The notes under the pieces were generated by a model, which was given only the letters and a program-made list of their open reading frames with translations, did no database searches and was not told the origin of the DNA. This document shows positions 1 through 53,750 of a stretch of 53,750 bases of DNA, piece after piece. Every line of letters begins with the position of its first letter. Within the stretch, counting starts at the first letter, position 1. Source of the DNA: Chitinophagales bacterium (GTDB lineage: Bacteria > Bacteroidota > Bacteroidia > Chitinophagales > CAIODY01); contig CANGEV010000017.1 in the NCBI GenBank assembly GCA_947452995.1, positions 1-53,750 of the forward strand. The letters are read 5' to 3'. Both the position numbers and the translations under genes were made by a program.

Positions 1-2638
1 AAATATAAGATCCATTACCTCCTGTGGCAGCTCCATTTAAGGTTGCTGAACTACCCGCACAAACTATTTGACTAGCACCTGCATTTGCAGTTGGTTTTGC
101 ATTAACAGTAATTAATGCTGCAGAAGTGTTTTGTGAAGTACAACCATTAGCATCTGTCACTGTTAAATTAAAATTATAGGAACCACTATTTGATGAGGTA
201 AAGGATGGTTGAGCAATATTTGGATTATTCAGCGACACGCCACTTGTTGTCGTCCATGTGTATGTGTATGTTCCATTTCCTCCTATTGCAGCTCCATTTA
301 AGGTCGCTAAACTACCCGCACAAACTATTTGACTAGCACCAGCAAGTGCTGTTGGTTTTGCTTTAACCGAAATTAATGCTAAGACAGATGTATCTGCAGT
401 ACAACCTACTCCACCACTTACTATCACACGGTACGGATAATTCCCTACATTTGATGTTCCTGTTATTCTCAACGTATCAGTGTTTGCACCTGTGTAGCTA
501 GTTCCTGCCGGAGTACTATTAGCAACCGCGGTCCAATTGCCTGCATTCAAATACTGCCATTGGTATGTCAATCCTGTACCGCCCGCAGTTGTAACATATA
601 ACTTAGAAGGCAAGGTATTTCCGGAACAAAGATTAGCTGACAATGGGCTAAGTGGAATGGAGATGTTATTATAAACACTAAAAGTCATAGTTGAAGGAGT
701 TGATTTACAACCATTTCCATCCGTTACTGTTAAAGTATAATTCGTTGTCGAAATAGGACTTGCATTCGGTGATGCAATAGAAGGATTGCTTAAACCAGAT
801 GTAGGTGTCCACGAATATGTATAGATACCATTACCAACTGTTGCAGACCCATTCAAACTAATATTCCCTCCTGAACACATTGATTGATTAGCACCTGCAC
901 TAGCAATTGGTAATTGGTTAACAGTTACTGTTGTGCTTGTACTACTATTACAACCATTAACATCCGTACCCGTTACAGTATATGTAGACGTAGTTGTAGG
1001 GTTGGCTGCTACAGAAGTACCAAAAGTTGCATTTAATCCAGTACTTGGTGACCAAACGTAGGTACTTGCTCCTACTGCAGTCAATGTCGCACTAGAATTT
1101 TTACAAATACTTGGTGAGTTCACAGTAATTGTTGGTAAAGACCATACGGTAACTGTAGCTGATGCAGTATTTGTACAACCATTGGCATCCGTACCCGTTA
1201 CAGTATATGTAGACGTAGTTGTAGGATTGGCTGATACAGAAGTTCCAGAAGTTGCATTTAATCCGGTACTTGGTGACCATGTATAAGTACCTGCACCTCC
1301 TGCAGTCAATGTCACACTAGAATTTTTACAAATACTTGGTGAGTTTACAGTAATTGTTGGTAAGGACCATACAGTAACTGTAGCTGATGCATTATTTGTA
1401 CAACCATTGGCATCCGTACCCGTTACAGTATATGTAGACGTAGTTGTAGGATTGGCTGTTACAGAAGTGCCAAAAGTTGCATTTAATCCAGTACTTGGTG
1501 ACCAAACGTAAGTACTTGCTCCTCCAGCAGTCAATGTCGCACTAGAATTTTTACAAATACTTGAGGAATTAGCTGTAATCGTTGGTAAAGACCAAATGGT
1601 AACAGTAGCTGATGCAGTATTTGTACAACCATTAGCATCCGTACCCGTTACAGTATATGTAGACGTAGTTGTAGGATTGGCTGATACAGAAGATCCAGAA
1701 GTTGCATTTAGCCCGGTACTTGGTGACCAAGTATAAGTACCCGCACCTCCTGCATTCAATGTCGCACTAGAATTTTTACAAATACTTGGTGAATTCACTG
1801 TAATCGTTGGTAAAGACATTACGATAACTGTGGACGAAACAATATTTGTACATCCATTAGCACCTGTCCCAGTTATTAAGTAGGTACTTGTAGTTGAAGG
1901 GTTCGCGGTAACCGTAACGCCAGTAGATGCACTTAATCCTATACTAGGTGACCATGTATAGGTATTTGCACCTGCTGCTGTTAAAGTAGTACTAGAATTT
2001 TTACATATGCTAGAATTAGCTAAAGTTGCTGTTACAGTAGGGGCTGTCAAGGCAGAATTATAGGTAATAATGGAGCTTGCTGTATTTACACAACCATTCG
2101 CATCAGTTCCTACCACTGTATATGTTGTTGTTGCAATAGGATTTGCAGTTACTGTGCTTCCTGTTGTACTACTAAGACCATTGCTTGGAGACCATGCATA
2201 ACTATTTGCACCAGAAGCTGTCAATACCACACTTGCACCAATACATATCGTTGCATTATTAACTGAAACATTTGGTAAAGCTAAAACACTTAATGATGCA
2301 GTTGCAACAGGGGAAGAAGTACAAGCAGCAGTATCAGAATAGGTGGTTCTAAATTTCACGATAGAACTTCCCGCAGTACTAGCCGTAATGATGGTACCAT
2401 TAGTATACGTGCTCCAAGTAGTACCCCCATTAAGTGAATATTCATTGGTATTTGTAGCACCTGATCCTCCACCAGAACCCGAAGAAATTGTAGCGCTTAA
2501 TGTTGCGCCGGCACATATTGATCCTCCTGATACAAGGCCATTACTAATTGATATGTTACCTGCGGAACACGTAACTTTTGCATATGATTGTATATTTGTA
2601 AAAACGAAAAGACTTAACAGGAAAAATATTTTTTTCAT
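1..2638 (-). CDS. Giant repeat-rich secreted surface protein, N-terminal part (continues beyond window start)
   Basis: Reading from the ATG at 2638 the frame stays open to position 1, giving about 879 residues with the C-terminus outside the window. It starts with a signal peptide (MKKIFFLLSLFVFTNIQSYA) and a Ser/Gly-rich domain. Then come tandem Ig/PKD-like modules: five 75-residue copies carrying the motif ICKNSSATL, then TYVWSPSTGL, then TYTVTGTDANGC. Further in, PKD-like modules of another type carry the motif GASQIVCAGS. Such proteins in Bacteroidota are usually exported by the type IX system and anchored through a C-terminal sorting domain, which cannot be seen here. It is the last visible gene of a five-gene operon and starts 9 nt after the beta-barrel gene. 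Role as adhesin or surface-layer fibre is inference. Confidence 0.88.
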   Translation of the reverse strand, partial: MKKIFFLLSLFVFTNIQSYAKVTCSAGNISISNGLVSGGSICAGATLSATISSGSGGGSGATNTNEYSLNGGTTWSTYTNGTIITASTAGSSIVKFRTTYSDTAACTSSPVATASLSVLALPNVSVNNATICIGASVVLTASGANSYAWSPSNGLSSTTGSTVTANPIATTTYTVVGTDANGCVNTASSIITYNSALTAPTVTATLANSSICKNSSTTLTAAGANTYTWSPSIGLSASTGVTVTANPSTTSTYLITGTGANGCTNIVSSTVIVMSLPTITVNSPSICKNSSATLNAGGAGTYTWSPSTGLNATSGSSVSANPTTTSTYTVTGTDANGCTNTASATVTIWSLPTITANSSSICKNSSATLTAGGASTYVWSPSTGLNATFGTSVTANPTTTSTYTVTGTDANGCTNNASATVTVWSLPTITVNSPSICKNSSVTLTAGGAGTYTWSPSTGLNATSGTSVSANPTTTSTYTVTGTDANGCTNTASATVTVWSLPTITVNSPSICKNSSATLTAVGASTYVWSPSTGLNATFGTSVAANPTTTSTYTVTGTDVNGCNSSTSTTVTVNQLPIASAGANQSMCSGGNISLNGSATVGNGIYTYSWTPTSGLSNPSIASPNASPISTTNYTLTVTDGNGCKSTPSTMTFSVYNNISIPLSPLSANLCSGNTLPSKLYVTTAGGTGLTYQWQYLNAGNWTAVANSTPAGTSYTGANTDTLRITGTSNVGNYPYRVIVSGGVGCTADTSVLALISVKAKPTALAGASQIVCAGSLATLNGAAIGGNGTYTYTWTTTSGVSLNNPNIAQPSFTSSNSGSYNFNLTVTDANGCTSQNTSAALITVNAKPTANAGASQIVCAGSSATLNGAATGGNGSYI
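28..392 (-). repeat. Second repeat family, two copies 261 nt apart
   Basis: The segment starting at ctccattt near 31 is repeated, with scattered substitutions, from 292. The period of 261 nt corresponds to 87 residues. It encodes the GASQIVCAGS-type PKD-like module and shows that the repeat domain changes type toward the C-terminus. Confidence 0.7.
957..2081 (-). repeat. Five tandem 225-nt coding repeats (75 aa each)
   Basis: The landmark string actagaattt recurs at 1091, 1316, 1541, 1766 and 1991, exactly 225 nt apart. Another string, gtatatgtagacgtagtt, recurs with the same period in the three middle copies and one flanking copy. The unit encodes one Ig/PKD-like module of the surface protein. 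Array ends are approximate, because degenerate copies continue on both sides. Confidence 0.85.
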
Positions 2639-2647
2639 AAATTGATG

Positions 2648-4078
2648 TTACAATTTTATGCTTAGCCCTAAATTGGGAATAAACTGACGAGAATTGAATG
2701 CTGGAATGGAGTATAAAATGGAACTATAGGAGCCATTATAATTGGCATATTGGGCATAATCCCGATTTAGATTTACAGAAGAAATTCGTAATACACTAAA
2801 ATCACAACCTAGATAAATACCAACAAATTTGTAGTAAACATTTGCCTTGATACCAAAAGGTATTATCATCTTACTTACAGCCATTTCAGGAGCTGTTGTA
2901 TTTTTTAATAAATAATTAGATACTAGACCACTTGATGGCACATTACTTATCACATGATTTATATTGCTATAATTTGCAGTAGTTGTTAATCTCATTGCAT
3001 AATTTTCATAAACAGAATTCGAAAAACAATAGGACGGTCGAACTGTAAAATCTAAACTACTTTTCCAATCGTCTGTTAAATTAAATTCCTTGGTAATGCC
3101 TAAATTGACACCAATAGCTATTGTGCTAAAGTGTATCTCATCATATAAATCATTTATGATTAGTTCTCTTTTTTGAACAATGTTTTGATAGGTATATTGA
3201 TTGGAAACAAAATGCAAGGAGTCAGCTTGAAAGGATGAAACCGTTTGAAAATATCCCCCACTTATACCTACGAAAGTTTGGAATCCTGATTTATCCGATT
3301 TAAGTGGTAAACACCTATTGTACTCCAAAGCAAAGCCACGTATTTGTCTTTTGAATTCACCATTACTTATCGAATTAGCATTTGCATAATTTTGAACTCC
3401 AAATCGTAAAAAACCATTAGTTTTCTCGTTGTCAGCAAAAGACTGAAAGATTCCGCGTAAAACCCTTGCTGAGTCTCTTAAGTCACGCTTTAGCGCTTTT
3501 GGAGAAAAGTCTTTAATTTCGCTTGAAGCAGTAAATGGGTAGTACCCTTTTGTGTTTTTTATAAGAATATCGGTATAAAATTTAATCTTATTATCTGGAC
3601 ATGCTTTAAACTTATTCAATTTATACAAAGTATAAACATCCCAATCACAAACGGGTGTAATTTCAAGGCCGTTTATTTCATTATCTTCTAGAGTTAACGC
3701 TGGTGCCCGATGTTCAAAATCATTGTAAAGAAAAAAATAAGACATTTGATTTAAATCATATGGCTCAGAACATCCTGTAAGCCTGACATAGGATCGCTCA
3801 GTACTTTGAATGTTGGTAATATGTATAATTAATAAATTAGGATCAATAGTAGTCTCTTTAAAGTCAATACCTAAATCATTTTTTGAAACATACTCTACTA
3901 TTCCAGAATAATTACCATCAGTTGTTATGATAATACCTAACAATTTTTGCTTATTATAATTTTTTGCGATCGATTCCAAACTGAAGTCAGCATGTACCTC
4001 GACAATTTTGTAGGTAGCCCCGAACGAGACAAAACTGGCAAAAAGAATGCATTGAATTATTATAAAGTTCTTAAGCAT
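2648..4078 (-). CDS. Predicted outer-membrane beta-barrel protein, unknown function
   Basis: 476 residues. A signal peptide (MLKNFIIIQCILFASFVSFG) is followed by a soluble N-terminal region and a C-terminal half of alternating hydrophobic/aromatic strands (for example FVGISGGYFQTV, IAIGVNLGITKEF, FGIKANVYYKFVGIYLGCDF) that ends in a typical barrel-like terminus, FIPNLGLSIKL. The fold is inferred from this pattern, and I do not recognise a family. It sits 6 nt after the upstream exported protein gene and 9 nt before the giant repeat protein gene. A role as outer-membrane partner or anchor of the repeat protein is therefore plausible but unproven. It could also be a PorP/SprF-like partner, but length and sequence do not clearly say so. 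Confidence 0.75.
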   Translation of the reverse strand: MLKNFIIIQCILFASFVSFGATYKIVEVHADFSLESIAKNYNKQKLLGIIITTDGNYSGIVEYVSKNDLGIDFKETTIDPNLLIIHITNIQSTERSYVRLTGCSEPYDLNQMSYFFLYNDFEHRAPALTLEDNEINGLEITPVCDWDVYTLYKLNKFKACPDNKIKFYTDILIKNTKGYYPFTASSEIKDFSPKALKRDLRDSARVLRGIFQSFADNEKTNGFLRFGVQNYANANSISNGEFKRQIRGFALEYNRCLPLKSDKSGFQTFVGISGGYFQTVSSFQADSLHFVSNQYTYQNIVQKRELIINDLYDEIHFSTIAIGVNLGITKEFNLTDDWKSSLDFTVRPSYCFSNSVYENYAMRLTTTANYSNINHVISNVPSSGLVSNYLLKNTTAPEMAVSKMIIPFGIKANVYYKFVGIYLGCDFSVLRISSVNLNRDYAQYANYNGSYSSILYSIPAFNSRQFIPNLGLSIKL

Positions 4079-4084
4079 AATTGA

Positions 4085-5119
4085 TTAATAAGAACAGAGT
4101 GAAAAATCAGCTTTAAATGACGGATAAGGGAAATCAAGCAATAAGTTAGTTTCTAGTGGAACTATTTTAATAAAATAATACTGGTGATCAATAATATCTC
4201 CCCAGGCAGCACGTTGACCAGGTTTACTAGGATTTTCGGCTGTTACGTCCAAATCAAATTTCAATATTTTATACTCATTAGTAACCCCAACCCATTCTGG
4301 TAATGGTAAAACTTCACCAAAACGAACTCCATTTTTATGAAGATGAGTAAACGCTTCATCATCGTATATTTCTATTTTAAATTTTGTTAAAAACTCACAA
4401 TTGGTTTTTATGGGAATTCCCCAAAAACCATCTTTTACCTGGGATTTACCATCCTCAAAACGACGATCAACGAATCCATATAAAGTAAAAGTCTTATCGT
4501 GTTTTTCAAAATATGCGAATGGCTCTAATGCCTTTACATTTCTGACAACTTCAATATTTACTTTAATAGCTTCTTTCTTCGGAGTATAAATTGATTGAAC
4601 CAAGACTATTAATTTCCGATTATTACCATTTTTTTTGTTTCGCTTGAAAAGGGTTAAAATAGTATTATGAAAATCCTGCTTATTAGAAACTCGAGTAACA
4701 GGTATGGTTGAACTAAACAATTTTGATTTATCATTATTAAAAATGATAAAATCGAAATTTGATTGCTTTTGCAAGTACGATTCTATCTCTTTTTGCTGAT
4801 CTACTAGTGAATATGTGCTAGCATTATAGGGAGCATTATTAAAGCGAAAAACATTTTGATCATTTAATTCAATACGCTCATTAATTATACCTGGAATTGG
4901 ATATGTAATAAAATTCAGTGAGTTACTTTTCAAGCCTTTAAAAATAGGATCACTTAGAACTGCAATAAGATTAGAATCAATAACAGGTAATTCAGCAATG
5001 ACAGTTACCTCCGGTGAAAACTTTCTTGTATACTTGAACTTTTCCGATTTTGCTAATAGTGAAAAACAGGAAAAATAAAAAATAATTGCAATCAAAAAAA
5101 AACGCAACATCCAATTCAT
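4085..5119 (-). CDS. Exported protein of unknown function
   Basis: 344 residues if translation starts at the ATG at 5119. This start gives a clean signal peptide (MNWMLRFFLIAIIFYFSCFSLLA) and lies 4 nt after the stop of the upstream gene at 5124. A longer frame reaching 5209 would run deep into that gene and add an unlikely leader. The mature part is beta-rich with many charged residues and no motif I recognise. Position between two other exported proteins in the same operon suggests a component of one envelope assembly. Confidence 0.72.
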   Translation of the reverse strand: MNWMLRFFLIAIIFYFSCFSLLAKSEKFKYTRKFSPEVTVIAELPVIDSNLIAVLSDPIFKGLKSNSLNFITYPIPGIINERIELNDQNVFRFNNAPYNASTYSLVDQQKEIESYLQKQSNFDFIIFNNDKSKLFSSTIPVTRVSNKQDFHNTILTLFKRNKKNGNNRKLIVLVQSIYTPKKEAIKVNIEVVRNVKALEPFAYFEKHDKTFTLYGFVDRRFEDGKSQVKDGFWGIPIKTNCEFLTKFKIEIYDDEAFTHLHKNGVRFGEVLPLPEWVGVTNEYKILKFDLDVTAENPSKPGQRAAWGDIIDHQYYFIKIVPLETNLLLDFPYPSFKADFSLCSY

Positions 5120-5123
5120 ATTT

Positions 5124-6428
5124 TTATTGTTTACCACCATGACTACATAAAATTTTAACTGATCTTTTAGTATCTGAAGCAAGAACATTACCTTTACTGT
5201 CCTTTGCATATACTGTCACATCCCATAAATATACCTTTTCACTTTCTCCAGGATGCAATGCATCTTGAATATTCGTTATACGGGCACTATTTTCCTGCGG
5301 ATTAGTTATATCCCATGTTATTCCTGTAACGCCGCATTCAGTGCAAGTTTGTTCACTATATCCTTGCGCATAATCAACACTGACCGTATATTTTGCAATT
5401 TTCTTTGCATCTCCTGTAACTGTCCATCTAAAAATTTGAGCACCATTAAAAGCTAAGGTTAATTTCAAAGGAGAAGGAGGAGGTGGTGGTGGTGCACAAT
5501 GTTTACTACATTCATCCTTACTAAGATACTGACCAGGCAATAATGCAGCAGATTTACATACTTGTTTGGCAATACATTTTCCACCAATACAAACATATAT
5601 AATTTTTATATTTGCTTTGATACATTCATCACATGTTAGGTATTCACCAGGACCCAGCTTCGCACACTTATAAATCAGTTTAGCTTCGCAAGTACAAGTT
5701 TTACAATTAAAAATATAAACTGTTTTTGTATTTTGCTTTCTACACTCCTGTAACGTATTAAATTCACCAGACTTTAATTTATACTCAATGGCCTCCAGCC
5801 TTACATTACATTCACATCCACTGTAAACAGTTTTTTTTACAGGTATTTGATCGAATATAATACAAATCCTTGCAATGCTTTGGCTATTCTTTTTTTGTCT
5901 TACAATATAATCTTGTATATCTTTTTCTAAATGTGAAGAATACTTAATAAAATAATAGTTTTTATCAGAGACATAACGCGGAATATTTTCCTTATTTACT
6001 GAGCTTTGATAAATTCTAGAGTCTTGACATTTAAAATTAGAAAGGAATTCTTTAATTCCTTTCTTCCAAATCGAAAATGGTGCACCCATTAAATAATTAT
6101 CAAAAATTTCAATTTGGAAAGTAGGATATTTATTAGGGGCATCCCAAAACGTATACCAGTTCGCAGAATTACTTGTATTTGAATACATATCATAACGCGC
6201 AAGCTGAAATGAACTCACTACATAGTTCAATTTAACTCCAGAGTAATTTACTGTCTGGGGGGTGCAAATTTTTTTAAAATTATCACCAAGGCTTTCATCA
6301 TGATTGGCAATTGGTCCGTTTGTTATTACAAGAATTTTAATTTTTTCAACTTCTGCATGAGCACTGAAATTTAAAATTCCTGCAATAAAAAAAAGTAGTA
6401 TAAATACTTTATCTATCAACTTATTCAT
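5124..6428 (-). CDS. Exported cysteine-rich protein with three short repeats and a C-terminal beta domain
   Basis: 434 residues from the ATG at 6428 (an upstream in-frame extension to 6485 overlaps the previous gene). Signal peptide at residues 1-25. Residues 28-200 form an unrecognised domain beginning KIKILVITNGPI. Residues about 200-311 hold clustered cysteines and three copies of a unit of the form G-(E/Q)-(F/Y)-x4-EC-x3-(N/C), at about 219, 259 and 297. A proline run (six Pro from about 313) separates this from a C-terminal fibronectin-like or similar beta domain. The cysteines suggest disulfide cross-linking outside the cytoplasm. Function unknown. Second gene of the operon, 11 nt after the membrane protein gene. 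Confidence 0.75.
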   Translation of the reverse strand: MNKLIDKVFILLFFIAGILNFSAHAEVEKIKILVITNGPIANHDESLGDNFKKICTPQTVNYSGVKLNYVVSSFQLARYDMYSNTSNSANWYTFWDAPNKYPTFQIEIFDNYLMGAPFSIWKKGIKEFLSNFKCQDSRIYQSSVNKENIPRYVSDKNYYFIKYSSHLEKDIQDYIVRQKKNSQSIARICIIFDQIPVKKTVYSGCECNVRLEAIEYKLKSGEFNTLQECRKQNTKTVYIFNCKTCTCEAKLIYKCAKLGPGEYLTCDECIKANIKIIYVCIGGKCIAKQVCKSAALLPGQYLSKDECSKHCAPPPPPPSPLKLTLAFNGAQIFRWTVTGDAKKIAKYTVSVDYAQGYSEQTCTECGVTGITWDITNPQENSARITNIQDALHPGESEKVYLWDVTVYAKDSKGNVLASDTKRSVKILCSHGGKQ

Positions 6429-6439
6429 TTTTTTTAAAT

Positions 6440-7381
6440 TTAGTCTAATTGAGCAACTAATGTAACGCCCTGGATTGCAGTACATTTATCAAGTACTGCA
6501 CCATTTCCATCAGAATTATTTGAATTGACAGGAATCACAAGACCGGTTATTTGTTGAATTTGTGCTGCTAAAACGTAGTCACGTACTACAGCAAAATTTC
6601 CTGAAAAACTTTGCTTACCTGCAAGAACCAAGCCATCAGAATCTTGCATAAAATTCGAATAACTTAAAGTATGATTCGCACCTTGGTGTCTAAAGTTAAA
6701 ATGAGACGTAACAGGTGCCCCAGCAATGCCCCCAGCTTTAACCCAAGCATCATAATCAGAAACTAAAGACTTTTTGAATCGATCGAATTGAATTTTATAC
6801 CCAGAATGTTTAATATGTATATAAGCGATAAAACAATACAAAAAACCAAAAGGAACCCAAAACAATGGCGTTGGAAAGAAAATATACATTACAAAAATTT
6901 TGAGTGCGGCAATCAGATAAATAGCAACATAAAGAACAATATCAATAATAGTATGATTAGCATTTGTAATCGTTGCCTTTAACTGACCTACTGCTGCAGG
7001 GCTTAATCCAAGTATACTTGCAATTTTCAACTGAGCTCTTATTAATCGATTTTCAATATCATTTCTACGCAATAAGATGCCAATTCTTACATCAAAAACA
7101 AATCCAATTACAGTTCCAGATAAAGCAAGTAAGGGATAAATCAATCCTTCGTCAAGTAAGAAAGCACCAATAATTAATGGTATTGCACTGCCCAATTCTA
7201 GTGCAAATGCTGTCCAAAACATTTTTCTATCTCGGTCTACGTCAAAAGTGTTCAACAGACCTGGAAACATCATTTGAGGATCTTTTCTAGTGCCTATCCA
7301 ATAATTCAATGTTGCAGCTGAAGGAGCAAACTGCCTATTCAAAAATGAAGTCCAAACGTTTCTAAAGGAATAAGGAGGCAT
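6440..7381 (-). CDS. Four-helix membrane protein of unknown function, first gene of the surface operon
   Basis: 313 residues with no signal peptide. There are four likely membrane segments at about residues 57-77, 80-104, 143-168 and 170-190, followed by a soluble C-terminal domain of about 120 residues that ends ...KCTAIQGVTLVAQLD. I do not recognise the family. The gene opens the five-gene minus-strand operon and is divergent from the XRE regulator gene at 7506. It might be an inner-membrane platform for the exported proteins downstream, but that rests on position alone. Confidence 0.72.
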   Translation of the reverse strand: MPPYSFRNVWTSFLNRQFAPSAATLNYWIGTRKDPQMMFPGLLNTFDVDRDRKMFWTAFALELGSAIPLIIGAFLLDEGLIYPLLALSGTVIGFVFDVRIGILLRRNDIENRLIRAQLKIASILGLSPAAVGQLKATITNANHTIIDIVLYVAIYLIAALKIFVMYIFFPTPLFWVPFGFLYCFIAYIHIKHSGYKIQFDRFKKSLVSDYDAWVKAGGIAGAPVTSHFNFRHQGANHTLSYSNFMQDSDGLVLAGKQSFSGNFAVVRDYVLAAQIQQITGLVIPVNSNNSDGNGAVLDKCTAIQGVTLVAQLD

Positions 7382-7505
7382 ACATCAAATCTTTTAATCT
7401 TTACTATTTATAAGTCATTAACAATTACATACAAAATTGCTAAATACATCTACCAGTATCCACTCAAATTTATTGTATCCAACAATAATTTTGTATATTC
7501 ATACC
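7382..7505. promoter_or_regulatory. Divergent promoter region between the surface operon and the XRE regulator
   Basis: This 124-nt A/T-rich gap separates two divergent genes, so it must hold start signals for both. On the plus strand TAATTTTG (7486-7493) matches the Bacteroidota -7 consensus TAnnTTTG and lies 12 nt before the regulator's ATG. No convincing -33 element was found for it, and the minus-strand promoter was not identified with confidence. Confidence 0.4.
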
Positions 7506-7901
7506 ATGAAAACAAGTAAACAGTACAAAGCCCCATCTAATCGCATTAAAATAATGCGTGAGGCACAAGGTTTTAGCCAAGAATATGTTGCTAGTAAGCT
7601 TAATTTAAGTCAGCAAGCGTATTCAAATCTGGAGAAAAACCCTGATAATGTTAGTGTTAAACGTATAAAAGAATTGTCTGAAATACTCAGCGTACCAATT
7701 ACCAGTATTATTGGTGAAGAGGATACATACATACAACAAAATTTTCAACAACAAGGTGGTCAAGCTAGTACAGTTATGAATGTACAAAGCAATGATAATA
7801 TAAAAGAAGTTTATGAACGTTACATAAAAGATCTAAAAGATGATATTCAAAACCTTCGTTCTCAGATAGAATTCATGCAAGGATTAATAAAAAGAAAATA
7901 A
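7506..7901 (+). CDS. XRE-family helix-turn-helix regulator with C-terminal coiled coil
   Basis: 131 residues from the ATG at 7506. The frame is open further upstream to 7437, but that would place the start before the likely promoter. The N-terminal helix-turn-helix (IKIMREAQGFSQEYVASKLN through SQQAYSNLE) is a classic Cro/C1 type. Residues from about 95 onward (DNIKEVYERYIKDLKDDIQN) form a likely coiled coil for dimerisation. It stands between the divergent surface operon and the helicase gene and could control either one. Small XRE proteins with this layout are common in Bacteroidota and often have no known target. Confidence 0.85.
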   Translation: MKTSKQYKAPSNRIKIMREAQGFSQEYVASKLNLSQQAYSNLEKNPDNVSVKRIKELSEILSVPITSIIGEEDTYIQQNFQQQGGQASTVMNVQSNDNIKEVYERYIKDLKDDIQNLRSQIEFMQGLIKRK

Positions 7902-8036
7902 GTTCCAAGGGTTCTTTCTCTTCGAACTAAATTACTCGTTTTACTTGTACCTGTTAATTTAATATTCTTAAAAGCTATTATTAGACTATTTTAGAACATC
8001 AATAAAAGCAAATACGTCGATCTCCACCCCGCCCCT

Positions 8037-11000
8037 ATGAAAGCCATTTATTTTGAATCGATTATAAGCAAAGCCTTAGAGGCGAAGATTATTGGTGATC
8101 AGGAATACAACTACGTTAGAGAAAATATTGGGAAAGAAAACGCAGGGATCTATATTCAAAAACTACTCAACCGTCTACTCCATCAGGTGATGCGCGCCAT
8201 CAATAGCAGCGCCAACGATGAAAACGCATTACCACAACTCAGCGAACTTTGTAACCAACTCATCCAATCCATTGCAAGCATCCAAAAGGATGATGAGCTC
8301 CTATCAGAAAGCATCATTTCTCCTCCGCAAGTGCTAAAGGCCAAGTACGCTAAAATCGACTCCGGCATACATAAGGTCGAAGAAAATATACGCTCGCAAT
8401 TCCCAATAACAGGCTTCAATCAATCTGTCCTCTTCTCCGGAGGAAAAGATAATGTATCCCTAGAAAGCGAACTCCGTAAGGAAATGCTCTCCTCCGACGA
8501 GATCTACTGGCTTGTATCGTTTATCAAGTTTGAAGGTATCCGTCTCTTTGAATCTACCTTCCGCGAACTAGAACGCTTGAATGTACCTATCAAAATTATC
8601 TGTACCGTCTATATGGGTGCCACAGATCCGAAGGCCATTCAATTTCTGTCGCAGTTTCAAAATATAGAAATTAAGATATCATACAATACTAACTTAGAAC
8701 GTCTGCATGCGAAGTCGTATATCTTCAAAAGACAAAGCGACTTCAACACAGCCTATATAGGCTCTTCCAACCTTTCACGCAGCGCCATGACCAATGGCCT
8801 AGAATGGAATCTGAAGATTACCTCACAAGAGGTACCGCATGTCATTCAAAAATGCTTAGAGACGTTTAACACCTATTGGAATGATAAAGAATTTCACAGC
8901 TTCAAAATTGAAGATGATTGGGATAAACTAGTCGGTGCAATTAATCGCATTCGCCATACGGAAGCAAACGATACTTTCACGTTCGTAGAACTGACGCCCT
9001 TCGAATATCAAAAGGAAATACTAGAACAACTTGCGCATAAACGCGCAGAAGGACAACATAGCAATCTCGTTGTAGCTGCCACTGGAACGGGCAAAACAGT
9101 CATTGCTGCGTTCGACTTTAAAAATATCCTTTCAAAGAATCCACAGACAAAATTTTTATTTGTCGCACATCGTGAAGAGATTCTTAAACAAGCACAGTTC
9201 ACCTTCAGACAAGTTTTACGCGATGCAGATTTTGGAGAGCTGTTCTATGGTGGACGTCAGGCAAATAGCTATCATCATCTCTTTGCGACCATTCAGACGA
9301 TGAACAGTCGCTTACATGAACTAGCCTTGATCAAAGAATTTTACGACTACATCATCATTGATGAAGTACATCACTCGGCAGCTAAAAGTTATGAAAAGCT
9401 ACTGAACTATTTTCAGCCAAAACAATTACTTGGATTAACAGCCACTCCCGAACGAACTGACGGCGATGATATTACACGCTTTTTCGCTAATAATATTTCA
9501 GCAGAAATACGTTTGCCGGAAGCACTTAATAGAAGGCTTCTCTGTCCTTTTCAATATTTTGGAATCAGCGACACGATCGATCTTTCGCGGGTTTCATGGC
9601 GTAAAGGGAAATATGATATCAACGAATTAGAAAATGTATATACAGAGGATAAAAGAAGAGTTTTAGATATCATTCGCAACTGCGAAAAATATCTGCGTTC
9701 GATGACGGATGTGCGCGCAATAGGATTCTGTGTTTCTATTAAGCATGCGCAATTCATGCAAAAGCAGTTTGAAGAAAAAGGTATTAAAGCAGGTATACTA
9801 ACTTCCTTGCAAGCAGAAAACAGAAATGCAATTATTCAACAACTGAGAAGAAGAGAAATCAATTTTCTATTTGTAGTTGACATTCTCAATGAAGGCGTAG
9901 ATATCCCTGAAGTAGATACTTTATTGTTCTTACGTCCAACAGAAAGTATGACCATTTTCTTACAGCAACTCGGTCGTGGCTTGCGTACTACGGAAGGAAA
10001 AGAATATTTAACGGTTTTGGATTTTATTGGTCAATCCCATGTTGAATATAGTTTTGAGCACAAGTTTAGAGGTATGCTTGGAAAGACGCATACAAGGGTC
10101 GTTGACGAGTTAGAGAATGATTTTCCGCACCTTCCATTGGGCTGTTCAATTATTTTGGAAAAGCAAGCGAAGGAGATCATTCTACAGAATATCACTCGCG
10201 CCTTACGAGGTAATCGACAAAATTTACTTCGCCGAATAACGCAATTTAAACAGGACTTTTCACAAGATCTGAGCCTGACTAATTTTACTAACTTAAGTCA
10301 GATTGCTCTTCAGGATATTTATAAGTACGGCTTACTATTCACTGAACTTGTGGCGGAGTCGAACCAAGCTACAAAACCTTCATTCAAAGATGAGATTGCA
10401 ATTAAAAAATTAGCGGAGTGCATGGGTAGCACCTGGTTGAGTTGCGATTCACCCAATTATTGGAGAGCTATATTATCCTTCATTACAAATGATTTTTCAA
10501 ATTGTAATGAGGCGCTTAGCGAACAATATCTTTTGATGATCTATGCAGATCTGTTTACCAAAGCGCCGCAATGTAGCAAGGAGGAGTTAGCTCAAACACT
10601 TAAAGATATTTGTTGTCAGGAGGGTGTAAAGCAAGAACTCATCGAGTATCTGAATATCCGTATCAAAGAAAGCGAAGTGCGTGAAAGCAGCTATGAATGG
10701 AGTTTTTCGAATGCATTACAATTGCATGGCAGATATAACCGTAATCAAATTTTGATTGCAATGGGTATAAGTAATCTAAACAAGTTATACCCTAGTCGAG
10801 AAGGTGTTTTGGATATCAAGGATAAGGGGATGGAATGTTTCTTTGTCACTTTAGATAAAACAGATTGGCGGATGAATGCGAGTACGAAGTATCACGACTA
10901 CTTCATTAACGAAGAGTTATTTCACTGGCAGAGTCAGAATGCCACTTCGGAGACGAGTACGAAGGGGCTCTCGTATATACACCATATGCGCCAAAATAAA

Positions 11001-11186
11001 CAGTTATTATTGTTCATTCGCGAACGTACCGAAGACGAGCACAACAATCGTATGTCGTTCATATTCTGCGGTAGCTTGCAGTATGAATCTCATACGGAGA
11101 ACAAGCCGATGAACATTAATTGGAAGCTAAACCAATCTCCACCAGCGGCTTTGGTTAGCGAGGGTCGGAAGCTGGCGATTGGGTAG
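8037..11186 (+). CDS. PLD-nuclease / SF2 helicase / DUF3427 protein (candidate defence effector)
   Basis: 1049 residues. Order of domains: an N-terminal region of about 130 residues; a phospholipase D-like nuclease domain with the HKD motif (H224-x-K226, then IGSSN at 241-245); and an SF2 helicase core with ATGTGKT (348-354), DEVH (442-445), LTATP (467-471) and QQLGRGLRT. The C-terminal domain resembles DUF3427 (for example LQLHGRYNRNQILIAMGI). Full length for this known architecture, with no breaks. PLD nuclease plus translocase pairings are typical of restriction and phage-defence proteins, so a role in cutting foreign DNA is likely but inferred. The leader just before the ATG is C-rich. 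The next gene, a lipoprotein, starts 22 nt downstream. Confidence 0.88.
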   Translation: MKAIYFESIISKALEAKIIGDQEYNYVRENIGKENAGIYIQKLLNRLLHQVMRAINSSANDENALPQLSELCNQLIQSIASIQKDDELLSESIISPPQVLKAKYAKIDSGIHKVEENIRSQFPITGFNQSVLFSGGKDNVSLESELRKEMLSSDEIYWLVSFIKFEGIRLFESTFRELERLNVPIKIICTVYMGATDPKAIQFLSQFQNIEIKISYNTNLERLHAKSYIFKRQSDFNTAYIGSSNLSRSAMTNGLEWNLKITSQEVPHVIQKCLETFNTYWNDKEFHSFKIEDDWDKLVGAINRIRHTEANDTFTFVELTPFEYQKEILEQLAHKRAEGQHSNLVVAATGTGKTVIAAFDFKNILSKNPQTKFLFVAHREEILKQAQFTFRQVLRDADFGELFYGGRQANSYHHLFATIQTMNSRLHELALIKEFYDYIIIDEVHHSAAKSYEKLLNYFQPKQLLGLTATPERTDGDDITRFFANNISAEIRLPEALNRRLLCPFQYFGISDTIDLSRVSWRKGKYDINELENVYTEDKRRVLDIIRNCEKYLRSMTDVRAIGFCVSIKHAQFMQKQFEEKGIKAGILTSLQAENRNAIIQQLRRREINFLFVVDILNEGVDIPEVDTLLFLRPTESMTIFLQQLGRGLRTTEGKEYLTVLDFIGQSHVEYSFEHKFRGMLGKTHTRVVDELENDFPHLPLGCSIILEKQAKEIILQNITRALRGNRQNLLRRITQFKQDFSQDLSLTNFTNLSQIALQDIYKYGLLFTELVAESNQATKPSFKDEIAIKKLAECMGSTWLSCDSPNYWRAILSFITNDFSNCNEALSEQYLLMIYADLFTKAPQCSKEELAQTLKDICCQEGVKQELIEYLNIRIKESEVRESSYEWSFSNALQLHGRYNRNQILIAMGISNLNKLYPSREGVLDIKDKGMECFFVTLDKTDWRMNASTKYHDYFINEELFHWQSQNATSETSTKGLSYIHHMRQNKQLLLFIRERTEDEHNNRMSFIFCGSLQYESHTENKPMNINWKLNQSPPAALVSEGRKLAIG

Positions 11187-11208
11187 GAAAATCACTAAAA
11201 ACAAAATA

Positions 11209-11958
11209 ATGCGTACAATTATCTACATTTTTATTTGCATACTTTCGTTGTCATGCGTTTCGACAAATTACTATCAAATTCTAGAAACAAAAATGCTCAC
11301 AAATGAAACTAATATTAATAACCTCGTTTTCGAAGATTCAACCCTACGAGTAACCTATAACCTTTGGAATGAAAATGGTCATGTTTCATTTTCCGCATAC
11401 AACAAAACAAGTTCCAATATTACCATTGATCTAACTAAATCTTTTTTCATCCTTAATGGAGTTGCAAATCAATATTATCAAGGAAGAAGTTATACTTATT
11501 CTAGTGGTATTAATATTGCAAACGCGACGAGTTCTGGTTACTACAAAGGTCATACCTCACTTACAAATTTTACGTCAAAAGCAACAACATTTGACGAACA
11601 AAAAGAGCTAACTATTCCAACACATTCAGCTGTTATTATTTCAGAATTTACAATTTTAAAAGAACGTTATGCGGATTGTAATCTAAATAAAACACCGACT
11701 AAATCAGCAAGCCTAAATTTCACATATTCAAATTCACCTTTCGTTATTCGAAATAGGTTAGAGTACTATTCGGAATCAGATACTCAGACAGTTGAACATG
11801 TATTTTTTGTAAACAAAATTTCAAATTATCCAGAACGCCTTTTATATAAAGATGTAGACACTTCAGTATGTGGTAAAAAATTAGATTTTCCTCGAAAAGT
11901 CTTTTTCGCAGGTAATTCAAATTTATTTTTCATCCCTTACAATATTGAATCGGAATAA
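11209..11958 (+). CDS. Predicted lipoprotein of unknown function
   Basis: 249 residues from the ATG at 11209, which gives a lipoprotein signal peptide (MRTIIYIFICILSLSC, lipobox LSLSC, Cys16). The longer frame starting at 11179 overlaps the helicase gene and spoils the signal, so it was not used. The mature part is beta-rich with runs of Ser/Thr/Tyr. I do not recognise the family. Its placement right after the helicase gene may be chance, since membrane lipoproteins are not usual partners of such helicases. Confidence 0.75.
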   Translation: MRTIIYIFICILSLSCVSTNYYQILETKMLTNETNINNLVFEDSTLRVTYNLWNENGHVSFSAYNKTSSNITIDLTKSFFILNGVANQYYQGRSYTYSSGINIANATSSGYYKGHTSLTNFTSKATTFDEQKELTIPTHSAVIISEFTILKERYADCNLNKTPTKSASLNFTYSNSPFVIRNRLEYYSESDTQTVEHVFFVNKISNYPERLLYKDVDTSVCGKKLDFPRKVFFAGNSNLFFIPYNIESE

Positions 11959-12058
11959 TAAAATATCTATAGAACCCCATGATTTACCTACCCGGCGGAG
12001 ATAAAATTTAACCAGTTAAAAGTGTAGCGAAAGGCTAAAACTCGATATTCAATAAACG

Positions 12059-13024
12059 CTAAATTTTCCAAATTTCCTTCCGGTGCCATTTAAAATTTTG
12101 GATGAGAGGATAATATCTTTCCTCGCTAGGCAATAATATTTGAGCCCCTTCAAATTGCTTTAAGGAATATGGAGAATCATTACTTTCCGTTACCGCTGGA
12201 GATACTCTCACAATGAATGATTCTGAAACTGTAATAAGGCCGCGATCAAATGCCCTATGTAAGTTAGGACTTAAGCAAATTCCATTTCCCACCGTATCAT
12301 CTTTTGAAATGTAAAATGGTACTATATGGCAAGCATCGACCATCTGAAATGAAAAGTTGTGCATAACTGACATGCGAGAAATTGCACAAGTAAAATTGTA
12401 TAATTTGGGAATTTGCTTCTTGAATAAATTCCCTCGAACAAAAATTTCTTCCTCTAGCTGTTCATTATTATTTCTCTCAGTAATGTTTAATAATCTAGCA
12501 GAATATTCCTCTTTAGATTCGTTTAAAATCTGATTAACAATATTTTCTTTTAACTCATAATTTAATATTTCCGTAGTATGATCTGGGAAATATAATTTAA
12601 TTAAATAATCCTTTAATATTTTAGCTGCTGATTGATTAAACATGAGCTCGAATAATTTTTTATCAATTTCTGCATATAAAACAGATTTTACTAGAGCGCC
12701 TAAACTAGAGACACTTTTAGATGAAGTAATAATTGAATTAAAATTATCCTTAAAAACAATTTTCCAAAATGGCTCTGAATTTAAATGATAAAATGGCAAG
12801 GCGAAATTCGATTTATGTTGGGTAAGGACATAAAATCCCCAGAGTTCCTTAAAACGAATAATTAAGTCCTCCGTAATGTATACCTGACTTGAATTAATTT
12901 CACCTGCCTGTACTGAATCGATAACTGCTAAAAGTAAAATTGGCTTATGCGGAGCACCGCCAAACTGCGCAGCCCTCCTTAATTTCTTGAAATAATTACA
13001 ATAGATTTCTAGTGTTTGCTCCAT
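12059..13024 (-). CDS. HNH endonuclease, probably modification-dependent restriction enzyme
   Basis: 321 residues. The C-terminal half carries an HNH_2-type nuclease: CAISRM (from C213), DACHIVPF (H233) and NGICLSPNLHRAFDRG (N254, H256, D260). The N-terminal half has PHKPILLLA at residues 25-33, a motif I associate with the sulfur-binding domain of phosphorothioate-DNA-binding McrA-type enzymes. That link is from memory of the family and needs a profile search. It is the last gene of a three-gene operon, 6 nt after the nuclease-helicase gene. It likely cuts modified or foreign DNA. No dnd modification genes are visible in the window. Confidence 0.85.
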   Translation of the reverse strand: MEQTLEIYCNYFKKLRRAAQFGGAPHKPILLLAVIDSVQAGEINSSQVYITEDLIIRFKELWGFYVLTQHKSNFALPFYHLNSEPFWKIVFKDNFNSIITSSKSVSSLGALVKSVLYAEIDKKLFELMFNQSAAKILKDYLIKLYFPDHTTEILNYELKENIVNQILNESKEEYSARLLNITERNNNEQLEEEIFVRGNLFKKQIPKLYNFTCAISRMSVMHNFSFQMVDACHIVPFYISKDDTVGNGICLSPNLHRAFDRGLITVSESFIVRVSPAVTESNDSPYSLKQFEGAQILLPSEERYYPLIQNFKWHRKEIWKI

Positions 13025-13030
13025 TATTCA

Positions 13031-14887
13031 TCAATTCTTAAGATTTTTCAACCACTCCCTTGTCTCCTTATCAGCACTGTAAATATAGCAACCCTTCATA
13101 CCTCTTGTCATTAAGGTTCGATAGGTGTTTTTAATAATCAAATCAGTCATTTGTTTGGCCTTGATTGCATCCTTTGATGCCATTGATTTCCAACCATGAA
13201 TACTTTTATCTGATTTAGCTCTTTTTTCTGGCTGACAGATCCATTGTCCATTGCGAATAACTAAATCAGGTCCGATAATTACACCAATGTAATCAACCTC
13301 TAAACCTTGACAAGTATGGATACATCCTATTTGATTCACTGAATCCTCACGTATTATCCAAAGTGAACCATCCTCAACTAAATTCCATTGCATTCCAAAA
13401 TTCTCCTCCGGAATAACAATGTCCATCGCGTTTCTATTCTTTTTAGAATTCCAAGGCCAACAATAACCTGCCACTAAACGTGCTCTATTATTAATGCTAT
13501 TCTTTTCTAAAACAGCTTGCTTCATTTCTTGTATCGAATCAAAAGAACGAAAATCATAAACAGAATTATCTAACTCAACATTTGCTGTATTACGAATATT
13601 CAAGAAATTATCAAGCCAAGCTATATAAGCATCACTTCCATTGCATCGAAATTGACTTTCTAATTCCCAATAGTGAACTTCAGCGTTATAAAAATTAGCC
13701 CACTTTTCAACTTCCTCTTTTGATCCAATATCCTTCATTGTAACACGCTGATCCTCATCAACAAAAAAGACACTACATTTGGAAGCGTTAATTATTTCTT
13801 TTATTTGATTCTCTCCTAAGTTAGAATACAAACCACTTTTTTCATTCAATCGATGCGCCTCATCGACAATTAACGTATCAAATTCATTCGCGGCAGCATT
13901 CATATAGGAACCTGATCCTTTAAACAAATTATTTACCCAAGTCTTTGCTTTGATACCAGCTAACTTACTTGCGTATACATCACGTGGTGCACTATTTTTA
14001 CTTATATATTGTGCCAGCTTTTTGTCGTGTGTCAGTCGAGCTAAAAGTTGCACGGCTACTACAGATTTTCCTGTTCCTGGTCCGCCCCGGACTATAAATA
14101 CTTTTTTGCTCTCTGCTGTTGCTAAATTTGAAAGTTTAATCGCGTATTCAAATGCAATTTTCTGATCATCAATCATGACAAATTCCTGATTACCTTCAAC
14201 CATCTTTACAATTTGATCAGCAATGGTTTTCGAAGGTCTTATTTTGCCATGTTCAATACGATACATCACATTGGACTTATCTCCAAATTTTACGTGTTGT
14301 TTGATAAAATCAGCAAGCTTTGCAACATCACTATCAATAAAAAGTGGAGCCTTATCAAGATGTTCTTTATAAAAGGAGTTTGTTAAATCACCGGGAATTC
14401 TACAATTATGTAAATAAGCACATGGTTTAACTAGTATATTCTTTGTATATACCTCTTCATTAAATCCTTCCAATAAAGCGGCATAACTCCAAGCCTGGTA
14501 TGAAGGATGACTAACATCACGCATACCATGTCCGGTATATGTACGCACTACACCATCCATATTAGTTTTGGAAGCGCCTTCCCATTGTTTCAGTTCTACA
14601 ATTACAGCAGCATCTCTTCCCTCAGCATTTTGGCCCGTAATAATAAAATCAATTCGCTTGCTTGTACTTGGAACTTGACACTCTATACTAATTTTAGCAT
14701 CATTCGGAATTGCATCATCATCCAACACATTGCGCATATACTGCATAGAATTGCGCCATGATCTTTGTTCACTATTGGATGTTTTGCGTCCGAGGCGGTC
14801 CTTAAAATTAGCGTAGATTACTTGGTCAATTTTACTTTCGCGAACCTGGCGCATAAAGGTTGACTTATCCTCTTGGTAGACTATCAT
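13031..14887 (-). CDS. PD-(D/E)xK nuclease fused to a DUF2075 / Schlafen-group-3-type helicase
   Basis: 618 residues. Residues 65-140 show a PD-(D/E)xK nuclease pattern: D80, E98-x-K100 (IVELK) and Q131-xxx-Y135. Then comes a superfamily 1 helicase-like ATPase: GGPGTGKS (268-275), VDEAH (341-345), DEDQR, HTCQGLEVDYIG and a C-terminal NTYRTLMTRG segment. This matches the DUF2075 family, later described as the Schlafen group 3 helicase domain. It probably binds and degrades DNA or RNA. The start codon overlaps the stop of the MazG-like gene (ATGA), so the two are translationally coupled. Confidence 0.85.
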   Translation of the reverse strand: MIVYQEDKSTFMRQVRESKIDQVIYANFKDRLGRKTSNSEQRSWRNSMQYMRNVLDDDAIPNDAKISIECQVPSTSKRIDFIITGQNAEGRDAAVIVELKQWEGASKTNMDGVVRTYTGHGMRDVSHPSYQAWSYAALLEGFNEEVYTKNILVKPCAYLHNCRIPGDLTNSFYKEHLDKAPLFIDSDVAKLADFIKQHVKFGDKSNVMYRIEHGKIRPSKTIADQIVKMVEGNQEFVMIDDQKIAFEYAIKLSNLATAESKKVFIVRGGPGTGKSVVAVQLLARLTHDKKLAQYISKNSAPRDVYASKLAGIKAKTWVNNLFKGSGSYMNAAANEFDTLIVDEAHRLNEKSGLYSNLGENQIKEIINASKCSVFFVDEDQRVTMKDIGSKEEVEKWANFYNAEVHYWELESQFRCNGSDAYIAWLDNFLNIRNTANVELDNSVYDFRSFDSIQEMKQAVLEKNSINNRARLVAGYCWPWNSKKNRNAMDIVIPEENFGMQWNLVEDGSLWIIREDSVNQIGCIHTCQGLEVDYIGVIIGPDLVIRNGQWICQPEKRAKSDKSIHGWKSMASKDAIKAKQMTDLIIKNTYRTLMTRGMKGCYIYSADKETREWLKNLKN

Positions 14888-15222
14888 AACTCATCATACT
14901 TTTTAGAACTGCCTTTCGACTTTTCAACAGGATACTTTTCTGCATTGCGTTGCAGTTTCGCAGAAACAATTTCACTTATATCTAACTTATAATGATCCGC
15001 AATTAATAGTGCATAGGTAAATACATCTGCCAATTCTTCCTTAACCTTTTCAACTTGAGCTTCTTCTGAACTCTTCCATAAATAAACTTCCTGCAACTCG
15101 CTCGCCTCAATTGATAAGGCTATCGACAAATCCTTCGGATTATGGAATTGCTTCCAATCCCGTTCATCTCTAAATGCGATAATTTTTTCCGTGAGTAAAG
15201 TCCAATCTGCCTTAGTCGACAT
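14884..15222 (-). CDS. MazG-like nucleotide pyrophosphohydrolase
   Basis: 112 residues, the normal size for a single-domain MazG-like protein. The metal-binding helices are visible as EASELQEVYLW and EELADVFTYALLIAD, the acidic pairs that bind Mg2+ for hydrolysing (d)NTPs to monophosphates and pyrophosphate. It is the first gene of the minus-strand operon that continues with the nuclease-helicase and the HNH enzyme. In this context it may act on a modified nucleotide or alarmone used in defence (inference), rather than in general housekeeping. Confidence 0.88.
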   Translation of the reverse strand: MSTKADWTLLTEKIIAFRDERDWKQFHNPKDLSIALSIEASELQEVYLWKSSEEAQVEKVKEELADVFTYALLIADHYKLDISEIVSAKLQRNAEKYPVEKSKGSSKKYDEL

Positions 15223-15285
15223 ACTATTTATGTTTATACCTAAAGTTAATACAATTAGGCAATTAATACGTAGTACATTTGAATA

Positions 15286-15301
15286 ACGATAATATTATCG
15301 T
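15286..15301. promoter_or_regulatory. Perfect 16-nt palindrome upstream of the MazG-like operon
   Basis: ACGATAATATTATCGT is its own reverse complement. It lies 64 nt before the MazG-like start codon and 30 nt before the truncated HAD gene on the other strand. Its position fits a dimeric repressor operator; nothing shows which protein binds it. Confidence 0.4.
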
Positions 15302-15331
15302 CGTATAAGCATATTATCAATACCCACCCCC

Positions 15332-15433
15332 ATGCACCTCTACCTCGACATCGATGGCGTATTAGTGACGACGCGCAACACAAAGGCTGCCTTAGTGCCA
15401 ATTGCGGAGTTCCTTCAGCATAAACGCCTCTAA
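15332..15433 (+). pseudogene. Truncated duplicate of the small HAD-like gene
   Basis: Starting at the ATG at 15332, the first 21 codons (MHLYLDIDGVLVTTRNTKAA) match the start of the intact gene at 16346 with five base differences in 63. After GCTGCC the similarity stops. The frame continues for 12 unrelated codons into the 3' end of the oppositely oriented DUF1016 remnant before a stop. The upstream leaders (cgtata..., then a run of C) also resemble each other. It looks like the stump of a paralogue interrupted or replaced by the DUF1016 gene. Confidence 0.8.
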
Positions 15434-16221
15434 AGACTCCTTGGAAGGTAACTGAACTAAATACTTAGAAACAAACAAATGGTTATCGATGCCAGCAGTG
15501 GCGTATTCGACTAAAGCTTCATTTTTATTGGTCACTAATAAAATGCCGATCGTTGGATTATCGTTTGCTTGCTGTACTTCCGCCTTATAATAATTGACAT
15601 AGGTGTTTAGTTGTCCGACAGAATGATGTTGAAATTCTTCCACCTTCAACTCCACTAAAACATGACATTTAAGTATCCGATGATAAAATACTAAGTCGAT
15701 GAAAAAGTATTCATCCCCAATTAGGATTTTCTTTTGCCACGCTTCAAAGGGTCATCTAGTGTAAATAACAATTCTAAGTGCGTGTATGAAAGATTGCTTA
15801 AAATTTTCTCGGCCGGCACTAAAATAGTAGTGTTCTCGGATTCGGTGGTCAGCGACCCCCGAATTGCAATTCCCTCTGATAGTGGGATTGCCGACCCCAA
15901 AATTGACAAGCCAGGAAAATGACTCAAAATATAGGTTTGTAATTGAGGATATTGCTTGTAAAAAAGCCTGAAATTTCGAAAAGAACGTTCATCGAATCCT
16001 TTGATATGTTTTGAACTTTCAGCCAATTTGGATAACAATTTACTTCCATATTCGGCTCTGTCTTCTCCCTTTTGTTCAAACTCAACAATGTAATATCCAA
16101 CTAACCAATTGCGAATGGTGAGTGATACATTCACTGCTTTTACAGCATGCTGCTGAAAATACTGATGTGTTTGCTCAATTGCAGCAACAAGGGTTTTCGA
16201 AATTGCCTTTATTTGAATGCA
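15392..16221 (-). pseudogene. Decayed DUF1016 (YhcG-like PD-(D/E)xK nuclease) gene
   Basis: Two fragments of one family lie in different frames. Fragment one (from about 16221, best open from a GTG at 16134 to a stop at 15721) is the DUF1016 N-terminal domain: AVNVSLTIRNWLVGYYIVEF through LLFTLDDPLKR. Fragment two, entered at about 15745, reads WQKKILIGDEYFFIDLVFYH and then HVLVELK, QLNTYVNYYKAEV, LVTNKNEALVEYA, to 15392: the nuclease domain with its ELK motif. By family length, about 110-130 codons between LKR and WQKK are missing, and the junction shifts the frame. The likely original ATG at 16221 is also out of frame with fragment one. Relatives are thought to act in defence or recombination. 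Confidence 0.82.
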
Positions 16222-16345
16222 TGCAAAATATTTTTATTGTTTTAATCAATTACAATGCGAATTCAACCTACATTTATAGCACTGCCTTAACAAAACGCTA
16301 GCACCTCGATTTTTCGTATATCAATTTCTAAACATTTTACCCCCC

Positions 16346-16768
16346 ATGCACCTCTACCTCGATATCGATGGCGTTTTAGTGACGTCGCGCAGCACCAAGG
16401 CTGCCGAAAAGGTAGATTCGTTTGTCGACTTTATCACAACGAATTTTGACTGTTATTGGCTGACAACGCACTGCCGTGGTGATGCGGCTCCGGCAATACA
16501 ATATCTTAGCGAGTACCTGCAAGAAGAAACGATTAACAAATTACGCCAGGTAAAAGCAACGAACTGGTCGGCATTAAAAACGGAGGGGATAGATTTTTCA
16601 AAGCCCTTCATTTGGCTAGATGATCAGCCTATGCAAGCAGAACTAAAAGTCCTGGAAGCACATCATTGCGAAGACGCGTTTGTGTTGGTAGACCTGAATA
16701 ATCTGAATGAGTTGATGGAGATAGCAGCCTATCTAAGAATGACTAATAAAACAATGAATAATGAATAA
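16346..16768 (+). CDS. Small HAD-like phosphatase family protein
   Basis: 140 residues. HAD motifs: DIDGV with D6 and D8 (motif I), WLTTH with T40/T41 (motif II) and IWLDD with D92/D93 (motif IV). The protein lacks a large cap, like the HAD domains seen in RNA-repair-type proteins; the substrate is unknown. The C-terminus ...NKTMNNE and its stop codon are encoded by an AATGAATAAT-type repeat that also occurs near 29380. The leader is a run of C directly before the ATG. A truncated paralogue lies at 15332. Confidence 0.82.
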   Translation: MHLYLDIDGVLVTSRSTKAAEKVDSFVDFITTNFDCYWLTTHCRGDAAPAIQYLSEYLQEETINKLRQVKATNWSALKTEGIDFSKPFIWLDDQPMQAELKVLEAHHCEDAFVLVDLNNLNELMEIAAYLRMTNKTMNNE

Positions 16769-16773
16769 TGTAG
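16755..16773 (+). repeat. AATGAATAATGAATAATG repeat at the HAD gene stop codon
   Basis: Two tandem AATGAATAAT-like copies overlap the last codons and stop of the HAD-like gene. The same motif is found at the 3' ends of three genes around 29380-29885. A weak hairpin, CCGTT-AGTCG-AACGG, follows at about 16777-16791. Confidence 0.55.
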
Positions 16774-16856
16774 GAGTCCGTTAGTCGAACGGCGAAGGCA
16801 CCTTGCGAAACTTACACTGTCTTGGTTCGTACCATGAAAACACTTTTTGGAATATC

Positions 16857-17114
16857 CTACACCACCCTTGCCTCGCCATCGATGTCCATGATTTTAATTT
16901 GCGCATAGAAGGTCTCCCCATTTATGATTTGCATAAACCACACTAGCCCACCCTCTTTTAACAGCGGCTCGATATCTGGATTTTGAGGTTCCCACACAAG
17001 GTTCGTCGCAGGACTTTCAGTATGATATACCGGCCGTACCCGAATAAAATCCACCACCCATTTACCATCTTCCAAACGTAAAGTACCTGGGGTACACATC
17101 TCTTTTGTAACCAT
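16857..17114 (-). CDS. Small hypothetical protein
   Basis: 85 residues, soluble, rich in Trp/Tyr and acidic residues (for example WVVDFIRVRPVYHTES and GGLVWFMQIINGETFYAQI). No motif recognised. Codon use and the clean start at 17114 make it look like a real small gene. It is convergent with the HAD-like gene and divergent from the DUF2200 gene, so it is probably transcribed alone. Confidence 0.6.
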   Translation of the reverse strand: MVTKEMCTPGTLRLEDGKWVVDFIRVRPVYHTESPATNLVWEPQNPDIEPLLKEGGLVWFMQIINGETFYAQIKIMDIDGEARVV

Positions 17115-17241
17115 TGTCGAAGGGGTTTTGACCTTTGTACGTAAGAAGGGGATTATTCTTTTAGGGCTTTAGAAAAACACCTTGGAATATATTTTTTGTC
17201 ATACAAAAAATTGTATTCACTAACTTAGTTAACCATTACAC

Positions 17242-17604
17242 ATGCAACCCACTCCCGAACATAACGAGAAAATTGCGAAGTTGACATTCGCCTCCGTCTA
17301 TCCGCACTATGTGGCGAAGATGGAGAAGAAAGGACGTACCAAAGCAGAACTGCATCAAATAATTGAATGGCTCACTGGCTTTGATGAGAAGAAATTATCC
17401 GAACTCATCGAATCCAAAGCAAGCTTCGCCACTTTCTTCGAACAAGCGACGCTACATCCAAACGCGAAGCTCATTAGAGGACTTATCTGCGGCTACCGCG
17501 TAGAAGAAATCGAAAATCCACTCACGCAAAAAGTGCGTTACCTCGATAAGTTAGTAGACGAACTCGCGAAAGGAAAGAAGATGGAGAAGGTGATGCGAGG
17601 ATAA
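17242..17604 (+). CDS. DUF2200 domain-containing protein
   Basis: 120 residues, full length for the family. The conserved pattern is clear: FASVYPHYVAKMEKKGRTKAE, then WLTGF, FFEQATLHPNA and a C-terminal VRYLDKLVDELAKGK. DUF2200 proteins are small, widespread and of unknown biochemical role. The gene stands alone and is convergent with the lipoprotein gene, with only 1 nt between them. Confidence 0.88.
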   Translation: MQPTPEHNEKIAKLTFASVYPHYVAKMEKKGRTKAELHQIIEWLTGFDEKKLSELIESKASFATFFEQATLHPNAKLIRGLICGYRVEEIENPLTQKVRYLDKLVDELAKGKKMEKVMRG

Positions 17605-17605
17605 T

Positions 17606-18322
17606 TTATATAGAACATGGTAAGGTAACCATCATCGTATCCTTTTCCGCTCTATCATTTCTATAGATTATTTGCACTTTATTTTTACCTACCTTCTTCA
17701 GAAGACTTTCTCCTTGCCTTAATTCGTTCAATTGCCAATCCCAAATATCAAAAGACAGCAACTCTATCCATTTGCCATTTTTGAAAGTAACGACATGCCA
17801 AGTGTTTAAATTCGATTCTTGAACCCATTCCACCACATAGGAAAGTTCATCTGTTTTATCTCCATTTAAATCTCCTTCATTTTTCGCGTAAGATAATCCA
17901 ATGTGAACTCCCTGCGTTGTTGCAAACAACGTATCTACTGTACGATTATCATCAAGCAAATAAGAAATAGGTTTCTTCTGGAAGACTAACGCTTGAAGAA
18001 ACTCCATACCATTTAAATTTTCATAGCTCTTATTAGTTTCTTGTCGAGACACCCCCGACACATAGTGCTCTTTCAGCTTTTCTAATTTACCATCACCGTT
18101 GAAGTCTCCAACGATTTCAAAACGATGACCCAAAATTGGTTTACAATTAGGTGGAATAGTTTTCACTAAGGAATCATAATAATCACTAAGGGAAAAGGTG
18201 TCCGTAGTCCTCGACACAACATTTGCTGTGGCAACTTGTGATTGATGGTTAGAGCTGTCTTCTTTACATGAAAGAAGGATGATTGGAATTAGTAGAACGC
18301 AAATAGGTAATAATATTTTCAT
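17606..18322 (-). CDS. Predicted lipoprotein with FG-GAP/EF-hand-like calcium motifs
   Basis: 238 residues. The lipoprotein signal MKILLPICVLLIPIILLSC gives Cys19 as the lipidation site. The mature part has two DxDxDG-type loops, GDFNGDGKLEKL and GDLNGDKTDEL, as in FG-GAP/VCBS-like repeats that bind calcium. Probably attached to a membrane facing outward. No partner genes nearby suggest its role. Confidence 0.78.
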   Translation of the reverse strand: MKILLPICVLLIPIILLSCKEDSSNHQSQVATANVVSRTTDTFSLSDYYDSLVKTIPPNCKPILGHRFEIVGDFNGDGKLEKLKEHYVSGVSRQETNKSYENLNGMEFLQALVFQKKPISYLLDDNRTVDTLFATTQGVHIGLSYAKNEGDLNGDKTDELSYVVEWVQESNLNTWHVVTFKNGKWIELLSFDIWDWQLNELRQGESLLKKVGKNKVQIIYRNDRAEKDTMMVTLPCSI

Positions 18323-18447
18323 AAATTTAAATTGCGTTTTTTATAAAAAGATTAATTAAATACGGCAGTATAATAAATTAGAAAAACCTCTTAGGGTTAA
18401 TTAGTAAAATTCATTGTTAATTGAATCTGTTACATATTTTATGGTTA

Positions 18448-19506
18448 TTATTTTATTTTTTTGTGTAGCTCATAAAAATAATATATCATGGACTTCGCTA
18501 TTGCTTCCCAATTGTTTTTTTCTTCATTTATTTTAAGAATGCTATTATTATTTAATCGCTCTTTATCAAATTCAAAATTTAAAGAGTTTTCACTTAACCT
18601 ATTATACTCATTAGCGTAAAAGTAATTTGCAAAAATTTCATCAAATGACTTAAATAAAAAATGTGGTAAAAAAATATTTTGTCTGTTTTTCCACGAGGAA
18701 ATTAAAAAAGGGACACTATTTTTTAATTCCCCATTTTTAATCCAGTACCTATACGCTTTGTATTCAAAAGGTTGAGAGTCCATAAAGGATCCAATTATTT
18801 TTAGTTCTTCAGGATCATTAAATTGACTCCACGCAAATACATTAGCTAAACTTTCTTCAATTAGCTTTTCTGCAACTTTGTTTACCTTAACAAATTTAAT
18901 TTTACGTGTACTTTTTCCAAAACACATATAATGGTGAGCCATCTCATGCAAACATACCTTTAGAAAAAGTACGTTCATTACGTTGCTATAATGGGATAAT
19001 GGCGACTTCTGAAAATTACCTAGCGATATAGTATTTTCATTTGAACCGAAATCTTTGATTGAAACATAATTATCAAAATCAGATAATGCAATATCACGAA
19101 TACGTTCCGGACATATAAAAATTACAGGTCCTGCAATATTTTTAATTTTACTAAAAACAGCATATTGTAACTTTTTAATTATTCGCTTTTCATATCTACT
19201 ACTATTAAAGTCATGTACATAAAGGCCGATGGCAATGTTCCTTTGATTTTCATAAACACGCCATTTAGGAAGATCAAAGCGTTCAATGTTTATTGTATAA
19301 TTCTTAAACATTTTATCGAAGTCAATACCTCTTCTTTTATTTGGCGGATACAAAATATCCATTAAATGGGGACTAACAAGGTATATTTCCTTTTTCCAGA
19401 AACCCTTGGTATTTTTTTTTAATCTACTTTCCAAGTAATCTAAATCAAAAAAGTCCTCAATTACTTGATTTAGAACACCAAATGAGTCAATATTATTAAA
19501 AATCAT
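18448..19506 (-). CDS. Hypothetical protein with HExxH zinc-protease motif
   Basis: 352 residues, no signal peptide, strongly Lys/Asn/Ile-rich. HEMAHH (H187, E188, H191) followed by LIEESLAN (E217/E218) fits a gluzincin-type zinc site, in which the second Glu is the third ligand. A metallopeptidase-like fold is therefore possible, but the rest matches nothing I recognise. It lies in a very AT-rich block of orphan genes between the DUF2200 gene and the recombinase, which suggests horizontal acquisition. Confidence 0.65.
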   Translation of the reverse strand: MIFNNIDSFGVLNQVIEDFFDLDYLESRLKKNTKGFWKKEIYLVSPHLMDILYPPNKRRGIDFDKMFKNYTINIERFDLPKWRVYENQRNIAIGLYVHDFNSSRYEKRIIKKLQYAVFSKIKNIAGPVIFICPERIRDIALSDFDNYVSIKDFGSNENTISLGNFQKSPLSHYSNVMNVLFLKVCLHEMAHHYMCFGKSTRKIKFVKVNKVAEKLIEESLANVFAWSQFNDPEELKIIGSFMDSQPFEYKAYRYWIKNGELKNSVPFLISSWKNRQNIFLPHFLFKSFDEIFANYFYANEYNRLSENSLNFEFDKERLNNNSILKINEEKNNWEAIAKSMIYYFYELHKKIK

Positions 19507-19562
19507 TTTTGTATTAATTAAAATTATTTTATAAACTAATTATGCGCTGTCCTAGAGGTTAA

Positions 19563-20105
19563 TTATCCATCATAGCTTTCAATGTCTTTGTATGAAAGTA
19601 TTATATTTTCATCAACTACAAACTTTTCGTAATCTTCTACTTTACCAAATAAAGTGTAAATTGGCCCTTTCTTATAAAGGTTAATATAAGTTTCTGGGAA
19701 ATTATTTATTAAATAATTTTTTATTTCAAAAGTAGGTATAAGAAAAAGATGATGAAACAGTTCATCATAAATTTTGGCGCCCGTGACACCAATTTCCTCA
19801 TATCTTTTTGAGACAATGCTGTCTGAACTTAACAAGTAATCCAAAAATGCAGGTTCCCGCAAATTGAAATAAACAACCCCATAGCTCGCATAAAAAAAAC
19901 TGGTTGAACCTAAAAAAAGACCAAATGCTCTAGCAATTTTATATTGCTTTTCATTCATCGTCTCTTTGTCGAAGTTCAACGGAATAATATTCGTACACAT
20001 TGGATAATCATTGCAACCGAAAAACCTCTGTCCTTCAAAAGGTCCTTTTTGGGCCGTTCGAAGTACTAAATTTGTACACACCTTATTTTGCAATTTACAA
20101 TTCAT
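19563..20105 (-). CDS. Hypothetical protein with topoisomerase-type C4 zinc finger
   Basis: 180 residues. Residues 1-40 hold a zinc finger similar to the C-terminal finger of topoisomerase I: C3, C10, then FFGCNDYPMC, with RTAQKGPFEGQRF between. The remaining 140 residues are unrecognised and contain hydrophobic stretches. Such fingers bind single-stranded DNA or nucleic acid ends. Located in the AT-rich orphan block. Confidence 0.65.
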   Translation of the reverse strand: MNCKLQNKVCTNLVLRTAQKGPFEGQRFFGCNDYPMCTNIIPLNFDKETMNEKQYKIARAFGLFLGSTSFFYASYGVVYFNLREPAFLDYLLSSDSIVSKRYEEIGVTGAKIYDELFHHLFLIPTFEIKNYLINNFPETYINLYKKGPIYTLFGKVEDYEKFVVDENIILSYKDIESYDG

Positions 20106-20289
20106 CTTTTTTAATTAATTATTCTTTATTGCATTAACTATATGTGGGCTAAACATTCAACTCGAACTGAAATTTAAACGAAGGATGTAAGTTGAATTTT
20201 GGGGATTGCCAGAGAAAAATCCAATGTTAGCTATTTTCTAATTAATTTCAATCATTATTCACGCTCGCATTTCACTGAGTACTTATACT

Positions 20290-20814
20290 TTATCTATACG
20301 GAAATTCGGCATTACACCTACTCCAAAATTCGAGTCCATCTATTTCATTAAAATGTTTACGAAAAAATTCTATCGTTTCTTTTTCCATAAAAGCCGAAGC
20401 CTCGATAAATTTTCCAATAAATATTAAATGAGATTCTGTCGCAAGTCGACCCTGATTCATTGCATCGAAAATATACACAGGTTCTAAGTGATATCTACAC
20501 CAACTTAAACAATTGCCGATTAATTTTGGATATAGTGTTAGCTGTTGAAATTTGTTGTAAGTTTCTTTATAATAGGTATAGCAGACCATATCTGTCAATA
20601 CAGTAAAAAATAATGCAACTCCAAAAAGTTCTTTAGATGTCTTGTCTAGAAAGTCTAAGTGATTATTTTCTGGAGTTAGTCTCTCGTATTGAATGGAATA
20701 TACTCGCTTATTCTCTTTGTCTTCGTGAAACTTACTGCAATCAGGTATTGACGAAAAGAATCTATTAATATCTTCACGAAATTGTGTGATATAATAAGTT
20801 TCAAAATTCTTCAC
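20290..20814 (-). CDS. Hypothetical protein
   Basis: 174 residues, mostly alpha-helical by composition, with conspicuous Tyr, Phe and Cys (for example FTVLTDMVCYTYYKETYNKF and CLSWCRYHLEPVYIF). No family recognised. Flanked by AT-rich gaps of about 185 and 205 nt in which I see no gene. Part of the orphan block next to the recombinase. Confidence 0.6.
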   Translation of the reverse strand: MKNFETYYITQFREDINRFFSSIPDCSKFHEDKENKRVYSIQYERLTPENNHLDFLDKTSKELFGVALFFTVLTDMVCYTYYKETYNKFQQLTLYPKLIGNCLSWCRYHLEPVYIFDAMNQGRLATESHLIFIGKFIEASAFMEKETIEFFRKHFNEIDGLEFWSRCNAEFPYR

Positions 20815-21021
20815 CTTTAACTATAAAATTGAATTATTTAATTTCATTTAAACCTGATAAGTAAATCGCACTGATTCGCAATTAGTTTTCTTCAATTTAC
20901 AAAACAGTTTGAATTAGGCGAAATTTTACCCCGTATATTAAAATTAACAAAAATCTATAAATCACACAATGATTAATGATTTTTACCATTATATTCTATA
21001 AAAAAACTCTTATCTCCCCCC

Positions 21022-22111
21022 TCACAACCTCAACTTCGGCAAAGAACTCGCGGCTTCTATCTTTTTGCGGTCGACGATCTTCGCATAAATCTGCGTTGTC
21101 TTGATCTCGCGGTGACCAAGCATCTTACTCACCGTATATAAATCGATATTGTTCTCGAGCAACAAAACAGCATGTGTATGACGCGCACAGTGGAATGTGA
21201 TCTTCTTGCGTATATCCGCGCGCAGCACCCAGCGCTATGGCTGCATTGACATAATCACTATAGAGCAAACCTTCAAAGATAAATTCACTGTCGCCTTTGC
21301 GCTCGCCCAACATTTCAACCGCCTGCTCACTCAATGGCAAATACTCTTTCCCGCGCGTCTTTTGTTGCCGGAACGATAACTCGTACCCACGACTCGTAGA
21401 ATGACGCAAGCACGACCAAGTAAGACGTTTGATATCGCCGAAACGAATGCCCGTCAGACAAGAAAACAAAAACGCACGCTTCGTCACTGGATAGTCGCAA
21501 GGCGTATCTACTAAGGCCTGCACCTCCTCAAACGTAAGATACTCCCGATGCGTCTCACCTTGCGATAAGCCCGGTATAAAGTCGGCGAGGTTTTCGCGAA
21601 TGATACGCTCTTTATAAGCGACCCGCAAACTAGCCTTAAACTTGTTAAGATAGGAGTAACGACTGTTCTGCGATAAGGGGCGACGTGAAACAGTGCTCGC
21701 ATCGCGCTCGATGAAATGTCTTAACTGCAAACACCTTTCAATCCTAAGATCGTGGATATCGAGTTTTGTTCCGAAGAACTTCTTGATATACTTCAAGGCA
21801 GAAGCCCAGTTACCATAGTTACCTAAGGAATCCTTGCGCGAGCGCATCAGGCGCGCATAGAAATCATAATAGCTAAGGCTAGTCTTCTCGGTACGATGGA
21901 GTCCGTAGCGATTGTCTTGCAATTCGATTACTTTAATGGCTTGCAAGTTCTGGATGAGCTCTAGATCTTGCTTGTTTTTAAAACGTTCGGCGGCAGTTGT
22001 AGGATTAGGAATAAACTTTGCTTCTGTGCTTTCTTTTACTCTTCGGCCATTCACATGACGTCGAGAAAATAGGTATAAATACCATTGGCGCACTTGCGTT
22101 TTCCTATACAT
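21022..22111 (-). pseudogene. Tyrosine recombinase/integrase split by a frameshift
   Basis: Two overlapping frames make up one phage-type integrase. The N-terminal part, from the ATG at 22111, has a core-binding domain and the first catalytic Arg in CLTGIRFGDIKRL. The C-terminal part, in the +1 frame, reads RADIRKKITFHCARHTHAVL and contains HxxR, LGH (in MLGHREIKT) and the Tyr of TTQIYAKI. The switch falls at a CGCGCG run near 21225-21235, where a one-base change would restore a single protein of about 360 residues. It may be inactive, or the base call may be wrong. The integrase points to the surrounding AT-rich DNA being a mobile island. Confidence 0.85.
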
Positions 22112-22448
22112 GAAACGATAAGAAACAAAAAACGCTGAAACCCTAGTAAACAGTGACTTTCGAGAAGTAATTCGAGCAACAAATGAGCAACTATTGACAA
22201 CTACATCAAGGCAAAGAGACTCAATCCGGTGAGAACTAATAAAAGGCATCACTTTGCTGTATCCGAAGTTAAAGGCTTGTTGTACGTAACAGAATCACCC
22301 AAAATTAGAAGCTACCAGGAAGACATTCGTTCTATGTTGCAACAGGTAGCAAAAATGGATGAGCTGGGCGAGGATTGGTAGTTATTGCATGAATTTTTCC
22401 ATTTTTTGCATGCAATTAAAAAAATATCTGTACTTTTGTATCGAAGAA
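22112..22448. other. Integrase-AbiE intergenic region with a coding-like remnant
   Basis: On the plus strand a stop-free stretch (22187-22381, ending in TAG) reads RHHFAVSEVKGLLYVTESPK, then IRSYQEDIRSMLQQ, ending MDELGEDW. It lacks a start codon in its first two thirds. It resembles the C-terminal end of a lost gene, but I do not recognise it. The AbiE promoter occupies the last 50 nt. Confidence 0.4.
22402..22438 (+). promoter_or_regulatory. AbiE operon promoter with overlapping palindrome
   Basis: TTTTTTG (ends 22408) and TACTTTTG (22431-22438) are spaced 22 nt, close to the Bacteroidota TTTG/TAnnTTTG arrangement. The palindrome TTGCATGCAA (22406-22415) overlaps the upstream element, and a half-copy, TTGCATG, lies at 22385. 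This fits autorepression by AbiEi, which in studied systems binds repeats at its own promoter. Confidence 0.55.
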
Positions 22449-23030
22449 ATGAATTTGCTCCGTCAACATATCAAGCAGGGTGAGGTATATCGCCGTTCTG
22501 ACCTGGAATATTATTCCACGGCCATAGATAGACATTTGGCTCAATTAACCAAAGACGGAACATTGGTAAAATTAAACCAAGGGTTGTATTACGCGCCTAA
22601 ACAATCAAAATTTGGGGCTGTTCCTCCGGATGACCGCCAAGTTGTAGAAAGTTTTCTGAAGGACGGAGACTTTCTTTTGGTATCCCCAAATAGTTTTAAT
22701 TCATTAGGACTAGGCCTAACACAACTTTACAATTCCACATGGGTATATAACCATAAGCGCAAAGGCGAATTTCAACTCAATGGAAAGACATTTGAATTCA
22801 AACTAAAATCCTCTTTCCCTAAAAATATCTCAAGAGAATATTTGCTCGTTGATTTATTAAACAATTTGGATAACCTAGCAGAAGACCAAACACAAGCCTT
22901 AAATAAATTGCCCAATAATGTATGTAGTTTTAATGCTGATGCTTTGATGAAGGCTACTCAACAATATGGAACAGGCAAAACAAAGCGCACTTTAAAATCA
23001 ATAGTTAGAAACGTACTCCTGCATGCTTGA
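22449..23030 (+). CDS. AbiEi-family antitoxin (type IV toxin-antitoxin), DUF6088-like
   Basis: 193 residues from the ATG at 22449; the open frame upstream includes the promoter, so the longer start at 22359 is unlikely. The N-terminal winged-helix part (MNLLRQHIKQGEVYRRSDLE, then LTKDGTLVKLNQGLYYAPK) is typical of AbiEi/DUF6088 proteins. It represses its own operon and opposes the toxin in related systems. The stop overlaps the start of the toxin gene by 8 nt, giving translational coupling. Confidence 0.87.
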   Translation: MNLLRQHIKQGEVYRRSDLEYYSTAIDRHLAQLTKDGTLVKLNQGLYYAPKQSKFGAVPPDDRQVVESFLKDGDFLLVSPNSFNSLGLGLTQLYNSTWVYNHKRKGEFQLNGKTFEFKLKSSFPKNISREYLLVDLLNNLDNLAEDQTQALNKLPNNVCSFNADALMKATQQYGTGKTKRTLKSIVRNVLLHA

Positions 23031-23976
23031 TTTCATACATAACGACCCTGAATTCAAAGAGCTTCTCTCCATTGTATCTTCCAAAAAAGGCATTGATATT
23101 ACTTTGGTTGAGAAAGATTATTGGATCATGCATGCATTGTACTCTTTGCAACAACAGGGAATTGAGTTTGAATTGAAAGGTGGAACGTCATTATCCAAAG
23201 GCTATGGATTAATTCATAGATTTTCAGAAGACATCGACATTCACATTCGTACAAATTTTGGTTTACCCATTGAAGGGAAAGAAGACAAATCACAAGTAAA
23301 AACGGCACGCAAAGAATTTTATGATGTGTTTGCAAAATCGCTTTCGATAAATGGGATTAAAGAAATTGTTAGAGACCATGAATTTGATGACAAAGAAAAA
23401 TTCCGAAGTGGAGGAATAAGACTCTACTATGAAAGTTATACCCCTACGTTGGAAGGGCTGAAAGATGGGATTTTATTAGAAGCTGGATTCGACACCGTAA
23501 CACCCAATAGCCCCATCGATATCTCTTCTTGGATTTGGGAACACCTTATTTCAATAGGAGCACACATCAATTACATAAACAATACTGCAACAGGCGTACA
23601 ATGCTATCATCCAGGTTACACCCTAGTTGAAAAACTTCAAACCATCGTTCGCAAATATCGCAACAGAGATAACCCTAGAGCTTCTGATGATAAAAACTTC
23701 ATGCGCCAATATTATGACGTTTTTTGCTTGCTTGGCAATTCTGATATAAAGGCTTTCATTGGAACTCCTGAATATTTAGCACATAAAGCAGCTAGAATCA
23801 AAGGTGCTGACAACCAAATACCACTTCGAGAACATCCCGCACTTTTATTAAGTGATTCGGAGATAAGAGAATCATTCCAAAATCGCTATGAATCCACTTC
23901 CAAGCTTTATTATAATGGGCAACCAGAGTTTAAAGATATTTTGGCAAGAATACAATTGCATTTGAATCGGTTGTAA
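23023..23976 (+). CDS. AbiEii/AbiGii nucleotidyltransferase toxin
   Basis: 317 residues. The nucleotidyltransferase signature is complete: GGTSLSKGY (53-61) and SEDIDI (68-73, with D70 and D72), followed by a basic C-terminal region (KLQTIVRKYRNRDNPRASDD). Related toxins modify tRNA or other targets and cause growth arrest or abortive infection. Paired with AbiEi immediately upstream and followed by a hairpin terminator. Intact and probably functional. Confidence 0.9.
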   Translation: MLDFIHNDPEFKELLSIVSSKKGIDITLVEKDYWIMHALYSLQQQGIEFELKGGTSLSKGYGLIHRFSEDIDIHIRTNFGLPIEGKEDKSQVKTARKEFYDVFAKSLSINGIKEIVRDHEFDDKEKFRSGGIRLYYESYTPTLEGLKDGILLEAGFDTVTPNSPIDISSWIWEHLISIGAHINYINNTATGVQCYHPGYTLVEKLQTIVRKYRNRDNPRASDDKNFMRQYYDVFCLLGNSDIKAFIGTPEYLAHKAARIKGADNQIPLREHPALLLSDSEIRESFQNRYESTSKLYYNGQPEFKDILARIQLHLNRL

Positions 23977-23982
23977 AAGGGT

Positions 23983-24027
23983 TTCAACTACCGAGTATTT
24001 CTCGGCAGTTGAACATACTATTTTTAC
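23983..24027 (+). terminator. Intrinsic terminator after the AbiE operon
   Basis: TTCAACTACCGAG and CTCGGCAGTTGAA (23983-23995 and 24001-24013) form a 13-bp stem with one mismatch and a 5-nt loop, followed by a T-rich tail. It lies just after the toxin stop at 23976. Confidence 0.75.
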
Positions 24028-24080
24028 AATGCAACCGCTAGATTGAATTTAATCGAAAAAATGCAAGAGTTGAATCTAAC

Positions 24081-24137
24081 TATTTGCTGATGCGTGATAC
24101 GGTATGATACGCAAATATACGATACCGATACTGCACT
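24081..24137. other. Dyad TATTTGC-N23-GCAAATA with iterated GATAC motifs
   Basis: Between the AbiE terminator and the mnmE stop, TATTTGC (24081-24087) and GCAAATA (24111-24117) form an inverted repeat. GATAC occurs four times in and just after it. It could be an mnmE-side terminator, a protein-binding site or a recombination site at the island edge; the sequence alone does not decide. Confidence 0.3.
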
Positions 24138-24202
24138 CTTGCTTGTGTTCACCCATCCATAAGTAGCTATCTATGTTTTTAATTTTCCTTATTTGTACGG
24201 GC

Positions 24203-25588
24203 TTACTTCCCGATACAAAACTTGCTAAAAATGGTGTCCAACAAATCCTCGTTGGTGATATGCCCGGTAATGAGACCCAAATGATGCAAGGCATGACGAA
24301 GCTGATGCGCTATCAAATCACTCGGCAAATCGCCATCTAAGCCTTGCTCTACCTGCTCCATGAAATAAGCCGTTTGTTGCAGGCTATCCACGTGGCGAAG
24401 ATTGCTTACGATTACCCCTTCCTCTTGCGTGCGCGCGTCGGTCATCACCTGCTCATATAAACGGTTTTTCAGCTCATCAATACCCTGCCCTTCCTTCGCC
24501 GAGATACCAAGCACCGACACTATCTCCCCACCCCAGCTCATCTCCGTCAGCGCCAAGGGCTCGCGGTCCACCTTATTCATCACCACCAATTTCATCGCCG
24601 TCGTTTCCGGCAGCTGTTCTAAATGCGCCACTGCGTCGCCCTCCGACTGCTGCGTAGGGTCCATCACATAAAGCACTAAATCCGCCTGCTGCATCTTCGC
24701 TAGGCTACGCTCCACCCCTATCTGCTCGATCGTATCCGCACTGCTACGTAAACCAGCTGTATCAATGAATCGAAATAATAAGCCATCAACATTCATCTCT
24801 TCTTCAATCGTATCACGTGTAGTCCCGGCAATATCACTCACAATCGCACGCTCCTCTTTCAATAAAGCGTTCAACAAGGTACTCTTCCCCGCATTAGGCA
24901 TACCAATGATAGCTACTGGAACGCCCTTCTTCAAGACATTCCCAAGCTTAAAACTCTGTAACAAAGCCGACACCTTCAACTTAATCACGCGCACCAAAGT
25001 CTCCATCTGTGAACGATCTGCAAACTCAACATCTTCTTGCGAAAAGTCTAATTCCAACTCCAACAAACTCGCAAACCATATCAGCTGTTCACGCAATTCT
25101 TTCAACTCACTCGAATAGCCTCCGCGCAACTGCTGATGTGCCAAATTATGCGCCCCTTCATGTTGTGCTGCAATCAAATCGGCCACTGCCTCCGCCTGCG
25201 AAAGATCCATCTTCCCGTTCAGAAAAGCACGCTGCGTAAACTCACCCGGACGAGCCATCCGCGCACCGCCTTGCAATAAGGCATCTAATACGCGCTGTAC
25301 GATAAAGCTCGAGCCATGTAACGACAACTCCACTACATCCTCTCCAGTATAACTCTTCGGATTGCGAAACACCGTCGCCACCGCTTCGTCGAGCCATTGC
25401 CCTTCGTGCACCAACTTAACAAAGTGAGCAGAATGTGAAGCCTTGTCGGCTAAAGATTTTCCATTTAATATATTCTCACAAATAGCGATAGCATCCTTTC
25501 CAGAGAGACGAATAACAGCAATCGATCCACCGGGCGCAGTGGCAGGTGCAACGATTGTGTCGTCAAGGCGTACATTCAAAATAGACAT
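24203..25588 (-). CDS. mnmE: tRNA uridine-5-carboxymethylaminomethyl modification GTPase MnmE
   Basis: 461 residues, full length. An N-terminal formyl-tetrahydrofolate-binding domain (DTIVAPATAPGGSIAVIRLS) is followed by a helical domain with an inserted G domain: GMPNAGKS (229-236), DIAGTTRD, DTAG and NKVD. The C-terminus FCIGK carries the conserved C-x-G-K end. With MnmG it modifies the wobble uridine of certain tRNAs. A core gene that marks the right border of the accessory region. The ATG sits only 4 nt after a TAATTTTG promoter box. Confidence 0.96.
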   Translation of the reverse strand: MSILNVRLDDTIVAPATAPGGSIAVIRLSGKDAIAICENILNGKSLADKASHSAHFVKLVHEGQWLDEAVATVFRNPKSYTGEDVVELSLHGSSFIVQRVLDALLQGGARMARPGEFTQRAFLNGKMDLSQAEAVADLIAAQHEGAHNLAHQQLRGGYSSELKELREQLIWFASLLELELDFSQEDVEFADRSQMETLVRVIKLKVSALLQSFKLGNVLKKGVPVAIIGMPNAGKSTLLNALLKEERAIVSDIAGTTRDTIEEEMNVDGLLFRFIDTAGLRSSADTIEQIGVERSLAKMQQADLVLYVMDPTQQSEGDAVAHLEQLPETTAMKLVVMNKVDREPLALTEMSWGGEIVSVLGISAKEGQGIDELKNRLYEQVMTDARTQEEGVIVSNLRHVDSLQQTAYFMEQVEQGLDGDLPSDLIAHQLRHALHHLGLITGHITNEDLLDTIFSKFCIGK

Positions 25589-25592
25589 AACC

Positions 25593-25600
25593 CAAAATTA
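25593..25600 (-). promoter_or_regulatory. -7 box of mnmE, 4 nt from the start codon
   Basis: TAATTTTG on the minus strand matches TAnnTTTG. Only GGTT separates it from the ATG at 25588, so the transcript would be leaderless or nearly so. No clear -33 element was found. Confidence 0.45.
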
Positions 25601-25638
25601 AGAGGAATTTGATATCTTGTAGTGTTAAAATTGCTCTT

Positions 25639-28434
25639 ATGCGTAAAACAGCAACCACTTTTTTTAGTGTCCTTGGATTCGCCGTATTATTGGCGGCCGG
25701 ACTAACCTTTCAAACACCGCGCACGGCGAAGGTGCAAGCTTCTTTAAAAGCCTTAGTAGCGCGTAGTGGCGGTACGGAAGATCCTGAAGAACGCGAACGT
25801 TGGGAGGAAGAGATGTTGGTAGATCCTGCCACAGGAAAAATACCTGCTGGTATCCATGCTGCAGAAGCTGCATTTGGAAGAGAACTTTTAAAACAACAAC
25901 TCGCGAAACAAAACAATAGCTTCGGCGGAACATACGATCAGCGCGGTATTTGGGGACCCATCGGTGGACGAACACGTGCCTTCGCTATTGATGTTACCAA
26001 TTCAAATCGACTACTAGCAGGCGGTGTTTCTGGTGGACTGTGGCTTTCAACAGATGCAGGTGCTTCTTGGTCGCGCGTAACGGATCGCATGTCGAAGCCC
26101 GATGTAATCGCTATTGCCCAAGATAAACGCCCTGGTCATACCACCACGTGGTATTATTTAAGTGGTGAAGCTTATGGAACCAGCGCTTCGGGAGGATCAG
26201 CCTTTTACCTTGGCGACGGTATGTTTAAATCTACGGATGGTGGCCTGACATGGGCGCCGATTAGTTCGACGGCAAGCGGTACGCAGAATCAGTTTTCAAC
26301 GAATTGGCAAGTAACCTGGAATGTAGTAACGGATCCGAGTAATCTTACGCAAGAAGAAGTATACGCAGCAACCTACGATGCAATCTACAGAAGTGTAGAT
26401 GGAGGAACAAGCTGGACCGCCGTATTATACGGAACTTCAGCCGGTAATTCCTATTTCACCGATGTAGCAGTGAGTGATAGTGGCGTTGTCTATGCAGCGC
26501 TTAGCAGTGACGGTACAGGAAAAGGAATCTGGCGTAGCGCAGATGGAATCTCGTGGACAAAAATCATCCCTTCGAATTTTCCTTCTAAATATGATCGTAT
26601 AAAAATCGGATTAAACCCTAGCAACCAAAATGAAGTTTATTTCATTTGCGCTGCTACCGATACAATGGGCTTGATGACGATTAACGCGTGGGGCGAAAAA
26701 GAATGGAATAGTCTTTATAAATATACTTACTTAAATGGTAACGGGGATAGCACAGGTGGTGTGTGGAACGATTTGTCTATGAATTTGCCTCACGGAGGCG
26801 CGAGTGTTTTCGATGATTGGCATGTTCAAGGAAGCTACAATTTAGGAATTAAAATAAAGCCTAATGATCCTAATACCGTTTTCATTTTAGGAACGAATGT
26901 TTATAGAAGTACAGATGCTTTTACAACTTCAACGAATACCACACAAATAGGTGGTTACGCATTAGGAACGCAATTAATCGGTTTTCAATTATATCCTAAT
27001 CATCATCCAGATCAACACGACTTCTGGTTTGATCCAAACAACCCTGATAAAGTTTATTCTGCGAATGATGGCGGTATCTATCGTTGCGACAGCGTAATGT
27101 CAAGCAATGTAAATTGGCATAGCTTAAACAATGGATATATCACACAACAGCTATATACGTGTTACGCAGCACACGATCCTAATTCAGACATTCTAATTGC
27201 AGGCTTGCAAGATAATGGCGTTCGTATGATTAATTCAAAAAACCCACAAGCCAATTGGGATATGCCTTTCAACGGTGACGGCTCCTATGTGGCTATGTCG
27301 AATGATGATCAAACCTATTATCTCTCTATTCAACAAGGAAAAATTTTAAAGGCAAAATTGAATGCGAATCATCAAATGACACAATACGCTCGTATCGATC
27401 CGAGCTTAGTGCATAACCGAGACGATTATCAATTCATCAACCCTTTTCTACTGGATCCTGTCAATGATAATATCATGTATCTTCCAGCAGGACGTAAGCT
27501 CTTCCGTAACGATGATTTGAGCGTTATTCCAATGAATAACAACAATGATTCAATAGCTACAAATTGGATTCAATTCCCAGATACGGTAACAGGTACTTCT
27601 AAAATTACAGCAGTATCAGTTTCGAAAAATCATCGCCTATATTATGGTACTAACAAAAAGAATGTCTATCGTATTGATAATGCAAATACAGGGACTCCAA
27701 CCCGCGTAAACATTACAGCAACAGTATTCAACGCTAATGGATATGTAAGTTGTATCGCAATCGATCCGACTAACGACGATAATGTGGCTGTGGTTTTCTC
27801 TAATTACAATGTCTATTCTATCTTCTATTCCAAAGATGCAGGAGCCACGTGGATGCGTGTAGCAGGTAATCTAGAGAAAGGAACTGGCGGAACGGGTGAT
27901 GCGCCTTCCATTCGTTGGATGTCGATGATGACGATCAATCATCAACTAAAATACTTCGTTGGTACAAGCATCGGTTTGTTCAGTGCAGACAGTTTAGAGT
28001 TGCATGACAATTCTCATCCAGGAACACAATGGACACAAGAAGGTGTGACAGAAATTGGGCAAACAATTGTTCCTTATATGCACACGCGCCAAGCCGATCA
28101 ATTCATGGCGGTAGCCACACACGGCTCCGGAATCTATAGCATCAACTTCCCATTTGCAAGTGGCATTAAAAATCCATTGCAAGCCCTTGAGATGAGTCTT
28201 AGTCCGAACCCAAGCGCGAACACCTTCCTTCAAATTGCCGATGGAAAGGGCGCTCTGACGACTGTTCGCGTCTTCGATATGCAAGGACGTTTGAAATTTG
28301 CGGATCAATTCCAAGCACATAAAGGCAGTATGCGTTATGAGATACCAGGTGCACAATGGCCTGCAGGAACCTATATCGTGAAGGTAGAACAAGGAACTGA
28401 ACATTGGAATGGTAAATGGATTAAGTCTAATTAA
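25639..28434 (+). CDS. Secreted BNR/sortilin-like beta-propeller protein with type IX sorting domain
   Basis: 931 residues from the ATG at 25639, which gives a signal sequence (MRKTATTFFSVLGFAVLLAA). Asp-box/BNR motifs recur: STDAGASW, STDGGLTW, SVDGGTSW, SADGISW and SKDAGATW, typical of VPS10/sortilin-type propellers. The last 80 residues (LSPNPSANTF, VRVFDMQGR, AGTYIVKV) are a type A type IX sorting domain. Likely cell-surface bound or released. Substrate unknown. A possible RBS-less leader precedes it. The isoaspartyl peptidase gene follows after 14 nt, so co-transcription is likely. Confidence 0.88.
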   Translation: MRKTATTFFSVLGFAVLLAAGLTFQTPRTAKVQASLKALVARSGGTEDPEERERWEEEMLVDPATGKIPAGIHAAEAAFGRELLKQQLAKQNNSFGGTYDQRGIWGPIGGRTRAFAIDVTNSNRLLAGGVSGGLWLSTDAGASWSRVTDRMSKPDVIAIAQDKRPGHTTTWYYLSGEAYGTSASGGSAFYLGDGMFKSTDGGLTWAPISSTASGTQNQFSTNWQVTWNVVTDPSNLTQEEVYAATYDAIYRSVDGGTSWTAVLYGTSAGNSYFTDVAVSDSGVVYAALSSDGTGKGIWRSADGISWTKIIPSNFPSKYDRIKIGLNPSNQNEVYFICAATDTMGLMTINAWGEKEWNSLYKYTYLNGNGDSTGGVWNDLSMNLPHGGASVFDDWHVQGSYNLGIKIKPNDPNTVFILGTNVYRSTDAFTTSTNTTQIGGYALGTQLIGFQLYPNHHPDQHDFWFDPNNPDKVYSANDGGIYRCDSVMSSNVNWHSLNNGYITQQLYTCYAAHDPNSDILIAGLQDNGVRMINSKNPQANWDMPFNGDGSYVAMSNDDQTYYLSIQQGKILKAKLNANHQMTQYARIDPSLVHNRDDYQFINPFLLDPVNDNIMYLPAGRKLFRNDDLSVIPMNNNNDSIATNWIQFPDTVTGTSKITAVSVSKNHRLYYGTNKKNVYRIDNANTGTPTRVNITATVFNANGYVSCIAIDPTNDDNVAVVFSNYNVYSIFYSKDAGATWMRVAGNLEKGTGGTGDAPSIRWMSMMTINHQLKYFVGTSIGLFSADSLELHDNSHPGTQWTQEGVTEIGQTIVPYMHTRQADQFMAVATHGSGIYSINFPFASGIKNPLQALEMSLSPNPSANTFLQIADGKGALTTVRVFDMQGRLKFADQFQAHKGSMRYEIPGAQWPAGTYIVKVEQGTEHWNGKWIKSN

Positions 28435-28448
28435 TATATTTTAAAAAT

Positions 28449-29384
28449 ATGTTTTCACTAGCGATACACGGTGGCGCGGGAGCGGTTACAAGAGAAACAA
28501 TTCCAACTTCGGAAGATCCACTTTTCCGTAAAGGCTTACGCAACGCTTTAGATGCAGGAACTGCCATCCTATCTACAGGAGGAAGTGCACTAGATGCGGT
28601 AGAGGCTGCGGTCCGCACACTCGAGAATGATCCGCTCTTCAATGCGGGTCGTGGTGCGGTTTATACTAAAAAAGGTGTGCACGAAATGGATGCCTCTATT
28701 ATGGACGGTTCTAATTTGAAAGCGGGCGCTGTAGCTGGTGTGCGTAATATTAAAAACCCTGTAAGCCTTGCTAGAAAGGTGATGGAAGAATCTGGTCATG
28801 TATTGTTGAGTGGTAAAGGAGCGAATGAATTTGCCTTAAAAGTGAAAGCAGAAATGGAGCCCGACGATTATTTCTATACGAAATTCCGCTACGATCAATG
28901 GTTGCGCGTTCGTCACACCGACTTCTACCATCTCGACCATATCGTATCCGAAGATCCAGACCGTAAATTCGGTACCGTAGGTGCTGTTGCGATGGATGCC
29001 CACGGACACCTTGCTGCAGCCACTTCTACCGGTGGTATGTTAAACAAACAATACGGCCGTATCGGCGACTCGCCAATCATCGGAGCCGGCAACTATGCGA
29101 ATGATGCTACCTGCGCAATCTCTTGCACAGGGCATGGTGAATACTTTATCCGTTATGCTGCATCATTTGATGTTCACTGTTTGATGGAATATAAAGGACT
29201 TTCACTAGAAGAAGCCGTTCGCACCGTCATCTTCGACAAGCTAAAAGTAGCCGGAGCAGAAGGCGGTATGATTGCCGTGGATGCAAAAGGTAATATCAGC
29301 TTGCAATTCAATGCGCTTGGCATGCACAGAGGCTTCCGTCATAGCGATGGTAGAGAGTATGTGGCGCTTTATAATAATGAATAA
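28449..29384 (+). CDS. Isoaspartyl peptidase / L-asparaginase (Ntn-hydrolase, asparaginase 2 family)
   Basis: 311 residues. The precursor is expected to cut itself before the nucleophile T176 in FGTVGAVAMDAHGHLAAATS, the family signature. The N-terminal IHGGAGAV and the later GAGNYANDATCAISCTG are also typical. It removes beta-aspartyl residues from damaged peptides or hydrolyses Asn. No signal peptide, so probably cytoplasmic. Its C-terminal NNE and stop codon are part of an AATGAATAAT repeat, a sign that a repeat inserted at the gene end. Confidence 0.93.
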   Translation: MFSLAIHGGAGAVTRETIPTSEDPLFRKGLRNALDAGTAILSTGGSALDAVEAAVRTLENDPLFNAGRGAVYTKKGVHEMDASIMDGSNLKAGAVAGVRNIKNPVSLARKVMEESGHVLLSGKGANEFALKVKAEMEPDDYFYTKFRYDQWLRVRHTDFYHLDHIVSEDPDRKFGTVGAVAMDAHGHLAAATSTGGMLNKQYGRIGDSPIIGAGNYANDATCAISCTGHGEYFIRYAASFDVHCLMEYKGLSLEEAVRTVIFDKLKVAGAEGGMIAVDAKGNISLQFNALGMHRGFRHSDGREYVALYNNE

Positions 29385-29884
29385 TTAAATAATGAATATT
29401 GAATAATGTAAAAAAGTTAGGGGCAATACAATATTGAACAAAGCTTCGGCGTTATTATGAAACTATGGCGAAGCAAAATATTTTAAAAGAACGCTCCTTT
29501 CAAATAGCGATTCAGGTTGTAAATCTATCGAATAAATTAAAAAGCGATCATTCAGATTATATTATTTCCAAACAACTCTGTAGATCCGGCACGTCTATAG
29601 GAGCGCTTATTCGAGAATCGGAATACAGCGAAAGCAGAGCAGATTTTGTTCACAAACTTGCAATAGCACTTAAGGAATCCAACGAATGTTTGTATTGGTT
29701 AGAAATATCCAATGAAATATATAAGACTAACTCAACTCTAATTTCTGATTTAATAAAAAGAATCATTGAGATTATAAAAATATTAACCAGTAGTATTATC
29801 ACTTGTAAAAAACATATTAAGATTAAAAAAAATGAATAATTAATATCTTTCTATTATTCATTATTCATTTCAACATTATTCATT
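29374..29884. mobile_element. Candidate mini-element: four-helix-bundle gene between AATGAATAAT inverted repeats
   Basis: The left side has AATGAATAAT (29376-29385) and two further imperfect copies to about 29408. The right side has AATGAATAAT at 29831-29840 and three inverted copies, ATTATTCATT, at 29853, 29860 and 29875-29884. The repeats abut the stop codons of the genes on both sides. The enclosed gene is a four-helix-bundle (S23/IVS) protein. No transposase is present, so movement would need help from elsewhere (inference). Confidence 0.5.
29465..29839 (+). CDS. Four-helix-bundle protein (S23 / 23S rRNA intervening-sequence protein family)
   Basis: 124 residues, typical size. The family pattern is visible: FQIAIQVVNLSNKL, QLCRSGTSIGALIRESEYSE, FVHKLAIALKESNECLYWLE. 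These small proteins occur within 23S rRNA intervening sequences and as free copies in many Bacteroidota genomes; related Avd proteins assist diversity-generating retroelements. No reverse transcriptase or template repeat is present here, so a DGR is excluded in the window. Its 3' end (KKNE plus stop) is formed by the flanking repeat. Confidence 0.9.
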   Translation: MAKQNILKERSFQIAIQVVNLSNKLKSDHSDYIISKQLCRSGTSIGALIRESEYSESRADFVHKLAIALKESNECLYWLEISNEIYKTNSTLISDLIKRIIEIIKILTSSIITCKKHIKIKKNE

Positions 29885-31820
29885 AAACAATCACACTCCC
29901 TTTCCCGCCCGCAATGGTGCGTTTGGATTCAAACAATAGTTTAATCATGGATTGCTGGACGATGATTTCTTCTTCGCTCTTCATATCTTTCAACTCCGCC
30001 ATATAATTGTCGATCATGCGCATTACTTTACGCAATTTGAAGTAGTGTACTACACTCAAAACCTCTTGTTCATATACTTGATCGCGCTTGTTGATGAAGA
30101 TATTTTTTGACTCCCAATTAGGACTCAATTCATGTTGATCTTGTACTAAATCAACAGCCATTTTACATAAATCAGGATCTGTCAAACTCGTATACCAGCT
30201 CATTGGAGGGATAACACCATTTTGATATTGTTCCATAAAAAGCTGTACAAGCTGCATCAGTAGCGGATTCTCAAACATCGCAATCTCTACCTCTTCATTG
30301 ATATATTGTGCTACCGTTTTTTCATTCGACATCGGTAAGGCTCCGAATTCTATCAATGAACGAACAATCGCTCTTTCTTGTGGCTCTTCGTTCTTCGCCG
30401 TAACAAGCTCCTGTGGTGCAGGACTTGTAACGGCAGATTGCAAGGCATGTAGCTGGTCGATATCTGCGGCCGGAGCATTCGAATCTTTCTTTAACTTCGA
30501 GCGTATCGCTTTATTGACTTCTTGTAATACCTGTGATTCACTAACTTCAATCAAGTTGGAAAACTCACGTACGTATTCCGCACGTACAAAGGTGTCGGGC
30601 ACCTTTGCCAACAAAGCTATCATCTCACGCACCACTTCCGCCTTGCGATAAGGATCAGCCTTTGCAGCCTCCATTACATCCTGAATCTTAAAGCGCATAA
30701 AGTCTTTCGCATTCGCCGTCACGTACTCTGTAAAACCGTCGATACCACGACTCTGCATGAAGCTATCCGGATCTTCTCCGTCAGGCAATAGTACCAACTT
30801 CAAGTTCATCCCCTCTTCTACAATAATCTCAAGCCCACGCATCGCGGCTTTAATACCGGCTGCATCGCCATCATACAACAACATGAGGTTGTTAGTAAAA
30901 CGTTTGATTAATTTCACCTGATCGACTGTCAAGGCCGTACCAGACGAGGCCACCACATTTTCAATACCGCCTTGCGCAAGCGAAATAACGTCCATATAAC
31001 CTTCTACCAAATAGCAGAAGTTATTGCGTACAATTGAATTCTTTGCTTGGTAAATACCATAAACACCACTGCCTTTATGATAGATCGGTGTTTCTGGACT
31101 ATTAAAATATTTCGCTATATTTTTATCCTTCTTCAAGGTTCTAGCACCGAAGGCCACAATTTTTCCAGACAGATTTTGAATTGGAAATATCACCCGACCG
31201 CGATAAAAATCACCTTCTCGTTCTTTTTGTGTGAGACCTAAAAGCTTTAGCTCATCGAGCTCATAGCCATTTTGAATGGCGAAATTAGTGAAGCGTCTTT
31301 CTTGATCAGGGTTATAGCCTAGCTGAAATTTTTGAATGATATCGTCGCGAAGATGACGCTCTCTAAAATAGCTTAAGCCAATACTTCTGCCTTCATCATC
31401 ATTCCAAAGCATATCCGTAAAGAAACGCTGTGCGAAGGCATTGATGGCAAAAAGTCGTTCACGCGCTTGCGAAGCTTGTGCTTGCTCCGGACTCATCTGC
31501 ACTTCCTCGATTGGAATATTGTACTTGCGTGCTAGATATTGAATCGCTTCAGGAAAGCTGACATGTTCGATATCCATTACAAACTTACTCGAATTACCAC
31601 TTGCGCCACAGCCAAAGCATTTGTAAATACCTTTAGCAGGCGATACCGTAAACGAAGGCGTTTTCTCATTGTGAAATGGGCAATTGCCAATCATATTCAC
31701 CCCTCGTCTTTTCAAGGGCACAAAATCACTAATCACATCTTCGATACGTGCGGCGTCTAATACTTTCTGTATGGTTTGTTCAGGAATCACTGTTCTTAAA
31801 GATACGGAATATGTGCTCAT
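29883..31820 (-). CDS. dnaG: DNA primase DnaG
   Basis: 645 residues. N-terminal CHC2 zinc finger (C47, H50, C68, C71: NCPFHNEKTPSF and CFGCGASGN), central TOPRIM domain (LVEGYMDVISLAQGG, LLYDGDAAGI) and a helicase-interacting C-terminal part. It makes RNA primers for DNA replication together with the replicative helicase. Complete gene. Its stop codon overlaps an ATTATTCATT repeat. The gene is convergent with the four-helix-bundle gene. Confidence 0.96.
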   Translation of the reverse strand: MSTYSVSLRTVIPEQTIQKVLDAARIEDVISDFVPLKRRGVNMIGNCPFHNEKTPSFTVSPAKGIYKCFGCGASGNSSKFVMDIEHVSFPEAIQYLARKYNIPIEEVQMSPEQAQASQARERLFAINAFAQRFFTDMLWNDDEGRSIGLSYFRERHLRDDIIQKFQLGYNPDQERRFTNFAIQNGYELDELKLLGLTQKEREGDFYRGRVIFPIQNLSGKIVAFGARTLKKDKNIAKYFNSPETPIYHKGSGVYGIYQAKNSIVRNNFCYLVEGYMDVISLAQGGIENVVASSGTALTVDQVKLIKRFTNNLMLLYDGDAAGIKAAMRGLEIIVEEGMNLKLVLLPDGEDPDSFMQSRGIDGFTEYVTANAKDFMRFKIQDVMEAAKADPYRKAEVVREMIALLAKVPDTFVRAEYVREFSNLIEVSESQVLQEVNKAIRSKLKKDSNAPAADIDQLHALQSAVTSPAPQELVTAKNEEPQERAIVRSLIEFGALPMSNEKTVAQYINEEVEIAMFENPLLMQLVQLFMEQYQNGVIPPMSWYTSLTDPDLCKMAVDLVQDQHELSPNWESKNIFINKRDQVYEQEVLSVVHYFKLRKVMRMIDNYMAELKDMKSEEEIIVQQSMIKLLFESKRTIAGGKGSVIV

Positions 31821-31892
31821 TTTAAAAAATGAAAATTATTGAATCTCGTATTCAAATTAATTTTAACTTTAATAACCAAACCACCCCCTTCT

Positions 31893-32846
31893 ATGAAACG
31901 CTACTCCTTCCTTCTTGCCCTCCTGCTTTCGCTAGGCAACACAACACATGCACAGTGGATTGATTGGGGCTATGCACATTCAAACATCGACTCTACCTAT
32001 TTCAATAATACCCCAAGCTGGCTCACGCAAGATACATGTGCCGCACCTCTTTGGCAGATAGGCGCTTCTCAGAAAAACGTCTTCGCCAACAACACTGGTA
32101 TTTCTACAGATACCATCAACCCCGTCTCCGCCAATCAAAATCACTTTTTTGAAATTATAGTACCAAGTGGCTGTTATTCCCTAACTACCTTCTCCTTCGA
32201 ACATAAAATGCATGCCAACCCTTTGCATTCCGGCGGGTATATCACCTATTATAGTCCGAAAGACTCTCTTTGGCATCCCATCATGTTACCTCCTAATACA
32301 TGGGATAATAATGGCGCTGAATTTATTACCACTGCAAATCTTTATACCACGAACGACACCTTATTTAATCGTCAATGTGGCTATACTCGGCAAGATCCTT
32401 CTTGGCAATTATCCTATGTGCAATTGCGTTGGTTCGTCCCCGCAAAAGGCGCTGGCTGGTCGTTTCAAGATTTTGACACCACTCGCTTCCGTTTCCACTT
32501 CATCAGCGATACCTGTAGCAATATCGGCGACGGTTGGATGATTCGTAAAATCACCTTGATCAGTGTCTTCACATGGGGCGATGTAAAAAATCTAAATGAA
32601 ATCAACGAGTTTCAATGCAATGAGCTCTGCGAAAACAAGCTCTCCGTAACAGTCGCCATGCCCGTACATGGAACGCTCACCCTCAGTAATATCGCGGGGC
32701 AAACCGTGCTTCAACAAGCCATCGAATCGAACCGCGCTTCCTTAAATACCAGCGAACTTGATAATGGAATGTACTTCCTACAACTAAAAGATGTAAGCGG
32801 TAAAATCTTCAAAGCAAAAAAAATAGTAAGGCTGAGTCAGTATTAA
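31893..32846 (+). CDS. Secreted protein with type A type IX sorting domain
   Basis: 317 residues from the ATG at 31893, giving a signal peptide (MKRYSFLLALLLSLGNTTHA). The open frame up to 31839 would add an unlikely leader. The middle part is unrecognised, Trp/Tyr-rich and beta-like. The C-terminal 70 residues (VTVAMPVHGTLTLSNIAGQ, LDNGMYFLQLKD, KIVRLSQY) are a type IX sorting domain. A C-rich tract precedes the ATG. The stop overlaps the recQ stop from the other strand by 4 nt. Confidence 0.83.
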   Translation: MKRYSFLLALLLSLGNTTHAQWIDWGYAHSNIDSTYFNNTPSWLTQDTCAAPLWQIGASQKNVFANNTGISTDTINPVSANQNHFFEIIVPSGCYSLTTFSFEHKMHANPLHSGGYITYYSPKDSLWHPIMLPPNTWDNNGAEFITTANLYTTNDTLFNRQCGYTRQDPSWQLSYVQLRWFVPAKGAGWSFQDFDTTRFRFHFISDTCSNIGDGWMIRKITLISVFTWGDVKNLNEINEFQCNELCENKLSVTVAMPVHGTLTLSNIAGQTVLQQAIESNRASLNTSELDNGMYFLQLKDVSGKIFKAKKIVRLSQY

Positions 32847-35224
32847 TTACCTAACTCGCTGATGAATTTTATGCGCATCAACTGCACTTGCTCGTAGTTG
32901 TAATCGTCCTTCCCAAGCTCGTTTACAGCCGTGGCGATATCATCTGTTTCGGCCGAACGAAAATATTCAAAAATATCATCTTGTGTATATTGATCAATAT
33001 GCTGGTCGATATAATACTTCAAATTCAAACGCGTACCACTCGCAACGATAGACTCCATCTCCACCATCAACTCTTCCATCGAAATCTGACGCGAACGCGC
33101 GATTTCTTCTAATGGAATTTTCTTATCGATGTTCTGGATAATCTGCACCTTCATCGCGCTTTTATTGGCAATCGTTTTCACAACTAAATCCATCGCACGC
33201 TCAATATTATTATCCTGCACATACTTGTCAATCATCGACACAAAGGGAGCGCCATAGCGCATCGCCTTCCCTTTACTCACCCCTTGGCAACGCTCCAACT
33301 CCTCTAAGGTCGTCGGATATTGCAATGCCATATCTTCCAAGGTAGGATCTAAGAAAATGACAAATGGTGGTAGTTTCTTTTCATTAGCCACTTGCTTGCG
33401 CAAATCACGTAGCATCTGCAACAATACCGGATCTAAGCTAGCGCCGCCACCCGACTGCGTGCCGGTGATAATATCCTCATCATCGCCTTCGTCGGTCTTA
33501 TCGTAGTTATGATTCAAGGTAATCTTGACAGAATGTGGCTTCTCCAAAAAGGATCTACCCTGGTCGGTCAATTTCAACAAGCCATAATGTTCGATATCTT
33601 TGCGCAGATAATCATGCAACATCGCTTGGCGAATCACGGAGTTCCAATAGATATCATCCTGCTCATTGCCGGCTCCGTATTCTTTCAATTTATTATGTTC
33701 GAACAAAACAATCTGTTGATCTTTTTTGCCCGTGATAATTTTAACGATATAATCGATTCCATAACTCTCTTCTACCTTCAACACCGTATTCAAAACTAAC
33801 TTAACAGCATCCTTACCTTCTGTTTGCTCTTTCGGATGCGTACAGTTATCACACATGCCGCAGTTCTCCTGATTCAGCATTTCACCAAAATAATGCAAGA
33901 TGAATTTACGTCGACAAGCACTCGTCTCCGCAAAAGCTTCCATCTCCATCAACAGCTGTGCACCCAAATCACGCTCTGCAGCAGGTTTGTCGCGCATAAA
34001 CTTCTCTAGCTTCAATAAATCACTATAGGAATAATACGCTCTACAAACACCTTCCAATCCATCTCTACCCGCTCGTCCTGTTTCTTGATAATAATTCTCC
34101 AAAGATTTTGGGAAATTATAATGAATCACATAACGCACATCGGGCTTATCAATACCCATTCCAAAGGCTATCGTAGCGACAATCACATCCACCTCTTGCA
34201 TCAAAAACCAATCTTGTCGTTGGCTTCTTACTGCCGCTTCTAGTCCGGCATGATAGGCCACGGCTTTCACGCCATTCACGGTCAATATTTGAGCTAGCTC
34301 TTCCGCTGTCTTTCTAGAAAGCGTATAGATGATTCCCGATTTGCCTGATTTCTTACGAATGAATTTGATGATATCCTTGATACATTCATCTTTCTTCGGC
34401 TTCGGTATCACCTCGTAATAAAGGTTCGGACGGTTGAAAGAAGAAATGAAGATATTCGGTTCGTTCATGCCAAGATTCTTCAAAATATCGCTCTGCACTT
34501 TTGGCGTTGCAGTAGCTGTTAGGGCAATCATAGGAATGCGTTCACCAATCGATTCTATCATATCTTTGATAGAGCGATAGCTCGGACGAAAATCATGTCC
34601 CCACTCGGAGATACAATGCGCTTCATCGACGGCAAGGAACGACACTTTAATGCCTTTGAAGAATTCAATATTGTCTTCGCGCTCGAGTGTCTCCGGCGCG
34701 ACATATAATAGTTTTGTTATGCCCTTTTTAATATCATCCTTCACTTTTTTTGCTTGCGCTTTGGTGAGTGAAGAGTTTAAGAAGTGCGCTACAGCATCTG
34801 TTTCAGAATAGGAACGAATCGCGTCCACCTGATTTTTCATCAAGGCAATCAATGGAGATACGATGATTGCGCAGCCTTCACTGATTAGGGCTGGGAGTTG
34901 ATAGCACAAGGATTTACCACCGCCTGTTGGCATAATCACAAAAGTATCTTGCCCGGCAAGGATTGATTCGATAATAATTTGTTGGTTGCCCTTAAACTGA
35001 TCGAAGCCGAAATGCTCTTGCAAAGCGGCTACGAGCGACTCATTTGCTTTTATTTCACGGGGCAAAAAGTCTTTTTCATTACGCAATGGCTGCGATAATA
35101 AGGCTTGCGCACTAGTCGACTTACGAGCGGTACGTACTTTCGACTTACCTATTTCCTCTTCGGAAACAGGTTTCGCTTTTTTTACCGCCTTTTTCGTCAC
35201 CTTCTTTTTAGGAATGAGTGCCAT
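32843..35224 (-). CDS. recQ: ATP-dependent DNA helicase RecQ
   Basis: 793 residues, longer than the E. coli enzyme (about 610) because of a Lys-rich N-terminal extension and an extra C-terminal region. Motifs: MPTGGGKSLCYQLP (Walker A), DEAHCISEWGHDFRPSY (DEAH and aromatic loop), RAGRDG (motif VI) and the zinc cluster CRRKFILHYFG...CGMCDNC. An HRDC domain follows (about residues 620-690), then a helix-turn-helix-like tail. It unwinds DNA in recombination and replication restart. Such long forms are usual in Bacteroidota. Confidence 0.94.
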   Translation of the reverse strand: MALIPKKKVTKKAVKKAKPVSEEEIGKSKVRTARKSTSAQALLSQPLRNEKDFLPREIKANESLVAALQEHFGFDQFKGNQQIIIESILAGQDTFVIMPTGGGKSLCYQLPALISEGCAIIVSPLIALMKNQVDAIRSYSETDAVAHFLNSSLTKAQAKKVKDDIKKGITKLLYVAPETLEREDNIEFFKGIKVSFLAVDEAHCISEWGHDFRPSYRSIKDMIESIGERIPMIALTATATPKVQSDILKNLGMNEPNIFISSFNRPNLYYEVIPKPKKDECIKDIIKFIRKKSGKSGIIYTLSRKTAEELAQILTVNGVKAVAYHAGLEAAVRSQRQDWFLMQEVDVIVATIAFGMGIDKPDVRYVIHYNFPKSLENYYQETGRAGRDGLEGVCRAYYSYSDLLKLEKFMRDKPAAERDLGAQLLMEMEAFAETSACRRKFILHYFGEMLNQENCGMCDNCTHPKEQTEGKDAVKLVLNTVLKVEESYGIDYIVKIITGKKDQQIVLFEHNKLKEYGAGNEQDDIYWNSVIRQAMLHDYLRKDIEHYGLLKLTDQGRSFLEKPHSVKITLNHNYDKTDEGDDEDIITGTQSGGGASLDPVLLQMLRDLRKQVANEKKLPPFVIFLDPTLEDMALQYPTTLEELERCQGVSKGKAMRYGAPFVSMIDKYVQDNNIERAMDLVVKTIANKSAMKVQIIQNIDKKIPLEEIARSRQISMEELMVEMESIVASGTRLNLKYYIDQHIDQYTQDDIFEYFRSAETDDIATAVNELGKDDYNYEQVQLMRIKFISELGN

Positions 35225-35388
35225 ATACGCTTATTAAAATCCCTAAATTCAGTTTCTAGGGCTCAAAGATGAAGATACCAAAAATCCTTAATCTATCCAA
35301 CTGTATTTCAATTTTTAGCTCCCTTTTCCCGAATTAAAGGAAACATGACACCAAGCCCAAACTCGAAAAATAAAAAAGCGCAGTTTCC

Positions 35389-35420
35389 TTGCATTTTTAT
35401 CCTTTTCACCCCTATTTTCG
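35389..35420 (+). promoter_or_regulatory. apaG promoter
   Basis: TTG (35389-35391) and TATTTTCG (35413-35420, one mismatch to TAnnTTTG) are spaced 21 nt. The ATG of apaG follows the box after only 4 nt (CAAT), the same spacing as at mnmE, which suggests a leaderless transcript. Confidence 0.45.
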
Positions 35421-35424
35421 CAAT

Positions 35425-35811
35425 ATGCATTCAGCAAAGACAGATCAGGTTGAAATAACAGTAAAGACGCAATACGAAGGCGAACGTAATCGCATTCTAA
35501 ATGGTCCGTACGTGTTCTCCTATGTCATCAGTATCACCAATCATGCAGCTGAAGCGGTCCAACTATTACGTCGACATTGGTTTATTATTGATGGAGACGG
35601 ACAGAAAAGAGAAGTAGAAGGTCTTGGCGTAATAGGTCAACAGCCCATTATTTTACCAGGAGAAACTTATACATATAATTCCTTTTGTCCCCTTTCGCAA
35701 GAAGTCGGTAAAATGTGTGGTTTCTACACGATGATTCGTCCGATCGATGAGCACTTGTTTGTGGTAGATATTCCTGAATTCAGTCTTACGGTACCGTATC
35801 GCGCTAATTAA
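35425..35811 (+). CDS. apaG: ApaG-family protein
   Basis: 128 residues from the ATG at 35425 (the upstream ATG at 35389 lies inside the promoter). The immunoglobulin-like ApaG/DUF525 fold is recognised by YVFSYVISITN, LLRRHWFIIDGDG, VEGLGVIGQQP and MCGFYTMI. In enterobacteria it is linked to Co2+/Mg2+ homeostasis and diadenosine tetraphosphate metabolism; its biochemical role in Bacteroidota is unclear. Convergent with the amidohydrolase gene, overlapping by 4 nt. Confidence 0.92.
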   Translation: MHSAKTDQVEITVKTQYEGERNRILNGPYVFSYVISITNHAAEAVQLLRRHWFIIDGDGQKREVEGLGVIGQQPIILPGETYTYNSFCPLSQEVGKMCGFYTMIRPIDEHLFVVDIPEFSLTVPYRAN

Positions 35812-37094
35812 TGCTTCGGCACACCCAACTCTTCATAGTGCTTGAGATACTTCTCATAAAGCTCCGTTTGTCCATTACGTAAATTAACGGTATTGCCATT
35901 CAAACAGGCATAGCGGATGATCGAGCTTTTCATATCCAATACATCCCCTTCACTGACGATCAAATTAGCATCCTTACCAAGTGTGATGCTGCCTGTTTTA
36001 TCAGCAATACCAAGCACAGTCGCTGCATTCAAGGTGATACATTGCAAAGCTTCTTCTGGTAAAAGACCATAGGCCGCTGCAGTACCCGCTGCGAAAGGTA
36101 AATTACGCTGATTACCACTCCAGTTTTTATGTTGTATTGCCACCAAAACACCCGCTCTATAAAGCTGCGCAGGCGTTTTGTAAGGCTGTTGGATATCTTC
36201 ATCGTTGCGCGCTGGAAGATTATGCGTCGTACCGATAATCACCGGTATTTTCTTCGCTGCAATTTGATTGGCCAACAAGTAAGCCTCTTCCGCATCCACC
36301 AAAACGGCATCCAGATTATATTTGGCGATAAACTCGAAAGCTGCTAAAATCTCTTTCGCCGTATGCAGGTGAATATATACCTTCTGCTCGCGTGACAACA
36401 CCTTCTGCATCGCGGCCAGTTTCAAATTCACAGGATTCGGATTTTTACCATACACTTTCGCATCCTCAAACAATTGCGTTAATGTCCGCAAAGCCTCTGT
36501 CCATACTTTGTTCGGGTCTTCGCTACTCCCTTCTGGCAGGCGTGGCAACTCCATGCTCGGCCAATGAATATGCAAGCCATCATCCGCACGATACGCCGCA
36601 TCTTCCCAATTCCAGGCATCTAACTTAAACACCGACGACTGGCCACAAACCAAGCCTCCGTCAGGCACCGTCTGCACCATTAATACGCCATTGGTTCGTA
36701 AGGTCGGACCAATTTTAGAATCGGTATTATAAGCGATGAGCGAACGTACATTCGGATTCAACTCGCCCACCTCTTGCTCATCGCGTGTTGGTCGAGCCAG
36801 CTCAATTTCTTGTAAGCCAATATTCGTATTACAAGCAATCAAAGCAGGATAAATCTGTTTACCATTAAAGTCGCGCACCTTCGCGTCATTCGGCACTTTC
36901 AAGGTATCACAAGCACCGAGGCCCACAATTTTCCCTTTATAAATTTGAACATATCCGTTCGGGATGACAGTTTTGCCGTCGCCGACATGTATCGTCGCGC
37001 CGCGCCATATTTCAAGCGTTTGCTGCCCAAAACAACATTGGATACTCGTTAAGAGAACAAGTAAGATAGCAGCAGATTTAAGAGAGTAGTTCAT
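35808..37094 (-). CDS. Exported amidohydrolase-like protein lacking the usual HxH metal motif
   Basis: 428 residues with a signal peptide (MNYSLKSAAILLVLLTSIQC). The amidohydrolase composite-domain pattern is clear (WRGATIHVGDGKTVIPNGYV, KIVGLGACD and, near the end, LGKDANLIVSEGD). Where active enzymes have a G-x-IDxHxH motif, this protein has IYPALIACNTNIG (residues 81-93), so two metal-binding histidines are missing. It may be an inactive or non-metal relative. It overlaps the upstream deacetylase gene by 17 nt and is probably co-transcribed with it. Confidence 0.83.
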   Translation of the reverse strand: MNYSLKSAAILLVLLTSIQCCFGQQTLEIWRGATIHVGDGKTVIPNGYVQIYKGKIVGLGACDTLKVPNDAKVRDFNGKQIYPALIACNTNIGLQEIELARPTRDEQEVGELNPNVRSLIAYNTDSKIGPTLRTNGVLMVQTVPDGGLVCGQSSVFKLDAWNWEDAAYRADDGLHIHWPSMELPRLPEGSSEDPNKVWTEALRTLTQLFEDAKVYGKNPNPVNLKLAAMQKVLSREQKVYIHLHTAKEILAAFEFIAKYNLDAVLVDAEEAYLLANQIAAKKIPVIIGTTHNLPARNDEDIQQPYKTPAQLYRAGVLVAIQHKNWSGNQRNLPFAAGTAAAYGLLPEEALQCITLNAATVLGIADKTGSITLGKDANLIVSEGDVLDMKSSIIRYACLNGNTVNLRNGQTELYEKYLKHYEELGVPKH

Positions 37095-37722
37095 AGCTTA
37101 GGGGTGCGACTGTTAGTCCTTTTTCGTAAATATAAGCAAGGGTTTTGGGAAGTGCATAACGGAGCCGTTTTTCAGCTTTTGCACTATCATGGAATAGAAT
37201 GATATCGCCGGCCGAAAGGCCTTTTCCAAGGACGTTTTGCAGACATTGTTCTTCGCTGATCGTTTGATCAAAATCAGCAGAGAGCTTATTATAAAGGACA
37301 ATTTTACTTTCTTGCCCGATACGCTTACGTTGCGAAGGCGTAATTTTTCCATAAGGCGGGCGAAACAAACGCGTCTTCGTCAGACGCTCCGTGCGTTCAT
37401 ACTCTGCAAAATAGCCATCGGAAGGCGTTTTCCAGCCATTCACATGATGATAGGTATGATTCGCAACTACATGGCCAGCTGCTTTTATTTCTGCAAAAAT
37501 AGCCGGATGTTTTTCAATTTGTTCGCCAACACAGAAGAAGGTCGCCTTAGCATTATAAACGGCTAGACAGTCCATTACAAAACGTGTGACTTCCGGATGT
37601 GGTCCGTCGTCGAAGGTCAGAAACACCTCCTTAGAAGCCCGCTCCACCCGCCAAATAAGCGATGGATAGGCCCGTTGCACCCAGGAAGGGATGCGTTTTA
37701 AGTACGGCGAAACCAATGCCAT
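37078..37722 (-). CDS. Polysaccharide deacetylase family protein (NodB domain)
   Basis: 214 residues, a single NodB domain with all motifs: TFDDGP (36-41), HTYHH (89-93), RPPYG and ILFHDS. It removes acetyl groups from N-acetylglucosamine polymers such as peptidoglycan or chitin-like glycans. No signal peptide is evident, so it may be cytoplasmic or membrane-proximal. It overlaps the lipoprotein gene upstream by 25 nt and the amidohydrolase gene downstream by 17 nt, a three-gene operon. Confidence 0.92.
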   Translation of the reverse strand: MALVSPYLKRIPSWVQRAYPSLIWRVERASKEVFLTFDDGPHPEVTRFVMDCLAVYNAKATFFCVGEQIEKHPAIFAEIKAAGHVVANHTYHHVNGWKTPSDGYFAEYERTERLTKTRLFRPPYGKITPSQRKRIGQESKIVLYNKLSADFDQTISEEQCLQNVLGKGLSAGDIILFHDSAKAEKRLRYALPKTLAYIYEKGLTVAPLSYELLS

Positions 37723-37961
37723 TTTTTCTTCTTTGCTTTTTTAGCACGTTTATCCATCGCCGCTTGATCTTGCTCATAGGGGTTCATATAAGCCTTCTTC
37801 GCAGGACAGGCATTATCTTCTGCCACTTTTTTATTGAATTTATGCACCATCTTCATCTTCTGCCGATCGTATTTCGACAAGCCTTTATAGGGGTCGTGAC
37901 GATGACAAGCAGACAGCATGCATAAAAGACAGACAGATATAAGCAATAATAACCGACGCAT
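37698..37961 (-). CDS. Small predicted lipoprotein
   Basis: 87 residues from the ATG at 37961. Signal peptide and lipobox MRRLLLLISVCLLCMLSAC, Cys19. The mature part is short, highly charged and Lys-rich toward the C-terminus (KKAKKKKWHWFRR), with no known motif. It is the first gene of the operon with the deacetylase and shares a 161-nt divergent promoter region with groES. The longer frame to 38066 is not supported by a better start. Confidence 0.78.
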   Translation of the reverse strand: MRRLLLLISVCLLCMLSACHRHDPYKGLSKYDRQKMKMVHKFNKKVAEDNACPAKKAYMNPYEQDQAAMDKRAKKAKKKKWHWFRRT

Positions 37962-38122
37962 ACGCGAAAATAAGAAATTTTGTCGCGCAGAAAACGTAAT
38001 TTGCGCACGCTTTTGGCAATTTTGTCGCATTTTTTGTGTTGGCACACTCTTCGCTAAGAAAGTCAAGCCTCCAGGAGTGGTGGCAAATCAAATTTTAAAC
38101 AATAAAAAACATAAATCAAACC

Positions 38123-38401
38123 ATGGGAAAAGTTAAAGTAACTCCGCTTGCTGACCGAGTGCTTGTACAACCAGCACCGGCCGAAGAAAAGACAGCTTCA
38201 GGTATTATCATTCCTGACACTGCTAAAGAAAAGCCTATGCGCGGCACTGTAGTTGCTGTAGGTACTGGCAAAAAAGACGAGCCAATGACTGTGAAAGTAG
38301 GCGACACCGTATTGTATGGTAAGTACGCTGGAACGGAATTGTCTATCGAAGGCGCTGACTATTTGATCATGCGCGAGTCTGACATTTTTGCAATTGTTTA
38401 A
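38123..38401 (+). CDS. groES: Co-chaperonin GroES
   Basis: 92 residues, full length. [20 protein letters not shown] at the start, then the mobile loop [14 protein letters not shown], and [15 protein letters not shown]. It caps the GroEL ring during protein folding. It is followed by groEL after 24 nt. No CIRCE element (TTAGCACTC-N9-GAGTGCTAA) is visible upstream, so regulation by HrcA is not supported here. Confidence 0.97.
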
Positions 38402-38416
38402 TCCCCAAAAAATTAA

Positions 38417-40057
<1,641 letters not shown>

Positions 40058-40063
40058 AAAACA

Positions 40064-40083
40064 TATCCGTCAGCTGACGGATA
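40064..40083. repeat. Perfect 20-nt palindrome just after groEL
   Basis: TATCCGTCAG is followed directly by its reverse complement, starting 6 nt after the groEL stop codon. With no loop it is more likely a protein-binding or processing site than a terminator. Confidence 0.5.
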
Positions 40084-40102
40084 GACTGTTTGTAATATCA
40101 CA

Positions 40103-40144
40103 CAAACCCGATTGTTATACACAACAGTCGGGTTTGTTTTTTTT
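40103..40144 (+). terminator. groEL intrinsic terminator
   Basis: CAAACCCGATTG (40103-40114) pairs with CAGTCGGGTTTG (40125-40136), a 12-bp stem with one G-T pair and a 10-nt loop, followed by a run of eight T. Confidence 0.9.
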
Positions 40145-40165
40145 AACAAGACCCACCACGTTTCG

Positions 40166-40173
40166 TACTTTTG
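40166..40173 (+). promoter_or_regulatory. -7 box of the SPOR protein gene
   Basis: TACTTTTG matches TAnnTTTG and lies 9 nt before the ATG at 40183. A clear -33 element was not found. Confidence 0.45.
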
Positions 40174-40182
40174 TAGGGAACG

Positions 40183-40938
40183 ATGAAAACAAAACTCTTA
40201 TTTGCCTGCGTATGGTTCTTGTCATGCTTCAGCATCGCACAAGCACAACCTTCTTCTAGCTCCGGCATCACCTTAGTACAGCCCGACGAAGTCAATAAAG
40301 TAGTCCGTCGCCATGTGGTATCGAATAATGTAAGCGCGAGCCGTCAGCCAGGATGGCGTATTCAACTCAAATCATCCTCCGACAGAGAAGAAGTGCTGCG
40401 TATTAAAGTGGCCTTCCTTAACTTATTTCCAGATGTCCCTACCTATTTAACTTATCAGCAACCCAACTTCAAATTGCGCGTGGGGGATTTCACCAATAAG
40501 GCAGAAGCTTATAAACTAGAGAAGCAAATCAACGAAACGATTAAAGGTACCTTCATCATTCCAGATATCGTGAACGTAGAGCCGGATAATAATGTCAACG
40601 ACCGACCAGAATGGATGCGTAATGAAATACGTTTGCTTCGCCTGGAGGATAAACGTAGAGAAGACTCACTCGAACGTTTGAAAGCAGATACCTTAGGGAA
40701 AAGCGCCGCTGCCAAGAAGCCGACTACGAAAAAGAAAAAGCCAGCAAGTGCCGTCGCAAAAGACTCTTCACAGACGCGTTCGAATACTAAAACAGTGAAA
40801 GAACCATCCACTACAGTTGGATCCAAAGAGAATAAGGAGCCATCTACTCCGGCCAATAAAAATTCATCCAACAAAAGTGCTACGAAGAAAAAATCGACGA
40901 GCACTAAAACCGCTAATCATCGTGATCCAACGCATTAA
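40183..40938 (+). CDS. SPOR domain-containing exported protein
   Basis: 251 residues. Signal peptide MKTKLLFACVWFLSCFSIAQA. A SPOR domain at about residues 56-130 (GWRIQLKSSSDREEVLRIKV, FKLRVGDFTNKAEAYKL) binds denuded peptidoglycan in studied proteins. The C-terminal third is a Lys/Ser/Thr-rich disordered tail (AAKKPTTKKKKPASA). Likely periplasmic, at the cell wall. The amidohydrolase gene downstream overlaps its last 17 nt. Confidence 0.88.
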   Translation: MKTKLLFACVWFLSCFSIAQAQPSSSSGITLVQPDEVNKVVRRHVVSNNVSASRQPGWRIQLKSSSDREEVLRIKVAFLNLFPDVPTYLTYQQPNFKLRVGDFTNKAEAYKLEKQINETIKGTFIIPDIVNVEPDNNVNDRPEWMRNEIRLLRLEDKRREDSLERLKADTLGKSAAAKKPTTKKKKPASAVAKDSSQTRSNTKTVKEPSTTVGSKENKEPSTPANKNSSNKSATKKKSTSTKTANHRDPTH

Positions 40939-42106
40939 AACGCTTACAGCCGAGGTATTACCGCAGGTAAAACAGATTCGTGAACATATTCACAAAAATC
41001 CTGAATTATCTTTTCAAGAAGTGAATACCGTTCGCTTCGTTGAAGTGACCTTACGGAGTTGGGGATTTTCCACTATCAAACCGATTGCAAATACCGGCTT
41101 GATTGTTTTGATCGAAGGAAAAAATCCATCGAAAAAGGTTATTGGTTTGCGTTGCGAATTAGATGCTTTACCCATTTTAGAAAAAAGCAATGAACCGTAC
41201 TGCTCCGTAAACGACGGCGTGATGCACGCTTGCGGGCATGATGTCCATACTGCTTGCTTATTAGGTGCTGCAAAAATTCTCCATGATACACGAGAGGAGT
41301 GGGAAGGAACCATTAAGTTATTCATTCAGCCAGGAGAAGAGAAAGAACCAGGCGGAGCGTCTGTTTTAATTAAAGAAGGAGCCTTAGAAAACCCTCGTCC
41401 GGAATGCGTGATTGCGCAACACGTCTACCCCAACCTACCCGCCGGAACGGTTGGCTTTAAAGAAGGCTTGTATATGGCTAGTGCAGATGAGATTCATATG
41501 ACGGTGAAAGGCAAAGGCGGACATGGAGCTTTACCACAGACAGTGATCGACCCGGTATTAATCGGTTCGCATATTATTGTGGCCTTGCAACAGATTGTGA
41601 GTAGAAATGCTTATCCAATTATTCCTTCAGTATTGTCCTTTGGGAAATTTATTGCCAACGGCGCAACCAACGTAATACCTGACGAAGTACATATTGCAGG
41701 GACTTTCCGCACGATGGATGAAACGTGGCGCAAGAAGGCGCATGAGAACATGATTCGTATTGCAACAGGCATTGCAGAAGGTATGGGCGGAAGTTTGGAT
41801 ATACAAATTTCAAAAGGCTATCCTTGCCTAGTAAATGACCCTGCGGTAACTAGCAAATGCAGAAATATAGCACAAACTTATTTAGGGAATGAAAATGTGA
41901 AAGAGCTTGATCTTCGTATGACGGCAGAAGATTTTGCGTTCTTCGGCCATGAAATCCCAATCTGCTATTATCGTCTTGGTACTTCAAGTACGGATGGAAA
42001 ATTTACCGCTCCGGTACATACGCCTTCCTTCGACATTAGCGCGGATGCCTATGAAACAGGTGTTGGCTTGATGACCTATATTGCTTGGTCGCATTTACAA
42101 GATTAA
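40922..42106 (+). CDS. M20-family amidohydrolase (hippurate hydrolase/aminoacylase type)
   Basis: 394 residues if it starts at the GTG at 40922 (VIQRIKTLTAEVLPQVKQI). The open frame back to 40817 reads the SPOR gene out of frame and gives an unlikely basic leader. Metal and catalytic motifs: HACGHDVHT, QPGEEKEPGGA, DEVHIAGTFRTMD, MTAEDFAFF and HTPSFDI. It hydrolyses N-acylated amino acids or similar amides with two metal ions. Start overlaps the upstream stop, so translation is probably coupled. Confidence 0.92.
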   Translation: MIQRIKTLTAEVLPQVKQIREHIHKNPELSFQEVNTVRFVEVTLRSWGFSTIKPIANTGLIVLIEGKNPSKKVIGLRCELDALPILEKSNEPYCSVNDGVMHACGHDVHTACLLGAAKILHDTREEWEGTIKLFIQPGEEKEPGGASVLIKEGALENPRPECVIAQHVYPNLPAGTVGFKEGLYMASADEIHMTVKGKGGHGALPQTVIDPVLIGSHIIVALQQIVSRNAYPIIPSVLSFGKFIANGATNVIPDEVHIAGTFRTMDETWRKKAHENMIRIATGIAEGMGGSLDIQISKGYPCLVNDPAVTSKCRNIAQTYLGNENVKELDLRMTAEDFAFFGHEIPICYYRLGTSSTDGKFTAPVHTPSFDISADAYETGVGLMTYIAWSHLQD

Positions 42107-42124
42107 GGGTTCAATTATTTTTTG

Positions 42125-42132
42125 TAAATTTG
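42125..42132 (+). promoter_or_regulatory. -7 box of the WecA/MraY-type transferase gene
   Basis: TAAATTTG matches TAnnTTTG. It lies 37 nt before the ATG, a longer leader than for the other promoters listed. Confidence 0.4.
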
Positions 42133-42169
42133 GAATGGATTCACCTGACAAACACCCAACCCAAAGATT

Positions 42170-43270
42170 ATGAATCTTAACAACCTCGACCTTTCACTGA
42201 CCTCCTTCGTACTATTCATCGTCGGAGTTTTTCTGTCTATTTTAGTAAATAGCTTATTCCTTCATTTCTCAAAAAACCTCGGAATGCGCAATGGCGCCGA
42301 GACGGAGATCATACGCTGGGCAAGCACTAGCAAACCTGCCTTCGGGGGTATTTCATTTTTTATTTTATTTCTATTCTCCTTCGCACTGTGCGCCATTTAT
42401 CCGCAAATCAATTCTGAGGTAGAGGCCATAGGCATCAATAAGCATCAGTTGGCGATTTTATTATGCTCGACCGTTGGTTTTTTAATAGGATTGGCAGATG
42501 ATGCTTATAATACAAAACCTCTTTTAAAGTTCTCCGGACAATTATTCTGTGGGGTTATTCTTTTAAGTGCAGGTATTATCATCGATGTAACACCCTTTAG
42601 ATTGGTAAATTACGTGTTCACGATTCTATGGGTTGTGGGTGTGATGAATTCGATTAATATGCTCGACAATATGGATGGTATCGTGAGTTCGATTTCAGGA
42701 GTTATTATTTTGGCGATCCTAGTATTTGCCAATATGCAAGGCAAGTTAGATCCTTTCTTTTTCATCACTAGTTTAGGCGTTGTGGCAGCCTTAATAGGTT
42801 TTTTATTCTATAACTGGCATCCTAGCAAAATGTATATGGGTGACACAGGATCGCAATTCCTCGGAGCCTTCTTATCTGCCGCGAGCATTCATTTTATTTG
42901 GAATCTTCGTGATGTTAATGGACCCGAATTTCAAATTCGTCAATTTATCACCCCGCTTCTTGTCTTTGCGATTCCTTTAATCGATACGACCACTGTTTCG
43001 ATTCGTAGAATTATGCGCGGTCAATCCCCGTTTGTAGGCGGTAAAGATCATATTACCCACCATATGGCATTCCTCGGCTTTAAAGATGGAACAGTCGCTT
43101 TTATCTATTTGCTGCTCTCCATATTAAGCGCTTCCATCATCCTTTTTGTGAATATGAAACATTGGGAAACAAAATACGCCAATGCGATTTCGATTGGTTA
43201 TTTCTTTGTTCTATTCATGCTTATTCAGCTGATGTATCAAAAGAATGCAGCACGCCACGACAAAAAGTAA
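42170..43270 (+). CDS. WecA/MraY-type glycosyl-1-phosphate transferase
   Basis: 366 residues, about ten membrane helices. Catalytic motifs: GLADDAYNTKPLLKF, NMLDNMDGI, YMGDTGSQFLG and KDHITHHMAFLG (the HIHH-type loop). It transfers a sugar-1-phosphate to undecaprenyl phosphate, starting O-antigen, capsule or teichoic-type polymer synthesis. It is not MraY itself, judging by the WecA-like motif set and its isolation from cell-wall genes. Convergent with the SDR gene, 6 nt apart. Confidence 0.9.
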   Translation: MNLNNLDLSLTSFVLFIVGVFLSILVNSLFLHFSKNLGMRNGAETEIIRWASTSKPAFGGISFFILFLFSFALCAIYPQINSEVEAIGINKHQLAILLCSTVGFLIGLADDAYNTKPLLKFSGQLFCGVILLSAGIIIDVTPFRLVNYVFTILWVVGVMNSINMLDNMDGIVSSISGVIILAILVFANMQGKLDPFFFITSLGVVAALIGFLFYNWHPSKMYMGDTGSQFLGAFLSAASIHFIWNLRDVNGPEFQIRQFITPLLVFAIPLIDTTTVSIRRIMRGQSPFVGGKDHITHHMAFLGFKDGTVAFIYLLLSILSASIILFVNMKHWETKYANAISIGYFFVLFMLIQLMYQKNAARHDKK

Positions 43271-43276
43271 AACAGC

Positions 43277-43984
43277 TTAAATTTTCCCGGAAATCGGGTT
43301 CATGATTATTTCTTCTGGAAATGCTTGCGGACTCATCTCTAAGCCTGCAATCACCACCTGTGCGATATCTTCTGGCATCATGAAGCGTTCCTTGGGTAAA
43401 TCGATATCTCCCCAAGAATCCGTTAATACTGGTCCTGGCAGGATCGCAGTAACACGATAGCCTTGCTCCGCTAATTCCAGACGCAAATTACGTGAAAAGC
43501 CAAGCAGTCCGAACTTAGCAATGCCATAGCTACCACCTTTGGGATATGCTTGTAGACTAGCCGTGGAGCATATATTGAAAATCATTTTCAAGGCTCCTTT
43601 CTGCAAGTGCGGATAAATTGCGCGTGTTAGGTAATAAGCGGAAAACAAATTACTTTCCATCATGGCTTCGAACAAGCCATCCGGCTCTGCCATTAGATTG
43701 CCTGGCTGAAAGCTACCCGCATTATTAACCAAAATATCTACCTGCGGCCACTTCGTACTCAAATCCTGATATAGCGTTGCACAAGCCTTTTTATCAGCTA
43801 GGTTCACTGCATAGTAAAGCACCTCTGCCTGCGGAAAATTCGCTTGCAACTCCGCACTTGTCTTGCGTAAGGTATCTTCATTCCTTGCCAACAAACATAC
43901 GCCAAAGCCTCTCGCTGCCAACGCGCTAGCAATGGCTTTTCCTATTCCTCTTGACCCTCCTGAAATAACAGCATATTGACGCAT
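43277..43984 (-). CDS. Short-chain dehydrogenase/reductase (SDR family)
   Basis: 235 residues. The NAD(P)-binding motif is SGGSRGIGKAIA, with NNAGSF, catalytic Ser in the CSTASL region and YGIAKFGLLG with the Tyr/Lys pair. Substrate unknown; 3-oxoacyl-type or sepiapterin-like reductases are possible. A TAAATTTG promoter box lies at 44002-44009 on the minus strand, 17 nt before the start codon. Confidence 0.92.
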   Translation of the reverse strand: MRQYAVISGGSRGIGKAIASALAARGFGVCLLARNEDTLRKTSAELQANFPQAEVLYYAVNLADKKACATLYQDLSTKWPQVDILVNNAGSFQPGNLMAEPDGLFEAMMESNLFSAYYLTRAIYPHLQKGALKMIFNICSTASLQAYPKGGSYGIAKFGLLGFSRNLRLELAEQGYRVTAILPGPVLTDSWGDIDLPKERFMMPEDIAQVVIAGLEMSPQAFPEEIIMNPISGKI

Positions 43985-44001
43985 AGTGTACTATTTAAGC
44001 T

Positions 44002-44009
44002 CAAATTTA
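44002..44009 (-). promoter_or_regulatory. -7 box of the SDR gene
   Basis: TAAATTTG on the minus strand fits TAnnTTTG, 17 nt before the ATG at 43984. No clean -33 element was seen. Confidence 0.4.
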
Positions 44010-44071
44010 ACGATAAATGTATTCGAAAATAAAAAAACAAAAATTAGTACCTTTAGTTTGAATAAATCTAT

Positions 44072-45964
44072 ATGCGTTCTGCTGCTATTTTTATTGGTCT
44101 GCTATTATGCTTTCTCCAAAGCCGTGCACAATCTGTTGTTGAGCTAGTCATCAATAACGACACAACAATTTGTGCAGGTTCCCCCCTTAATTTGCATGCC
44201 AATTTAATGAACGCCCCAAGTGCTACGCAGAGCTATTCGGTACAAGGAATTAGCTTTAATCCTGACCCATATATTGGAGCGAACAGTGTTACTTTAGGAG
44301 ATGATGATCAAACCAGAGCTCTAAACATAGGATTCGACTTCTGTTTCTTTGGCAATGGCTATCAACAATTTTATATCGGATCCAATGGTTGGATCAGTTT
44401 TTCAGCCAACCAACCTAATAGCTGGGCAGGTTTTACATTGCCGAATGCAAGTGGTTTCGTGCCTCAAACTGTCATCATGGCTCCATGGCAAGATCTAGAT
44501 CCTCGTTGGGGAGGAACGATTAGCTATGCTATTTATGGGAATGCTCCTTATCGTCGACTAGTTGTTAGTTATAATCAAGTACCGCATTATGCTGCCGGTG
44601 CAAATGGATGTGGTGTAACAACAACTACGCAAATTAAGCTTTTTGAAACGAGCAATATTATTGAAGTACATCTTCTAAATAAGCCAATTTGTACGGTTTG
44701 GAATAATGGGAATGCAACCGAAGGAATACATAATAGCACGGGAACAATCGCGAATGTTATTGCCGGTAGAAATAATAGTACCTGGACTGCCAATGGCGAT
44801 GCATATGCCTTCTTACCAAACGGCATTCAATCGCAAAGTATTAATTGGTACGCTAATGGAAATTGGATAGGATCAGGCGCGAATCTAAATTATACGCCAA
44901 TACAATCTCAAACTATTAAAGCAATCGCCCAATTTGGTTGTACTAACACTTTATTCGATACGGCTACGTTTAAGGTGAATATTGATCAAACCGCTATTTC
45001 GATACAGCAAATAAAAAGCATCAGCTGTAACGGTGTCAAAGACGCGATTTTACTCGCAAACGTGAACAATGGTATTCCGCCATTTAATTTAAATTGGAAT
45101 ACAATTCCTGTACAAAATAATGCTTCCATCACTGTCGGAATGGGCGCTTATACTGTTCATTTAAGTGATTCTCTTGGCTGCACAGCAACGGCTACCATCA
45201 ACGTATCCCAACCTGCGAAAATTAATGCGAGTCCGATTGTTACCATTCCGCCTACCTGTTCTTATTCTAAGGATGGAATGATCACCTTAAGTTGTTCGGG
45301 AGGAACAGCACCTTATCAGTACGTGTGGAATACAGGCTTAAATGCGCAACACATCGACAACTTAGAAAACGGAGACTACCATGTAGTAGTTGAAGATGCA
45401 AATCATTGTAAAGACTCGCTCGACTTTCATTTCAATACTCCCTTATTGCAAGTGTATGCCGGACTTGATTATGCAATTTTTGCTGGAGAGAGTGTACATC
45501 CAGAACCCTTGTTGAACACAAACACTCCTTTAACGTATAGCTGGACACCTGAAATAAATATACTTGGCGAACATAGCTTGCATCCAATTTTAACACCTCA
45601 CAAGACTACAAATTATACCCTCACTGTGCAGGACATGAAAGGCTGTAAAGCCAGCGATGAATTAACTGTCGTGGTGAAGGTAATGACAGACTTGCCAATC
45701 TATAATGCATTTACGCCTAATAAAGATGGAAACAACGATGTATTCAGTTTGAAAATGTTCAACGACAAAATTCAATTAGAAGACTTTTCAATTTATAATC
45801 GCTACGGCCAAAAAATATTTGCCACCCGTTCCTTACAAGAAGGTTGGGATGGCACTTTCCAGGGTGAGGAGCAAGAAATAGGCACTTACATTTATGAAAT
45901 TCGTTTTCTAGATGCGAATGGCGACGAACACATCAAAAAGGGGGATATCATCCTCATGCGATAA
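44072..45964 (+). CDS. Secreted protein with type B type IX sorting domain (CHU_C-like)
   Basis: 630 residues. Signal peptide MRSAAIFIGLLLCFLQSRAQ. The N-terminal region (about 60-270) looks like a lectin/nidogen-like beta domain (LNIGFDFCFFGNGYQQFYIG, IIMAPWQDLDPRWGG). SprB-like Ig repeats follow (QIKSISCNGVKDAILLANV, PPTCSYSKDGMITL). The last 85 residues, YNAFTPNKDGNNDVFSL through GTYIYEIRF and KKGDIILMR, are a gliding-motility-type C-terminal domain. Exported through the type IX system and held at the surface. The next gene follows after 10 nt. Confidence 0.92.
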   Translation: MRSAAIFIGLLLCFLQSRAQSVVELVINNDTTICAGSPLNLHANLMNAPSATQSYSVQGISFNPDPYIGANSVTLGDDDQTRALNIGFDFCFFGNGYQQFYIGSNGWISFSANQPNSWAGFTLPNASGFVPQTVIMAPWQDLDPRWGGTISYAIYGNAPYRRLVVSYNQVPHYAAGANGCGVTTTTQIKLFETSNIIEVHLLNKPICTVWNNGNATEGIHNSTGTIANVIAGRNNSTWTANGDAYAFLPNGIQSQSINWYANGNWIGSGANLNYTPIQSQTIKAIAQFGCTNTLFDTATFKVNIDQTAISIQQIKSISCNGVKDAILLANVNNGIPPFNLNWNTIPVQNNASITVGMGAYTVHLSDSLGCTATATINVSQPAKINASPIVTIPPTCSYSKDGMITLSCSGGTAPYQYVWNTGLNAQHIDNLENGDYHVVVEDANHCKDSLDFHFNTPLLQVYAGLDYAIFAGESVHPEPLLNTNTPLTYSWTPEINILGEHSLHPILTPHKTTNYTLTVQDMKGCKASDELTVVVKVMTDLPIYNAFTPNKDGNNDVFSLKMFNDKIQLEDFSIYNRYGQKIFATRSLQEGWDGTFQGEEQEIGTYIYEIRFLDANGDEHIKKGDIILMR

Positions 45965-45974
45965 AATAAAACAT

Positions 45975-47066
45975 ATGCGCAAACTACAACTACTCTTCTT
46001 AGCCTTGCTAGGCTTTGCAACTGCCAACGCGCAAACTGCGCCCATTATTGATAGTTCTGACTTAGTGTTTGCCGGAGAATATTTACGCTATATCAAATGT
46101 AATGCTACTGCCGGCGTTGATTTCGCTACAACGGGATCAAACGTCGTTTGGGATTATAGTCAGCTAACGAGAAGTAGCCAATTTACAGACTCCTTCACGA
46201 CGCTATTTGGATCACCAACGACCTATGCATTCGCATTTTTCACGAGCAGCAATTTAGCGGCGCCTGAGAAGAACAACATGAGTGTAGCAGGCTTTGCGCT
46301 GAGTAATGTGTGGAATTACTATCGCAAGACGTCTACGAAATTTACGCAAGCTGGCTTCGCAGGCAATATCCAAGGGATTCCTTTTCCGTTAAGATACTCC
46401 AGCGCTGATTTGCTGTATAAATTACCATGTACATTCGGTAATATCGATAGCAGTAACTATAAATATACACTGACGATTCCTGTGGTTGGCTTTACTATTA
46501 AAGAACAACGTATACGCCATAATGTAGTTGACGGCTTCGGCACTTTACTCACGCCTAGCGATACCTTTTATAACGTAACGCGCATACACGCTAAGCTAAA
46601 CATTCTCGATAGTGTGGCCTTAGATACATTGGGCCTAAACGTAAGTAATATCGCGTCTATTCGTCATGAATATAAGTTCTTGGCGAAGGGCTATGATTGG
46701 CCGGTCGTAGAAATTATCACAAGCGAAATTGCTGGTAACGAAACCATCACTTCCATTGTATACAGAGATAGCCTACATCCTTATGTTTCCCCTGTGGTGA
46801 ATGCTGTTGAAACGATGGATTATCACACGAATAACGCACATATCTATCCAAATCCAACAAATGATTTTCTAGTGATTGAACTGCCGGAAAACGCGCATTC
46901 CTACGCGATTTACAATCAGCTAGGGCAAGCAATCATTACACGGAATATCAAGGCGGGCGGTAGCGTTGTTGAAGACATTCGCAATTTATCCTTCGGGACC
47001 TATCTTGTTGTGATTGACAACAAAAAAGGTGCTCCGTTACGAAGCACCTTCCAGAAAACAAATTAA
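45975..47066 (+). CDS. Secreted protein with type A type IX sorting domain
   Basis: 363 residues from the ATG at 45975, giving signal peptide MRKLQLLFLALLGFATANAQ. The frame upstream to 45912 only overlaps the previous gene. The middle domain is unrecognised and beta-rich. The C-terminus IYPNPTNDFLVIELPENAHS through LSFGTYLVVIDN is a type A sorting domain. Probably an operon with the type B protein upstream, making two surface-exposed products. Confidence 0.87.
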   Translation: MRKLQLLFLALLGFATANAQTAPIIDSSDLVFAGEYLRYIKCNATAGVDFATTGSNVVWDYSQLTRSSQFTDSFTTLFGSPTTYAFAFFTSSNLAAPEKNNMSVAGFALSNVWNYYRKTSTKFTQAGFAGNIQGIPFPLRYSSADLLYKLPCTFGNIDSSNYKYTLTIPVVGFTIKEQRIRHNVVDGFGTLLTPSDTFYNVTRIHAKLNILDSVALDTLGLNVSNIASIRHEYKFLAKGYDWPVVEIITSEIAGNETITSIVYRDSLHPYVSPVVNAVETMDYHTNNAHIYPNPTNDFLVIELPENAHSYAIYNQLGQAIITRNIKAGGSVVEDIRNLSFGTYLVVIDNKKGAPLRSTFQKTN

Positions 47067-47077
47067 AATTTATTGAA

Positions 47078-48034
47078 TTATCTGCCGAAGAACTCGATGA
47101 TTTGGGTCGCTAACTCAGATCCGATTCTCTCTTGTGCATCTTTTGTAGATCCACCGATATGCGGTGTAGCGCCAACACGTGGATGCGCTAGTAAAGCAGC
47201 ATTTTCTGTAGGCTCTTTTTCGAACACATCGACACCAGCAAAGCCTACCTGACCATTTTCCAAAGCAGCTAGTAAATCGGCTTCCACCCATACATTACCG
47301 CGAGCACAGTTGACAACTATAGCTCCTTTTTTCAACTTAGCGAATTCAGCAGCAGTCATAATTGGCGCGTCGCCTTTCTTCCCTGTTGTATTGATTGTTA
47401 CAACATCACTCGTAGCCAATAATTCATCCATGCTCACACAAGGAATCGTAGCATTAATTGTTTGTCCTGCAATTTCAATTGGCAAAACAGTGGCTTCACC
47501 ATTACGTTTGAAGCTGATTACATTCATGCCTAAACCGAAGGCCATGCGTGCCACTTCTTGTCCAATACGACCCATACCAACAATACCCATCGTACGTCCT
47601 TTCAACTCAAACCCAGCACTGTAAGCCTTTTTCAAATCATTGAACTGTGCAACACCATTGTTCGGCATATCACGATACGCTTGATGTAGGAAACGAGCGC
47701 CCGCTAGCGTTTTGGCAATCACTAATTCAGCCACACTACGACTGCTTGCAGCGGGTGTATACACCACCGCTACACCTTTCGACTCCGCATAAGCAACGTC
47801 GATATTATCTAGACCAACACCTCCACGACCAATCAACTTAATATTCGGACAAGCATCAATCAAGTCTTGACGAACCTTAGTTGCACTACGCACTAAAATC
47901 GCATCATAATTCTTCAATGCAGTTGCTAATTCTTCTTGCGGAACTTTATTAGTATCCACTTCAAAGCCGGCTGCTTCTAAAAGCTTTTTACCGCTTGCTT
48001 CAATGCCGTCATTGGCTAAAATTCGTATGGCCAT
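47078..48034 (-). CDS. D-2-hydroxyacid dehydrogenase, likely 3-phosphoglycerate dehydrogenase
   Basis: 318 residues from the ATG at 48034; the longer frame to 48106 has no sensible start. NAD-binding motif GIVGMGRIGQEVARMA, catalytic Arg in VNCARG, Glu in FEKEPTE and His in PHIGGST. Bacteroidota 3-phosphoglycerate dehydrogenases of this short form lack the C-terminal ACT domain, as here. First step of serine synthesis is the likely role; another 2-hydroxyacid substrate is possible. Confidence 0.9.
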   Translation of the reverse strand: MAIRILANDGIEASGKKLLEAAGFEVDTNKVPQEELATALKNYDAILVRSATKVRQDLIDACPNIKLIGRGGVGLDNIDVAYAESKGVAVVYTPAASSRSVAELVIAKTLAGARFLHQAYRDMPNNGVAQFNDLKKAYSAGFELKGRTMGIVGMGRIGQEVARMAFGLGMNVISFKRNGEATVLPIEIAGQTINATIPCVSMDELLATSDVVTINTTGKKGDAPIMTAAEFAKLKKGAIVVNCARGNVWVEADLLAALENGQVGFAGVDVFEKEPTENAALLAHPRVGATPHIGGSTKDAQERIGSELATQIIEFFGR

Positions 48035-48201
48035 AATGTGTTTGATTTTTAGAAACGCGAAGTTACACATTTCCACTAAAGAAATTCTCGCCCAAATACT
48101 GAACAATTTTAACTTTTATTTGTAATTGCTTAGGGTAAGATTAAACAAGCCCCGAAATTTTTGAGTATTTTTACCTATCAAGACCTCTTATAAGCATCTC
48201 T

Positions 48202-50103
48202 ATGTCAGCAGCCGTTCCTGGACCATTATTAGCAAAAGTGACCTACCCTTCCGACTTGCGTAAACTACGCAAGGATCAATTGCCTCAACTTTGTCAAGAA
48301 TTGAGACAGTTTATTGTAGATACGGTAGCGACACATGGCGGACACTTCGGCGCTAGCATGGGCGTGGTAGAATTATCTGTAGCATTACATTACGTGTTTG
48401 ATACACCGAATGATCAATTGGTGTGGGACGTCGGACACCAAGCCTATGGGCATAAAATCTTGACAGGAAGAAGAGATGTATTTCATACGAATAGAAAATA
48501 TAAAGGGATCAGTGGTTTTCCAAAGCGCGACGAAAGTGAATATGATACTTTTGGTGTTGGTCACTCTTCAACTTCTATTTCTGCTGCTTTAGGAATGGCT
48601 GAGGCTAGCCATTATTTGAAGCTGAATAAGCAACATATTGCAGTGATAGGAGATGGCAGTATGACAGCAGGTATGGCTTTTGAGGCCATGAACCATGCAG
48701 GTGTAAGTAATGCGAATATGCTAATCATCTTAAATGATAATGGCATTTCCATCGATCCGAATGTTGGGGCCTTGAAAGAATATTTAACAGATGTTACCAC
48801 CTCTTCAACCTATAATAAATTCCGTAATGATGTTTGGGACGCTTTGAGTCATGTACCTGGCGGAAAAACATCACAAGCTTTACTGAGTAAGATTGAAGCG
48901 TCTTTGAAAGGAATTATTTCAAAATCGAGTAATATCTTCGAAGCCCTTAAGTTAAGGTATTTCGGTCCGATTGACGGACATAACGTCATTCGATTAGTTG
49001 AAGTATTGAGTGAGTTGAAAAATATCAACGGACCAAAGTTGTTGCACATAGTAACGACAAAAGGTAAGGGATATGATTTAGCAGAGAAAGATCAAACCTT
49101 ATGGCACGCGCCAGGATTATTCAATCCACAAACGGGCGAGCTAATTAAGAAAGTTTCTGACAAACCTACGCCTCCGAAATATCAAGATGTTTTTGGTCAT
49201 ACGATTATCGAATTGGCAAAACAAAATGATAAGATCATGGGAATCACGCCGGCAATGCCGAGTGGCTCTTCCTTGAAATACATGATGAAAGAAATGCCAG
49301 ATCGTGCTTTCGACGTAGGCATAGCAGAACAACATGCAGTGACTTTCTCTGCAGGCTTAGCTACACAAGGCATGCGTCCATTCTGTAATATCTACTCCTC
49401 GTTCATGCAACGTGCTTATGATCAGGTGATTCATGATGTTGCCTTACAAAATTTGGGTGTCATCTTCTGTTTGGATCGTGGTGGTGTCGTTGGTGATGAT
49501 GGAGCAACACATCACGGAGCCTATGACATGGCGTATTTCAGATGTATCCCGAATATGGTGGTGAGTGCTCCAATGAATGAAGAAGAGCTGCGTAATTTGA
49601 TGTATACAGCTCAGTTAGAAAAAAACAATCGCCCTTTCAGTATTCGATACCCACGCGGAGAAGGTGTAATGGTTGATTGGAAAAAGCCATTTGCGGAAAT
49701 AGAAATTGGGACAGGACGTAAAATCGCAGAAGGAGAAAAGGTTGCGATTCTCAGTATCGGACATACCGGAAATGCAGTGGTTGAGGCTATGGCAAAGCTT
49801 GGTGCAGAAGGCATTCATCCGGCGCATTACGATATGCGATTTGTTAAGCCGTTGGATGCAAAATTATTGCAGGAGGTTTTTTCTAAATACAGTAAGATTA
49901 TAACCATCGAAGATGGCTGTATTATGGGTGGTATGGGAAGTGCTGTATTGGAATGGATGTCAGACAATGGCTTTAACGCGAGCGTGAAACGTCTTGGTAT
50001 TCCAGATCAATATATTGAGCATGGCTCACAACAACAGTTGTATACCGACTGTGGCTATAATGTACTGGATATTGAGAACGCGGTAAAAGCGTTTTGGAAT
50101 TAA
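48202..50103 (+). CDS. dxs: 1-deoxy-D-xylulose-5-phosphate synthase
   Basis: 633 residues, full length. Thiamine diphosphate motif GDGSMTAGMAFEAMNHAG to LNDNGISI, the early HLGAS-like segment GGHFGASMGVVELSVALHYV, WDVGHQAYGHKILTGRRD and the C-terminal transketolase-like DIGIAEQHAV region. Condenses pyruvate and glyceraldehyde 3-phosphate, the first step of the MEP isoprenoid pathway. Ends before a perfect hairpin terminator. Confidence 0.97.
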   Translation: MSAAVPGPLLAKVTYPSDLRKLRKDQLPQLCQELRQFIVDTVATHGGHFGASMGVVELSVALHYVFDTPNDQLVWDVGHQAYGHKILTGRRDVFHTNRKYKGISGFPKRDESEYDTFGVGHSSTSISAALGMAEASHYLKLNKQHIAVIGDGSMTAGMAFEAMNHAGVSNANMLIILNDNGISIDPNVGALKEYLTDVTTSSTYNKFRNDVWDALSHVPGGKTSQALLSKIEASLKGIISKSSNIFEALKLRYFGPIDGHNVIRLVEVLSELKNINGPKLLHIVTTKGKGYDLAEKDQTLWHAPGLFNPQTGELIKKVSDKPTPPKYQDVFGHTIIELAKQNDKIMGITPAMPSGSSLKYMMKEMPDRAFDVGIAEQHAVTFSAGLATQGMRPFCNIYSSFMQRAYDQVIHDVALQNLGVIFCLDRGGVVGDDGATHHGAYDMAYFRCIPNMVVSAPMNEEELRNLMYTAQLEKNNRPFSIRYPRGEGVMVDWKKPFAEIEIGTGRKIAEGEKVAILSIGHTGNAVVEAMAKLGAEGIHPAHYDMRFVKPLDAKLLQEVFSKYSKIITIEDGCIMGGMGSAVLEWMSDNGFNASVKRLGIPDQYIEHGSQQQLYTDCGYNVLDIENAVKAFWN

Positions 50104-50145
50104 TTGAATAAGCTGCATACTAAAACAAAGGGAAAATACGTTTAT

Positions 50146-50177
50146 TAAAAGTGCACGAATTAATTCGTGCACTTTTA
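50146..50177 (+). terminator. dxs terminator, perfect 32-nt palindrome
   Basis: TAAAAGTGCACGAATT is followed by its exact reverse complement; the helix would have a small loop at GAATTAATTC. Its ends (AAAA/TTTT) allow termination on both strands. It isolates dxs from the yidD cluster. Confidence 0.8.
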
Positions 50178-50227
50178 GAAAGCTCGAAAAAAAAATAAAC
50201 GCACACTTGTAAAAATCATATGCATAC

Positions 50228-50653
50228 GTGAGATACCTTTGCACACTTATTTTCGCAATATTAATTTTGATTGCATTTCACACGACTAGTAGTGCACAAG
50301 AAATGCTAATACAACAAACTGATCCTATACAATTAGCTGTAAGAACGAATACAACAACACTTGCTAACGCGAGACGAACCTATGCGCATGCAGGTATTTT
50401 AAAAACGCCTTTAGCTGCAGCGCTTTACTTTTATCAAAATCTAATTTCGGAAGCATTCCAAACTAACTGTCCGCACTACCCTTCCTGTTCAGGATTTGCG
50501 AAAGATGCGCTCCAACATTTTCATCTAGTCAAAGCACTCGCATTATCGGCGGATCGACTTTCTCGCTGCACACCAATGGGAATAAAGGACTATCACGAAG
50601 ACGAGCTGAACAACTATCTAGATTTAATCTACGACCCGGTAAACGACTATTAA
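50228..50653 (+). CDS. yidD: YidD-family protein (membrane protein insertion efficiency factor)
   Basis: 141 residues from a GTG at 50228, longer than the common 70-90 residues because of a signal-like N-terminus (MRYLCTLIFAILILIAF). Core: ALYFYQNLISEAFQTNCPHY, PSCSGFAKDAL and SRCTPMG, the YidD cysteine pattern. It helps YidC insert membrane proteins in studied species. A TACCTTTG promoter-like box at 50234-50241 lies inside the first codons, so the true start may be later (ATG at 50303). Followed after 1 nt by two membrane protein genes. Confidence 0.85.
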   Translation: MRYLCTLIFAILILIAFHTTSSAQEMLIQQTDPIQLAVRTNTTTLANARRTYAHAGILKTPLAAALYFYQNLISEAFQTNCPHYPSCSGFAKDALQHFHLVKALALSADRLSRCTPMGIKDYHEDELNNYLDLIYDPVNDY

Positions 50654-50654
50654 A

Positions 50655-51485
50655 ATGCGCAAAGCAATTTTTCTTTTAATAGTTATAACAAGTGGTATAA
50701 TGCCGTTAAAAGCGCTTGCACAAGAAGCTTTCAACTATAATTTTTTTCTTTTTCTGCTAAATGAAAACGCTTATAGCAGCGCAGAAAAATATCTTTCTTT
50801 CTATCCTAAATCGGATAGCATTTTATATTGTGAACAACGCTTACAATTAAAAAGCAAGAAAATTTTACCCAGTACACATTCAGATTTCATCAACATTACA
50901 GATTCAAATTCGCTTTTGAAAAATAAAACGGCTGCACTTCAATTTTATAATGAACATGCGAAGACGTTTAGAAATTATTCCGACCTAAACAATATTAACG
51001 AAAAACATATACGTTTTTATCAGGCGAGCATCGCAGCCTACGAGGAAAACTATGAAGCCTTCATTGCGTGCTGGATAGAACATTTTACAAAAGACACTTC
51101 TAACACGAATATTTATTTAGATGAATCGTGGAATAGCTTGTTTGAAGCTGTTACAGGACATATGAATGCCAAGCACAAAAACAAATTCTTCGCAACAGGC
51201 TTATCTGTTTTCGTGCCTGGTCTTGGTAAAGCCTACCTTGGTAAACCCCGACAAGCCCTCAGTACCTTTACAGGAATTGCTTTATTGGGCTTAGAAACAT
51301 GGGAGGCTTATGAGAAAGGAGGCATTCGTTCGCCCCTATTTATTACATTTGGTGGCATTGGCACTCTTTTTTATTTAGGAAACATTTATGGAACCTATCT
51401 ATTAAACAAGGCTTCTGCAAGTAAACAAAAAGAACACTATCATGAAGAAATTATGGCTATTATGGGCCCTCGCTTGGTGGAGTAA
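50655..51485 (+). CDS. Membrane protein with TM2-like C-terminal helices, downstream of yidD
   Basis: 276 residues. Signal-like N-terminus MRKAIFLLIVITSGIMPLKALA. The middle (about 30-170) is helical, TPR-like, and the C-terminal part contains two hydrophobic segments with the motif VPGLGKAYLGKPRQALSTF, as in TM2/DUF5683-like proteins. It resembles the next gene in layout, so the two are probably paralogues. The link to YidD suggests a job in envelope biogenesis (inference). Confidence 0.78.
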   Translation: MRKAIFLLIVITSGIMPLKALAQEAFNYNFFLFLLNENAYSSAEKYLSFYPKSDSILYCEQRLQLKSKKILPSTHSDFINITDSNSLLKNKTAALQFYNEHAKTFRNYSDLNNINEKHIRFYQASIAAYEENYEAFIACWIEHFTKDTSNTNIYLDESWNSLFEAVTGHMNAKHKNKFFATGLSVFVPGLGKAYLGKPRQALSTFTGIALLGLETWEAYEKGGIRSPLFITFGGIGTLFYLGNIYGTYLLNKASASKQKEHYHEEIMAIMGPRLVE

Positions 51486-52248
51486 CTTTTTGTATGCGCA
51501 AACTATTTCGCAGCACGACTTTCAGCTAGATATCAGTAAGAAAATATATTCGCTAAGGTCAACAAACCTAGCTGCTACGCCACTGATCAATGCCTTATAT
51601 CTTCAACTAGCAGACTCAGCGATCAATCATCAAAACTGGCTAGAAGCGCGAAACGCTTTAGCGAATATTCAAGAAGAGCTGTTATCAGCAACTGAGCAAG
51701 ATAAGTACAATTACAAATGGGCTTATGTTTCGGCAGCACAAGGTAGGTTTCAAGCAGCTTTAGAGATCCTGCTCAAAATAGAAAAGCAGAACTATAATTC
51801 AGAACTACTAGCTTGCGTAAGCGCATGCATGATTTTGGATACCGCCTATCTATTCAATCACGTGAAGAATTTAAATTCGCTTGTAAACGATTCAATTATT
51901 TCTACCTGGAAAAATGACTTCCCAAAAGATAAAAACCCTACAGCTGCTCTATGGCTATCCGCTATTGTTCCAGGAGCAGGATCGGTTTATGCACATAACT
52001 TTAAACATGGAATCACCGCTTTATTAGGTTGTGGCTTATCTGCAGTAGCAAGTATTTATTTAATGAGACAAGACTACTATATTATTCCATTCGTCGCTGG
52101 AATAGGCTTATTTACGCGCTTCTACGCCGGTTCGCTAAAAAACGCAAAGCTCGACACCGCAAATTGGAATGAAACCAAATTAAAATCGTGGCAAAAAATT
52201 GTTTGCACAAAACTTCTTGAAAGACCTATAGCGAAGAGCTTAAACTAA
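51442..52248 (+). CDS. Paralogue of the preceding membrane protein
   Basis: 268 residues. Signal peptide MKKLWLLWALAWWSNFLYAQ, a helical TPR-like region and C-terminal hydrophobic segments with SAIVPGAGSVYAHNFKHGI, the counterpart of VPGLGKAYLGKPRQAL in the preceding protein. Its start overlaps that gene's end by 44 nt in another frame. Third gene of the yidD operon. Confidence 0.78.
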   Translation: MKKLWLLWALAWWSNFLYAQTISQHDFQLDISKKIYSLRSTNLAATPLINALYLQLADSAINHQNWLEARNALANIQEELLSATEQDKYNYKWAYVSAAQGRFQAALEILLKIEKQNYNSELLACVSACMILDTAYLFNHVKNLNSLVNDSIISTWKNDFPKDKNPTAALWLSAIVPGAGSVYAHNFKHGITALLGCGLSAVASIYLMRQDYYIIPFVAGIGLFTRFYAGSLKNAKLDTANWNETKLKSWQKIVCTKLLERPIAKSLN

Positions 52249-52278
52249 AAGGCCTGCATCGAGGTTAGATGCAGGCCT
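52242..52278 (-). terminator. Intrinsic terminator, mainly for the minus-strand type IX protein gene
   Basis: AGGCCTGCATC (52250-52260) and GATGCAGGCCT (52268-52278) form a perfect 11-bp stem with a 7-nt loop. Read on the minus strand it is followed by TTTTAGTTTA, as expected for a terminator of the gene ending at 52338; it may also end the yidD operon. Confidence 0.8.
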
Positions 52279-52337
52279 ACAAGGTCATAAAGGTGATTAA
52301 TCAGACCCCGGTGTGGTTGTATGTATATAGATAAACC

Positions 52338-53750
52338 CTATTTAGAAATATTAAATTTACCTGTATATAGTTTCTGCCCTCCAGCAATAACTTCATAGAA
52401 GTATAACCCGTTTTGATAATCCCGGGTATCTAGTAGATACTCTTGATTATTCTTAGTCAACGTCTCTGCATGCATCAAAGCGCCGTTCATGCTATATACT
52501 TTTAACGTAGCTTGTGTATTTGCTTGCATCAACTGATACGCAAAGTGTATTTCGTTAGCCGCCGGGTTGGGATATACATTGAAGTTGCTGATATTACCCT
52601 TGCTACCCAATGCAATCATTTCACTGTAGCTAACATTACCATCTACATCTACTGCTTTCAAACGATAGTAATGAATGCCTGTACCTGCTTTCGCATCCAA
52701 GAAGTTATAGTCTGCGCCGCTGTTACGTGCTCCTTTTGCTGCTACCTCTCCGATTGCTGTAAAGTCATCTGCGTTCTCACTGCGCTCAATCACAAACTTA
52801 ATCGTTGCTTCTTCACTCAAGGTTGTCCAAGTCAAGGCATTGCCATCTTTCGTTTGCTCACCTGTGAAGCCTGTCGTTTCCAATGGCAATACTGTACTGC
52901 TGCTAAAGCCTGCTCCAAACTGTGAGAACGATACTAGGCCTTGTAATTTCAACGCTACGGCTCCACTATTGCTATTCTGTGCCTGGTTCGTGCTCGTTGC
53001 AAAGCTTCCACCATACAGGCCCCATGCACCACCACATGCTGGCTTCTTCATCAAAGTATAGTAGCTGTTTACGTTTGCATAGCCGCTGATACCATTATTG
53101 TGTCCGTTGAACAACATCTGCGCATCGTAAGAAATATTCGGAGTTGTAACTAACACATTACTTGCGTTATAAGGCTCCACTGTATAGTAACCAAAATTCA
53201 ACATATCATCCACAAATCCTGATTGAGAACCATTGCTCGGCTTCGCATAGAAGCTTGGCGTATTACCTGTATAACCACAACCTGACGCAAACTTGTCAAA
53301 GTATACCAAGATATTATCTACGTTTGTGTTGCTGTTTACAGTGATCGTTGCCAATTGATAATTCTGCGAAGTTCCCAATGGGAAGTCGTAAACACCCGTG
53401 GTTACCTTACGACGTAAGTTACCCTCTACATACGATGAATTGTTTGCTAAAGCCATCGAAGCATAGCCTGTGATCGCGTTTACTGCTGTATTTGATACAA
53501 CCAACACTATTGAACCTGTTGCTGCAAAATGTCCATCCAACAAATTCAATGTATTTGTAACAGTCGTCGTTTGGGCAAGCGTAACCATGTTATTAGAACC
53601 TGTACCCGTATTATTAACCGTCAAGTTCGCTACTGTTGCTGGCAAACCAGACCCTGCTGATTGACTCGCTGTTCCATCATACACATAGCTAGCTGTACTT
53701 GGGAAGGTTCTGTTCGTTGTTTGAATATTACCTTGGTTACCACTTGAAGC
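52338..53750 (-). CDS. Large type IX secreted protein, C-terminal part (5' end outside window)
   Basis: The frame is open from 53750 to the stop at 52338, at least 470 residues; a GTG at 53684 is only an internal codon (context TASYVYDG). The N-terminal part has repeated Ser/Thr/Asn-rich adhesin-like segments (LPATVANLTVNNTGTGSNNM, TNTLNLLDGHF). A fibronectin-like segment (ATIKFVIERSENADDFTAIG, FLDAKAGTGIHYYRLKAVD) comes next, then the type A sorting domain NFNVYPNPAANEIHFAYQ ... LDTRDYQNGLYFYEV. A surface or released protein. Confidence 0.9.
   Translation of the reverse strand, partial: ASSGNQGNIQTTNRTFPSTASYVYDGTASQSAGSGLPATVANLTVNNTGTGSNNMVTLAQTTTVTNTLNLLDGHFAATGSIVLVVSNTAVNAITGYASMALANNSSYVEGNLRRKVTTGVYDFPLGTSQNYQLATITVNSNTNVDNILVYFDKFASGCGYTGNTPSFYAKPSNGSQSGFVDDMLNFGYYTVEPYNASNVLVTTPNISYDAQMLFNGHNNGISGYANVNSYYTLMKKPACGGAWGLYGGSFATSTNQAQNSNSGAVALKLQGLVSFSQFGAGFSSSTVLPLETTGFTGEQTKDGNALTWTTLSEEATIKFVIERSENADDFTAIGEVAAKGARNSGADYNFLDAKAGTGIHYYRLKAVDVDGNVSYSEMIALGSKGNISNFNVYPNPAANEIHFAYQLMQANTQATLKVYSMNGALMHAETLTKNNQEYLLDTRDYQNGLYFYEVIAGGQKLYTGKFNISK

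Follow-up and report, generated by a model that had tools for sequence, protein, structure and literature searches.

A candidate surface-adhesin cassette at a contig edge in a Chitinophagales bacterium

Introduction

Do the five tightly packed genes at the beginning of this stretch form a dedicated envelope system and, if so, what might it do? The window, that is, the whole 53,750-nucleotide stretch of Chitinophagales DNA that was analysed, corresponds to contig C17 in an assembly of 36 contigs, and its position 1 is a contig end. The preliminary description read these genes as an operon of unknown function that ends in a giant repeat protein, and proposed that they could provide a dedicated export, anchoring, or fibre-assembly system for this protein. 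The reading developed here, to which we give an even chance, is that the operon encodes an envelope-spanning surface-adhesin apparatus linked to an inner-membrane protein.

Layout of the gene cluster

The five consecutive genes lie on the minus strand, at positions 6440-7381, 5124-6428, 4085-5119, 2648-4078, and 2-2638, and encode, from 5' to 3', a 313-aa four-helix membrane protein, a 434-aa cysteine-rich exported protein, a 344-aa exported protein, a 476-aa putative outer-membrane barrel, and an Ig/PKD repeat protein, of which the N-terminal 879 aa fall within the window. These coordinates, and the intergenic gaps of 11, 4, 6, and 9 nt (taking the signal-peptide starts), reproduce the tight packing originally described. 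Four of the five products had been placed outside the known families, and this also held, with genes 1-4 receiving no meaningful score in Pfam or NCBIfam, and no family in PADLOC or PHROGs. The product types first assigned were borne out for gene 1 (four predicted transmembrane helices), gene 2 (cysteines and a hydrophobic N-terminus), gene 3 (a signal-peptide-like segment), and gene 5 (Ig_7/PKD repeats in Pfam), whereas gene 4 can be called a barrel through weak homology.

The contig edge altered the remainder of the picture. Positions 1-99 of the window exactly match the final 99 nt of contig C33 (C33:7788-7886), where both contigs end, and the whole overlap has no further copy in the genome. 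The joining of C33 to C17, which is drawn from this overlap and independently supported by synteny, would produce a reading frame for an Ig/PKD protein of approximately 1,417 aa with a T9SS type A CTD at its end. The description of the repeat protein as very long or giant is not supported, and was rejected on account of the contig edge; with the join, the protein is not giant in this genome. Within gene 5, at positions 949-2005 of the minus strand, a 225-nt Ig repeat is present in 4.7 tandem copies, with 85% matches.

Nor does the operon end at the repeat protein, given that a sixth gene, encoding a 394-aa trypsin-like lipoprotein, follows 8 nt after gene 5, outside the window (C33:4979-6163, minus strand). 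Just past this gene, C33 (locus L020) carries an IS30-like transposase gene (HTH_38 plus rve; 3074-4078), and the same contig contains a bacteriorhodopsin-like gene (22-738) and a gene of the DNA photolyase/cryptochrome family (1100-2563). At the opposite end of the cluster, upstream of gene 1, lies a divergent XRE/HTH_3 gene (7506-7901, plus strand), a possible regulator of the operon, with a similar divergent gene being found at the equivalent place in locus L045. The scans for terminators and promoters returned chance levels.

Conservation of the gene order

The preliminary description had held that a conserved order in distant genomes would support a system. This order recurs in L041, L042, and L045 (records named Chitinophaga or Flavobacteriales), where, as in the window joined to C33, a gene 1 relative is followed by genes for a TSP3/Cys-rich protein, an exported protein, a barrel, an Ig T9SS protein, and a trypsin-like lipoprotein. 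The proteins of these four complete loci share approximately 20-45% identity, and the gaps between the genes range mostly from an overlap to a few nucleotides. Locus L054 has the first five genes, followed by a second T9SS protein, with no protease being seen. A second T9SS protein gene, LamG-like by inspection, lies after the cassette both there (L054:13521-14897) and in L041 (8818-10704).

A reduced form of the cassette is present in eight further loci. L043, which retains the protease, and L044, which stops at a contig edge, are partial, while L038, L039, L040, L046, L047, and L055 have gene 1 first, and then other exported genes, the third gene of L055 encoding an Ig protein that is 2,331 aa long or longer. 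In all 13 four-helix loci, the gene 1 relative heads a run of exported-protein genes.

The counterparts were matched by sequence for gene 1, the C-terminal module of the adhesin, the protease and, more weakly, the gene 4 barrel, while genes 2 and 3, with no significant match to their counterparts, were assigned by position alone. Profiles built without the window matched gene 1 at E 1e-25, the C-terminus of the adhesin, including the CTD, at 4.5e-45, and the protease at 6e-10. The alignment that includes the most distant four-helix members was too loose for a scan of the collection.

Relatives of gene 1 were found in about 1-2% of the sampled genomes, with seven of the loci being in GTDB genomes. 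The distribution of the cassette is patchy, since the five relatives that were sampled within the genus and family of this genome gave no match to gene 1 or gene 2; four-helix relatives were also absent from the viral contigs and plasmids. A literature search, with small coverage of the subscription journals, found nothing on such a cluster.

The adhesin module and gene 1 are also found apart. Genome G011 has a full adhesin module accompanied by a TssR homologue and a pair of related barrel genes, and no gene 1 on that contig, and the full module is present in only one (G896) of the eight other genomes with gene 1. On this comparison, there are therefore two sub-modules, one formed by the barrel and the adhesin, the other by gene 1 and a periplasmic partner, and the window cassette unites both. 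The genes might then be neighbours with no joint function, that is, a generic T9SS adhesin and its barrel lying beside an unrelated membrane-protein operon, as the G011 pair would suggest, together with the many genomes in which gene 1 and its downstream partner occur without the conserved adhesin module. However, four loci share the complete order at the levels of identity and spacing given above, and in L055 gene 1 is found, independently, with a different Ig protein that is also very long, which leaves this explanation with little probability.

The adhesin and its putative carrier

The gene 5 C-terminus scores 31.6 bits with TIGR04183 (cut-off 23), and matches PF18962 (Por_Secre_tail) at E 2.3e-10. 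The genome of the window encodes the T9SS translocon SprA (PF14349, E 2.8e-162), and SprA_N was found in 10 of the 11 genomes tested, this one included. The CTD and SprA point to the gene 5 product being a T9SS type A substrate, which would be exported by this general route. The dedicated system first proposed for the repeat protein is thus unlikely as an exporter, because the CTD is a standard type A domain and SprA is present in the genome; nothing points to fibre assembly by the operon. As an anchor or carrier, the proposal gains support from the pairing of the barrel with the adhesin module at six loci.

This module comprises approximately 170 aa ahead of the CTD, and is conserved across the loci (BLASTP 1e-28 to 1e-13 against the window), while the repeats vary. 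Its profile had no PDB match at E<=10. Among 120 relatives, the full-length C-terminal module was recovered in three, the genome of the window (G000), G049, and G011, with barrel genes adjoining each, and the remaining matches cover mainly its Ig-like first half. In all six loci with the conserved module, including G011, where no four-helix gene was found, the gene immediately upstream codes for a related barrel.

Gene 4 begins with a signal-peptide-like segment. A profile built on six barrels, drawn from five other loci, matches it at E 9.7e-5, the next non-member being at 0.48, so that its product is a putative outer-membrane barrel by weak homology to other putative barrels. One of its relatives has a sub-threshold match to OMP_b-brl_2 (E 0.0027), and the AF2 model of gene 4, with a pLDDT of 29, is too low in confidence to show a fold. 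The strict pairing suggests that the product is a probable private carrier or anchor of the gene 5 adhesin. Type A CTD proteins have been published as using the common carrier PorV, and not a private barrel (PMC12618676), and such a role for gene 4 would therefore break that rule.

The four-helix protein, its partners, and the protease

Gene 1 encodes an inner-membrane protein whose N- and C-terminal parts are predicted to be cytoplasmic, and its AF2 model consists of four long helices of moderate confidence (pLDDT 63, pTM 0.60). The residues E62 and K161 are invariant in all 13 four-helix proteins, and D97 and H189 in 12 of them, so that, with E62, D97, K161, and Y182/H189, each helix has at least one conserved charged or polar residue; D247 and Q274 are conserved in the predicted cytoplasmic tail. 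The family has no counterpart in Pfam, NCBIfam, PADLOC, or PHROGs, and a Foldseek search of the model against the PDB recovered nothing at E<0.001. The best VIA-align hits (Z 9.5 and 8.2), mostly the transmembrane halves of ABC exporters, were rejected as fold relatives, since these scores are in the range common to helical bundles. Eight of the 13 loci, some of which end at contig edges, are without the conserved adhesin module, and gene 1 may therefore have another primary role.

The gene 2 product has an N-terminal hydrophobic segment and 20 cysteines in its 434 aa; no known domain was found in Pfam, and its counterparts elsewhere carry TSP3 repeats. The gene 3 product has a C-terminal cysteine (FSLCSY), and a cysteine is present in the last eight residues of the gene 3 products in six of six loci, compared with 12% of 227 background ORFs for the last 11 residues. 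This is suggestive of kinship, although not proof, because such proteins contain several cysteines anyway.

The sixth gene matches Trypsin_2 (PF13365) at E 3e-20, with a catalytic triad, by motif, of H111, D228, and S355. The His and Ser motifs are intact, and a lipobox is present, in all five of the proteases, and the Asp, judged by eye, in four. The Trypsin_2 domain and its His-Asp-Ser motifs are shared with the HtrA/Deg proteases, but the product is a lipoprotein, has no PDZ match in Pfam, and falls below all of the NCBIfam Deg cut-offs.

The protease, whose motifs are intact in L043 and in each of the four complete loci, and the conserved D247 and Q274, which suggest a cytoplasmic partner, also fit an envelope-spanning sensor, in which surface contact or load would pass through the barrel and periplasmic proteins to gene 1, with the trypsin-like lipoprotein triggering a response, as in site-1 protease cascades. 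Effector-type genes do lie near some four-helix loci, that is, a TIR gene in L054 (2133-3245) and a caspase-EAD11 gene in L038 (287-1423), but they are not directly within the runs, and may be chance neighbours. Furthermore, no sigma factor, anti-sigma, or kinase was seen in the operons, and the protease was not seen in L054 or the distant loci, and a sensor seems unlikely on balance.

Genomic setting

The surroundings of the cassette look like a mobile island. The GC content of genes 1-4 and the protease is 0.30-0.35, compared with 0.42 in the window beyond a tyrosine integrase gene (21125-22252). Between positions 8037 and 15222, the window encodes a type IV restriction enzyme (PADLOC, E 8.7e-207), a PT-DNA HNH nuclease-like protein, a Schlafen-type helicase, and a MazG-like protein. 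Upstream of the cassette in L042, a reverse-transcriptase-like gene (6032-7246) is retron-like by inspection. Given the patchiness, the GC content, and the integrase, the cassette would appear to move between Bacteroidota on islands.

A defence function does not follow from this setting. An anti-phage or conflict system, with the surface parts serving as decoy, receptor, or alarm, would be in keeping with the restriction, nuclease, helicase, and integrase neighbours, the low GC, the XRE regulator, the patchy distribution, and the restriction-type genes that adjoin L054 by inspection. Many surface genes ride on mobile islands, however, and genes 1-4 have no match in PADLOC, at E<=0.01, to known anti-phage systems, or in PHROGs, and no run contains an effector acting on nucleic acids or NTPs, except for an SNase-like gene in L043. 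Defence is thus quite an improbable explanation.

Comparison with known systems

The closest analogy is with the chain of SprB, SprF, and GldK in Flavobacterium johnsoniae, in which a mechanical chain is built from a T9SS adhesin, its barrel carrier, and a disulfide partner in the periplasm (PMC12635249, PMC12618676), the chain being disulfide-linked (PMC12635249); T9SS adhesins with cognate carriers have been published (PMC12618676). The cassette likewise appears to combine a T9SS repeat adhesin, an adjacent putative outer-membrane barrel, periplasmic cysteine proteins, and an inner-membrane protein behind them. In contrast with that chain, its CTD is of type A, and not type B (TIGR04131), its barrel gene lies upstream, and not downstream, of the adhesin, its inner-membrane protein is outside the Gld families, and it has an extra trypsin-like lipoprotein. 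The cassette may be likened to this chain, and is not filed under it because PorP_SprF (PF11751) found no match in gene 4 at E<=1, or in five related barrels at E<=0.1.

The grappling hook GhpA of Aureispira (PDB 9flp) shares Ig_7-type repeats with gene 5 (phmmer E 2e-111), and is secreted by the T9SS (PMC11205867), as the gene 5 product would be, but has 5,898 aa, as opposed to approximately 1,417, and the conserved C-terminal module is unmatched in GhpA or any PDB chain. Orthology was rejected, given that the match is driven by the repeats, with values of 1e-32 and 5e-27 for related adhesins, and no match for a PKD_4 protein that the same genome encodes.

The T6SSiii complex TssNQOPR (PMC10781749) is also a Bacteroidota envelope complex with a multi-transmembrane protein, single-anchor periplasmic proteins, and a lipoprotein, although TssN has five transmembrane helices, and gene 1 a predicted four. 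TssN gave nothing over the cut-off in the 11 genomes tested, with a single weak match in an unrelated membrane ORF, and TssR_VWA was not found outside G011, and a T6SSiii membrane complex was rejected for the genome of the window on this ground. The TssR homologue of G011, on contig C125 (L076, 10349-12751), adjoins the barrel and T9SS adhesin genes, and TssN was not found in that genome.

Proposed mechanism and significance

In the adhesin apparatus proposed here, the gene 5 product, which has a signal peptide as well as the CTD, would be carried across the inner membrane by Sec and across the outer one by the general T9SS, and its module of approximately 170 aa would dock on the gene 4 barrel as a dedicated carrier or anchor, as suggested by their strict pairing. 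The products of genes 2 and 3 may form a link across the periplasm, perhaps through disulfide bonds, with the gene 1 product, whose helices contain ionisable residues and which could supply the adhesin with energy or sense the load on it, while the trypsin-like lipoprotein, in the periplasm or on the surface, may mature, release, or signal through a component. Variation of the repeats between loci, as seen here, would be in line with expectation for a surface protein in contact with partners, prey, hosts, or phages.

A more specific version, which we hold tentatively and consider less probable than the general reading, is that of an undescribed envelope machine of the Bacteroidota, in which gene 1 would drive a T9SS adhesin, or sense its state, by way of periplasmic proteins linked through cysteines and of a private type A carrier. 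Such a machine would depend neither on the gliding motor nor on PorP/SprF, and would have a dedicated maturing or releasing protease.

The four-helix family is new to the protein-family libraries searched, and its conserved charged residues offer targets for mutation. The cassette bears on two questions, whether a private outer-membrane carrier is possible for adhesins with a type A CTD, and whether the periplasmic disulfide links to adhesins that were recently reported in gliding (PMC12635249) represent a general design. If the proposal is true, a conserved multi-gene apparatus would underlie part of the large set of uncharacterised Ig/PKD T9SS proteins in the Bacteroidota.
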